Shown piece after piece: positions 1 through 43,199 of a stretch of DNA of 43,199 nucleotides (positions are counted from its first letter, which is position 1; the number at the start of each line of letters is the position of its first letter). The stretch is from Chloroflexota bacterium. GTDB lineage: Bacteria > Chloroflexota > Limnocylindria > Limnocylindrales > CSP1-4. Position numbers and translations under genes: made by a program. Where the stretch lies: positions 15,257-58,455 of the forward strand of contig PMIP01000076.1 of assembly GCA_003158295.1 (NCBI GenBank), in the 5' to 3' direction. Under the pieces are notes generated by a model. That model had not been told where the DNA came from. It searched no databases and saw only the letters and a program-made list of their open reading frames with translations.

Positions 1-1
1 C

Positions 2-490
2 CTCGGCTTCGGCTTCTTCGCGACGCTGCAGGTCGCCGCGGTCCTTGCCTTCGTCCTCGGCCGCTTCGACATTCCGGCGCTCGGGCCCGTCCCTGCGTTC
101 GCGATCGGCCTCGGCGTCCATACGGCCGGCAACCCGCTGATCTCGTATCTGCTGGTCCTGGTCCTGGGATTGGGTGCGGTCTCCCTGGGCATCTTCCTGT
201 CGACCTTCGCCCGGACCGAGCTCCAGATCCTGCAGTTCATCCCGATCGTTATCGTGCCGCAGGCCCTGCTGAGCGGCTTCTTCTGGCCGATAGATCAGCT
301 GCCCTCGCTCCTTCAGCCGGTGGCCCGGGTCCTGCCCGTCACCTACGCCATCGACGGGCTGCGGCAGGTGATGATCGCCGGCGCGGACCTGACCTCTGGG
401 CAGGTGCTCTTCGATCTGGCCGTGCTGACGGGGATCGCGGCGGTCTTCATGGTGCTGGCGGCGGCCACGATCCGGCGGGAGGTGGCGTAG
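2..490 (+). CDS. ABC-2 type transporter permease (C-terminal part)
   Basis: The reading frame is open from the left edge, so only the last 162 residues are present and the start lies outside. Four hydrophobic stretches are visible, and between the third and fourth lies the segment SGFFWPIDQLP followed by LPVTYAIDGLR, which is characteristic of the membrane subunit of ABC-2 exporters (DrrB/NodJ type). The family forms the channel of drug, lipid or polysaccharide exporters and works with a separate ATPase, which would be expected upstream of the window. The substrate cannot be told from this fragment. The frame ends at a TAG and is followed by a non-coding gap. Confidence 0.85.
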   Translation, partial: LGFGFFATLQVAAVLAFVLGRFDIPALGPVPAFAIGLGVHTAGNPLISYLLVLVLGLGAVSLGIFLSTFARTELQILQFIPIVIVPQALLSGFFWPIDQLPSLLQPVARVLPVTYAIDGLRQVMIAGADLTSGQVLFDLAVLTGIAAVFMVLAAATIRREVA

Positions 491-922
491 GGGAGGGGCG
501 TGGGTCGCGCCGGCCGTTCTGGTGGCGAGCGGCGAGGGGTGCGCGGCCACGATACGGCGGCGCCGACCGATGGCGCGGCCGCGGCGGAGGTTGCCGGGTT
601 CGCAGTGCCCGGCGACTTCGCCCTGCGCCGCCCCGCGCCGGTCCGAGACTGCGCATTACCAGCCGCCGTAGTACTAAGCGGAGATCGGCAGCGGGCAGGC
701 CGGTTCCGAACCTCCATCGTTAGGCGCTGCACGAAATTGCCAGCCCAAATCGTCCCGGCGTGAGCGTGGCTCGGGACAGGTTGGCGGCCGAGCGGCCGCG
801 CGACGGTCCAGCCCGCATTACCGCCGCGAGGCGTCTGCACTTAGTACTCCATCCACTGGTATTACGCAGTTTCGGGCTGGGTGCCGCCCGGTCCGCCGCC
901 CCCGCGGTGCCGCCTCCGACCG
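491..922. other. Intergenic region without a convincing gene
   Basis: This is 432 bases between the exporter stop and the convergent end of the MFS gene. Open frames here have arginine-rich compositions typical of antisense shadows. The only structure seen is a perfect 9-base inverted repeat, AGTACTAAG at 670-678 and CTTAGTACT at 840-848, about 160 bases apart, with the string GCATTACC near each arm. No terminator with a T-run and no tRNA were recognised. Confidence 0.5.
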
Positions 923-2332
923 TCAGACCGGCAGACGCGCCCGGGCGCTCCGAAGCCGCTTCCGGAACCCGTGGCGCCGAGGCCCGGCCACAACCAGCGC
1001 CGCCGACCACGCCAGCAGTGAAACCATGGCGATCCCGTAGACCGGCCAGTAGCTGCCGAACCGGTCGTACAGGATGCCGCCGGAGTTCATGACGATGATC
1101 CCGCCGGCCGGGTACGCGATGGCGATCACCCCGAAGATCGCTCCGAAGTTGTGGCCGCCGAAGACATCGCTGAAGGCCGCCGATCGGATCGCGATCGTGG
1201 CGCCGATCCCGAAGCCGTAGAGCGCGTTGCCGGCGACGGCCAGGGCCAGCAGCGAGCCGTTCGAAGCGAAGATGGCGGTCGCACCTACGGCGACCAGGCC
1301 GGCGCAGAGCAGGCCGATGTATCGCCGCCCGAATCGGTCCGACAGCCCGCCGCCCACCACTTGCCCGGCGACGTACGCGTAGCACTGGAGAGCGAGCAGC
1401 GTTGCGGCGAACCCGGCGTCGATCCCCTGGCCGATGGCATGGCGCGAGGAGGTCTGGAAGATTCCCTCGTCGATGCAGCCGATCCCCACCGCACCCACCA
1501 GCAGGATCAGGAAGCGGCGGGTCCGCAGGGTCCTGCGGAGGGCGTCGGGGCGAGTGCGGCTGCCTGCCGGGATCTGCTCCTGCGAAGCGGCGATCGCGCC
1601 CGGAGCGGCGGTCTCGTGCAGGCCGCGCGCCGGTGTCCGCCTTGCTGCGGCGCCCGTTGTCGCTGCACCGTCCGCCGGCGCGCCCCTCGCTGCACCGTCC
1701 GCCGGCGCGCCCTTTGCCGCGCCCTCCCCCGACCCGCCCGGCACGACAACAGCCGGCCCGCTCGTCATGAGCCAGACGAACGGCAGGGCCACGAGCGAAA
1801 GCCCTGCGAAGCCGACCGCCGCCGACCGCCAGCCCAGCTCCGGGATCAACCCCGCCGCGAGCGGGAGAGCCAGCGCCACTCCGATGCCGGGGCCGGCGTA
1901 CGCCACGCCGAGAGCCAGACCGGTGGCCCCCGCATACCTCCGCGCGATCGCCGTCGTGGTGCCGACGAAGACCAGCTGCAGCCCGAGCGCCAGAAAGACC
2001 CCGTACGCGGCGATTAGGAACGCGACGTCGGTCGCCATCGAGGCGACGGCCCAACCGATCGCCGATAGCAGTGTGCCGACGTACAGCAGGGTTCGGTCGT
2101 TGAAGACGTCGTAGGCGCGTCCCAGCAGCGGCGACGCGAGCGCCGAGACCAGCAGGAACATCGTCCACGGCATCTGCCCGAGCTCGCGCGAGGTGTGGAA
2201 CGTACTCTCGAACTGGGGCGCGAACAGCGGGAAGCAGTACAGCGGGGCGTAGGCGATCGCTCCCACCACGAACGCGCCGAGAACCGGCACGCTCAGCGCC
2301 AGGTCACGTCGGGATACTCGGACACCGGGCAT
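923..2332 (-). CDS. MFS transporter
   Basis: This is a 469-residue protein of the major facilitator superfamily, with about 12 predicted membrane helices in two halves. Typical loop motifs are GRAYDVFNDR after helix 2 and the corresponding GGLSDRFGRRYIG in the second half, matching the GxxxDRxGRR signature. It resembles oxalate/formate antiporter-like and monocarboxylate-type MFS carriers, but the substrate cannot be assigned. The central cytoplasmic loop, roughly residues 200-270, is unusually long and Ala/Gly/Pro-rich and contains a tandem duplication. The ATG follows a -10-like TACGAT by only six bases, and no Shine-Dalgarno sequence is seen, suggesting a leaderless message. Confidence 0.88.
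   Translation of the reverse strand: MPGVRVSRRDLALSVPVLGAFVVGAIAYAPLYCFPLFAPQFESTFHTSRELGQMPWTMFLLVSALASPLLGRAYDVFNDRTLLYVGTLLSAIGWAVASMATDVAFLIAAYGVFLALGLQLVFVGTTTAIARRYAGATGLALGVAYAGPGIGVALALPLAAGLIPELGWRSAAVGFAGLSLVALPFVWLMTSGPAVVVPGGSGEGAAKGAPADGAARGAPADGAATTGAAARRTPARGLHETAAPGAIAASQEQIPAGSRTRPDALRRTLRTRRFLILLVGAVGIGCIDEGIFQTSSRHAIGQGIDAGFAATLLALQCYAYVAGQVVGGGLSDRFGRRYIGLLCAGLVAVGATAIFASNGSLLALAVAGNALYGFGIGATIAIRSAAFSDVFGGHNFGAIFGVIAIAYPAGGIIVMNSGGILYDRFGSYWPVYGIAMVSLLAWSAALVVAGPRRHGFRKRLRSARARLPV
1662..1715 (-). repeat. 27-bp tandem duplication inside the MFS gene
   Basis: Two adjacent 27-base units, starting at 1662 and 1689, are nearly identical and differ mainly in the last few bases. 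The unit length is a multiple of three, so the duplication stays in frame and repeats the peptide GAPADGAA in the central loop of the MFS transporter. Confidence 0.8.
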
Positions 2333-2338
2333 GCGCGC

Positions 2339-2344
2339 ATCGTA
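2339..2344 (-). promoter_or_regulatory. -10 box TACGAT directly before the MFS start
   Basis: On the minus strand TACGAT is followed by six bases and then the ATG at 2332. A -10 hexamer this close would place transcription initiation at or near the A of the start codon. Confidence 0.5.
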
Positions 2345-2445
2345 GGCGCGACAGAGGAATCTCGGACCCAGTGTCAGACCGCCGACAACAATCGAGGGCA
2401 GCGAGGCGCAGACTGGACTGACGGTTGGTCTCGACGGAGGTCGCC

Positions 2446-2913
2446 TTGCTCCAGAATCGCTTCACCCGCGGCGCATCGGCCGCGATCCATGTGGTGTTCA
2501 TCACCCTGGTGCTCTGGGGGGTGTGGCGGGCCCTCCAGCCACAATCGTGGGCCTGGGGAGAGCCGGCCGAGAAGATCAGCAGGGTCATCGCCATGGTCGG
2601 GATTGCCTTCGCCATACTCATGGCCATCGGCTTGGTCCTGTGGCTGAGGAAGGGACGGATCGAGCTCCTGCTGATCCCCGATAACATCCTTTTGGTCGTC
2701 TTCGGTTTCGCGGCCTGGCAGTCATTGGACGTTCGTTTCGTCGTGTCCTTCCTGGCCCTCGCGGCCGCTCTGGTTCCGGTCCTGATGGATCCCCGCCGGC
2801 AGCAGCGAGCCACCCCGCCGGTGTACTGGCCCGGCTACGGCTCCGGCGCACCGCCGTATTCGCCCGCCGATTCAGCGGCGTCGGAACGCCCAAAGCCGCC
2901 ACCTACGAGCTAA
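2446..2913 (+). CDS. Small membrane protein, function unknown
   Basis: A protein of about 155 residues with four hydrophobic segments (near AAIHVVFITLVLWGV, VIAMVGIAFAILMAIGLVL, IELLLIPDNILLVVFGF and VVSFLALAAALVPVLM), then a Pro/Ser-rich soluble tail containing YWPGYGSGAPPYSP. TTG at 2446 is preferred because GGAGG stands five bases before it; an in-frame TTG at 2425 is the alternative. It lies divergent from the MFS gene and convergent with the lipoprotein gene. I do not recognise a family, and nothing nearby suggests a partner. Confidence 0.65.
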   Translation: MLQNRFTRGASAAIHVVFITLVLWGVWRALQPQSWAWGEPAEKISRVIAMVGIAFAILMAIGLVLWLRKGRIELLLIPDNILLVVFGFAAWQSLDVRFVVSFLALAAALVPVLMDPRRQQRATPPVYWPGYGSGAPPYSPADSAASERPKPPPTS

Positions 2914-2974
2914 CAGTCCCGTTCCGCGGCTGATCCCCAGGCGACCGTTGACCTGCCCTCGCGTGGACCGGCTC

Positions 2975-4111
2975 TTACCGCTGGAACACCTTGTAGTCGT
3001 GGGCCTGGGTCAGGCCCATGTCGGCGGCGGATGCCTCGGTCGTATCCCCGGACATGATGGCTACCTTGGCCAGACGGTATGGCCCGGACTTGCCCGACTT
3101 GTAGATCGTGGAACCGTCGAACGCCAGATCGAGGGGCTGGGCGCCGGCCACGAGATCGACGTCCCCTCCGGTAACGTCGATCTGGGCTCCCGTGCTGTCG
3201 AGCAGGTACCCCACCACCTTGTATTTGCCCGGGTTCTGGACGGTGACGGTCGGTGAGAGGACCAGCTTGTTGGCCAGCCCATCGTGGTCGCTGTCGACCA
3301 GACGCTCTGAGAAACCCGAGCTTAGCGTTACGGTGCCGCTGGCAACCAGGATCTCGTAGCTCGTAAAGCGCGGGCTTGCTCCCGGTACCGCGACCATGAT
3401 CGTGTAGCTCCCGCCGCCGCTGCCAGGGGTGACGTGGCCCGTCCAATGGCCGGCCCCGGCCGGAGTCAAGGTGATAGCGGAGGAGGTTCCTGTTGGGTCG
3501 TGGAGCTGAGCTGTGGCTGTGTCCCCGGCCTGAGGTTCGGTCAGCACGACGTCGAAATCGACGCTGGCTCCGTGGTCGTACTGGTGCGCCGGATCCGGAG
3601 CCGTTATCGTCAGAGTCCGGCCGGTCTCGATCGACACCACCACCGCGACCTGAGCCTGGGCCGTCCCCGAGTTGACGATGTGAAGATTGCCGTCGGTCGG
3701 GTTGGTCAGGCTCGCCCAGAGAGACCCGGCAACTATCGGGCTAGGCGCCAGCGAGGTCCCGTCGATCGTAGCCGTCACCGGCGTGCCGTCCGTGTATAGC
3801 GTTACCTCCGCTTGGGGCGACTGTTCGAAGGTGAGGGGTACGTCGACCGAACCGCCGGCGGGCACCGTCTGGGCCACAGTGATGCTCACCTGCATCGATG
3901 AGCCCTCGGTGGACAGCGCGGACGGCGTCGATCCGGCGGAAGGGGCCGCGAGACTGGCCGGAGCCGATGAAACGTCCGTGGGCAGCGCGGACGGCGTTGC
4001 CCCGGCGGAAGGGGCCGCGGCGGTGCAGCCCGAGAGGATGGCCGCTACCGCCGCGGCGGATAGCAAGACCAGGAGGATCCTGCGAAACCGCCCGACGCGA
4101 TGCGATCTCAT
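2975..4111 (-). CDS. Secreted lipoprotein with beta-rich domains
   Basis: A protein of 378 residues. The N-terminus has a basic stretch, a hydrophobic core and the lipobox AILSGC, so it should be lipid-anchored outside the membrane at Cys29 or so. A Ser/Ala/Pro linker follows that is duplicated (APSAG-TPSAL twice). The remainder is beta-rich and resembles pre-peptidase or PPC-like and Ig-like carbohydrate- or peptide-binding modules. Near residue 285 is DSDHDGLAN, matching a DxDxDG calcium loop. There is a strong GGAGGGAACGGAG ribosome site before the ATG. No catalytic motif was seen, so the function is unknown, probably binding or adhesion at the surface. Confidence 0.78.
   Translation of the reverse strand: MRSHRVGRFRRILLVLLSAAAVAAILSGCTAAAPSAGATPSALPTDVSSAPASLAAPSAGSTPSALSTEGSSMQVSITVAQTVPAGGSVDVPLTFEQSPQAEVTLYTDGTPVTATIDGTSLAPSPIVAGSLWASLTNPTDGNLHIVNSGTAQAQVAVVVSIETGRTLTITAPDPAHQYDHGASVDFDVVLTEPQAGDTATAQLHDPTGTSSAITLTPAGAGHWTGHVTPGSGGGSYTIMVAVPGASPRFTSYEILVASGTVTLSSGFSERLVDSDHDGLANKLVLSPTVTVQNPGKYKVVGYLLDSTGAQIDVTGGDVDLVAGAQPLDLAFDGSTIYKSGKSGPYRLAKVAIMSGDTTEASAADMGLTQAHDYKVFQR
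3909..4019 (-). repeat. Imperfect 42-bp duplication in the lipoprotein linker
   Basis: Two 42-base segments, 3909-3950 and 3978-4019, are nearly identical and lie 69 bases apart, which keeps the reading frame. They encode the repeated Ala/Pro/Ser linker just after the lipidated cysteine. Confidence 0.75.
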
Positions 4112-4340
4112 GTCTCCGTTCCCTCCCGCCAGTCTCAGCGACCGACGCCTCAGAACGAGGCGCAGCCACGTCGGACCGTCGTCGATGCGACGCGTCTAGC
4201 GCATGACGCTACGCTAAACGAAGAAGCAACGGTGTCGGCTGGACGACAGAGCCGACCGCGCGGCGGGCGACTGCCCGCCACGGGATTGCAGCCGAGCGCT
4301 GCGCTTGTGTACGGTTGTCCGGTTGAACGGCGCCCCCCCG

Positions 4341-4994
4341 TTACTCCTCGGGCTTGGCCTCGCCCTCGGCCGGAGCCTCGCCTTCCGCAGCCTCCTCGCC
4401 CTCGACCGCCTCGACGACCGGCTCCTCGATCACGTGCGGCGCGGCGACATGGGCCACGACCTCGTCCGGGTCGGAGAGCAGGGTCACGTCCGGCGGCAGC
4501 GCCACCTCGCGCAGATGGATCGAGGCTTCGAAGTCCACCAGCCCCTCGATCGAGAACTCGAACGAGTCGGGCAGGTTCTCGGGGAGGGCGCGGATCTTCA
4601 CGCGGTCGATGTTGTGGAGCAGCGTGCCGCCCAGGCGGACCACGGCGTACGACTCGCCCGTGGCGTGAAGCGGGATCTCGACCGTGACTTCTTCGCCCTT
4701 CTTGAGGGCGAACAGGTCGACATGGAGCAGCTGGCGGTGCCGAGGATCGATCTGGAAGCCGTGGATCAGGACCTGGTGCTTCTCTTTGCCGTCGATCTCC
4801 AGCTCGATGATCGTGTTCGAGTGGACCTTCTTGCGCAGGTGGTCGAACTCGTGCGCATCGAGCGAGACGGAGACGGAAGCGATCCCATGGCCGAAGACCA
4901 CGGCCGGGATTCGACCGGCCTTGCGCAGGTGGGCGACCGCCTTGCCGGTCTCGGTCCGGCTGGTCGCGGTAAGTACTGTCGGGGCTGGGCTCAC
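4341..4994 (-). CDS. rplY: 50S ribosomal protein L25/CTC
   Basis: A 217-residue protein of the CTC/TL5 subfamily of L25, which binds the 5S rRNA E-loop in the large ribosomal subunit. The N-terminal 5S-binding domain shows GKAVAHLRKAGRIPAVVFG, and a second beta domain follows with GTLLHNIDRVKIRALPENLP. The C-terminus is a Glu/Ala-rich acidic tail, common in this subfamily. The frame is open 70 codons further upstream, but the GTG at 4994 is chosen because GAGAGG stands about nine bases before it and alignment to the family begins here. The upstream extension overlaps intergenic direct repeats. Confidence 0.92.
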   Translation of the reverse strand: MSPAPTVLTATSRTETGKAVAHLRKAGRIPAVVFGHGIASVSVSLDAHEFDHLRKKVHSNTIIELEIDGKEKHQVLIHGFQIDPRHRQLLHVDLFALKKGEEVTVEIPLHATGESYAVVRLGGTLLHNIDRVKIRALPENLPDSFEFSIEGLVDFEASIHLREVALPPDVTLLSDPDEVVAHVAAPHVIEEPVVEAVEGEEAAEGEAPAEGEAKPEE

Positions 4995-5128
4995 GTGCGA
5001 AAACCTCTCTGCGCGGTCCATCGGGGCGCCGATCGGCTCACGCCAGGCGCTGCGGGGTACGAGCCTACCACTCTCGGGCCGTCCGAGGGGCGGCGCCGCC
5101 CGCTGGTCGCGGCCGGTCGCGGCAGCCT

Positions 5129-5207
5129 CGAGGCGCGGCACGAGCCGTGAACCCGGCCGCCGAGACGCGGCACCTGCCCTCATGCCGGCCGCGAGGCGCG
5201 GCACGAG
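5129..5207. repeat. Three direct repeats upstream of the two-component genes
   Basis: CGAGGCGCGGCACGAG occurs at 5129-5144 and 5192-5207, and a shortened variant CGAGACGCGGCAC at 5161-5173. The starts are 32 and 31 bases apart, close to three helical turns. They lie between the L25 start and the response-regulator start and could be regulator-binding sites. Confidence 0.55.
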
Positions 5208-5231
5208 AGCCTGCGGCGTGGTGGCGGGGTG

Positions 5232-5237
5232 TAGATT
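5232..5237 (+). promoter_or_regulatory. -10 box TAGATT before the response regulator
   Basis: TAGATT ends seven bases before the ATG at 5245, with no ribosome-binding site between them, consistent with a leaderless transcript. Confidence 0.45.
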
Positions 5238-5244
5238 CCCGCCG

Positions 5245-5943
5245 ATGGCCGCAACGATCCTGATCGTCGAAGATGAGTACGCCGTCGCGCGTGGGATCCA
5301 GTACGCCCTCCAGCAGGAGGGTTACCAGGTGGCGGTATGCAGGTCCGGCGAAGAGGGCCTGGAATTCGCGCTGCGTGAGGGCCCGGACCTCGTGGTGCTG
5401 GACGTTCGACTGCCCGGCATCGATGGCTTCGAGGTCCTGCGGCGGCTGCGGACCAGCGGCTCCAAGGCCCCCGTCCTGATCCTCACCGCCCGCGACGAGG
5501 AGATGGACAAGGTAATCGGGCTGGAGCTGGGCGCGGACGACTACGTCACCAAGCCCTTTGGCCTGCGCGAGCTGATGAGCCGGATCAAGGCCCTGCTGCG
5601 GCGCGCCTACGGCGACCTGGCCGACGCCGGCGGCGGACGCCTGCTGCGGCACGGGGATCTGCTCATCGACCTGGAGCGCCGGCGCGTCCAGCGTGGCGAG
5701 CGTCGCATCGCCCTGACCGCGACCGAGTTCGAGATCCTGCGCCACCTGGCCAGCCGGCCGGGCCGCGTCTACTCCCGGCGCGAGCTGCTGGAGCTGACGC
5801 GCGACTACGAAGCCCTCGATCAGGACGAGAAGACGATCAACGTCCACGTCAGCCACCTGCGCGAGAAGCTGGAGGACGATCCTTCGAGCCCGCGGTTCGT
5901 CCTGACGGTCCGCGGCGCGGGGTACGCGTTCGCGGAGCGCTGA
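5245..5943 (+). CDS. OmpR/PhoB-family response regulator
   Basis: A 232-residue DNA-binding response regulator. The receiver domain (residues 1-115) has the acidic pair Asp9-Asp/Glu, the phospho-acceptor Asp53 in VVLDVRLPG, Thr81 and Lys103 in VTKPF. The C-terminal winged helix (about 135-230) has the family features LTATEFEILRHLA and VHVSHLREKLE followed by TVRGAGYAF. The frame extends upstream, but the ATG at 5245 matches the domain start. Its stop is one base before the start of the cognate histidine kinase, so the two are co-transcribed. The direct repeats upstream may be its own binding sites. Confidence 0.95.
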   Translation: MAATILIVEDEYAVARGIQYALQQEGYQVAVCRSGEEGLEFALREGPDLVVLDVRLPGIDGFEVLRRLRTSGSKAPVLILTARDEEMDKVIGLELGADDYVTKPFGLRELMSRIKALLRRAYGDLADAGGGRLLRHGDLLIDLERRRVQRGERRIALTATEFEILRHLASRPGRVYSRRELLELTRDYEALDQDEKTINVHVSHLREKLEDDPSSPRFVLTVRGAGYAFAER

Positions 5944-5944
5944 G

Positions 5945-7780
5945 ATGGCCGCGAGGAAGACCAAGAAGAAGCCGGCCTCGCGCACCGGGACGCCTCTCCC
6001 TCCGACGCCGCCCTCGTCGACCAACTCGGCCGAAGGACCGGGCGATCGGCCGGACGCTCAGTCGGCCGAGGCCGCCAGGAGCAGGGCCTTCCGGCGCCCG
6101 GACGTGCCTTTCTGGCGGGCACTGCCGCGCACATTCCAGGGCCGGCTATCGCTGGCCTTCGTCATGGTCTTCGTCCTGGCGGTCGGGACCGTCTCGACCC
6201 TGACCGTCCTCGTCCTGGACAACGCCCTGCGTCAGCAGGAAGAGACCAACCTGGAAGCCAGGGCCAACGCCGTGGCGGCCGTGGTCCGGGTCAAAGCCGA
6301 ATCCTCGGCCGCACTGGACCCGGCCAACGTCACGGTCGTCTCCGCCGGCGGCCAGCTGAACGACCTGGTCAGAAGCGCCCTGTCCAACCCGACGACGCTC
6401 ACCGACTACGCCAACAACGTCGCCCAGGCGGATCTCCGCCTCCGCGTCGGCCAGGGCTCAGACACCTCCGGCGGGATCGAGTTCTACCCCGCCAATGAGC
6501 CTTCCACGTTCAGCGCCTCCCTCACGGCGCAGCCGGGCAAAGGTCAGGCTCGCGACTCGGTCAGCTACACCGAGATCTTCAAGTTCCAGGACCCGGTGGG
6601 CGTCCAGCCGACCTGGTACCTCGAGGTCAGCCTCTCGGCGCCATACACGACGCGGAGCAGCACCATCGCCTCCGTCGTCGGCTTCCTGATCGTCACCGCG
6701 ACGGTGGCTCTGCTGCTTGCCATCGTGGTGTCGTCCTTCCTGGCTCGCCGCTTCACCAGGCCCCTGCGCCGCCTGACGGACGCCGCCCGAGCCCTGGCCG
6801 AAGGCGACCTGGCCCGTCGAGTCCCCGCCGAGCGCGCCCACACCGGAGGCCTCGAGATCACCGAGCTCTCGCACCAGTTCAACGCCATGGCGGACCAGGT
6901 TGAGGAGACGATGGAGGTCATCCGTCGCGATCGCGACATCAGCCGCGAGTTCCTGGCCGACGTCTCGCACGAGCTCCGGACACCGCTGGCCGCGCTGCGA
7001 ACCTTCAACGAGTTGCTGCAGGAGAAGGCCGGCAACGATCCCGCAGCTCGGACGGAGTTCCTGGAGGCGAGCGCCCAGCAGATCGAACGCCTGGACTGGC
7101 TTGCCCAGAACCTGCTGGAGCTCTCCAAGCTCGACTCCGGGCTGGTTCGGCTCGACCTTCGACCGGATGACCTGCGGGCGACGATCCTCTCCGCCGTCGA
7201 GCAGGCCCAGGTCTCGGCGCTGCGACGCGGCATCGCTCTCACGACCGATCTGCCGGAGACTCCCCTGGTCACGCGCCACGATCCCCAGCGGCTTGGTCAG
7301 GTGCTGATCAACCTGATCGGCAACGCCCTCAAGTTCACCCCGCGTGGCGGTGCCGTCCAGGTGACCCTCGTCCCGCACCGTCGCGGAGCCCGAATCCAGG
7401 TAATCGACACGGGCGTTGGAATCGGCGCGAACGAGCTGCCCCACGTCTTCGAGCGCTTCTATCGCGGGTCGCGGGCCAACGAAGCGCGCGGCAGCGGCAG
7501 CGGCCTGGGCCTGGCGATCGTCCGCTCGATCGTGGAGATGCACAACGGCCGGGTCATGGTCGAGAGCCGCGTCGGGTCGGGGACCACCTTCACGGTCACG
7601 CTGCCTGCGGATCCCCGCACGGCCGTCGAGAGCGCGACGGGCGGCGCGGGCGCCACAGCGACCGCCACTTCCACGGCCCCGGCGCCGGCCGCGTCCACGA
7701 CCACTGCCGCAGCCACCGCCGCAGCCACGGCCACGCCCGCTTCCACAAAGCCGGCCGTCCCGCCCGGCCCGGCCAAGTAG
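5945..7780 (+). CDS. Membrane sensor histidine kinase with HAMP domain
   Basis: A 611-residue kinase. After a basic, Pro-rich cytoplasmic start come membrane helix 1 (about 67-91), an extracellular sensor of about 150 residues with no recognised fold, helix 2 (about 242-264), HAMP (265-320), the HisKA dimerisation domain with the phospho-acceptor His342 in DVSHELRTP, and the ATPase domain with Asn460 (NLIGNALKF), DTGVGI at 488-493 and GSGSGLGLAI near 517-525. The last 50 residues are an Ala/Thr/Pro low-complexity tail. It should phosphorylate the response regulator encoded just before it. Its signal is unknown, but the adjacent HtrA protease suggests envelope stress. Confidence 0.93.
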   Translation: MAARKTKKKPASRTGTPLPPTPPSSTNSAEGPGDRPDAQSAEAARSRAFRRPDVPFWRALPRTFQGRLSLAFVMVFVLAVGTVSTLTVLVLDNALRQQEETNLEARANAVAAVVRVKAESSAALDPANVTVVSAGGQLNDLVRSALSNPTTLTDYANNVAQADLRLRVGQGSDTSGGIEFYPANEPSTFSASLTAQPGKGQARDSVSYTEIFKFQDPVGVQPTWYLEVSLSAPYTTRSSTIASVVGFLIVTATVALLLAIVVSSFLARRFTRPLRRLTDAARALAEGDLARRVPAERAHTGGLEITELSHQFNAMADQVEETMEVIRRDRDISREFLADVSHELRTPLAALRTFNELLQEKAGNDPAARTEFLEASAQQIERLDWLAQNLLELSKLDSGLVRLDLRPDDLRATILSAVEQAQVSALRRGIALTTDLPETPLVTRHDPQRLGQVLINLIGNALKFTPRGGAVQVTLVPHRRGARIQVIDTGVGIGANELPHVFERFYRGSRANEARGSGSGLGLAIVRSIVEMHNGRVMVESRVGSGTTFTVTLPADPRTAVESATGGAGATATATSTAPAPAASTTTAAATAAATATPASTKPAVPPGPAK

Positions 7781-7922
7781 CCCGCCGGCCTGTCTTTGGC
7801 GTTGGCCGCGCGGTGCGGTAACCGTGCCGTGCGGTAGCCGAACCGACTCGGTGGCGGATTCTTCACCGTCCCCCGGCTCGAACCGCAACGACGCAATCGT
7901 CAAGCTGTCGCAGCCACAGATT

Positions 7923-7936
7923 GCGAGCATGCTCGC
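7923..7936. promoter_or_regulatory. Perfect 14-bp palindrome upstream of the HtrA gene
   Basis: GCGAGCATGCTCGC is a perfect palindrome 71 bases before the protease start, in the 227-base gap after the histidine kinase gene. A second short symmetric element, GAATAGCATTC, follows at 7960-7970. Either could be an operator; the assignment is by position only. Confidence 0.3.
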
Positions 7937-8007
7937 CAGCAGCGCGATCGGCCCTTTGTGAATAGCATTCGCGACTGCGACCACTCGTAGCCCAGAAAGC
8001 CGGCCCA

Positions 8008-9354
8008 ATGTCCGACCCACGCCCCCAGGCTGAGCTGCCGGGAGCTGCGTCACCGGAGACCCAGAGTTACGAACCGCTGCCTGCCCAGCGTCCTCACTGG
8101 CGGGCGGCCATCGACGGAGGATCGGTCAGCGGCGCCGAGTCGGTCACGCCGGAACGCTGGTTCGAGCCACCTCCGGCGCCTCCCGCTGAACCGCCGGATG
8201 CGGTTCCGGGAGAGTCCGGGTCAGGCGGTCGGGGCCTCGTCGCCGTCCTGCTGATCACTTCGCTGATCGGCGCGGTGCTGGGCGCCACCGGTACGTACGC
8301 CGCTCTCCGGGCGTCGGGCGCGATCGACGGCCGGCAGGCGGCGCCGACGGGTGTCACCGGCCAGAGAGTCACGGTCGAGTCCGATTCGTCGACCGTCATC
8401 GCCGCCGTAGGTCAGGTCAGTCCCGCGGTGGTGCAGATCGTGGCCAACGACGGCGCCGGCACCACGCTCGTGGGCTCCGGGATCATCTACGACGTACGCG
8501 GCTGGATCCTGACCAACAAGCACGTCATCGTCGGCGCCAAGACCATCACCATCCGACTCCCGGACGACCGCCGTGTCGCCGGCACGACCTACGGCGTGGA
8601 CACCCTGACGGACCTGGCGATCGTCAAGATCGATGGTGTCTTCGATCTCGTGGCTGCGCCCATGGGCGACTCGTCCACGCTGCAGGTGGGCCAGTTGGCG
8701 ATCGCCATCGGCAGCCCGAGCGGGCTCGCCTACCCGAACAGCGCTTCGGAGGGGATCATCTCGGCCCTGGGACGCGACGTCACGGTCCCCGGCGACACAA
8801 CCACCACGCCGGACGTGACGACGGACCTGCACGGCCTGATTCAGACCGACGCGGCCATCAACCCCGGCAACAGCGGCGGCCCGCTCATCGATGCGTCCGG
8901 TCGGGTCATAGGCATCACGACCGCGTCGGCCCAACTCGCGACAGGGATCGGCTTCGCCATCCCCGTCAACATCGCCAGGCCGATCATGCAGCAGGCTCTT
9001 GCGGGCGAGAAGCTGGCGCGACCCTTCATCGGAGTCTCATACGTTCTCGTGGACCGCGGCCTGGCAGCCGACATGAGCCTGCCCGTGAACAGCGGCGCAT
9101 GGGTCCACAAGGAGGACTCGTCCGGCAACTCCATCGAGGCGGTGGACCCCGGAAGCCCCGGCGAGAAGGCCGGCATCAAGACCGGCGACATCATCACCAG
9201 CGTCGAGGGCCAGACGATCGACGCATTCCACAGGCTCGAGGACGTGCTGGTGCAGTACGCCCCCGGTCGAACGATCAGCCTGCAGGTATACCGGGGCGGC
9301 GGCACCGTCACGCTTCAAGTCACGCTGGGAACTCGGCCGGATACCGCGAGCTAG
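8008..9354 (+). CDS. HtrA/DegP-like trypsin-type serine protease with PDZ domain
   Basis: A 448-residue S1C-family protease. A Pro-rich cytoplasmic segment leads to one membrane helix (about 76-99), placing the catalytic domain outside the cell. The triad is visible as His172 (TNKHVI), Asp202 (TLTDLAIVK) and Ser289 (GNSGGPL). A PDZ domain at about 340-440 follows, containing PGSPGEKAGIKTGDIITSV. Proteins of this type degrade or refold damaged envelope proteins. The position after a two-component pair matches the CssRS/HtrA type of arrangement and suggests that this gene is a target. Its stop overlaps the convergent folB stop in the tetramer CTAG. Confidence 0.93.
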   Translation: MSDPRPQAELPGAASPETQSYEPLPAQRPHWRAAIDGGSVSGAESVTPERWFEPPPAPPAEPPDAVPGESGSGGRGLVAVLLITSLIGAVLGATGTYAALRASGAIDGRQAAPTGVTGQRVTVESDSSTVIAAVGQVSPAVVQIVANDGAGTTLVGSGIIYDVRGWILTNKHVIVGAKTITIRLPDDRRVAGTTYGVDTLTDLAIVKIDGVFDLVAAPMGDSSTLQVGQLAIAIGSPSGLAYPNSASEGIISALGRDVTVPGDTTTTPDVTTDLHGLIQTDAAINPGNSGGPLIDASGRVIGITTASAQLATGIGFAIPVNIARPIMQQALAGEKLARPFIGVSYVLVDRGLAADMSLPVNSGAWVHKEDSSGNSIEAVDPGSPGEKAGIKTGDIITSVEGQTIDAFHRLEDVLVQYAPGRTISLQVYRGGGTVTLQVTLGTRPDTAS

Positions 9355-9734
9355 TCGCGTCCTCTCGGCGCGCGGCGGGTGATCTCGACCGAAGCGTGGT
9401 CGAGCTCGCCGGGGAGCGGGACGTCCGGCTTGCGGACTCGAACGACCACCTCCTCCACGCCGCTGTCTTCCGAGCCCTCCAGAACCTTCTCGGCAATGGC
9501 CTCGGCGAGAGTCTCGATCAGCTGGCGGCTTGGCCCTTCGACCACGGAGCGGCAGATCTCGAAGATGCCGCGATAGTCGACCGTCTTGTCGAGGTCGTCT
9601 GTGAGGCCGGCCGGCCGCAGGTCGAGATGGAGTTCGACGTCCACCTCGAACGGCTGGGCCATCTCCCTTTCGCCGGCCGAGACTCCATGCCGGCCCTGGA
9701 ACCGCATGTTCGTGAGGGCGATTACGTCGCTCAT
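9351..9734 (-). CDS. folB: Dihydroneopterin aldolase
   Basis: A 127-residue enzyme that cleaves 7,8-dihydroneopterin to 6-hydroxymethyl-7,8-dihydropterin and glycolaldehyde in folate synthesis. Family features are the start IALTNMRFQGRHGV, the segment DDLDKTVDYRGIF and the conserved lysine in VRVRKPDVPLPG. Length is normal for the family. The ATG overlaps the folP stop as ATGA, with GGAG upstream, so it is translationally coupled as the last gene of the folate operon. Confidence 0.95.
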   Translation of the reverse strand: MSDVIALTNMRFQGRHGVSAGEREMAQPFEVDVELHLDLRPAGLTDDLDKTVDYRGIFEICRSVVEGPSRQLIETLAEAIAEKVLEGSEDSGVEEVVVRVRKPDVPLPGELDHASVEITRRAPRGRD

Positions 9735-10606
9735 TCCAGTACTCCTCGGATCACGGCGTCGGAGATGCGCGCGGCCCTGACGTTGGCCCGAACATCGTGG
9801 ACCCGAACGATGTCCGCCCCGGCCGCGATGCCGAGCGCGGTCGTCGCGAGCGTCGCCTCGAGGCGGTCCTCGAGCGGAGCGCCTCCCAGGGCGAAGCCCA
9901 GCGTGGACTTGCGTGACGTGCCGAGCAGGATGGGCTGACCCAGAACGTGCAGCGCCGACAGCTCTCGCAGGACGAGCAGGTTGTGTTTCGGCGTCTTCCC
10001 GAATCCGAAGCCCGGGTCGACGATGAGGTTCTCACGCGGAACGCCCGCGGTCATTGCCCGATCCAGAGCCGCTCGCAGGTCGGCGAGGACTTCGGCGACC
10101 AGATCGCCGTACACGGCCATGACTCGGTTGTGCATGAGGATCAGCGGCACACGTCGCGTGGCGGCGAGGCGGGCCATCGCGTCGTCCGACTCGACGCCCC
10201 AGACGTCGTTGATCAGGACCGCGCCGGCGTCGATGGCGGCCGCCGCGACCGCCGGCTTGGTCGTGTCGACGCTGATCGGGAGGTCCGGCAGGGCGGCGTG
10301 GATCGCCGCGACGGCGGGGATCACGCGCCCCAGTTCCTCCTCTTCGGGGACGGGCTCGTGCCCCGGCCGCGTGGACTCCCCTCCGACGTCGACGATGTCC
10401 GCTCCTTCATCCGCCATCCGACGAGCCTGTGCCACCGCGACTTGCAGGGCCGCACCGTGGCTGCCCGCGACGGTCGCGAGGAGTCCATCTCCGGAGAACG
10501 AGTCCGGGGTGACGTTCACGATGCCCATCACGAAGGTCCGGCTGCCCCATTCGAAGAGACGTCCGCCGATGCGGGTGGGCGCGATGGTGTGTCTCATGTC
10601 TCTCAC
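9731..10606 (-). CDS. folP: Dihydropteroate synthase
   Basis: A protein of about 291 residues that joins p-aminobenzoate to hydroxymethyl-dihydropterin pyrophosphate. The two pterin-binding signatures are present: MGIVNVTPDSFSGDG near residue 27 and ADIVDVGGESTRPG near residue 70. DPGFGFGKT and the C-terminal RVHDV are also typical. The GTG at 10606 overlaps the folC stop as GTGA; an ATG nine bases later (10597) is an alternative start. This is the sulfonamide target enzyme. Confidence 0.95.
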   Translation of the reverse strand: MRDMRHTIAPTRIGGRLFEWGSRTFVMGIVNVTPDSFSGDGLLATVAGSHGAALQVAVAQARRMADEGADIVDVGGESTRPGHEPVPEEEELGRVIPAVAAIHAALPDLPISVDTTKPAVAAAAIDAGAVLINDVWGVESDDAMARLAATRRVPLILMHNRVMAVYGDLVAEVLADLRAALDRAMTAGVPRENLIVDPGFGFGKTPKHNLLVLRELSALHVLGQPILLGTSRKSTLGFALGGAPLEDRLEATLATTALGIAAGADIVRVHDVRANVRAARISDAVIRGVLE

Positions 10607-12009
10607 GGAATGCTCTCCCGTTTGAACGGCGGGGGATCGGGCTGCAGGCTTGGATCGGGCAGGAGAAGGGCTCGAGCCAGCCCAACCAGGTACAGCGAGC
10701 CCGCCACGATCACCGGGCCGCCCCGGCCGCCCCGGCCGCCGCCCCGGCCGTCACTCGAGCCGGCGCCCCGGCCGCCGCCTCCGCCAAGGGCCGCGTCGAG
10801 CGCGTCCGCCGGCTCCGCGATCGTCTCAGCCGATAGCCCAGTCGCCCTCGTCCATCGGGCCGCAAGCTGTTCCGGCGGAAGCGCCCGCTCCACGTCCGGT
10901 GCCGTGGCGATGACTCGGGCCCCGGCCAGGTAAGCGGATCCGGCCAGTGCCCGTGAGACTCCCTCCACGTCCTTGTCGGCCATGACGGCCAGCACCAGCG
11001 TGGGCCGGCCGGACCCCAGGAAAGGGGCCATGTCGTCGAGCGCTTGCGCGAGGCTGGCCGCACCGGCCGGATTGTGAGCGCCGTCGAGCAGGACCTCTCG
11101 CCCGGCGACCTCCACCAGCTCCAGCCGCCCCGGCCAGCGCACGGCTGCGTAGCCGGCCCGGCGTTGTTCCGCGTTCACGCGAGCTATCCCAGCCGCCTCC
11201 AGGGCGTCCAGCGTGGCATCGGCGACGGCCACGTTAGCCGCCTGATGGCGGCCGCGGAGTCCGACCCGTACCCGTCCCAGCCGCCCCAACTCCACTTCGA
11301 TACCGTCACGGTCGAATCCGCGAAGCGGCGCCGGCGGCGCCACGACCAGAGGAGCCCCCACCCGCCGGCTCCTGCGCTCGACGATTCCCAGCGCCGGATC
11401 CCGGGCCCCAGTAACCGCCAGGTCGCCGCGCATGATGATGGCCGCCTTCTCGCGAGCGATCGCCTCGACTGTGAGGCCCAGCCGGTCTGTATGATCGAGC
11501 GAGACGTTCGTGACTACGGCCACGCCACCGTCCCAGGCATGGGTGGCGTCCAGCCTGCCGCCCAGCCCAACCTCGACGACCGCCAGATCAACCCCGGATT
11601 CGGCGAACCAGCGGAACGCGATGGCGGTCAGCAGCTCGAATTCGGTCGGCTCCCCGTGCCGGCGGGCCACCCGATCCGCGACGGCCAGCACTTCGCCGGT
11701 GACCGTCGCGAACGTCTCCGGATCCACCGGCTCGCCGTCGATCTGGAGCCGCTCGCGGTAGGTGACGAGATGCGGTTTGGGCGTCTCACCGATCCGGTAG
11801 CCGGCGGCCCGGAGAGCGGCGCCCGTCAAAGCCAGGACGCTGCCCTTGCCGTTCGTCCCCGCGATCAAGGCGCCGCGGAAGGACCGCTCTGGATGACCGA
11901 GCTCGGCGAGGAGGGCGCGCGTCCGGGAGAGTCCAAGATGGATGCCGAACCGACCCCTGGACTCGAGTGCCTCTAGGGCCTCGGGATAGCTCAGCCGGGC
12001 CGGGCTCAA
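10603..12009 (-). CDS. folC: Bifunctional folylpolyglutamate/dihydrofolate synthase
   Basis: An ATP-dependent ligase that adds glutamate to dihydropteroate and to folates. The P-loop AGTNGKGSV lies near residue 45, followed by the conserved TRPH-type segment, here KPHLVTYRERLQIDG, and later the VEVGLGGRLDATH motif. I choose the TTG at 12009, which overlaps the stop of the preceding small gene as TTGA and gives 468 residues; a GTG at 12042 is the longer alternative. Near the C-terminus, in front of the last conserved strand (VIVAGSLYLVG), is a Gly/Arg-rich low-complexity insertion encoded at about 10714-10785, which is unusual for the family. Confidence 0.93.
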   Translation of the reverse strand: MSPARLSYPEALEALESRGRFGIHLGLSRTRALLAELGHPERSFRGALIAGTNGKGSVLALTGAALRAAGYRIGETPKPHLVTYRERLQIDGEPVDPETFATVTGEVLAVADRVARRHGEPTEFELLTAIAFRWFAESGVDLAVVEVGLGGRLDATHAWDGGVAVVTNVSLDHTDRLGLTVEAIAREKAAIIMRGDLAVTGARDPALGIVERRSRRVGAPLVVAPPAPLRGFDRDGIEVELGRLGRVRVGLRGRHQAANVAVADATLDALEAAGIARVNAEQRRAGYAAVRWPGRLELVEVAGREVLLDGAHNPAGAASLAQALDDMAPFLGSGRPTLVLAVMADKDVEGVSRALAGSAYLAGARVIATAPDVERALPPEQLAARWTRATGLSAETIAEPADALDAALGGGGGRGAGSSDGRGGGRGGRGGPVIVAGSLYLVGLARALLLPDPSLQPDPPPFKRESIP

Positions 12010-12395
12010 TCCTTGGTCAGGTCGTCTTCGTAGAAGACGCACTGGTTGAACCTCGGCGTCAGGCAGACGTCGTTGACGAAGCCTTGCTCGAGGTGAACCC
12101 CGCCTCGGAGCTGACAGCGCGACACGTTCTGCTCCTGCCGTATCAGGGCCTTGAGCAGGTGCGGTGCCTGAATCGGGATCGCGCCGCGGCTGCCCGTCAC
12201 GAAGAAATGAGGGCAGACGTTGCGGCGCAGGCTCGGCAGTCCAAAAGTGCCCCGGCCCGCAGGGAGGCCCGGGTAGCGCCGCGGCTGACCGGTCTCGGCA
12301 TGGGTGAAGGTCGGCAGGCGCGGGCCGGGCCGAGTCGCAACTCGCCCCTCCGGCAGTCGCTGCGGTAGCCTCGGGTCGGGTCGGCCGGGTGTCAT
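12006..12395 (-). CDS. Small four-cysteine protein coupled to folC
   Basis: A protein of up to 129 residues whose last 75 residues look genuinely coding, while the N-terminal part is Pro/Arg-rich and its start is uncertain (ATG at 12395 is the furthest plausible). Four cysteines are spaced as CPHF, then about 33 residues to SRCQL, about 17 to VCLTP and seven to NQC. Such C...C...CL(S/T)...C patterns occur in unannotated Chloroflexota proteins and suggest a bound metal or disulfides. Its TGA overlaps the folC TTG start, which supports both calls and implies translational coupling. I do not recognise the function. Confidence 0.55.
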   Translation of the reverse strand: MTPGRPDPRLPQRLPEGRVATRPGPRLPTFTHAETGQPRRYPGLPAGRGTFGLPSLRRNVCPHFFVTGSRGAIPIQAPHLLKALIRQEQNVSRCQLRGGVHLEQGFVNDVCLTPRFNQCVFYEDDLTKD

Positions 12396-12664
12396 CGGGC
12401 CGATCGGACCCGGAAGGCCGGGCGCGCGGCGCGCGTCTCCGCTATCGAGGATACGGGGCCGATCGGGCTTCGAATCGCGGGCCTGCACTGTCGCCTCGAA
12501 CCTGGGCGAACGCTTCCGGACGCTCGCTCTCTGCAGCAGAGTACATCGTTCCGCCCTCCGCGGGTATGTTCGCCGCGTAACGGCGGAGCGTCCTACTTGG
12601 GAGTAGTCGGCTGGGCTCGGGTGGACCCGAACGATCCATCTCGTGGCCCGGTCTTCACGGATGC

Positions 12665-12670
12665 GACAAT
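12665..12670 (+). promoter_or_regulatory. -10-like box before the Ig-like protein
   Basis: GACAAT preceded by TGC (extended -10 form) ends seven bases before the ATG at 12678. No Shine-Dalgarno sequence lies between them. Confidence 0.35.
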
Positions 12671-12677
12671 ACCGGAC

Positions 12678-13868
12678 ATGCCGATGCGAGAACGACGAGC
12701 CGCGCACGTTCGACCCAGGCCCCCGTCGAGCGACCGGCTTCGAACGGACACGATCCGAACGGACGCCCCGCCTCGTGGCGCCCTCAGGCGGTACGGTCCG
12801 GATCGGTCCGGCCGCGGGACTCGCCTGCCGACGCTCCTCGCCATCGTCGGTGGATGCATCGTCGTCGGCTTCTTCGCCGTGAAGGTCGGCTCCGGGCTCG
12901 TCACGGACGTCACGTCGGCGTTCAGCAGCGCCATGGCGCACCTTTCGTCCCAGGCCCCGGCAACGCTCGCGCCCTCGGGGGCTACTCTCGACACCCCGGT
13001 GCTCGACCCACCGGACAACAACGGCTACGTGAGTCAGACGCCCACGCCGATCCAGGGCACCGCCCCGGGAGGAGCGCTTGGCAAGACCGGTTACTCCGTC
13101 GTCGTTTACCGCGTGGGCAAGGACGGCGCCAGGCAGGAGGTAGCCAAGGTCGCCCTCTCGACGACACGATTCGTGACGCCCCCCATCGCGCTGAACGAGG
13201 GCAACAACGTCTTCGTCGCCACGCTGGAGACCCCGGCTGGGGAAGGCCAGGCGTCACCGCAGGTCACATACATCCTCGACACCACTCCTCCGCCGATCAC
13301 CGTTACGTCGCCAGCCCAGAATGCCCAGCTTTCGGCCGGTTCCGTCGACGTCACCGGCAAGACCGATGCCGGAGTCACCGTCACGATCCGCAACCGCCAG
13401 GCTCCCGGAGGCGCCCAGAGCAACCAGACCGCAGGCACGGACGGCAGGTTCAAGCTGACCGTCCCGGTGGTCGCCGGGCCGAACACGATCGATCTGACCG
13501 CGACGGACCAGGCCGGCAACACGACCAACAGCTCGATCGTGGTCAACCGCTACTACGGCCAGCTGGCCGCTCACCTGACAGCGACTCCGAGCAAGTTCGC
13601 CGCAGCCTCGCAGACCACCGTCTCGGTGGCCATCCACGCCACGTCGGCAAACGGCGGCCCGTTGGCCAACGCGAAGGTGACGTTCACCGTCCAGATCCAG
13701 GGCCTCGGCCCGATCGACTCGCCCGAGCTCACGACCGACGCGACCGGCGTGGCGACCTGGCAGGTGCCCGTCTCCGGCGGGGCGCCCGGAAGCGGGCGGG
13801 CGAGCGTCCTGGTGACGTCGCCGGCCGGAGACGAGGTCAGGGAGACGACCCCGATCACGACCACCTGA
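12678..13868 (+). CDS. Membrane-anchored protein with Ig-like domains
   Basis: A 396-residue protein. An Arg/Pro-rich cytoplasmic N-terminus of about 55 residues precedes one membrane helix (LLAIVGGCIVVGFFAVKV); the remainder is outside. Two repeats of the bacterial Ig-like type follow, with features such as TPTPIQGTAPGGALGKTGYS, then SVDVTGKTDAGVTVTI and NTIDLTATDQAGNTT, like the domains next to cell-wall hydrolases and adhesins. A final domain resembles invasin-type Big_1 (PLANAKVTFTVQ, TTDATGVATWQVP). There is no enzyme domain. The ATG at 12678 follows a -10-like box closely. It is probably a structural or adhesive surface protein. Confidence 0.75.
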   Translation: MPMRERRAAHVRPRPPSSDRLRTDTIRTDAPPRGALRRYGPDRSGRGTRLPTLLAIVGGCIVVGFFAVKVGSGLVTDVTSAFSSAMAHLSSQAPATLAPSGATLDTPVLDPPDNNGYVSQTPTPIQGTAPGGALGKTGYSVVVYRVGKDGARQEVAKVALSTTRFVTPPIALNEGNNVFVATLETPAGEGQASPQVTYILDTTPPPITVTSPAQNAQLSAGSVDVTGKTDAGVTVTIRNRQAPGGAQSNQTAGTDGRFKLTVPVVAGPNTIDLTATDQAGNTTNSSIVVNRYYGQLAAHLTATPSKFAAASQTTVSVAIHATSANGGPLANAKVTFTVQIQGLGPIDSPELTTDATGVATWQVPVSGGAPGSGRASVLVTSPAGDEVRETTPITTT

Positions 13869-13931
13869 GTCGGGGTGCGGGACGCGGCCGGCGCTGCGAG
13901 CGATGCGCTGGCCCGGGGTCGCGATGGCAGC

Positions 13932-13937
13932 TACAAT
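13932..13937 (+). promoter_or_regulatory. -10 box TACAAT before the zinc-ribbon gene
   Basis: TACAAT ends six bases before the ATG at 13944. It is a five-of-six match to TATAAT and leaves no room for a ribosome-binding site, so the message is probably leaderless. Confidence 0.5.
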
Positions 13938-13943
13938 CAAGAC

Positions 13944-14417
13944 ATGGCCAGCTGGCGCTGCCCCCACTGCGGAGCGCCGCAGCCCGAAACGGCGCGGTGC
14001 TGGGTTTGTAGTCGCTCAACGACCTCGTGCGCGAGCTGCCGCCACTTCCGCAAGGGCGTCACCATCCGGCTCGGGTACTGCGGCCTGGACAAGCGACGCA
14101 GCCCGCTCACCGGGGATGAGGAGCGTGCCTGCTGGGAGCGATCCGCGTCCGAAACGTTCGATGGTGTCGCACCCGCCGAAGTCCACCCGGCCGCCGGCCT
14201 CAACCTGTGGGGGGCGCGACCGGTCCAGATGACAGAGGATCCGACGGTCCGGGCCACGGGTATGTGGAGGGAGTTCGACTGGCCGTCGCGCGACCAACCG
14301 GCCCGAACCTCGCACGGACGTTCGATTCGATCGCGACCGTGGGGGCGCGTTCCTGGACAGACGGAGCCCGCCGGCCGGCTCGCCGGGCTCAGGTCGAAGG
14401 CGAGGGGCTGGGGCTAG
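13944..14417 (+). CDS. Small zinc-ribbon protein, function unknown
   Basis: A 157-residue protein. The first 70 residues carry CPHC, CWVC and CASC pairs and further single cysteines (GYCGL, RACWE), consistent with one or two structural zinc sites of the double zinc ribbon type. The rest is Trp- and Arg-containing and has no recognised fold. The ATG at 13944 starts immediately before the first CxxC. The gene is convergent with the PASTA kinase gene and ends five bases from it. A regulatory or nucleic-acid-binding role is possible but not shown. Confidence 0.72.
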   Translation: MASWRCPHCGAPQPETARCWVCSRSTTSCASCRHFRKGVTIRLGYCGLDKRRSPLTGDEERACWERSASETFDGVAPAEVHPAAGLNLWGARPVQMTEDPTVRATGMWREFDWPSRDQPARTSHGRSIRSRPWGRVPGQTEPAGRLAGLRSKARGWG

Positions 14418-14422
14418 AGACC

Positions 14423-16234
14423 CTAGGTAGGGGACGCAGTCGGCGTGGGGGCGGGTGTCGGAGCCGGTGTCGGGGCCGGTGTCGGCGTTGGCGTCGGCGT
14501 TGGCGTCGGCGTTGGCGTGGGAGTTGGCGTGGGAGTTGGCGTGGGAGTCGGAGTTGGAGTCGGAGTCGGGGCGGGCCCCTTCGAAACGATGTAGTCGACC
14601 GTCGTGTTCTTCTGAACCTGGGTCAAGGCTCGCGGGTTGGTGCTGATGACCTGGCCGGACGGGATCGAGGGGTCGTATTGGTCGGTGCGGACGCCGGCCT
14701 GGAGTCCGGCCGTGGCCAGGGCCGCGCGGGCGTCGCTCTCGGTCATTCCGGCCACGTTCGGGACGGCGACCGTCGCCTGACCTTGCAGGATGGTGATGTT
14801 GATCGTATCGCCGCGATGCATCGCGCTGCTGGCGGCCGGGTCCTGCGCCACCACGGTGCCGTCGGCCTGAGTAGTGTCATTGGCCTTGAATGTGAGGGCA
14901 AGACTGAGGCCGCGTTGCTGCGCATCCACCTTGGCCTGGGTGTACGACTCGCTGACCAGGTTGGGCGCGTATACCACGTCGCCACCCTTGCCGGAGAAGA
15001 GCAGCACCACGATCAGGCCGATGATCACGATCAGCAGGATCGCCAGGATTGCCGCGACCCAGGCCCACGGGCTGGCGCCGGACGGTTCGGGCTCCTCGTC
15101 AGTTTCCGGCGGCAGCGTCCTGCGAGCCGGCCGGCGAGCCGGCTCCGGGGCGTATCCGTTCGTCTGGTCGACTCCCGCCTCATAGTTGTCGTACGGGCTG
15201 GGTCCCGTAGCGTAGGCATCCGGCGAGTAGATCACGCGGCTGGTCGCCGGCTGGGGAACGATTGGGCCGGCGCCGGCGAAGCCCGCGGCTCCGAGTCCTC
15301 CTGCCGCCGAAACGGGGAGGCCGCCCGCCGGGGCAGGGGCCGCCGGGGCAGGGGCCGCCGGGGCAGCCGGGGCGGGTGCAGCAGTGTCGGCGTCATCCTC
15401 GTCGATGAAGCGCTCCAGGGCCTCGGCCATCGAGGCCGCCGAGTCGTAGCGATCCTCGGGCGCGGCCGCGAGCGCTTTCAGCGCGATCTCGTCCAGGGCG
15501 GCGGGTATGCCCGCTCGCAGCGCCGACGGTCGGGGTGGAGGACCAGCGCGGCGGGCCAGGGCGATCGCCGCGGGCGTCTCTCCTTCCCACGGCACACGCC
15601 CGGTGAGCATCTGGAAGAACAGGCGGCCCAGATCATCCACGTCGCGGGACTCGCTCGACGCGACCCGTGGGGCCGTGGACGTGCCGCCCTCGGGGGACTC
15701 AGCCTCCTCGTCGATCGCCTCCTTGACGTTCAAGGCGCTGTCGGTGACGGCTGCTTTAGCTCGTGCGATGCCAAAGTCGGTGACCTTGACGTGGCCGTCA
15801 CGCATGACCATGACATTGCGGGCCGTGAGATCGCCGTGGACGATCCCGTGGTCGTGGGCGACAGCCAGGGCCCGCGCGATCTCCGCCGCGGCGCGTGCCG
15901 CCCTGCGCGGAGGAACGGGTCCATTTCGTTCCAGCAACGTTGCCAGGTCGGCCCCGTCCACGTACTCCATGATCACGTACGTGCCGGATGCGTCCGTGCC
16001 GGAGTCGTAGATGGCGACGACGTTCTCGTCGCTGAGGGCCGCGGCCGCGCGCGTCTGCCAGCGGAACTCCGAGAGGAAGTCGGGGTCGTCGGACAGCTCC
16101 GGCCGGAGCAGCTTTACCGCAACGTCTCGGTCCAGCTGGACATCCGCTGCCCGGTAGACCGTCGCCACGGTACCCTCTCCGAGCAACTCGACGAGCCGGT
16201 AACGGCCCCCGATCATGCGTCCGATCTCGGCCAC
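14423..16234 (-). CDS. PASTA-domain Ser/Thr protein kinase (PknB-like), atypical
   Basis: A 603-residue membrane kinase. The N-terminal kinase domain has the glycine loop [10 protein letters not shown] (19-28), Lys41 in VAVKLL, the catalytic loop HGDLTARN (133-140, with HGD in place of HRD), and DFG at 153-155. The usual GT-x-x-YxSPEQ activation and P+1 segment is absent and replaced by an acidic Ser/Glu-rich stretch, after which the domain resumes normally at about 198 with [10 protein letters not shown]. One membrane helix lies near residue 400, followed by two PASTA domains, which in this family sense muropeptides or lipid II, and a long Thr-Pro tail. The GTG start follows GAGGACC. Confidence 0.88.
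14438..14576 (-). repeat. Simple-sequence tract coding for the Thr-Pro tail
   Basis: The tract is built from 6- and 12-base variants of GGCGTC and GGAGTT. It encodes about 40 residues of alternating Thr-Pro and Ala-Pro at the end of the PASTA kinase. Units are multiples of three, so length changes would not break the frame. Confidence 0.85.
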
Positions 16235-16322
16235 GAATGGTCCTCTTCGGGCCGGCGCGGGTGCGCCGACGCTGGATGGGACTTGCCCCTCGTTCGTGAA
16301 GCCGCCGACTTCGCTCGGTCGG

Positions 16323-17201
16323 TCAGTTCAAGTCGAGCGTTCGCAAGTACTTCTGGAACTCGCCCCCGATGTCCTGTCTCTGGAGCGCCAGCTCTACCGA
16401 CGCTTTGAGCCAACCCATCGTGGTGCCGGCATCGTAGCGCACGCCTTCGAAAGCGTACCCGTAGACGTCCTGTTCCTTCATCAGAGCTTGGATGGCGTCG
16501 GTGAGCTGGATCTCGCCACCGGCCCCACGCTGCGTCTGCTCGAGCTTGTCGAAGATCTTGGGAGTCAGGATGTAGCGCCCGATGATCGCCAGGTCGGACG
16601 GAGCCTGAGCCGGATCGGGCTTCTCGACCAGACCTGAGACCTTGTAGAGCCGGGGATCCTCGTCGGGTCCGGCGGGCTCACCGGCGATGATGCCGTAGCG
16701 ACAGGTGTCCTCGTGCGGCACCTCCGTCACGGCCACCACGGAGCAGTGGGTCCGCTGATAGGCCTCGATGAGCTGGCCGATGCACGGCCGCTCGCCCACC
16801 ACGACGTCGTCCGAAAGGATCACCGCGAACGGCTCGTGGCCGATCAGCTCCTTGGCGACGAGCACGGCATGGCCCAGGCCGAGCTGCTCCTTCTGACGGA
16901 CGTAAGAGATCTGGGCCAGGTCCGAGATGGCCCTGATCTGGCGCAGCATGTCGATGTCGCCGCGAGCCTCGAGCAGCTGCTCGAGTTCGAGATTCAGGTC
17001 GAAATGGTCCTCGATGGCCCGCTTCTGGCTGCTGGTGATGATGATGACCTGCTCGATGCCGGCCTCGACCGCTTCTTCGACGGCGTACTGGATGACGGGC
17101 TTGTCGACCAGCGGCAGCATCTCCTTGGGCTGAGCCTTGGTGGCCGGGAGAAAGCGGGTTCCCCAACCCGCGGCCGGAAAGACCGCCTTCCTTACTCGCA
17201 T
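16323..17201 (-). CDS. galU: UTP--glucose-1-phosphate uridylyltransferase
   Basis: A 292-residue nucleotidyltransferase that makes UDP-glucose from UTP and glucose-1-phosphate for glycolipids, wall polymers and other glycans. The N-terminal signature AAGWGTRFLPATKAQPKEML and the following PLVDKPVIQYAVEEAV are diagnostic. GLGHAVLVAK, FAVILSDDVV and VSGLVEKPDP are also family features. Length is normal. It precedes the PASTA kinase gene on the same strand with an 88-base gap. Confidence 0.96.
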   Translation of the reverse strand: MRVRKAVFPAAGWGTRFLPATKAQPKEMLPLVDKPVIQYAVEEAVEAGIEQVIIITSSQKRAIEDHFDLNLELEQLLEARGDIDMLRQIRAISDLAQISYVRQKEQLGLGHAVLVAKELIGHEPFAVILSDDVVVGERPCIGQLIEAYQRTHCSVVAVTEVPHEDTCRYGIIAGEPAGPDEDPRLYKVSGLVEKPDPAQAPSDLAIIGRYILTPKIFDKLEQTQRGAGGEIQLTDAIQALMKEQDVYGYAFEGVRYDAGTTMGWLKASVELALQRQDIGGEFQKYLRTLDLN

Positions 17202-17207
17202 CTGCCC

Positions 17208-17585
17208 TCAGCTTCGGTCGGCCACCAGCGTGGCCGGCTCCACAAACTCGTGGTTATCGCGGTGGATGCCGTCGCACAGCCCAAGGCGACGTGGTTCCGT
17301 TGGAAGCCAGACCGGCCTCAGGATCTCTCGGACCTGGGAACGCCGGCAGAAGAGGGCGCCGCGCGTGGCCATCCAGGCCAGCACGTGGCTCGGATCGCTG
17401 TGGAACTCGAACGGGCCTGGATTGAGGCCGGCCGATTCCGTCCACGAGACGGGAGCCTCGGGGGCTACCGCGTCCAGGATGCTGACCCGCCAGGGCCTTC
17501 CCTCGATGACCCCGCCGCAGCCGGCGCAGCGGACGGCGACGTTGTCGGTGACGATCGTGTTGATCCGGACGCCGTACAGTTCCAT
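17208..17585 (-). CDS. Small cysteine-containing protein, function unknown
   Basis: A 125-residue soluble protein. The N-terminal half contains VRCAGCGGVIEG, a likely zinc knuckle half-site, and a third cysteine lies in GALFCRR. Trp and His residues in FHSDPSHVLAWMATRG look conserved-type rather than random, and codon third positions are strongly GC, supporting a real gene. No family was recognised. It ends six bases before galU starts, so the two may be one transcript. The ATG follows TACGAT by nine bases. Confidence 0.65.
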   Translation of the reverse strand: MELYGVRINTIVTDNVAVRCAGCGGVIEGRPWRVSILDAVAPEAPVSWTESAGLNPGPFEFHSDPSHVLAWMATRGALFCRRSQVREILRPVWLPTEPRRLGLCDGIHRDNHEFVEPATLVADRS

Positions 17586-17594
17586 CGCGGCCGG

Positions 17595-17600
17595 ATCGTA
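17595..17600 (-). promoter_or_regulatory. -10 box TACGAT before the 125-residue gene
   Basis: On the minus strand TGCTACGAT, an extended -10 form, ends nine bases before the ATG at 17585. This probably drives the small gene and galU. Confidence 0.5.
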
Positions 17601-17636
17601 GCAGGTCGCCGGAAGTCAGGAGCGAAGGTCAGGTCC

Positions 17637-17882
17637 GTGGACGGATTCGACGATGAGGTTTCGCCCGCCGAGGCGGCCCGGGAAAAGCGCCGCGATCGCG
17701 ATGCCGACGCTCAGGCCCGAACAGGCATGCGCACGGGCCTGGCCAAGCAGTTCAAGCAGGTCCTCGACACGCAGGTCAAGAGAGCTCGGGAACCCGAGCG
17801 GCACTCTGGGGATCGGCACGAGCCCGGCGACGCCGCGGAAGGCGCGCCCCGAAGCCCCCGCCGGTCCCGCGCGGCCGACTAG
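17637..17882 (+). CDS. Small highly charged protein, function unknown
   Basis: An 81-residue protein starting with GTG, with purine-rich AGGAGCGAAGG and AGGTCAGG upstream. It is very hydrophilic: an acidic start (DGFDDEVSPAEAAREKRRD) is followed by the amphipathic helix LAKQFKQVLDTQVKRA and a basic disordered tail. It is divergent from the 125-residue gene and convergent with dipZ, its stop overlapping the dipZ stop in CTAG, the same arrangement as htrA/folB. The call rests on composition and context only; it could still be an open antisense frame. Confidence 0.45.
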   Translation: MDGFDDEVSPAEAAREKRRDRDADAQARTGMRTGLAKQFKQVLDTQVKRAREPERHSGDRHEPGDAAEGAPRSPRRSRAAD

Positions 17883-19615
17883 CTGCCGAATGTGAATGCG
17901 TAGGCGCGGACGCCGGCGCCGCTGAAAGTGATGGTGACCGTCGCGCGGGCAGCGGCTGAGAGATGGACGAGGTGGTACAGCCGGGCGGATCCGACCGCCA
18001 GGGAGCCGTCGGCCGCCACGTCCTCGGTGCCTCCGCCGCTCGGAGCACCGGTGACCGATACGGTGGCCGGCACGGGCGAGTCGGCAGCCAGCACCAGATA
18101 GACGTCGCGCGCGAAGAACGACAGCTCGATCTGGTCGCCGGCGGCGCTCGCCAGCGCGTACTCCGGCTGGAAGTCGAACGTCCCGCGAACGGCGAAGCCG
18201 TCCTTCGGCAGAGAGCCAGGGAATGTGTAGGGCTTCGGGCCTGCGGTCGCGGACTCGGGCGAGGCGAACTGCTGTGCCCGCGAGGTTCCCAGGTAGGTCT
18301 CGAGGGTCTGGCTCTGCGTGATCGGCGGCGTTGGGGCCGAGGTCGCGGCCACGGGGAGCGCGGAGGGAGCCGCACCCGCGGCCGCCAGCAGGGCGCGGAT
18401 GTCGTTCTCGGTCTGGACGTAGTCGCCCTCGCCGTAGTGGGCGTTCCGCAGCTGGCCCGTGGCGTCGATCAGGTAGTCGGCCGGCCAGTACTCGTTGGTG
18501 TAGGCATTCCACGTCGCGAACTCGTTGTCCTGAGCCACCGGGTACGTGATCCCGAAACGGGTGATGGCGGCCGCAACGTTGCCGGTGTCGTGCTCGAACG
18601 CGAACTCGGGGCTGTGCACGCCCACGACCACCAGGCCCTCGGCGGCGTACTTCTGATACCAGCTCTCGACGTAGGGCAGGGTGCGGATGCAGTTGACGCA
18701 CGAGTAGGTCCAGAAGTCGACCAGGACCACCTTGCCACGCAGGCCGGCCATGGTCAGCGGCTTCGAATTGAGCCAGTTGTCGATGCCGGCGAATTCGGGT
18801 GCGGACCCGAGGTCGGGCAGGCCGGAGGCATCGGTCGAAGCCCCTCCTGCGGAGGTGGACCCGCCCCGTGACCCTACGCCCAGGTCGTTCAGGGCAGATT
18901 GCACCTGCTGGGTTCGCTCGAGAGTCTGGAGCGTGCCGGTCCAGTCGGGCAGGGCGCTGGTCAGGTCCGCCGAGATGGCCGTGTCCGCTCCCACGGCCAT
19001 CAGGCCGGCCGTGACTAGCACGAGAGCGCCAAGGGCTCGGCCGGCCCAGGGCGAGGCCGAGCGGAGCTTCAGTCGCGCCAGGGCGGTCCGTCCGCCCAGC
19101 GCGATTGCCAGCAGAGGAAGGCCGGCGCCGAGGGCATAGGCGACGACGAGAGCCACGGTCGCGGCCGATCCGGGTGCGGTCACGGCCAGGCTGGTCACGG
19201 CACCCAGGATCGGCCCGGCGCAGGGGGTCCAGACGAGACCCAGCCCAACGCCGGTCACCAGGCCGCCGGCGAGGCCGGGGTGGGCCATCCGGGCCCCCAG
19301 GGCCGGGATTCGCGCGGTCGCCCGCTCGTACGCCGCCGACAGGGCCGGCAGCAGCAGGGTCAGCCCAAAGACGGCCACGATCGCGATAGCGACGTCCCGA
19401 AGGAGCGAGCTGGGGATGTGGAGGGCGTCGATGATCTGGACGCTGGCGAGGGTGAAGAACGAGAAGCTGGCGATCAGTCCGGCGATGACCAGGTACGGCC
19501 GCCGTCGGTCGCCGCCGGCGCCGGCTGCCAGGACGATGGGCAGCACCGGCAGAACGCACGGGGAGACGGCGGTCACAACGCCGGCAACGAAGGCAACGAT
19601 CAGCAACAGGATCAC
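17879..19615 (-). CDS. dipZ: DipZ-type fusion: CcdA membrane domain plus thioredoxin domain
   Basis: A 578-residue protein that moves reducing equivalents across the membrane to extracytoplasmic thiol proteins. The CcdA part (about 1-210) has six helices with the two key cysteines in SPCVLPVLP (Cys20) and WTPCAGP (Cys132). A Ser/Gly linker leads to a TlpA-like thioredoxin domain with the active site FWTYSCVNC (Cys306 and Cys309). A C-terminal beta domain with features of the DipZ C-terminal module follows. It starts with GTG. It is divergent from the liv operon, with no evident functional link. Confidence 0.92.
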   Translation of the reverse strand: MILLLIVAFVAGVVTAVSPCVLPVLPIVLAAGAGGDRRRPYLVIAGLIASFSFFTLASVQIIDALHIPSSLLRDVAIAIVAVFGLTLLLPALSAAYERATARIPALGARMAHPGLAGGLVTGVGLGLVWTPCAGPILGAVTSLAVTAPGSAATVALVVAYALGAGLPLLAIALGGRTALARLKLRSASPWAGRALGALVLVTAGLMAVGADTAISADLTSALPDWTGTLQTLERTQQVQSALNDLGVGSRGGSTSAGGASTDASGLPDLGSAPEFAGIDNWLNSKPLTMAGLRGKVVLVDFWTYSCVNCIRTLPYVESWYQKYAAEGLVVVGVHSPEFAFEHDTGNVAAAITRFGITYPVAQDNEFATWNAYTNEYWPADYLIDATGQLRNAHYGEGDYVQTENDIRALLAAAGAAPSALPVAATSAPTPPITQSQTLETYLGTSRAQQFASPESATAGPKPYTFPGSLPKDGFAVRGTFDFQPEYALASAAGDQIELSFFARDVYLVLAADSPVPATVSVTGAPSGGGTEDVAADGSLAVGSARLYHLVHLSAAARATVTITFSGAGVRAYAFTFGS

Positions 19616-19976
19616 GATCTCTGTCTTAGCAGCAGCCAGCCCATCCGGCGCGGGCGGCCTCGGAACGACCCATCGGCCGCGACAGCTGGGCCTGCCCCGC
19701 GAAGCGCGCGTGCCGGACGCTCAAGTGCGATGCGCCCTATTAGTCGCGGGAGGCAACAACGTACTCAAACACAACGTCCGGCATGGATCGTTTGATGAGA
19801 AACCTCTTGCGGCCGGCCTGCGGTTGAGTACTCTACGTCGCAAGGCTTTCGGCCGGTCCACCGACCGGTTTCGAGCTGGCCGCCCGTGGGATGCACCGGC
19901 GCCCGCGGACGGAGCCCTGTTCAAGGGAGACGGGGCCAATCCTCGTAACGTCGGGAGTGAGTGGAGGATCGGGCGT
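19616..19976. other. Divergent intergenic region between dipZ and the liv operon
   Basis: This is 361 bases that should hold the promoters for both sides. No gene is seen. Structures include the hairpin CCGGTC-CACC-GACCGG near 19855 and a lower-GC stretch around 19735-19830 with candidate -35 strings TTGATG and TTGAGT, but no -10 stands out clearly. The liv side has a good ribosome site (GTGGAGGATC) before the ATG. Confidence 0.4.
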
Positions 19977-21212
19977 ATGAAGCCCAGACCGCTAGCATTC
20001 ATCGCTATCGTGGCGCTCGTGGCAGCCGCCTGCGGCTCGTCTTCGGGCACCCAAGGGCCCAAGGCCGTCAAGATCGGCGTCGATCTCCCGCTCTCGGGCG
20101 GCGAGCTCCCGAACGGCGATCCGACGATCAAGGGCGTTGAACTCGCCATCGATCAGAACCCCGTGGCCGGGTATACGGTCACTATCAACAAACAAGACGA
20201 CGCCGTAAACGGTATCCACAACCCGAACCAGGGCGCGACCAACATCCAAACCCTGATCGGTGACTCCAGCGTCTTCGCAGTCGTCGGCCCCTTCAACTCG
20301 AACGTGGCCCAGGCTGAGATTCCGAAGAGCAACTCGGCCGGACTGATCCAATGCAGCCCTGCCAATACGAACCCCGGCCTTACCAAGGGCACCACGGGCG
20401 CCGACCTTCGCAAGTCAAACCCCACGAAGATCGCGTATGTCCGCGTAGCTACCACCGATGACATTCAGGGCCAGGCCGGCGCCGACATCGCCTACACAGT
20501 CGCCGGTGCGAAGAGCGCCTACGTCGTCGACGACACCGAGACCTACGGCAAGGGCCTGGCCGATGTCTTCGCCACGGAATTTGCCAAGCTCGGCGGCACC
20601 GTGGTCGGCCACGATGGCGTCGGCGCGAACCAGCAGTCCGACTTCACGGCTCTGCTCACGGCCGCCAAGGCCAAGAACCCGGCCTTCGTCTACTTCGGCG
20701 GAGTGACCGCCACCGGTGGCGGGCTGCTGCGCAAGCAGATGGTCGACGTCGGCATGGGCAGCATTCCGTTCGGCGGCGGCGATGGCATCAGCGACGGCTC
20801 GGCCGCAACGGCCAGCTCGTTCCTGAACGTGGCCGGCCCGCAGGGCGACGTGAACAGCTACATGACTGTCGCCGCTATCCACGACATCCCGAACGCGGCG
20901 AAGTTCGCCTCCGATTACAAGGCTAAGTACGGCACCGAGCCGGGTGCCTACAGCGCCTCGGGCTATGCCTGCGCGCAGATCTACCTGCAGGCCCTGGCCA
21001 AGGTCGGCAGCGACCGTGAGGCGGTCCGCAACTACGTGACCACCACTGCCAACGTATTCCCCACCGTGCTCGGCAATGTCTCGTTCGATGCGAACGGCGA
21101 CACGACCCAGCACATCATCAGCTACTACAAGTACGACGACGCCACGAAAGACTGGAAGTACTTCGAGCAGAAGGACTTCACGTCCGGAGTGACGACGACA
21201 GCCGCTCCGTAG
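19977..21212 (+). CDS. livK: Branched-chain amino acid ABC transporter, substrate-binding lipoprotein
   Basis: A 411-residue periplasmic-type binding protein of the LivJ/LivK family (type I fold). The signal peptide ends in the lipobox VAAAC (Cys19), so it is anchored outside the membrane. Family features are KIGVDLPLSGG at the start of the mature domain, VFAVVGPFNS and, in the hinge region, DTETYGKGLADVF. The ATG at 19977 is preceded by GGAGG. It is the first gene of a complete liv operon. The ligand may be branched-chain or other amino acids, or related small organic molecules; the sequence alone does not decide. Confidence 0.93.
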   Translation: MKPRPLAFIAIVALVAAACGSSSGTQGPKAVKIGVDLPLSGGELPNGDPTIKGVELAIDQNPVAGYTVTINKQDDAVNGIHNPNQGATNIQTLIGDSSVFAVVGPFNSNVAQAEIPKSNSAGLIQCSPANTNPGLTKGTTGADLRKSNPTKIAYVRVATTDDIQGQAGADIAYTVAGAKSAYVVDDTETYGKGLADVFATEFAKLGGTVVGHDGVGANQQSDFTALLTAAKAKNPAFVYFGGVTATGGGLLRKQMVDVGMGSIPFGGGDGISDGSAATASSFLNVAGPQGDVNSYMTVAAIHDIPNAAKFASDYKAKYGTEPGAYSASGYACAQIYLQALAKVGSDREAVRNYVTTTANVFPTVLGNVSFDANGDTTQHIISYYKYDDATKDWKYFEQKDFTSGVTTTAAP

Positions 21213-21239
21213 GCGGCGATCAGGAACTCGACCAAAACA

Positions 21240-21268
21240 GGGGGCCGGTGCAATATCCGGCCCCCTTT
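21240..21268 (+). terminator. Hairpin terminator/attenuator between livK and livH
   Basis: A perfect 9-base stem, GGGGGCCGG (21240-21248) pairing with CCGGCCCCC (21257-21265), has an 8-base loop and is followed by TTTG. Its place after the binding-protein gene fits partial termination, giving more binding protein than permease. The T-run is short, so readthrough is expected. Confidence 0.75.
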
Positions 21269-21309
21269 GACAGCGTGAGCAGGCCAGGTCACAGCCCACC
21301 GGGAGGCAC

Positions 21310-22275
21310 GTGGACGCCGGGATTCTGACCCAACAGGCTTTCAATGCCCTGACGATCGGCGCGATGTACGCGCTGATCGCACTCGGCTACACGATGGTCT
21401 ACGGCATCATCGAGCTGATCAACTTCGCTCACGGCGACGTCTTCATGGTCGGCTCGTTCGTGACGCTGTGGCTGCTGTCCACCTTCGGAGTCCAGGGGGC
21501 GATCAACGACCCGCCCAGGCTCACGATCATGCTCATCGTGATGTTCGCGTTCACGATGACCGTGATGGGCCTCGTCGGCGTCGTCATCGAGCGCTTCGCC
21601 TACCGGCCGCTCAGGAATGCGCCCCGCCTGGCACCTTTGATCACCGCCATCGGCGTGAGCTTCATTCTCCAGAACATCATCCAGGTGACGTTCAGCAACT
21701 CGCCGGTAAACGTGCCGCGGGTCATCGAACCTCAAGCCGGCGCCACCGTCCAGCTGCCTCAGTTCGCGGTAGCCAATTTCCAGGTCACAGCGTCCCCAGT
21801 GACGTTCGCCTACTCCCACATATTCATCATCGTGCTCGCGGTATCCCTGATGGTGGCTCTTCAGCTGTTCGTGGGGCGGACGCGCCTCGGCCGGGCCATG
21901 CGATCCACGGCCATCGATCGCGAGGCCGCGCAGCTGATGGGCGTCGACATCAACACCACGATCGCGCTGACGTTCTTCATCGGCTCCGCCCTGGCCGGGG
22001 CCGCAGGCGTTGCGTGGGCTCTGAACTACGGCACGACCAAGTTCGACATTGGTTTCCAGGCCGGACTCAAGTCCTTCACGGCCGCCGTTCTGGGCGGCAT
22101 CGGCAACACCACGGGCGCCGCCCTGGGCGGCTTCTTGATCGCCTTCATAGAGGTATTCAGCTCGCAGCTCGGCTATAGCCGCTGGAGCGAGGCGATCGTG
22201 TTCTCCATCCTGATCCTGGTGCTGGTCTTCAGGCCTACCGGCCTATTGGGCCAGCGACTTGCGGAACGAGCATGA
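21310..22275 (+). CDS. livH: Branched-chain amino acid ABC transporter permease LivH
   Basis: A 321-residue inner-membrane permease with about eight to nine helices. The start LTIGAMYALIALGYTMVYG followed by INFAHGDVFM is typical of LivH, and the conserved cytoplasmic ATPase-docking loop shows GRAMRSTAIDREAAQLMG. It starts at a GTG preceded by GGGAGG. Its stop overlaps the livM start as ATGA, so the two permeases are translationally coupled. Confidence 0.95.
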   Translation: MDAGILTQQAFNALTIGAMYALIALGYTMVYGIIELINFAHGDVFMVGSFVTLWLLSTFGVQGAINDPPRLTIMLIVMFAFTMTVMGLVGVVIERFAYRPLRNAPRLAPLITAIGVSFILQNIIQVTFSNSPVNVPRVIEPQAGATVQLPQFAVANFQVTASPVTFAYSHIFIIVLAVSLMVALQLFVGRTRLGRAMRSTAIDREAAQLMGVDINTTIALTFFIGSALAGAAGVAWALNYGTTKFDIGFQAGLKSFTAAVLGGIGNTTGAALGGFLIAFIEVFSSQLGYSRWSEAIVFSILILVLVFRPTGLLGQRLAERA

Positions 22276-23489
22276 GCCCGCGCAGGTCGATCTCGTCCGC
22301 CATCGGGAACTCACCCGTGGGCCGCGGATCGGGCCGCCTGCGCGCCGCGCTCCGACCCGCGACCTCCTCCGCCGGCCGCTACTTCGGCAAGCACCAATCG
22401 CTCTCTGTCCTGGTGGGAATGGCCGTGGCGACGGCGATCCTGCCGCTCGTTGTCCTCATTCCGCCCTTCAGCGGATTCGGTGGCCAGAACGATTTCGTGG
22501 ACGGGTTCGCCTCGGCCGGCGTCTTCGTCCTGCTTGCCGTGGGCCTCAACGTGGTCGTCGGACTGGCCGGCCTGCTCGACCTGGGGTACGCCGCGTTCTT
22601 CGCCATAGGCGCGTACACCTACGCCTACGGGGCGTCCCCCTTCTCCGGCCTGGACGTTCCGTTCTGGCCGATGTTGCTGGTTGGGGCCGCAGTCGCGGCC
22701 ATGGCCGGCCTGCTGCTCGGCGCCCCCACCTTGAGGCTGCGAGGAGACTATCTGGCCATCGTGACCCTCGGCTTTGGGGAGATCGTGCCGGTCGTGTTTC
22801 TCAACGCCGACAAGTACACGAACGGCACCAACGGCATCAGCGCCCTCTACCAGCCCGCACTCCCGGCTATCGGCGACTTCGGGTTCATCAACCCGTGGCC
22901 CTACTACATAACCGTGGCGGCGATCATTGCCGTTGCCATGATGCTGTTGTACCGGCTCGAGGACTCCCGCCTCGGCAGGGCCTGGATGGCCGTCCGCGAA
23001 GACGAGCTGGCAGCCGCCAGCATGGGCATCAACACCGTGACCACTAAGCTTCTCGCCTTCGCGATAGGCGCCTCGACCTCCGGCCTGGCAGGCGTCTTCT
23101 ACGCGTCCAAGCTGGGCCTGGTCAGCCCGAGCCAGTTCGGCTTCACCATCAGCTTCACGGTTCTGGCCATGGTCGTTCTCGGCGGCATGGGGAACATCTG
23201 GGGCGTGGCCATCGGTGCCTTCGTCGTCTACGAGATCCAGAGCCAGGGCCTCAAGCAGCTGAACAACTTCGTCGCGAGCTCGGGCATCCCGCCGATCCAC
23301 ATCGGCTTTGTCAACGTGGACCTATCGGCCGTCAACTTCCTCGACTACCAGTTCCTCCTGTACGGACTGGCCCTGGTGGGGATGATGCTGCTGAGACCCG
23401 AAGGGCTCTTCCCGAGCCGCCGCCGCAAGCAGGAACTCCACGACGTCGACGACGCCGGAGCGTCTAACCAGGAACTGGTTGAAGCATGA
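22272..23489 (+). CDS. livM: Branched-chain amino acid ABC transporter permease LivM
   Basis: A 405-residue permease partner of LivH. Family features are GLNVVVGLAGLLDLGYAAFF, RLRGDYLAIVTLGFGEI and the docking loop GRAWMAVREDELAAASMG. A longer than usual basic, Ser/Arg-rich N-terminus of about 40 residues precedes the first helix. The ATG overlaps the livH stop, and its own stop overlaps the livG start (ATGA), so stoichiometry is set by coupling. Confidence 0.95.
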   Translation: MSPRRSISSAIGNSPVGRGSGRLRAALRPATSSAGRYFGKHQSLSVLVGMAVATAILPLVVLIPPFSGFGGQNDFVDGFASAGVFVLLAVGLNVVVGLAGLLDLGYAAFFAIGAYTYAYGASPFSGLDVPFWPMLLVGAAVAAMAGLLLGAPTLRLRGDYLAIVTLGFGEIVPVVFLNADKYTNGTNGISALYQPALPAIGDFGFINPWPYYITVAAIIAVAMMLLYRLEDSRLGRAWMAVREDELAAASMGINTVTTKLLAFAIGASTSGLAGVFYASKLGLVSPSQFGFTISFTVLAMVVLGGMGNIWGVAIGAFVVYEIQSQGLKQLNNFVASSGIPPIHIGFVNVDLSAVNFLDYQFLLYGLALVGMMLLRPEGLFPSRRRKQELHDVDDAGASNQELVEA

Positions 23490-24490
23490 CCGAGCAGATC
23501 GCGCCTCCGGTGCTCCGGGCGGTCCGCCTGACCAAGGCCTTCGGTGGCCTGGTGGCGGTGAAGGACGTCGACTTCGAAGTCAAGGCCGGCTCGATCACGA
23601 GCCTCATCGGGCCCAATGGGGCCGGCAAGACGACCCTCTTCAACGTCGTCGCCGGTCTCTCCGACCCGACGGAGGGCTACGTCGAGTTTCTCGGCCAGAA
23701 GATGGTGGCCAGCCCGGAGCGAGGGTGGTTGGAGCCGATCCTGTGGGTTCTTCCGGCCGGGCTGGTATGGCTGCTCACCTACGGGTTGGGCCTCGCGGGC
23801 GTTGTGACGGCGGCCATCGAGGTTCTGATCCTGGTCGGGTTGGGTCTGCTGATCGCGACCCTTATCGTCGCCGTCATCCGGCCGGCCTGGTACACGAGGT
23901 TGCTGGTCGTTCTGGGGGTGTTCAAGAGCGCCCGACCCAACGACATGGTCCAGGCCGGCATTGGCCGGACGTTCCAGAACATCCGTCTCTTCGCCAACAT
24001 GACCGCCTTGGAGAACGTCCTGGTCGGTATGCACGGCCAGCTCAAGGCGAGCCCACTGGACGCGGTGCTCCGAACTGGCAAGCAGCGGCGGGAAGAGGTC
24101 GCCTCGATAGAGGAGGCCCGGCGACTGCTGCAGTACGCCGGTCTTCGCAACCGCGACAACGAGCTGGCGCGCAACCTGCCCTACGGCGATCAACGCCGGC
24201 TCGAGATCGCCCGAGCTCTCGCCACCAAGCCCAAGCTGCTGCTGCTCGATGAGCCCACGGCGGGCATGAACCCATCGGAGACGGCCACGATGATGAAGCT
24301 CTTCAGCCGCATACGGACCGAGTTGAACCTTCCAATCCTGCTCATAGAGCACGACATGCGAGTGGTCATGGGCATCAGCGACTCGGTCACCGTCCTGGAC
24401 CACGGCGAGAAGATCTCCGAAGGAACGCCGGACCAGGTCAGAGCCGATGCCCGCGTCATCGAGGCCTACCTGGGCAAGGGCGCCATATGA
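23486..24490 (+). CDS. livG: Liv ABC transporter ATP-binding protein LivG with hydrophobic insertion
   Basis: A 334-residue nucleotide-binding subunit, about 80 residues longer than usual. The Walker A GPNGAGKTT (42-50), Q-loop in GIGRTFQNIRLF (Gln164), signature LPYGDQRRLE (231-240), Walker B LLLLDEPTAG (251-260) and switch His289 are all intact, so it should hydrolyse ATP. Between Walker A and the Q-loop, residues about 73-150, is an insertion with two strongly hydrophobic segments (about 84-108 and 110-131), where standard LivG has only a short loop. It could dip into or cross the membrane. It overlaps livM and livF by four bases each. Confidence 0.93.
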   Translation: MTEQIAPPVLRAVRLTKAFGGLVAVKDVDFEVKAGSITSLIGPNGAGKTTLFNVVAGLSDPTEGYVEFLGQKMVASPERGWLEPILWVLPAGLVWLLTYGLGLAGVVTAAIEVLILVGLGLLIATLIVAVIRPAWYTRLLVVLGVFKSARPNDMVQAGIGRTFQNIRLFANMTALENVLVGMHGQLKASPLDAVLRTGKQRREEVASIEEARRLLQYAGLRNRDNELARNLPYGDQRRLEIARALATKPKLLLLDEPTAGMNPSETATMMKLFSRIRTELNLPILLIEHDMRVVMGISDSVTVLDHGEKISEGTPDQVRADARVIEAYLGKGAI

Positions 24491-25269
24491 GGCTCATGCG
24501 CACGTTCCAGGCGCCGACGGCAGCCGCGACGAGTTCCTCCCCTTCCACGCCTGTGGCAACTGCGCTGCTGGAGCTTCACGACGTGGTGGCTTCATACGGC
24601 GCCATCCAGGCCCTGCGCGGAATCTCGCTGGAGGTGCACAGAGGGGAGATCGTGACCATGCTGGGCGGCAACGGCGCCGGCAAGTCGACGATTCTCCGAA
24701 CCATCAGCGGCCTCATGCACCCGCGTTCCGGCAGAGTCGAATTCGACGGCCACGACATCACCGCGGTACCGGCCCACAAGCTGGTTCGACTCGGCATCGG
24801 CCACGCTCCGGAGGGCCGGCGCATCTTCAATCGTCTGACGGTCCTCGAGAACCTTCAGATGGGGGCCTACTCCCGGCATGACAAAGCCGAGATCGCCTCT
24901 GATTACGATCGCGTCTTCGGCCTTTTCCCCAGGCTGCAGGAGCGCCACAGCCAGTCGGCAGGCACGCTGTCGGGCGGCGAGCAGCAGATGCTCGCGATCG
25001 GCAGGGCCTTGATGGGCCGGCCCAAGCTGCTGCTCCTCGATGAGCCGTCGATGGGCCTCGCCCCGGTCCTCGTCGAGCAGATCTTCCGCATCATCCGCGA
25101 CATCAACGCCCAGGGGACCACGATCTTGCTGGTCGAGCAGAACGCCCAGATGGCGCTCCAGGTGGCCGGTCGCGGCTACATCCTCCAGACGGGCAAGATC
25201 GTCCTGGCCGATACCGCAGCCGCGCTGGCTCAGAACGAGCAGGTAAAGATCGCCTACCTGGGCGGCTAG
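24487..25269 (+). CDS. livF: Liv ABC transporter ATP-binding protein LivF
   Basis: A 260-residue second ATPase of the transporter, expected to pair with LivG. After a 28-residue Ser/Thr/Ala extension come Walker A GGNGAGKST, the LivF-type Q-loop region LGIGHAPEGRRIFNRLTV, signature LSGGEQQMLAIGRAL, Walker B LLLLDEPSMGLAP and switch His region ILLVEQNAQ. The ATG overlaps the livG stop as ATGA. It is the last gene of the operon and is convergent with the csaA-like gene. Confidence 0.95.
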   Translation: MRLMRTFQAPTAAATSSSPSTPVATALLELHDVVASYGAIQALRGISLEVHRGEIVTMLGGNGAGKSTILRTISGLMHPRSGRVEFDGHDITAVPAHKLVRLGIGHAPEGRRIFNRLTVLENLQMGAYSRHDKAEIASDYDRVFGLFPRLQERHSQSAGTLSGGEQQMLAIGRALMGRPKLLLLDEPSMGLAPVLVEQIFRIIRDINAQGTTILLVEQNAQMALQVAGRGYILQTGKIVLADTAAALAQNEQVKIAYLGG

Positions 25270-25302
25270 CGCGGCGCCGTCTGGCGTGTGACCGGCCGCC
25301 GG

Positions 25303-25638
25303 CTAGAAGACCGCGGCACCCGGCGGGACATCCGATTCCGGCGTCAGGTAGATGATCTCGCGCTCCGAGTTCTCGACGCCCAGCACGAGCACCTCCGAAA
25401 CCTCCGGGCCCATCCGCTTCGGGGCGAAGTTGACGACGCCGATCACGAGGCGGCCCACCAGGGCTTCAGCCGGGTAGTTCCTGTAGGCGCCGCACGACCG
25501 CTTGATGCCGACGTCTGGACCGAAGTCGATCGTCAGTCTGTAGGTGGGCTTGCGCGTCAGGGCTACCTCCGCGCTCATCACGCGGCCGACCCTGATGTCC
25601 AGCTCGTCGAATGATTCGAAGAGTGCGGTCTTCTTCAA
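25303..25638 (-). CDS. csaA: CsaA-like tRNA-binding domain protein
   Basis: A 111-residue protein consisting of one OB-fold tRNA-binding domain, as in CsaA, Trbp111 and the C-terminus of bacterial MetRS. Features are FDELDIRVGRV, then SCGAYRNYPAEALVGRLVIG and VNFAPKRMG. In Bacillus, CsaA has chaperone-like and export-associated activity; free domains of this type bind tRNA as dimers. It starts at TTG with AGGAGA about seven bases upstream. Length matches the family. Confidence 0.9.
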   Translation of the reverse strand: MKKTALFESFDELDIRVGRVMSAEVALTRKPTYRLTIDFGPDVGIKRSCGAYRNYPAEALVGRLVIGVVNFAPKRMGPEVSEVLVLGVENSEREIIYLTPESDVPPGAAVF

Positions 25639-25714
25639 CCCGGTCTCCTCTCGCAGGTGCGTGCCCTTCGAGGCCTGTGGGCGAGACCTTCAGGCCTCGT
25701 CGGACGCGGCTCCA

Positions 25715-26569
25715 CTACAGCTTGGTCGTCATTAGTGCTACGGCGTGAGCCGCGGGGAGGCCGAGTTTCTCGTCGCCCGAGATGGCGATGGACGCCTGAA
25801 CCTCGTCGACCGTGACAAGCCGCGTCCAGAGCCGCCAGACCAAGTCCGGGCCAAAGCGGACTTCGGTCGTGGCCGGCCGCCCATCGTCAGGGATGAGGCG
25901 CCAGCGCTCTTCGCCGCGCCTTAGCAGCCATCTGCCCCCTGCCGGGCCGTCGACCGCGACCGCTACGCGAGTGTCGAGAGGGGCTGGGATCGACTCGTAG
26001 GCGAGAGGGAGCGCCCTCATGAACGCGGCAAGGACCGGGTGAAGCCAGCGGCGCCCCAACAGCTCGGGCTTACCGAGGGCCTGCCGGATGTGCTGATGGT
26101 GGACCCATCGTTCGGTGTATTCGCGGGCGATGTCGAGCCAGTACGGGGAGGGGCCGGTACCCGTCCATGCAACCGCGACGCCCTCCGCCTCCATGTCGAG
26201 TCGGGCAAATGCAGCGTCGACTCGAGGCCCGGTGAAGGTCAGGAACTCGACGAGCAGCGAGGGCGCGATTCGTCTGGTCGTCCGAACCCAATCCTCGTTG
26301 GACTGCTCGATCAACTCGGCCAGCGCAAGGAAGCCGAGCTGCCCGGACCGGGCTTCGGAGCCCTCCAGCAGGCCGAGACGACCGATGTCATTTCCGAGCA
26401 GATGTAGGGCCACGTCGTGGATGTTCCAGCCGGGACACACCGTCGGCCGCGTCCAGTCCGAGCTCTTCAGACTGCCGAGGAGCCCCAGGAGCTTGGCTCG
26501 TTCTCCCGGCAGAAGCGGACGCACGTCTATTGGGGGCAGATCCCCGGCAACATCCCAACTTCTCACCAT
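25715..26569 (-). CDS. DinB/mycothiol-dependent maleylpyruvate isomerase-like protein
   Basis: A 284-residue protein of the DinB-like four-helix fold (TIGR03083 type). The metal-site region is visible as TVCPGWNIHDVALHLLGND with a His in the expected place, and a second His-containing segment, YTERWVHHQHIRQALG, supplies further ligands. The C-terminal part resembles the SCP2-like extension of actinobacterial relatives, which use mycothiol; members in other phyla may use another thiol. The substrate is unknown. The ATG at 26569 follows TATCAT by seven bases, without a ribosome site. Confidence 0.75.
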   Translation of the reverse strand: MVRSWDVAGDLPPIDVRPLLPGERAKLLGLLGSLKSSDWTRPTVCPGWNIHDVALHLLGNDIGRLGLLEGSEARSGQLGFLALAELIEQSNEDWVRTTRRIAPSLLVEFLTFTGPRVDAAFARLDMEAEGVAVAWTGTGPSPYWLDIAREYTERWVHHQHIRQALGKPELLGRRWLHPVLAAFMRALPLAYESIPAPLDTRVAVAVDGPAGGRWLLRRGEERWRLIPDDGRPATTEVRFGPDLVWRLWTRLVTVDEVQASIAISGDEKLGLPAAHAVALMTTKL

Positions 26570-26576
26570 GGCGGAG

Positions 26577-26582
26577 ATGATA
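26577..26582 (-). promoter_or_regulatory. -10 box TATCAT before the DinB-like gene
   Basis: TATCAT on the minus strand ends seven bases before the ATG at 26569. It is a five-of-six match to the consensus and suggests a leaderless message. Confidence 0.5.
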
Positions 26583-26625
26583 GGCAGGACTCTTCTCTCG
26601 CGACTACCCGGAGCCGACCAGGCGG

Positions 26626-27192
26626 TCAGCGCAGTCGGAACGGCGCCCCATGCCCCGGAATGACGACATCCACACCAACACGGAGACGTTGGCGGTTGCG
26701 CTCCAATTCCGCTTGGTCGGCGGAGTACGGATCGACCTGCGGACTCCGATCCGACCTCCACCACAGGTGGGTGAACGCCTGCCGGCCTTCGGCCGTATCG
26801 GCGATCAGGCTTGCGTCCTGCGGCGAGTGACCGGGCGTAACCCAGATCGTCGTGTTCGGCGCGAGCTTGAAGCCCTCGCCGGAGTGTGGCTCCACGTGGT
26901 CGTCCCGGCGAACGGTCCGGAAATCGACGATCTCCGCCTGTCTGAAGAGGGCAATGTTGACGGTGTGGTCCAGATGGTGGTGCGAGACGAAGACGTGGGT
27001 CACGTCGTCCGGCGTGAGGCCGAGCCGCTCGATCGGGTCCAGGATCAACGATCGGCTCCGGACCATGCCCGGGTCCACGACGATGATGCGGTCGCCGTCG
27101 CGCACGAGACCCACGGTTCCGGCCACGGACGGCGAGTCGGCGTACCCGACGGTCAGGATGTCGACTCTCGCCAGAGCCTCCCCTTCTGCCAC
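26626..27192 (-). CDS. MBL-fold metallohydrolase (MBLAC1-like)
   Basis: A 188-residue metallo-beta-lactamase-fold hydrolase. The metal motif is HHHLDH (from VFVSHHHLDHTVNIALF), with later ligands in TPGHSPQDASLI and VIPGHGAPF. The beginning, GTVGLVRDGDRIIVVDPGM, and the phrase on LF after the motif resemble the small MBLAC1-type subgroup rather than lactamases or glyoxalase II. GTG at 27192 is chosen because AAGGAGG lies five to six bases before it; the frame is open further upstream. The substrate is unknown. It is upstream of and on the same strand as the DinB-like gene. Confidence 0.85.
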   Translation of the reverse strand: MAEGEALARVDILTVGYADSPSVAGTVGLVRDGDRIIVVDPGMVRSRSLILDPIERLGLTPDDVTHVFVSHHHLDHTVNIALFRQAEIVDFRTVRRDDHVEPHSGEGFKLAPNTTIWVTPGHSPQDASLIADTAEGRQAFTHLWWRSDRSPQVDPYSADQAELERNRQRLRVGVDVVIPGHGAPFRLR

Positions 27193-27416
27193 CCGATCCT
27201 CCTTCTGCGGCCGCGATACCTGACGCGGTTCCATTATCTCCGGTGCGGGCGGCTCCCGCGGCCTCCTCCCCCGGCCGACCGGTCGACCCATCGCGTCGAG
27301 CTCGCGGGCGCACGTCCCATCGGCAGGAAGAACGGCGGCCCACTACGCTGAGGCCGCCAACGGCAGATCCAGGTGGATGAGCGTCGGCCGCCCCTTCGGG
27401 CGGGGAAGGAGTCGGG

Positions 27417-27713
27417 ATGTCAGGCGTCGAGATCGAAGCGGTGCTCGATGGAGCGCCCGAGTTCGTAGCCTCCGCGGTCGCGCATCTGTCGTCCTGTCTT
27501 GGGGAAACGCATCCGACTGTCGTGGCGGGGCGTCGGGTCATCGCCTCCCTCGAGGCGATCCCCAGAGGCGCGGTACTGGTGACCGAGGAAACGCTGTCCG
27601 CAGCGATCCATCGAGCGTGGCCCTACCGCCAGAAGACCACGTCGGGATTGTCGCTCTCCGCGGCCTCGATCCTCGCGGCGCTGCGGACCACGAAGGAGGC
27701 GGCGGGGCGATGA
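27417..27713 (+). CDS. 98-residue protein coupled to a cyclase, function unknown
   Basis: A 98-residue soluble, helical protein starting MSGVEIEAVLDGAPEF. The ATG is preceded by GAAGGAG. Its stop overlaps the start of the cyclase gene as ATGA, so the two are translationally coupled and probably act together. There are no cysteine clusters, membrane helices or known motifs. It may be a small partner or regulatory subunit of the cyclase; that is inference from context only. Confidence 0.7.
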   Translation: MSGVEIEAVLDGAPEFVASAVAHLSSCLGETHPTVVAGRRVIASLEAIPRGAVLVTEETLSAAIHRAWPYRQKTTSGLSLSAASILAALRTTKEAAGR

Positions 27714-28372
27714 CGTTCGTAGATCTCAGCCACACGATCGAAGACGGGATGGTCACCTATCCGGGTCTGCCGGCGCCCCGGATCTCGACCTACCTCAGCT
27801 TCGAGGCGTCACGGGCGAGCTACGGACCGCGGACCGAGTTCCAGATCGGGCGGATCGATCTGGTCGCGAACACGGGCACCTATGTCGATGCACCGGCGCA
27901 CAGGTTCGCCGGCGCGCCCGACCTTGCCGGTCTGCCGCTCGAACGGCTTGCCGACCTGCCGATCTGCCTGGTGCGGCCGAGCCTCGGCCCGGACGAGCGC
28001 GCGATCGGACCCGAAGCGTTCGCGGGCCTCGAGCTGGCCGGCCGTGCCGTGCTCATCCAGACGGGCTGGGACCGGCACTGGAGGACGGACTCCTACCTGT
28101 GGGGAAACCCCTTCCTCACCGGGCCCGCAGCCGAGACGCTCGTGAGCGCCGGAGCCGCCCTGATCGGGATCGACTCGCTCAACGTGGACGACACCCGCGA
28201 CCCGGCCCGGCCGGCTCACACCGCCATCCTCCGTGCCGGCATCCCGCTGGTCGAGCATCTCTGCCGTCTCGACGCCCTGCCACCGTCCGGTGGCTCCTTC
28301 TTCGCCGTGCCGGTCAAGGTTCAAGGCATGGCGACGTTCCCTGTCCGCGCCTTCGCGATCGTTCGCGAGTAG
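27710..28372 (+). CDS. Cyclase/kynurenine formamidase-family metal hydrolase
   Basis: A 220-residue member of the KynB-like cyclase family, in which a zinc or manganese site hydrolyses formamides, lactams or esters. The metal motif appears as NTGTYVDAPAHRF, the local form of the usual HxGTHxDxPxH, with Asn at the first position as in some arylformamidases. The opening FVDLSHTIEDGMVTYPG and the segment VLIQTGWDRHW are also characteristic. No other tryptophan-degradation gene is nearby, so kynurenine as substrate is not established. Confidence 0.85.
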   Translation: MTFVDLSHTIEDGMVTYPGLPAPRISTYLSFEASRASYGPRTEFQIGRIDLVANTGTYVDAPAHRFAGAPDLAGLPLERLADLPICLVRPSLGPDERAIGPEAFAGLELAGRAVLIQTGWDRHWRTDSYLWGNPFLTGPAAETLVSAGAALIGIDSLNVDDTRDPARPAHTAILRAGIPLVEHLCRLDALPPSGGSFFAVPVKVQGMATFPVRAFAIVRE

Positions 28373-28469
28373 GACGTCAGGAATGGCGCTGTTCGCGGCC
28401 TCGATCCTCGCCGCGCCCCGGCCGATCGGCGACCTCACGGAATCCCGTCGGCGGGCCGGCTACGTCTGA

Positions 28470-28970
28470 CTAACGAGGGCGCTCGTTCTGGGTTGAGTCC
28501 GCCGTCGATTCTCTCGCTCGGTAGGCGGCATCGAACCGGGCAACCTCATCGGCGATCGCCCGATCCCTCGATTGCCCGTCGTGCGGCAGGGTGCTGTAGA
28601 CCACCTCCCGCGGAAGCCGCGACAGCCACGCCCACCACCCGACTTCCAGGAGATAGAAGAGCGCCAGCAAACCGATTAGGCCGGTCCGCTGAGGATCATT
28701 GCCAAGGAGGATCCACACTGCGGGAAGAACCTGGAGCAGGCCGAGCAATCCCAAGAGGAGGGCCCGAGCCTGCCGATCGCTCCTGCCGAGCGGGCGGGCC
28801 ACGGGCTCAGGAGGGCCCCAGGTCAGTGGATTGAAGCGGAGTGCCCAGCCGATCCGGGGCACCGACTCAGACCGGACGCACAGGACGTCGACGACGGCCA
28901 TCGCAGAGAGTCCGACGGACAGCCAGAGAGCGATAGCGAATGCGAAGGCCGCGGAAACAAGCGAGTCCAC
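28470..28970 (-). CDS. Small membrane protein, function unknown
   Basis: A 166-residue protein with about four hydrophobic segments (AAFAFAIALWLSVGLSAMAVV, ALLLGLLGLLQVLPAVWILL, GLIGLLALFYLLEVGWWAWL and a weaker one), then a charged C-terminus of about 45 residues. It starts at GTG 24 bases after the stop of the DinB-family gene on the same strand. No family was recognised. Confidence 0.65.
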   Translation of the reverse strand: MDSLVSAAFAFAIALWLSVGLSAMAVVDVLCVRSESVPRIGWALRFNPLTWGPPEPVARPLGRSDRQARALLLGLLGLLQVLPAVWILLGNDPQRTGLIGLLALFYLLEVGWWAWLSRLPREVVYSTLPHDGQSRDRAIADEVARFDAAYRARESTADSTQNERPR

Positions 28971-28994
28971 TTTCAGTCTCGATCAGCTTGTCGG

Positions 28995-29486
28995 CTACTC
29001 GTCGCGACTCGGTGGCCACGTCCCCATGACCTGGCGGAGAATCGCGAACTCGCCGACATGGTAAGCGTTGTGGTCGGCGACCAGGCGCACCTCTCGGAGG
29101 ATGGTGTGCCCTGGAGTATTTGGAATCGTCCCCAGTAGATCGGTGGCGGGATCGGCCACGAGTTCTTGGAGCGCCGTGCGGTCGGTCCGGAAGCCCTCGA
29201 CCGTGAGCGCGAACTGCTCCGGCGTCGCCGTGGCGTCGCGCGCCGGCCAGTACTCCTCCGGCCAGCTGGGCGCCAGGTACTCGCGGTTTCGGATGTAGTC
29301 GAGGATGTCGCGCTGGGCGATCCGGATGTGCTCGAGCAATTGCCAGGGCGTATACGGGACGTTGGGCGGCAGCCGGTTGATGGCGTCGTCCGGGAAGTCC
29401 GCCACGGCGGCGTCGAACGGCAAGTGGGCACCGTGTCCGCCGATGAGCGCAAGAAGCTGCTCGCGCAGGATGTCGCTGGTTGCCAT
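28995..29486 (-). CDS. DinB family protein
   Basis: A 163-residue four-helix DinB/YfiT-like protein. The three-histidine metal triad expected for this fold can be matched in PWQLLEHIRIAQRDIL, in TILREVRLVADHNAYHVGEF (two His) and nearby. Members act as metal-dependent thiol transferases or have unknown roles. The ATG at 29486 is preceded by GAGGGAAC. It is likely co-transcribed with the small membrane protein that follows. Confidence 0.85.
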   Translation of the reverse strand: MATSDILREQLLALIGGHGAHLPFDAAVADFPDDAINRLPPNVPYTPWQLLEHIRIAQRDILDYIRNREYLAPSWPEEYWPARDATATPEQFALTVEGFRTDRTALQELVADPATDLLGTIPNTPGHTILREVRLVADHNAYHVGEFAILRQVMGTWPPSRDE

Positions 29487-29669
29487 CTAGTTCCCTCGGT
29501 TTGCTCGACTCATTGGCGTGCGGCGTGACACCCCGTGCTACCGCCGGGGACGTGCCCTCCACGCTGGTCGGCGACCATGCTGCGCCATCGACCGCCATTC
29601 GTCCCGGCCGCTGCGCAGGAACCTCGGTGGTCCTCCCCTCTGCGACTACCGTGGCCGCGAGGTCGGGTG

Positions 29670-29692
29670 ATACCTGTGCTAAGGACAGGTAT
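29670..29692 (-). terminator. Perfect inverted repeat spanning the end of the LCP gene
   Basis: ATACCTGT (29670-29677) and ACAGGTAT (29685-29692) form an 8-base stem with a 7-base loop that contains the LCP stop codon. It could end transcription or protect the 3' end, but no T-run follows on the minus strand, so a protein-binding site is also possible. Confidence 0.45.
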
Positions 29693-31091
29693 TGGCGGGC
29701 GTCGGTTTGCCGGACCAGAGACTGTCGGCACCGAAGAGCTGGATCGACAGTGCCGCGACCTTGTCGTTTAGCAGGCAGTTGGCCGCGTTGACGTTGCTGG
29801 TGCCGGTGATCGTGTATGGCGGCCCCAGAACGACCTGGGTGATGTTCGCGCTCGGGACTTCCTGGGCAAGGGCTACGTAATCCGCCACCTCGTTCGCCGG
29901 GAAGTCGGTCTCGACGCTGGTTCCGAGGGTCTTGAGCAGACTCGGCAGCGCCAGGATCTGGTTTGGCTGCGCCATCTTGTGCAGCAAAGCGACCAGCACC
30001 AGCTGCTGACGCGACGACCGCTTCCAGTCGCTATCGCCCCTGCCGTGTCGAGATCTGATGTAAGCGAGGGCGGTCCGGCCGTTGAGATGCTGCGGGCCGG
30101 CAGCCAGGGAGAAACCGTTGGGGCTGCCGTCCAGCCAGTCGTAGGTAGAGTCGACGACCGCGTATGGGGCCACGATGTCGATCCCGCCGACCTTGTTGAT
30201 CATGGTGATGAAGCCGCCGACGTCCATGACTGCGTGATAGTTGATCGTGATACCGACGAGGTATTGCACTTCCTTGACGAGGGTGGTGTACGGGTCGCTG
30301 CCCGACTTGATCGCACCGGACCGGACATAGAGCGGCAGGGCGTTGATCTTGATGGACGGCGAGTCGACGCCACCGAAGTAGAAGGGGAAGCTGGCGCTGT
30401 CGCGGGGCACGCTGACCATCTGGATCGACTTGTCCTGAGGGTTGAGGCTGACCACCATGATCGAGTCGTAGGCGTTGTAGCTCGTTCCGGTGCCCCTTCC
30501 CGTCAACAGGATCGTCACGCGACCGTTTGGTTCCGGGGTCGGAGCGATCTCCTCCGTGGGGGTCGGACCGGCCGTTAGGCCGGGAGACGGGCTCGGTGCC
30601 GGTGTTGCCTGAACGATCAGGTCAGTCTTCCCCGGATCGAAGACCGAGGACCCGGCATCGGAATACGCCAGCAGGTAGTAGCCGCCCCCGAGGTGGGTCA
30701 CGGCGATGATCGCGGCTAGCGCAACCAGAACGGCCCTGTCGACACGCTTGTGGGCAGATTTACCGCCACCGCCCCTGAAAGCGTCCACGACGGAGACGAG
30801 CCGCCAGCCGCCAAACAGGACGAGAACGACGATCGTGTTGATGGCGACCACGCGCTCGGCGAAGAGTTGAGCAGCGAGTACTACGGGTCCACGCCGTAAC
30901 CCGTAAGCCAGAAGGAGGACGACCACGACGGAAGGCACAGCGAAGATCGCCGCCAGACGTCGTTTGCGCAGGTAGAGCTGCCCGAGACCCGGCCACACGA
31001 ACGAGAGCAAGGCCGCCAATGACGGCGATCGCCCATGTTCGGGCTTGGTCGGCTCGCCCGTTTCCACAGCGATCGGCTCGTCCGTTTCCAA
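29679..31091 (-). CDS. LytR-CpsA-Psr (LCP) family phosphotransferase
   Basis: A 470-residue membrane enzyme. The N-terminus has about four hydrophobic segments; the first contains FVWPGLGQLYLRKRRLA, like the TM2/GLGQ signature. The LCP domain (about 190-400) is extracytoplasmic, with VSVPRDSASFPF, KINALPLY, the pair VGGIDIVAPYAV and the arginine-rich pocket LAYIRSRHGRGDSDWKRSSRQQ. LCP enzymes transfer lipid-linked glycopolymers to peptidoglycan. The start is a TTG; no strong ribosome site is seen. Its presence supports a monoderm-like envelope with wall glycopolymers. Confidence 0.9.
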   Translation of the reverse strand: METDEPIAVETGEPTKPEHGRSPSLAALLSFVWPGLGQLYLRKRRLAAIFAVPSVVVVLLLAYGLRRGPVVLAAQLFAERVVAINTIVVLVLFGGWRLVSVVDAFRGGGGKSAHKRVDRAVLVALAAIIAVTHLGGGYYLLAYSDAGSSVFDPGKTDLIVQATPAPSPSPGLTAGPTPTEEIAPTPEPNGRVTILLTGRGTGTSYNAYDSIMVVSLNPQDKSIQMVSVPRDSASFPFYFGGVDSPSIKINALPLYVRSGAIKSGSDPYTTLVKEVQYLVGITINYHAVMDVGGFITMINKVGGIDIVAPYAVVDSTYDWLDGSPNGFSLAAGPQHLNGRTALAYIRSRHGRGDSDWKRSSRQQLVLVALLHKMAQPNQILALPSLLKTLGTSVETDFPANEVADYVALAQEVPSANITQVVLGPPYTITGTSNVNAANCLLNDKVAALSIQLFGADSLWSGKPTPANTCP

Positions 31092-31299
31092 AGTGATCGG
31101 CTCCGTTCACGAGGTCAAAACGAGTCTCTGACGTCACCGTCGACGACGCCGTGATGGTGCCCGGCGATCGCCGCGATGCTCTTTGCGGCCAGCGTGTCGT
31201 TGCGACATGCGTGCCGGCCGATGCGAGTCCCCTCGGGCGCACAGTCTACCGGCCCAGGTGGTCTTCCGGCCCGACCAGGTGCCGTGCGGGCTCGGCCTT

Positions 31300-33006
31300 C
31301 TAGAAGACCCCCGTTGCCACCTCGCGGGCCGCCCAGGTCTCGACGGCGCCCGGGAAGTACTCACGGACCTGGGGCCAGCCGTGCGGCACCGTGACCGCAA
31401 CCGACTGATACGGATAGCCGTCGGCCGCCAGCTCCTTGTCGAATGTCGATGCGTCGGGGCCGTATCCGGGCTGGTCGGGCTTGGCGATGACAATGAAGTA
31501 GAGCCGATTCCTGGCCGCCCGATCCAGCTGTCCGGCAACGACCGTCGGCGAGTCGGCCGCTATCAGCGCCTTGTTGCCGCCGAACGGAGCTGGGGAGTCG
31601 CCCCCCACGGCGCCCGCCTGGAAGTAGCCGGAGAACGAGATAGAGGTCCCGAAGACCGTCGGGTGATGGAGCGCCAGGATCGCGGCGCAGTAGCCGCCTT
31701 CCGACATACCCACGATGGCCCGGGTGGCCGGTTCCGCGATCGTCTTGTAGTGGCCATCCACCCACCCGACCACCGTCTTGCCGACGAAGGTATCGAACCA
31801 CTCGCGGCGATCGAATGAGTCGGCGCATTCGGTACTTGGGTATGGGCCTCCGGACGAGTCGATGAATACGACGATGGTCGCCGGGATCGAGCCTGAGTCA
31901 ATGAGGGTGTCGAGAGCCGACTTCACGTTGGTCGCCCCGTCCCAGAGGTGGTACCCGGTCGGCGCCTCGTACAGCACTGGATAGCGTCTCGAGCCGCCGG
32001 CGTCGTAGCCGGGCGGGGTGTAGATGGTGACGTCGACCGCCGAAGCGGTGCCGCCCTTCCAGGGCGCGGCCATGTTCGTTGTTGTGACGCGTCCCGCGCC
32101 GGTTGGCAACCACGCGAGCCACGGCCGGGCAGGAGGGCTCGCGGTTGCCATCTGGCTTGGCGGCGCGGAGGTTGGGCTGGCGTCGGAGGAGGGAGCGACC
32201 GACGGCGAGTCCGACGGAGAGTCCGTTGCAACGAGCGGCACAGGCGTAACCGCGGCGACATCCTGTGGAGCGGCGCCACGTCGCATGATCGAGTCCGGGG
32301 CGTAGTTGACCAGGTCGCCGAATGCGGGCACGGTCACGACCAGCAGGATCAGGACGAGCACCACCCCCAGCGGACGGCGCAACGCTCGGGGTTCGACGTG
32401 TCGCTGAACTGCCGCATCCCTGAGGACAATGAAAACGGGAAGGATCGACGGACGCGCGACGGATGCGAGCGCTGCGCCTGCCCAACCCGACACCACGCCG
32501 CTGACCACCAGGGTGAGGAGCGTGAGGAGCCAGCCGCCTGGATCGAACGCGCCGTCGACGCCTGTGGCGCCGAGCGCACCACCGGTCTCGGCGGCGAATG
32601 TACCGCCGAACAACAGTCCAGCGCCGCCGAAACCCAGGATTGCCGCGAGGCGGGAGCGCCCGGTCGCGAGCGTGGCCGCTGCCGCCGCGATGGCACCCAG
32701 CAGAAGCGACGTAATCAGCTGGGCGCGATCCGGGTCGAAACCCATGACCACCAGCGTCGTGTTCGACTGGTCCATGGACCCCGACATGACGGCGACGAGG
32801 ATGACGAGCGTGGCAGTTGCGGCGGTGGCGAAGTCGATCCAGAGACCGGCGTTACGAGACCGACGGCGCTGCGTCGCGGACGCCTTCATCGATGGCTTGT
32901 GGTCGATCCGGTCGCCGTACTCGTCGGAGGTCAAACGCGGACTCACTTGCGCTGGGTTGCTTCGGTCTCGGCGCCGAAGCGGTCCTCCTGTGGGCATCAC
33001 CACCAA
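31300..33006 (-). CDS. Membrane-anchored esterase D-like alpha/beta hydrolase
   Basis: A protein of about 568 residues. The N-terminal 220 residues contain four to five membrane helices, and a Ser/Pro/Thr linker leads to an extracytoplasmic esterase domain of the EsteraseD/antigen 85-like family. The nucleophile is in VGMSEGGYCAAI, the segment VDVTIYTPPGYDAG marks the first strands, and the catalytic His is likely in VTVPHGWPQ. The substrate is unknown; relatives include feruloyl esterases and mycolyl-type acyltransferases. TTG at 33006, GTG at 33003 and ATG at 32997 are all close behind GAGG; the exact start is uncertain. Confidence 0.85.
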   Translation of the reverse strand: MVVMPTGGPLRRRDRSNPAQVSPRLTSDEYGDRIDHKPSMKASATQRRRSRNAGLWIDFATAATATLVILVAVMSGSMDQSNTTLVVMGFDPDRAQLITSLLLGAIAAAAATLATGRSRLAAILGFGGAGLLFGGTFAAETGGALGATGVDGAFDPGGWLLTLLTLVVSGVVSGWAGAALASVARPSILPVFIVLRDAAVQRHVEPRALRRPLGVVLVLILLVVTVPAFGDLVNYAPDSIMRRGAAPQDVAAVTPVPLVATDSPSDSPSVAPSSDASPTSAPPSQMATASPPARPWLAWLPTGAGRVTTTNMAAPWKGGTASAVDVTIYTPPGYDAGGSRRYPVLYEAPTGYHLWDGATNVKSALDTLIDSGSIPATIVVFIDSSGGPYPSTECADSFDRREWFDTFVGKTVVGWVDGHYKTIAEPATRAIVGMSEGGYCAAILALHHPTVFGTSISFSGYFQAGAVGGDSPAPFGGNKALIAADSPTVVAGQLDRAARNRLYFIVIAKPDQPGYGPDASTFDKELAADGYPYQSVAVTVPHGWPQVREYFPGAVETWAAREVATGVF

Positions 33007-33037
33007 CGGACCTCAGGCGTTCCCCTGATCGACGGCG

Positions 33038-33043
33038 AGTATA
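33038..33043 (-). promoter_or_regulatory. -10 box TATACT upstream of the esterase gene
   Basis: TATACT lies about 31 bases before the TTG start, with CTGACC about 21 bases further upstream as a poor -35. This gene therefore has an ordinary leader containing GAGG, unlike the leaderless cases in the window. Confidence 0.5.
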
Positions 33044-33122
33044 CCCAGCCACCCCAGTTCGCCTGGTCAGGGCCACTTCGACGCGCGCGACGTGGTCCTG
33101 GTGCCGAGCCCCTCACAATGAA

Positions 33123-33154
33123 ACGGCGCCCGGTCCGATCGGACCGGGCGCCGT
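33123..33154 (-). terminator. 32-bp perfect palindromic terminator
   Basis: Two 16-base arms meet without a spacer, and the transcript from the minus strand continues with TTTCATT. It follows the stop of the secreted repeat protein by 23 bases and lies before the esterase promoter, so it separates the two genes. Confidence 0.75.
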
Positions 33155-33177
33155 CAGCTCTTGCGGAGTCGTGATCG

Positions 33178-34365
33178 CTAGCGGCGATGGGCCCTGGATT
33201 CAGGTCGCAGAACGGACGCCGTGGCCGCGAGCCCGGCGACGGCCGTCAGGGCGAGAAGTGGAAGGAGTGGCGACTCGCCGCCCGAACCGCGGTTATCGCC
33301 CGTGCTCGTGGGAGGAGGCGTGGGGGCTTTGGTTGGGGTCGCGGTTGGGGCCGCGGTTGGGGTCGCGGTCGGCCCGGGTGTCGGGGTCGGCCCGGGTGTC
33401 GGGGTCGCCAGAGCGGTAACCGTGATGCTTGCCGTGGCTGCGAGGCCCGGGTCGCTTTCGGTCGAGGTGATGGCGCTCGTGGTGTTGGTCTGGACTCCAG
33501 GTGCGACGCCGACGACATCGATGCTGAAGCCGCACGGTGGTCCGGCGGCGAGCGTGAGTCCTGTGATCGACACGAGGTTCGTGCCGGCCGTAGCGGTGAT
33601 GTCACCGCTGCAGCTGCCGCCGATGTTGTTCGGGCTCGCGATCAGGAGCCCTGCCGGCAGCGTATCAGTGAAGCTGATGTTGCTGAGGGTTCCGGCGGGC
33701 AGTGCCGGCCCGGCGTCGAGCGTCTGAACGGCGTTGGGATTGTTGATCGTGAAGGTCAGCGACGTAGTCCCTCCGACCGGGATCGATGCCACGCCGAACG
33801 CCGCCGCAACCGTGGGCGGAGTGACGGTGGCGGCGCCGACGAGCCAGGTCTGGAAGGCGAACTCCCAATCGTGATCCTGCCATCCCGAGTCATAGCTCCA
33901 GGTCTTGCCGCCTGCATAGGGCCCCGCCCCGTAGATCTCGGTTTGTGAGAGACCCGTGTTCGTAAGGAACACGATGGCGTAGGTCGTTCCGGACGTAACC
34001 TCGAGGGGGGTTGAGAACACAAAGGGGACCCACGCAGCGTCTTCGGGCACGACACCGTCGGCAGAGGCCAGGTGAGAAGCGTCTGCCGACGGCGATCCCG
34101 ACGGCGCTCCCGAGGGGTCGGTGGCCTGGATGTAGATGGTGACGTTGTGCGAATTGACGATCCAATCCATCCACAGGTCGACCTCACTCAGCAGGCCTGA
34201 CTTGTCGGCCGTGAAGGTCTGGGCCCCGTAGCTCGAGTCATGATAGGGCCCGCTTCCGTCGTGCGGCTTCGACAGATCGAGAGTGCCGACGCCGGCCAGC
34301 GCCGACCCCGGCATCAGCCCCAGGAGCAGCAACCCCGCGCACAGTGCGAGCGCACGACGTTTCAT
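33178..34365 (-). CDS. Secreted surface protein with DUF11-like domain and C-terminal anchor
   Basis: A 395-residue protein. A signal peptide (MKRRALALCAGLLLLG, cleavage near GSALAG) precedes a beta-sandwich region with DLSKPHDGSGPYHDSSYGAQ that looks like a choice-of-anchor or lectin-like module, then a DUF11-like domain (LTFTINNPNAVQTLDAGPALP, CSGDITATAGTN). A Thr-Pro-rich spacer leads to a C-terminal helix (PLLPLLALTAVAGLAATASVL) and a basic tail RPESRAHRR, a layout like sortase substrates but without LPxTG. The ATG at 34365 has GGAGG inside a small possible hairpin (GTGGA...TCCAC). The function is probably structural. Confidence 0.75.
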   Translation of the reverse strand: MKRRALALCAGLLLLGLMPGSALAGVGTLDLSKPHDGSGPYHDSSYGAQTFTADKSGLLSEVDLWMDWIVNSHNVTIYIQATDPSGAPSGSPSADASHLASADGVVPEDAAWVPFVFSTPLEVTSGTTYAIVFLTNTGLSQTEIYGAGPYAGGKTWSYDSGWQDHDWEFAFQTWLVGAATVTPPTVAAAFGVASIPVGGTTSLTFTINNPNAVQTLDAGPALPAGTLSNISFTDTLPAGLLIASPNNIGGSCSGDITATAGTNLVSITGLTLAAGPPCGFSIDVVGVAPGVQTNTTSAITSTESDPGLAATASITVTALATPTPGPTPTPGPTATPTAAPTATPTKAPTPPPTSTGDNRGSGGESPLLPLLALTAVAGLAATASVLRPESRAHRR

Positions 34366-34708
34366 GGTGGAACAGTCCTCCACAGTCGATAGCGACGCCA
34401 TAAGCCCGGATGGCGGTCCGTCAGGTGACAACAGTCCCGCGTTGGCCGGAACGTCACCGATTCCACGACCGGGGCGCTGAGGCCGCAGACCCCCCTGCGC
34501 GTTTCGCCGCTGCAGAAACTGGGCCAATTCTGTGCGTTCTCTGAGGCCGCGTCCAGTGTCGGGTGCACGACATCGCTGCCTGTTCGCCGGCCAATGGTTC
34601 GACCTGTCGGTGGCGCTCGCCAGCCGGCCAATCAGAGCTGCCGCTTCGTTACCGATTCGTTCCCCCCGGCAGCCGGTGACTCCACGTACCGAGGGCCGCA
34701 CCTGGAAA
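34366..34708. other. Intergenic region upstream of the secreted protein
   Basis: This is 343 bases between two minus-strand genes with no convincing reading frame; the open frames are arginine-rich shadows. The string GGCCAAT occurs three times (near 34523, 34589 and 34627). No clear promoter hexamers and no terminator for the flavin reductase were identified. Confidence 0.4.
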
Positions 34709-35443
34709 TCAGTAACCGGAGAATTCCTCGGTCCGGATGTCGTCCTCGTCGACGCCCGATGCCGCGAGCGTCCCTCGCATGGCTTCGACCATGCCCGGAG
34801 GCCCCGCGATGTAGTAGATAGGAGCGACTACATCGCCCAAGTGCCGGCCGAGCATGGCCGCGTCGATGTGGCCACGCTCGCCGTCCCACGGCTCCGCGGA
34901 GTCGGCCATCGCGGTCATCGTGGGCACGTACGCGAGGTTCGAATCCCTCAGCTCCAAAGCTCGGAACTCGTCGGCGAAGGCCGCGTCTTCAGGCCGTCGA
35001 TTGGCGTGGAACAGGGTCACGCGGTAGGGCAGAGGACCGCCGCCGATCGCCTCCACGAGGATGCTTCGAAACGGAGTGATGCCGATCCCACCCGCAAGCA
35101 GGACCGCCGGGCGAGCGGCATTGTGGAGACGGAAGTCTCCGAACGGGCCTTCGATCTTGACCTGCGTACCCAACGGGACCTGCTGCAGCACGCGTTTGAA
35201 AGCCGTGTCGCGCAGGCGAGTCGTGATCTGGATCACGTACTCGCGGGGCGCGCTGGAGATCGTGAAGGCGCGGAGGTTGCCCTCGGCGTCGGTCTCGGGC
35301 GGATCGATCAGGGTCATGTCGAGCGACTGCCCGGCGCGATGGAACCAGGCGGCCGGCCTCTCGAATCGGAAGGACATCGTCCGGTCGGCGACCATCTCGC
35401 GGCCTACCAGGGCAATCTTGAGGCTGGAGTCGGTTTTGCTCAT
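34709..35443 (-). CDS. Ferredoxin-NADP reductase-type flavin oxidoreductase
   Basis: A 244-residue protein with an FAD-binding beta-barrel (about 1-105) containing AFTISSAPREYVIQITTR, corresponding to the RxYS-type flavin motif, and an NAD(P)-binding domain with LLAGGIGITPFRSIL and YYIAGPPGMVEAM. The C-terminal EEFSGY is typical. No iron-sulfur domain is attached, so it must pass electrons to a separate carrier or oxygenase. The ATG at 35443 is preceded by AGGGGACG. No partner is encoded nearby. Confidence 0.92.
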   Translation of the reverse strand: MSKTDSSLKIALVGREMVADRTMSFRFERPAAWFHRAGQSLDMTLIDPPETDAEGNLRAFTISSAPREYVIQITTRLRDTAFKRVLQQVPLGTQVKIEGPFGDFRLHNAARPAVLLAGGIGITPFRSILVEAIGGGPLPYRVTLFHANRRPEDAAFADEFRALELRDSNLAYVPTMTAMADSAEPWDGERGHIDAAMLGRHLGDVVAPIYYIAGPPGMVEAMRGTLAASGVDEDDIRTEEFSGY

Positions 35444-35484
35444 CGTTGCGTCCCCTGGCGAGGCCGTCCGCCGCGATTCGCTGA

Positions 35485-35550
35485 TGGTCCCCCAAGGGGG
35501 CTTGGGGACCCGCCTACCAACGGATTCGTGCGGGTTAGGGTACTACGCCG
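35485..35550 (+). repeat. Dispersed repeat, copy A
   Basis: The copy begins TGGTCCCCCAAGGGGG, forms the hairpin CCCCAAG-GGGG-CTTGGGG (35490-35507), and runs through ACGGATTCGTG to TACTACGCCG. The 15-base spacing between ACGGAT and TACTAC is identical in all three copies. It lies upstream of the 217-residue membrane protein gene. Confidence 0.75.
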
Positions 35551-35662
35551 AGGCGGAGTGAGAGGGTCCTGTCTCAGTCGACGGGGCTCCTGCTTGGAGG
35601 CCGATGCTAACCTCTGGATGGCGACGCCGGGCTTGCCGGAGCGCGAGCGGGAGGGAGACGTG

Positions 35663-36316
35663 ATGGACTCAACGGGCGCCCCGGATCAACCATTCAGATT
35701 CGGCGCTCGTACCTGGCGAGGCCTCCTGGCACAAGCTGGCGTAATCGCCGTCGGGGCCTGCCTGCTCGCTCTCATGTCCGCTCTGGCGTTCGGATGGTCT
35801 GAGTGGGTGCTGGTCCTCGGGCTCATCTTCTTCTGGGCGACCTGGCTACTGCTCTTGGGAGCGAGCACCGAATGGACCATCGCTGAGCACGAGTTGCGCC
35901 GTCGGCGCTGGCTCTCACGGCCCGGCAGCGAGTCCTCCATCGTCATGACGCTGGGCCCGCAGGTCGAGATGGTCCATGAGAGCCGGCTTCTCTGGCGTCT
36001 CATGCCCAACGGGCCGGCCCTCGGCGCGCAGCCCTGGCAGACGCAGAGCCTGGTCGAAGCCATGGAGCGAGCCGGTGTCCGCATCAACGACTGGCGCGGC
36101 GATTGGGCACGCCGAAATCGACGGCTCGATAGCCTCGGCCTGCTTGTCTTGTGGGCCGGGCTCGCCGGCTGCATCGTCATGCCGGCCTTCAGGGCGCAGT
36201 GGCCCGGCGAGGCCACGGCGACGGCCGGGCTGGCCTGCGCCGGCGCGGCCGTTCTCGGCCTGGCGATCGATTGGTTGCCCTGGACCATGAGGGATTCGTC
36301 GGCTCGACACGGCTGA
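35663..36316 (+). CDS. Membrane protein of 217 residues, function unknown
   Basis: Four membrane helices in two pairs: GLLAQAGVIAVGACLLALMS and WVLVLGLIFFWATWLLLLG near the start, and LGLLVLWAGLAGCIVMP and AGLACAGAAVLGLAIDWLP near the end. The central cytoplasmic region (about 75-150) looks like a small PH-like or bPH_2 domain with HELRRRRWLSRPGSE. The ATG follows GGGAGGGAGACGTG, a strong ribosome site. Repeat copy A lies just upstream. It is the first of three short same-strand genes ending with the GNAT gene. Confidence 0.7.
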   Translation: MDSTGAPDQPFRFGARTWRGLLAQAGVIAVGACLLALMSALAFGWSEWVLVLGLIFFWATWLLLLGASTEWTIAEHELRRRRWLSRPGSESSIVMTLGPQVEMVHESRLLWRLMPNGPALGAQPWQTQSLVEAMERAGVRINDWRGDWARRNRRLDSLGLLVLWAGLAGCIVMPAFRAQWPGEATATAGLACAGAAVLGLAIDWLPWTMRDSSARHG

Positions 36317-36379
36317 CCGAGCGGACGGTGTGAGTGGCGCAACTGAAGGCAACGTTTGGCGCCGCCGCGAGCTCGGACG

Positions 36380-36385
36380 CATAAT
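36380..36385 (+). promoter_or_regulatory. -10 box CATAAT before the 91-residue gene
   Basis: TTGGCG, 18 bases, then CATAAT, which ends eight bases before the ATG at 36394. Both hexamers are good matches, and no ribosome site is present. Confidence 0.5.
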
Positions 36386-36393
36386 GTATCGAC

Positions 36394-36669
36394 ATGATCG
36401 ATCGCAGTCGGACCGCCCAGGGCATTACGGCCACAGAAACTCTTGCCGACGCCGAGAGCGTCTCGACGTTTGAGTGGCGCGGCCTCCATCTCCACGTCGT
36501 AACCCGGGAGCCCCTGTCTGCCGAGCAGGTCGTCACGATCGAACGGATCTTGAAGAAGGCCGGGAGCGTTGGGCTGTTTGCCAGCGTGTTGGGGATGATG
36601 CTCGGACGTTCCGTTCGGATCAGGACCGAGCGCCCATCGCCAGACATAAGGCTCGAAGTCGGACGATAG
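36394..36669 (+). CDS. Small protein of 91 residues, function unknown
   Basis: A 91-residue protein with a folded-looking core: FEWRGLHLHVVTREPLSAEQ, then VVTIERILKKAGSVGLFASV, then LGRSVRIRTERP. It has neither cysteines nor a membrane helix. The presence of its own promoter-like hexamers and normal codon use support a gene. No family was recognised. Confidence 0.55.
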   Translation: MIDRSRTAQGITATETLADAESVSTFEWRGLHLHVVTREPLSAEQVVTIERILKKAGSVGLFASVLGMMLGRSVRIRTERPSPDIRLEVGR

Positions 36670-36737
36670 GCGCCCGCCTGCCCATCGCTTACGCAGTTCG
36701 TCGGCGGCCGGCTCAATTGACTGGAGCGGGCGACTCG

Positions 36738-37166
36738 ATGAGCCTGGACGACCTCGCGATCGAGTATCGGGGCGAGCTGCCGACGGCGGAGGAGTTCGAG
36801 CGTCTCTTTCGGTCGAGCGGCTGGACCGAGGCGTTAGCCGTCCCTGCTGATCGGCTGGAAGCGGCACTTCCCAGCGCCTGGTACGCGGTCTGCGCACGTC
36901 GCGGTGGGGAGGCCGTAGGCACCGGCATCGTGCTCTCGGACGGGGTCCTGCATGCCCTGATCGTTGACGTGATCGTGATGCCGGAGATGCGCGGCCACGG
37001 CATTGGAACGGAGATCATGAGACGACTGATCGCCCGATGCCAGGAAGCTGGCGTGCTCCAAATCCAGCTCTTCAGCGCCCGCGGCAAGCGTGACTTCTAC
37101 GAACGCCTGGGCTTCGTGGCGCGCCCCGACGATGGGCCCGGCATGGAACTCGGCGGTCCGCGCTAG
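36738..37166 (+). CDS. GNAT family N-acetyltransferase
   Basis: A 142-residue acetyl-CoA-dependent acyltransferase. The coenzyme-binding segment VIVMPEMRGHGIGTEIMRRL (V-x-P-x-x-R-G-x-G-I-G/A) is intact, followed by FSARGKRDFYERLGF, the usual C-terminal motif. The acceptor is unknown. The ATG at 36738 fits the domain start; the frame is open further upstream but that part is not GNAT-like. Confidence 0.92.
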   Translation: MSLDDLAIEYRGELPTAEEFERLFRSSGWTEALAVPADRLEAALPSAWYAVCARRGGEAVGTGIVLSDGVLHALIVDVIVMPEMRGHGIGTEIMRRLIARCQEAGVLQIQLFSARGKRDFYERLGFVARPDDGPGMELGGPR

Positions 37167-37222
37167 CCGGCCACTGAGCGCACACCGGGCTTGGGTTCGG
37201 CCCAGCTGGTGAGCGCCGCCAG

Positions 37223-37292
37223 ATCTGGTGCCCCCAAGGGGGCTTGGGGACCCGCCCACCAACGGATCTGCGAGGGCTCGCTTACTACGCCG
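37223..37292 (+). repeat. Dispersed repeat, copy B, beginning with a tRNA-Glu 3'-end match
   Basis: The first 19 bases (37223-37241) are identical to 39577-39595, which is the 3' end of the tRNA-Glu gene plus three flanking bases. The copy then shares the CCCCAAG-GGGG-CTTGGGG hairpin (37232-37249), ACGGAT and TACTACGCCG with copy A at identical spacing. It precedes the 172-residue gene. Confidence 0.75.
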
Positions 37293-37362
37293 ACGCCGCG
37301 GTACTCTGAACAGGCGACTTCTCGGGCTCATCCGTCAACTCGACGCTCAGCAGGGGGAGCGA

Positions 37363-37881
37363 GTGCGCAAGGTTCTGCTCCTACTCGCGGCCGCTTCGGT
37401 CGTGGTGGCCGCTGGAGCCAACACAGCAGGCCTGTGGCGGATCCCCGGCGGACCGCTCGCGTATCGGAGCCCCGGGCCGTACGACGGACTCCATCTCTCC
37501 GCCTCCTTGCCTCGCGGCCAGACGCTCTACTACATCGTCCCGCAGCTCACGGGATCGCACGAGCCACTCATCGAACGCCTCGAAGTCGTCGGCGCGAGCG
37601 CTGGGGTGCGTGTGACTGGCCTGTACATCAAGTGGGACGGAGATCCGGCGTCGGCTCCGGTTCTCACGCTCCCTGACCCCAACGGTAGGTGGGTCGCGCC
37701 GCCTGCCCGGACCATCACCGCCAACTGCTGCGAAGGCGGGCCCGAGCTGCTCATCGCGTTTCAGCTCGATGCCCCCGGCCCCCAGAGCATCGACGCAATC
37801 GGGGTGGACTACCGCGACGACCCCTGGTCCTACCACACTGTCTTCAGCCTGGCCGACACGCCATCCCTCAGCAACGCATGA
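37363..37881 (+). CDS. Secreted or anchored protein of 172 residues, function unknown
   Basis: The GTG at 37363 follows AGGGGGAG, and the N-terminus KVLLLLAAASVVVAAGA is a signal peptide or anchor. The mature part is beta-rich, with a CC pair in TANCCEGGPELL. The frame is open upstream through repeat copy B, but that part reads as Arg-rich and lacks a better ribosome site. No family was recognised. It lies between repeat copies B and C. Confidence 0.6.
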   Translation: MRKVLLLLAAASVVVAAGANTAGLWRIPGGPLAYRSPGPYDGLHLSASLPRGQTLYYIVPQLTGSHEPLIERLEVVGASAGVRVTGLYIKWDGDPASAPVLTLPDPNGRWVAPPARTITANCCEGGPELLIAFQLDAPGPQSIDAIGVDYRDDPWSYHTVFSLADTPSLSNA

Positions 37882-37940
37882 TCGGAACGGTCACGGTGCC
37901 CTCGCGTCGTGAGATCAGCGACGCCACAAGTTCGAAGGCG

Positions 37941-37980
37941 CACCCACCTACGGATTCGTGCGTGTTGGTGTACTACGTCG
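37941..37980 (+). repeat. Dispersed repeat, copy C (truncated)
   Basis: This copy keeps CCCACCTACGGATTCGTGCG and, after the same 15-base spacing, TACTACGTCG, but lacks the G/C hairpin half. It lies between the 172-residue gene and the end of the Fic gene. Confidence 0.65.
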
Positions 37981-38042
37981 TCGTCGATTGAACCTCGGCG
38001 CCAGACGGCCACTCCCCGATCTCGGCAGGGAGCAGACGGTCT

Positions 38043-39371
38043 CTAAGAGTTCGCGACCCTAGCCGCCAGGTCGGCCACGGGACTGAATACGAAGCGCTTC
38101 CCCACCTGGCGTTGCGCGAGCATCCCGCGCCGCTTGAGATCGAGTAGATCGGTGCGCGCCGATTGCGGCGTGACTCGATGGCTGGTGGAATGGGATCGGA
38201 CCGTGTATTCGGCGTCCGAATGGCGGAGCGCGTGCGTTAGCAGCGCCACCTGGCGGTGGTTCAGCGTGCTCTGCCTCAGCAATCCGACAGTCTGGTGAAC
38301 CTCCCGAATCTTGCGACGCAGGTACTCCAGCAACTCATCGATCGCACGCCTCATGACCGATAGCTCGTGGATGAGGAAGTAGGTGGCGTCGCGCTCGTCT
38401 GTTTCCGTGTACAGGAAGGACCGGGCGTACCGCGCGGGCGCGGCATGCAGGATTCGCGAGATCGAGACGTACTCGAACATCCAGTACCCGCTGTGGAGCA
38501 TGGACCAGTAGAAGACGGCCCGAGCGGTTCGGCCGTTGCCGTCCTCGAACGGATGGTCGTACGCCAGCCACAGATGCAGCAGGATCGCCCGAACGACCGG
38601 ATGGACGAACCCCTGGTCTGACTCCCCGTTGGCGAACCTGCACATCGCCTCCATTCGGCCCGGCAGCTGTTCGGCGGGCGGCGGCGTATGAACGCGAAGG
38701 CCCTCAGGGTCGAAGACGCTCACCCGGAGCTCGCCAGGCTGCTGGGGTCTTCCGGCGCTGGTCGGGTCGTCCAGCGTATGTTCGGTAAGGATTCGGTGGA
38801 GCTCATAGACCAGTGCCGGCGTCAGGGGCTGGGAGGCAAAGCCCGAGATCTTGGTCATTGCCCGGTAGTTGTTCAGGATCATCCGCTCGCTGCGGTCGCG
38901 GGGCGCTCGGCCGGAGCGGAGCATCTCCTTGGCGACGCGTCGGGTGGAGGTGGCGCCTTCGAGCTGGCTCGATGTGATCGCCTCCTCGATGAGCGAGCTG
39001 ACGAGGTATCGGCTCCGATCGGCCGGCTCGGGCACCTCTTCGCTCACTAGGATCTCACCCGCGCCGTGCTGGTCGATCCAGTGCAGGATGCTCAGGGTCT
39101 CGTCCGTCAGGCAGTAGTCGAACGGTTTGCCGGCGGGATCCTGCAGCGGAAAGGCTCGGGCCAGGTTGGCGCGAGCGTACTTGATGCCGAACCACCACTC
39201 CTCGACCGTGAGACCCTCTGGCGGCGTACGCCTGCGAAGGTCGTCCCAGTGTGGGTACTCACCATCAACAGTCGGCGAGGCGACAGCCTCAAAGATCTTG
39301 GGCAGACGCTCGTTCAGATCTATCCGCTCGAAGAGCTGCTCAAGGGTGGGAGCGGTCGCTGGGAGTCGCAA
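38043..39371 (-). CDS. Class II Fic-domain protein with C-terminal winged helix
   Basis: A protein of about 442 residues. The N-terminal module (about 1-110) is of the DUF4172 type, with GEYPHWDDLRRRTPPEG. It carries the inhibitory motif SSQLEG (S/T-x-x-x-E-G, near 135-139), placed N-terminal to the Fic core as in class II. The active-site motif is HPFEDGNGRTAR (near 272-283), complete, so AMP transfer to a hydroxyl of a target protein is expected. After a helical linker the last 70 residues look like a winged helix (HRQVALLTHALR, TPQSARTDLLDLKRRGML). TTG at 39371 is chosen: GAGG lies six bases upstream and family alignment starts here. Two palindromes lie upstream, which suggests autoregulation. 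Confidence 0.92.
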   Translation of the reverse strand: MRLPATAPTLEQLFERIDLNERLPKIFEAVASPTVDGEYPHWDDLRRRTPPEGLTVEEWWFGIKYARANLARAFPLQDPAGKPFDYCLTDETLSILHWIDQHGAGEILVSEEVPEPADRSRYLVSSLIEEAITSSQLEGATSTRRVAKEMLRSGRAPRDRSERMILNNYRAMTKISGFASQPLTPALVYELHRILTEHTLDDPTSAGRPQQPGELRVSVFDPEGLRVHTPPPAEQLPGRMEAMCRFANGESDQGFVHPVVRAILLHLWLAYDHPFEDGNGRTARAVFYWSMLHSGYWMFEYVSISRILHAAPARYARSFLYTETDERDATYFLIHELSVMRRAIDELLEYLRRKIREVHQTVGLLRQSTLNHRQVALLTHALRHSDAEYTVRSHSTSHRVTPQSARTDLLDLKRRGMLAQRQVGKRFVFSPVADLAARVANS

Positions 39372-39403
39372 GAGAGCCCTCGGTAGTGCGGGATCAGCAA
39401 AGG

Positions 39404-39432
39404 ATCGGCTAATAACACCAAAGTTAGCCGAT
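39404..39432 (-). promoter_or_regulatory. Palindromic operator 1 upstream of the Fic gene
   Basis: ATCGGCTAA, 11 bases, TTAGCCGAT: a perfect 9-base inverted repeat. A half-site-like GATCAGCAA precedes it at 39392. It starts 33 bases upstream of the Fic start codon, and on the minus strand it overlaps a possible -35/-10 pair, TTGCCG and TAACTT spaced by 17. Confidence 0.8.
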
Positions 39433-39452
39433 ATTGGCCCGATCGGCAAGAG

Positions 39453-39481
39453 ATCGGCTAAGAATGCAAGAGTTAGCCGAT
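39453..39481 (-). promoter_or_regulatory. Palindromic operator 2 upstream of the Fic gene
   Basis: The same ATCGGCTAA-11-TTAGCCGAT palindrome, 49 bases from the first centre to centre, again preceded by a half-site (GATCGGCAA at 39441). The 41-base units 39392-39432 and 39441-39481 agree at 33 positions, with both arms fully conserved. Confidence 0.8.
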
Positions 39482-39579
39482 CCGGTCCATGTCTCGGTGC
39501 TGGCAAGCGCACCTGAGGGCCCGATCTCCGTAGCGACCGCGAGCGCGCTCTGATGGCGCTCGTTGGTGATGGACGAATC

Positions 39580-39656
39580 TGGTGCCCCCAAGGGGATTCG
39601 AACCCCTGATCTCAACCTTGAAAGGGTCGTGTCCTAGGCCTCTAGACGATGGGGGC
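39580..39656 (-). tRNA. tRNA-Glu (anticodon TTC), CCA encoded
   Basis: On the minus strand the acceptor GCCCCCA (39656 onwards) pairs with TGGGGGC, the anticodon stem-loop is CGACC-CTTTCAA-GGTTG with anticodon TTC, and the T-arm is AGGGG-TTCGAAT-CCCCT. The discriminator A and an encoded CCA end the gene. All stems pair. The 3' terminal sequence recurs in repeat copy B. Confidence 0.97.
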
Positions 39657-39670
39657 GCGGCGCGACCCGG

Positions 39671-39676
39671 AGTTTA
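39671..39676 (-). promoter_or_regulatory. -10 box TAAACT upstream of tRNA-Glu
   Basis: TGGTAAACT, an extended -10 form, lies about 15 bases before the tRNA 5' end on the minus strand. No convincing -35 was seen. Confidence 0.45.
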
Positions 39677-39761
39677 CCAGGGGCGACGAGCTCACCTGGC
39701 GGCACCGGGCGGTCCGGGCCGCGTCCGCGGAGCAAGGGCGTGCTCGGCGGCGATACGGCGG

Positions 39762-40385
39762 TCAGCCGGCGAGGACCAGGATCATGATCAGCGTCCCGGC
39801 CATGGCCAGGGCGCAGGTGACGGCCGAAACGCCACCCAATAGCGCGAAGAGGAGGGCTCGTCCGGCCTCCTCTCTTTGGCCGGCCCGGTATGCGGCGACC
39901 GTACAGACGGCCGCGTCCAGGCCGAAAGCGAGGAATGTCACTACGCCGGCGCTCAAGAGCACGGCGATCGGCGTCGTGTGGCTGGTCATCGCCAGCGAGA
40001 GGAAGACCAACGAGCCGATCGAAACCACGGCCAGGGTGACGTACACGGGCGAGAGGCGACGCAGCCGGTCCTTCAGGGTCAGTTGCGTGGCGGGGCCGTC
40101 GTCGAAGGCGGGGTCTTCGGTTGGCGAGTCCGCGTCGTCGACGGCACCCGGGACGGCCACCTGTGCGGGCGGAGACGGCGTGACGGCGGCGGGAGCGGTG
40201 GCTGCCGGGGGCGGCCAGGACGGCGCCGCTGCCCGGGGCGAAGGGTCGGCAGGTGGGGCGGCCGGCGTCGGCACCGCGGCCGGTACTTCGGCGTTGAGCG
40301 GCAGGCTGGCTCGCTCTGGATTGCCGCTCGGCGCTTCTTGCGGCGTTCCCCATTTGCTCTGCGGCTTTCGCGGGTTCTGGCTCAC
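39762..40385 (-). CDS. Membrane protein with Pro/Ala-rich N-terminus, function unknown
   Basis: A 207-residue protein. The first 90 residues are disordered, dominated by Pro and Ala and ending in an acidic patch (VDDADSPTEDPAFDD). Three to four membrane helices follow, including VYVTLAVVSIGSLVFLSLAM, AVLLSAGVVTFLAFGL and AVTCALAMAGTLIMILVLAG. The GTG start is preceded by GATAAC eight bases upstream and no ribosome site. No family was recognised. It lies 12 bases after the methyltransferase-like gene on the same strand. Confidence 0.7.
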   Translation of the reverse strand: MSQNPRKPQSKWGTPQEAPSGNPERASLPLNAEVPAAVPTPAAPPADPSPRAAAPSWPPPAATAPAAVTPSPPAQVAVPGAVDDADSPTEDPAFDDGPATQLTLKDRLRRLSPVYVTLAVVSIGSLVFLSLAMTSHTTPIAVLLSAGVVTFLAFGLDAAVCTVAAYRAGQREEAGRALLFALLGGVSAVTCALAMAGTLIMILVLAG

Positions 40386-40397
40386 GGCCAGAGGTTA

Positions 40398-41087
40398 TCA
40401 GCTGTCGGAGGCCCCGACCGTTGCATCGGCCGGCCCCGCGGCTTCAGGTTCGGGACCGGGCGCCCAGCGGTGGTAGACGGCGACCTGATACTCGAGTCGA
40501 AGTCGCTTCATTCGATCGGCGAGCTCGACCCCGAGCTGACCGAAGCCGGCGGAGAGAAGCTCGCGCGCTTGTTCGGGCGACTTGAAGGTCCACCAACAGT
40601 GGATGACGCGGACTCGGAACTCGTCGCCGAGGAACGGTCCTCTTCGCTGGCTCCAGGCCACCGCTCGATCGCGGAGTTCGGGCCACAGGCCCCACACATC
40701 ATCGCGACCGTAGTCGTGCACGAGCAGCAGGCGGCCACGCGGTCGCAGGAGCAGCTCCGCTTGGGCGATGAACCGCGAGCCCGGCACCGCCAGCTCCGAC
40801 CACGGGACGATGACCGCGTCCGCCTCGCCCTTCGGAATCTCGGCCATGCGGGCGAGGGCCGCCGCCTCGTCCTGTGGGTCTGGGAACGCCACCGCGCTCA
40901 CCCGGGCTCCGATTTCGGCCAGCTGTCGCTCCAGGCGTCCGGGGCCGGCGTCCAGCAGGACCACGTCGCGGCCCGCGACGGGACCCAGATCCTCCAGGGC
41001 GGCGATGAGCTTCCCCTCGATATCCACCACGCCAAGGAAGGCCTCCTCCATCCCCGGCGTGTGGAATGCCATAGACAGGTCGGGCAT
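40398..41087 (-). CDS. SAM-dependent methyltransferase-like protein
   Basis: A 229-residue protein with a Rossmann methyltransferase fold: motif I is VVLLDAGPGRLERQLAEIG, a second strand is AVIVPWSELAVPGS, and LLLRPRGRLLLVHDYGRDD matches the strand 4-5 region. Motif I (D-A-G-P-G) is close to the consensus. A Trp-rich insertion (IHCWWTFKSPEQAREL) and a Pro/Glu/Ala tail follow. The ATG at 41087 is chosen because AGGAGG stands four bases before it; the frame is open further upstream. The substrate is unknown. Confidence 0.82.
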   Translation of the reverse strand: MPDLSMAFHTPGMEEAFLGVVDIEGKLIAALEDLGPVAGRDVVLLDAGPGRLERQLAEIGARVSAVAFPDPQDEAAALARMAEIPKGEADAVIVPWSELAVPGSRFIAQAELLLRPRGRLLLVHDYGRDDVWGLWPELRDRAVAWSQRRGPFLGDEFRVRVIHCWWTFKSPEQARELLSAGFGQLGVELADRMKRLRLEYQVAVYHRWAPGPEPEAAGPADATVGASDS

Positions 41088-41302
41088 GCGGCCTCCTAGA
41101 GGGTGGGCGCAACTTCGATGGCGCTCCCTCTCGGGTCCGCGTGATCCGACCGCGAGAGTCCCCCTCTCGAGCGGTTCTCGGCGCAAAGGTGATCCCCAGT
41201 TCGCGCCCGGATCAGCTTACCCGTTTCGAGGCAGAGCCTGCCGGCCCGGACAGCAAACCCCGGCGCTCGGGTCAGCGATCGACCGCAGGCTGCGGCGCCC
41301 AG

Positions 41303-42427
41303 TCAGCGACCGGCCGGTCCCCCGGCGCTCACGGACGGACTCCGGCCGCCCGGCCGGACAACCACCCGTGGCGCCACTTTGGCGGTCGAGGCCCGGATGA
41401 TCAGGCGCGTCTCCAGCGTCTTGTGCTCCGGCCGCTCGAGGTCCGGGCTGGCGATCATTCGGAGCAGCAGTCGAGCCGCCTCCTCGCCCTTCCGGCGAAT
41501 CGGCTGGTGCACGGTGGTCAGCGGCGGGTTCGAATGCGCCGCCACATCGAGGTCGTCGAAACCGACGATGCTGATCTCCTCGGGCACCCGCAGGCCCACT
41601 TCCCGAACGGCCCACATGACGCCGACGGCCATGACGTCGGACATGGCCAGGATCGCCGTCGGCCGCAGGCCGTCCTCCCAGATGCGGTGGAACGCGGCCA
41701 CGCCGCCATCGAAGGTGGCCGGCCCCACGACGATCCGCTCGTTGCCGAGCTTGACGCCGCCCAGCTCCAAACCCTGCCTGTAGCCGGTCAGGCGGCGCAA
41801 CGCAACCGTTTCTGTTGGGCCCGGTGCGTACTCGAACAGGTCGGGCGTGTCGGGTGGCTCGATGCCGATGACGGCGAATTGTCGATGCCCGAGCGAGAGC
41901 AGGTGCCTGGCCGCGGCTCGGGCGCCCACCTCGTCGTTCGATTCGACCGAACCGTGCTCGGGGAGCGCGCCGCTGTCGACGAGAACCATTGGCAGGCCCG
42001 CCCGCCTGATCTGCTCGATCTCAGGGCGGTCCTCCCCGAGGCTCACGGCCACGAATCCGTCCACCGTTGCGCGGCCGATCGCCCGGACCAACGAGCCGTG
42101 GAGCGGCGAGACGAAGAGGAGGCCGTAACCGGCCCCGCCGGCGGTGGCGGCGACGCCCGCGCACAACTCCGCGTAGAACGGGTTGGCGAACACGACGCTC
42201 AGCAGCTGCGGGGTGAGCAGCCCGATCGTCATGGTGTTCCTCTGGGTGAGCATCCGCGCCACGGGATGAGGCCGGTAGCCCAGATCGTCGGCCACCGCGC
42301 GGATCCTGGCCGCCGTAACCGCGTTGAGGCGCTCGGGGCTGTTGAAAGCGAACGAGACGGCGGTCTTGGACACGCCTGCCTCCTTCGCCACGTCGGCGAT
42401 CCGGGCGCGCCTGGTCCTGGCTTCCAC
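41303..42427 (-). CDS. LacI-family transcriptional regulator
   Basis: A 374-residue repressor. The N-terminal DNA-binding domain shows IADVAKEAGVSKTAVSFAFN and hinge helix RIRAVADDLGYRPHPVAR. The ligand-binding domain is periplasmic-binding-protein-like, with GLLTPQLLSVVFANPFYAEL, DGFVAVSLG and ISIVGFDDLDVAAHSNPPLTT. The last 20 residues are Arg/Pro/Gly-rich. GTG at 42427 follows AGGAAGGAC. It is divergent from the fumarylacetoacetate-hydrolase gene, which is a likely target; the inducer may be a sugar acid or a related compound, but this is inferred. Confidence 0.94.
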   Translation of the reverse strand: MEARTRRARIADVAKEAGVSKTAVSFAFNSPERLNAVTAARIRAVADDLGYRPHPVARMLTQRNTMTIGLLTPQLLSVVFANPFYAELCAGVAATAGGAGYGLLFVSPLHGSLVRAIGRATVDGFVAVSLGEDRPEIEQIRRAGLPMVLVDSGALPEHGSVESNDEVGARAAARHLLSLGHRQFAVIGIEPPDTPDLFEYAPGPTETVALRRLTGYRQGLELGGVKLGNERIVVGPATFDGGVAAFHRIWEDGLRPTAILAMSDVMAVGVMWAVREVGLRVPEEISIVGFDDLDVAAHSNPPLTTVHQPIRRKGEEAARLLLRMIASPDLERPEHKTLETRLIIRASTAKVAPRVVVRPGGRSPSVSAGGPAGR

Positions 42428-42638
42428 GGCGTCCTTCCTGGTTTCCTCGGCCCATGGGGCTCAGCTTCTGCCGGGCGTCGGCTGTCCTCGCACGCTATCC
42501 GCGCGCGCGGCCCCCGTCAACGTGCATTGGCTCTGGGACAGCCATGGCATTTACCGTCAAGTCGGAGCCGTGGGAGAATGTGAAGTGCTCAGCTAGGGGC
42601 GACCGGCCCGGTGCAAGGACCCAGTTGGAGGACCACCG

Positions 42639-43199
42639 ATGCGACTCGTGACCATTCGGCCCGCGGACGCCACGGCATCCGATCCAGGCCTCTCCAGAGT
42701 GGCGGCCGTGCTGCCGAACGGATGGTTCCTGCCTCTCGGCTCACTGGCCCTGATGATGCCGGACATGCTGGCCGGGGAGATCGAAGAACTGGACCTGGCG
42801 ACTGTCATGGCCCTGGATCCCACATTCGGCGTCCTCCGAGCCGCGATGGCCGCGGCCGAGCCGCAGGCCCTCGAGGAGGCAGCCCTCGATCCGGCGAGCG
42901 TTCGCCTCGCCTCGCCGATCCCGAAGCCCGGCAAGATCTTGGGCGTCGGTTACAACTACCTCGACCACATCCGCGAACAGGGCATGGAGCGGCCAGTCCG
43001 GCCCGTCATCTTCTCGAAGTTCGCCAACGCCATCGTCGCCGATGGCGAGCCGATCCGGCATCCCGGCCTGACCCACGCCCTGGACCTCGAGGCGGAGCTG
43101 GCGGTCGTCGTCGGACGTCGCGCGCACCGGGTCCGCGCCGCCGACGCGCTGCGCTGCGTGGCCGGCTACACGGCCGCGAACGACGTGACGGCGCGCGAC
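42639..43199 (+). CDS. Fumarylacetoacetate hydrolase family protein (N-terminal part)
   Basis: The frame starts at the ATG at 42639 after TTGGAGGACC and is open to the right edge, giving 187 residues. The N-terminal domain is short and variable; the catalytic fold begins at KILGVGYNYLDHIREQG. The metal-binding glutamates are in LDLEAELAVVVGR, and YTAANDVTARD closes the visible part. The family includes acylpyruvases, 2-keto-3-deoxy sugar-acid dehydratases and hydratases of aromatic degradation. With the LacI regulator next to it, a sugar-acid pathway is somewhat more likely than an aromatic one. Confidence 0.92.
   Translation, partial: MRLVTIRPADATASDPGLSRVAAVLPNGWFLPLGSLALMMPDMLAGEIEELDLATVMALDPTFGVLRAAMAAAEPQALEEAALDPASVRLASPIPKPGKILGVGYNYLDHIREQGMERPVRPVIFSKFANAIVADGEPIRHPGLTHALDLEAELAVVVGRRAHRVRAADALRCVAGYTAANDVTARD

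Follow-up and report, generated by a model that had tools for sequence, protein, structure and literature searches.

A predicted stand-alone class II Fic AMP-transferase that probably represses its own gene through tandem operators matched to its winged helix

The locus described here very probably encodes a class II Fic AMP-transferase that stands alone and represses its own synthesis; a C-terminal winged helix would act on tandem operators in front of the gene, and an inhibitory helix would add a second restraint. A comparison of orthologues shows that the winged helix and the paired upstream sites have changed together, which makes it very probable that the enzyme represses the gene encoding it. 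To our knowledge, most winged-helix Fic proteins have no known DNA target. For the subfamily analyzed here, the DNA target can be read from sequence throughout, and a two-residue code predicts the operators of members not previously seen. The orthologues and their operators also form a naturally occurring collection of repressor-operator pairs that differ in specificity, and a readable code makes testable both the effect of cognate DNA on AMPylation and the purpose of an AMPylator that is self-repressed as well as self-inhibited. All coordinates refer to the window, meaning the whole stretch of 43,199 nucleotides that was analyzed, and the features of the locus are as follows.

38043-39371, minus strand: Fic AMP-transferase with C-terminal winged helix, 442 aa (Pfam Fic match, about 118 orthologues with aligned start, AlphaFold2 model)
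38076-38258, minus strand: predicted C-terminal winged-helix domain, residues 372-432, with recognition helix 402-414 (AlphaFold2 model; residues 402-403 covary with operator bases)
38163-38168, minus strand: codons of the specificity residues P402 and Q403 (top mutual-information columns for base p5 and bases p4p3)
38520-38555, minus strand: Fic catalytic motif HPFEDGNGRTAR, residues 273-284 (H273, D277, G278, N279, G280, R281 and R284 each 99-100% conserved in orthologues)
38955-38972, minus strand: inhibitory-helix motif SSQLEG, residues 134-139 (in orthologues, S134 99%, E138 98%, G139 100%)
39377-39381, minus strand: GAGGG, probable ribosome-binding site, 5 nt before TTG 39371 (read in the sequence)
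39392-39432, minus strand: operator unit 1, gene-proximal, with an exact dyad ATCGGCTAA-N11-TTAGCCGAT at 39404-39432 and a third half-site at 39392-39402 (11-bp direct repeat; the geometry recurs in orthologues)
39421-39449, minus strand: candidate weak promoter recognized by eye, TTGCCG-N17-TAACTT, which overlaps the operator (no match in a consensus scan)
39441-39481, minus strand: operator unit 2, gene-distal, with an exact dyad ATCGGCTAA-N11-TTAGCCGAT at 39453-39481 and a third half-site at 39441-39451 (units paired about 48-49 bp apart in several orthologues)

The Fic gene, its protein and its surroundings

The reading frame of the Fic gene stays open back to GTG 39512. A start at this codon was rejected: in the alignment, the orthologues start where TTG 39371 lies, with ATG, GTG or TTG in that column, and in several of them an in-frame stop codon occurs about 12-42 nt before it. 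Judging from these alignments, TTG 39371 is most likely the start codon, and with this probable start the operator sites are promoter sequence, upstream of the coding sequence. An earlier note on this DNA had given the range 38043-39481; the gene itself most likely runs from 39371 to 38043, so that the range comprises gene plus operator. The same note had raised the prospect of palindromes lying inside the coding sequence, and this is answered by the aligned start codon of the orthologues, which falls downstream of the sites.

The protein belongs to the Fic/Doc family, defined by a Fic domain carrying an HxFx(D/E)GNGRxxR motif, with a match to PF02661 of 3.8e-17 (63.3 bits against a Pfam cut-off of 24). 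It is predicted to be of class II, given an (S/T)xxxE(G/N) motif, here SSQLEG, that precedes the Fic core on the same polypeptide. Both this motif and the intact catalytic motif are present as first reported, and both are nearly invariant among orthologues. An AlphaFold2 model, built on only 8 sequences and with a mean pLDDT of 73, does not confirm the inhibitory helix, because residues 106-142 are of low confidence. For the C-terminus, for which the earlier note had claimed only a winged-helix-like region and proposed structure prediction, the model gives a fairly confident winged helix, consisting of helices 372-383, 391-398 and 402-414 and a beta hairpin at 418-431, with local pLDDT of about 77-93. 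The best Foldseek matches of the model include SoFic, CbFic2 and PDB entry 7xux.

As previously claimed, the Fic gene is not accompanied by a separate antitoxin gene, here over flanks of about 1.5 kb. Any one family of flanking ORFs is present at 6 of 120 loci at most, and a search of these flanks for a conserved partner gene returned none that recurs, at a resolution at which very small ORFs could escape. The orthologue is patchily distributed in its class, being found in 16 of 177 genomes. A tRNA-Glu (TTC) gene lies at 39580-39656, on the same strand as the Fic gene and about 100 nt upstream of the operator. A tRNA is also present in the flank at 8 of 127 orthologous loci and an integrase-like ORF near a few, which hints at occasional insertion beside tRNA genes; an integrase-like ORF was sought in the window and not found. 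Two further ORFs, flanking the locus, were recognized by eye, one for a LacI-type regulator at 41303-42427 (minus strand) and one for a GNAT acetyltransferase-like protein at 36740-37166 (plus strand), and no link to the Fic gene was seen for either.

Operator geometry and the specificity code

The two 41-nt operator units described in the earlier note were recovered at 39392-39432 and 39441-39481, spaced 49 nt and 80% identical to each other. Each contains an exact 9-N11-9 palindrome; chance alone would give 0.01 matches over the window, even if as many as 3 mismatches were tolerated. The element that had been called a half-site corresponds to a third copy of the dyad half-site, lying in direct repeat at a distance of one helical turn (11 bp). 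Across the 2.7-Mb genome, no further ATCGGCTAA-N11-TTAGCCGAT sites were found beyond these two. When a shorter pattern with 2 mismatches was used to search the same genome, other matches were no commoner than those of a reversed-pattern control, and thus no regulon is visible. Neither a consensus promoter nor a terminator was found between 39340 and 39600.

The geometry of these sites was analyzed across about 118 orthologues with 34-68% identity, some from genomes related to that of the window and others from further phyla, including records titled as Latescibacterota, Acidobacteria, Deltaproteobacteria, Dadabacteria, Akkermansia and Phycisphaerae; redundancy was limited only through the use of one genome per species in the source collections. 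In the first set of orthologues, perfect 6+6 dyads in the upstream region peak at a spacer of 11 (42 of 55 orthologues, versus 3.6 in shuffles). In the enlarged set, a perfect dyad with an 11-bp spacer is present upstream in 83 of 117 (other spacers, 12-16), whereas control windows inside the gene, downstream of it or further upstream, covering about 100-120 loci, contain 6-12 perfect dyads. A search for the palindrome upstream of Fic-winged-helix orthologues, as suggested at the outset, therefore finds its 11-bp-spacer geometry in most of them. With the threshold applied here, some 30% of orthologues have no perfect dyad, which is due in part to errors in assemblies or in start-site assignment, and the closest orthologue (L040, 68% identity) presents only degenerate units at -204 and -147, which were spotted by eye and then checked. 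A third half-site is enriched at 11 bp, as a direct repeat, both left and right of the dyads. Two units about 48-49 bp apart are seen in several orthologues, with a two-unit spacing that is variable overall. Promoters such as TTGACA-N17-TATACT (in orthologue L062) sit between the units and overlap both, and the gene-proximal unit of several orthologues contains the -10 hexamer.

The operator letters differ among orthologues (GGCTAA, TGCTAA, TACTAA, TACCAA, TATCAA, CGCAA and others). Numbering half-site bases outward from the inner end, so that CTAA at this locus reads p4 to p1, these differences follow two residues of the recognition helix. In counts that combine a curated first set and a blind second set, residue 402 corresponds to base p5, outside the core, with Tyr accompanied by A in 60 of 62 cases and Arg by G in 11 of 11. 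Residue 403 corresponds to bases p4p3, with Gln or Glu accompanied by CT (62 of 64), Asp by CC (9 of 9), Ala or Gly by TC (10 of 10) and Asn by GC (3 of 4). The rule was fixed from the first set before the second was fetched, and operators in the second set were called by geometry, not by the rule. The rules set beforehand covered Tyr, Arg, Pro, Gln/Glu, Ala (from two cases) and Asp (from one case); those for Gly, Asn and His403 were derived from the second set. The first-set rule also applied to the second set and to two viral contigs. No unambiguous p5 base goes with His402 or Asn402, and Pro402, the residue of the protein studied here, goes with G at p5 in both known cases, its own included, making it the weakest entry for this locus.

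A blind mutual-information analysis of 82 confident operators, omitting alignment columns with more than 25% gaps, placed the same two residues at the top, residue 402 for p5 (corrected MI 0.78) and residue 403 for p4p3 (1.17). The runner-up columns, residues 410 (0.49) and 407 (0.56), are also in the recognition helix, and the scan gave no clear partner residue for the outer bases p6 and p7. Shared ancestry was addressed with a tree built on residues 1-370 only, excluding the winged helix. Among independent pairs differing at residue 402, p5 differs in 12 of 15, compared with 32 of 1256 pairs that share residue 402 at matched distance. Among those differing at residue 403, p4p3 differ in 8 of 16, the remaining 8 being Q/E or A/G swaps. 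Correlating the residues of a binding domain with the bases of its sites is an established method (PMC5045206), and the covariation of operator bases with the protein's own residues 402 and 403 is strong evidence that the Fic protein recognizes its own operator through its own winged helix.

Three viral-classed contigs (L157, L158 and L159) encode orthologues with 46-51% identity; upstream sequence is available for two of them, each with the operator predicted from residues 402 and 403. Divergent members in which residue 403 is His, Pro or Met (L089, L102, L104 and L126) present the operator types TATAA, AAGAAA, AAGCAAA and TGTATAAG; with these further types, the code probably extends past the classes counted above.

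Proposed autorepression and its alternatives

In the proposed mechanism, the winged helix, through its recognition helix 402-414, would bind GGCTAA-type half-sites, probably as one dimer per CTAA-N11-TTAG dyad, with the third half-site, at a distance of one helical turn, occupied by an extra subunit. The two units would overlap or bracket the promoter, so that bound protein would block RNA polymerase and thereby keep its own level low, while the inhibitory helix (S134-E138) would additionally restrain the enzyme. We infer dimer binding, promoter occlusion and autorepression from the dyad geometry, the promoter overlap in orthologues and the precedent of CccR, detailed below. The proposal of the earlier note that the protein represses itself through these sites gains support from operator bases that track its own residues 402 and 403. 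The protein may act as a toxin or in defence, and keeping its expression low would then be important; a SoFic-like profile match and the patchy distribution are compatible with an accessory gene of this kind.

A further reading, put forward tentatively, is that of a one-gene, phylum-crossing module that holds toxin-like AMPylator, own inhibitor and own sequence-specific repressor in one chain, with operator binding and AMPylation allosterically coupled. If so, the trigger that frees the enzyme would also derepress its gene, or the reverse. Such coupling, which the earlier note had also suggested tentatively, has a precedent in CbFic2 (PMC10628234) and contrary evidence in CccR (PMC9755527). 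Rather unlikely is an arrangement in which operator binding mainly controls the enzyme, with DNA dimerizing the protein and switching AMPylation to deAMPylation or off, and autorepression as a second output. The retention of catalytic and inhibitory motifs alongside a DNA-reading helix in orthologues speaks for this arrangement, as does CbFic2 of Coxiella, which has a similar broad architecture, dimerizes on DNA and shows DNA-dependent (de)AMPylation (PMC10628234); the regulatory and toxic activities of CccR are, however, reported to be independent (PMC9755527), and with one operator region per genome only few Fic molecules could be held on DNA.

Covariation is informative about recognition and does not give the sign of regulation. 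Binding could hence activate rather than repress, or the two units, which exist with variable spacing, could form a bistable switch, but this is improbable given that the -10 hexamer within the gene-proximal unit in several orthologues is as expected of a repressor and that CccR represses (PMC9755527). Least probable is that the sites serve another regulator, a mobile-element end or an RNA stem, with the Fic winged helix acting otherwise: palindromes near tRNA genes can mark mobile elements and this gene is near a tRNA-Glu, but base identity tracks residues 402 and 403 of the Fic protein in a tree-independent set, a covariation on which the stem and element-end readings were rejected, no neighbour gene recurs and the sites occur upstream of the Fic gene only.

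Comparison with known systems

Autorepression, the preferred reading, has a close parallel in CccR of Yersinia pseudotuberculosis, a class II Fic AMPylator and autorepressor with a C-terminal winged helix (PMC9755527). CccR binds an inverted repeat near the -35/-10 elements of its own promoter, as established with EMSA, footprint and lacZ data, the lacZ signal being 3.3-fold up in the mutant (PMC9755527). PDB entry 7xux, which is probably CccR, has about 17% identity to the present protein in structural alignment. Common to both are the class II Fic motif and a winged helix reading the gene's own operator, as indicated here by covariation. The CccR operator is a single AGATAATCAT-N26-ATGATAATCT with 10-bp arms, whereas the present sites have 9-bp arms, an 11-bp spacer and tandem CTAA-N11-TTAG units with third half-sites; an operator of the CccR type (10-bp arms, 26-bp spacer) does not occur at this locus. 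CccR is also secreted by a T6SS, nothing of which was seen here. Among distant Fic paralogues of related genomes (L018-L032, 25-31% identity, with C-terminal DNA-binding-like regions), several have strong palindromes just upstream, including CCGCTAATCAT-N23-ATGATTAGCGG in L024, which resembles the CccR operator, CGGTAATA-N8-TATTACCG in L023 and L027, and palindromes with N11 in L031 and L021. Autoregulation may be general in Fic-winged-helix proteins.

The best structural neighbour is the anti-phage AMPylator SoFic (PDB 3eqx and 3zcn; Foldseek 2.7e-10), which likewise combines Fic and a C-terminal winged helix, and the PADLOC SoFic model matches residues 124-435 with 5.2e-38. Assignment to the SoFic equivalog (NF046030) was rejected, at 27.4 bits against an NCBIfam cut-off of 550, and a Pfam search of the Fic protein for DUF4172 returned no match, which sets it apart from SoFic. 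EcSofic has a downstream antitoxin, AS1 (PMC12249575), whereas no small neighbour recurs here. DNA binding by SoFic had not yet been shown as of the 2023 paper on CbFic2 of Coxiella burnetii (PDB 8cil), itself a class II Fic protein whose winged helix binds DNA, with DNA changing its (de)AMPylation (PMC10628234). CbFic2, with about 20% identity to the present protein in structural alignment, differs from it in having a DUF4172 N-terminal domain and no known specific operator.

A two-gene class I Fic toxin-antitoxin system (FicTA) does not describe the locus, as the inhibitory motif is in the same chain and no neighbour recurs. In toxin-antitoxin autoregulation, as with the AbiEi winged-helix antitoxin on inverted repeats, a toxin-like gene is held low via promoter palindromes; in contrast to AbiEi-type systems, DNA binding, inhibition and catalysis are here predicted in one polypeptide, with no separate antitoxin gene. 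Neither the CTAA-N11-TTAG operator nor the specificity code appeared in the open-access full texts searched, among which the papers on CccR, CbFic2 and EcSofic were the relevant ones. That a Fic protein with a winged helix can repress its own gene is known from CccR, and what is new here is a variant of wide distribution whose operators have a different geometry and whose specificity can be read as a code.
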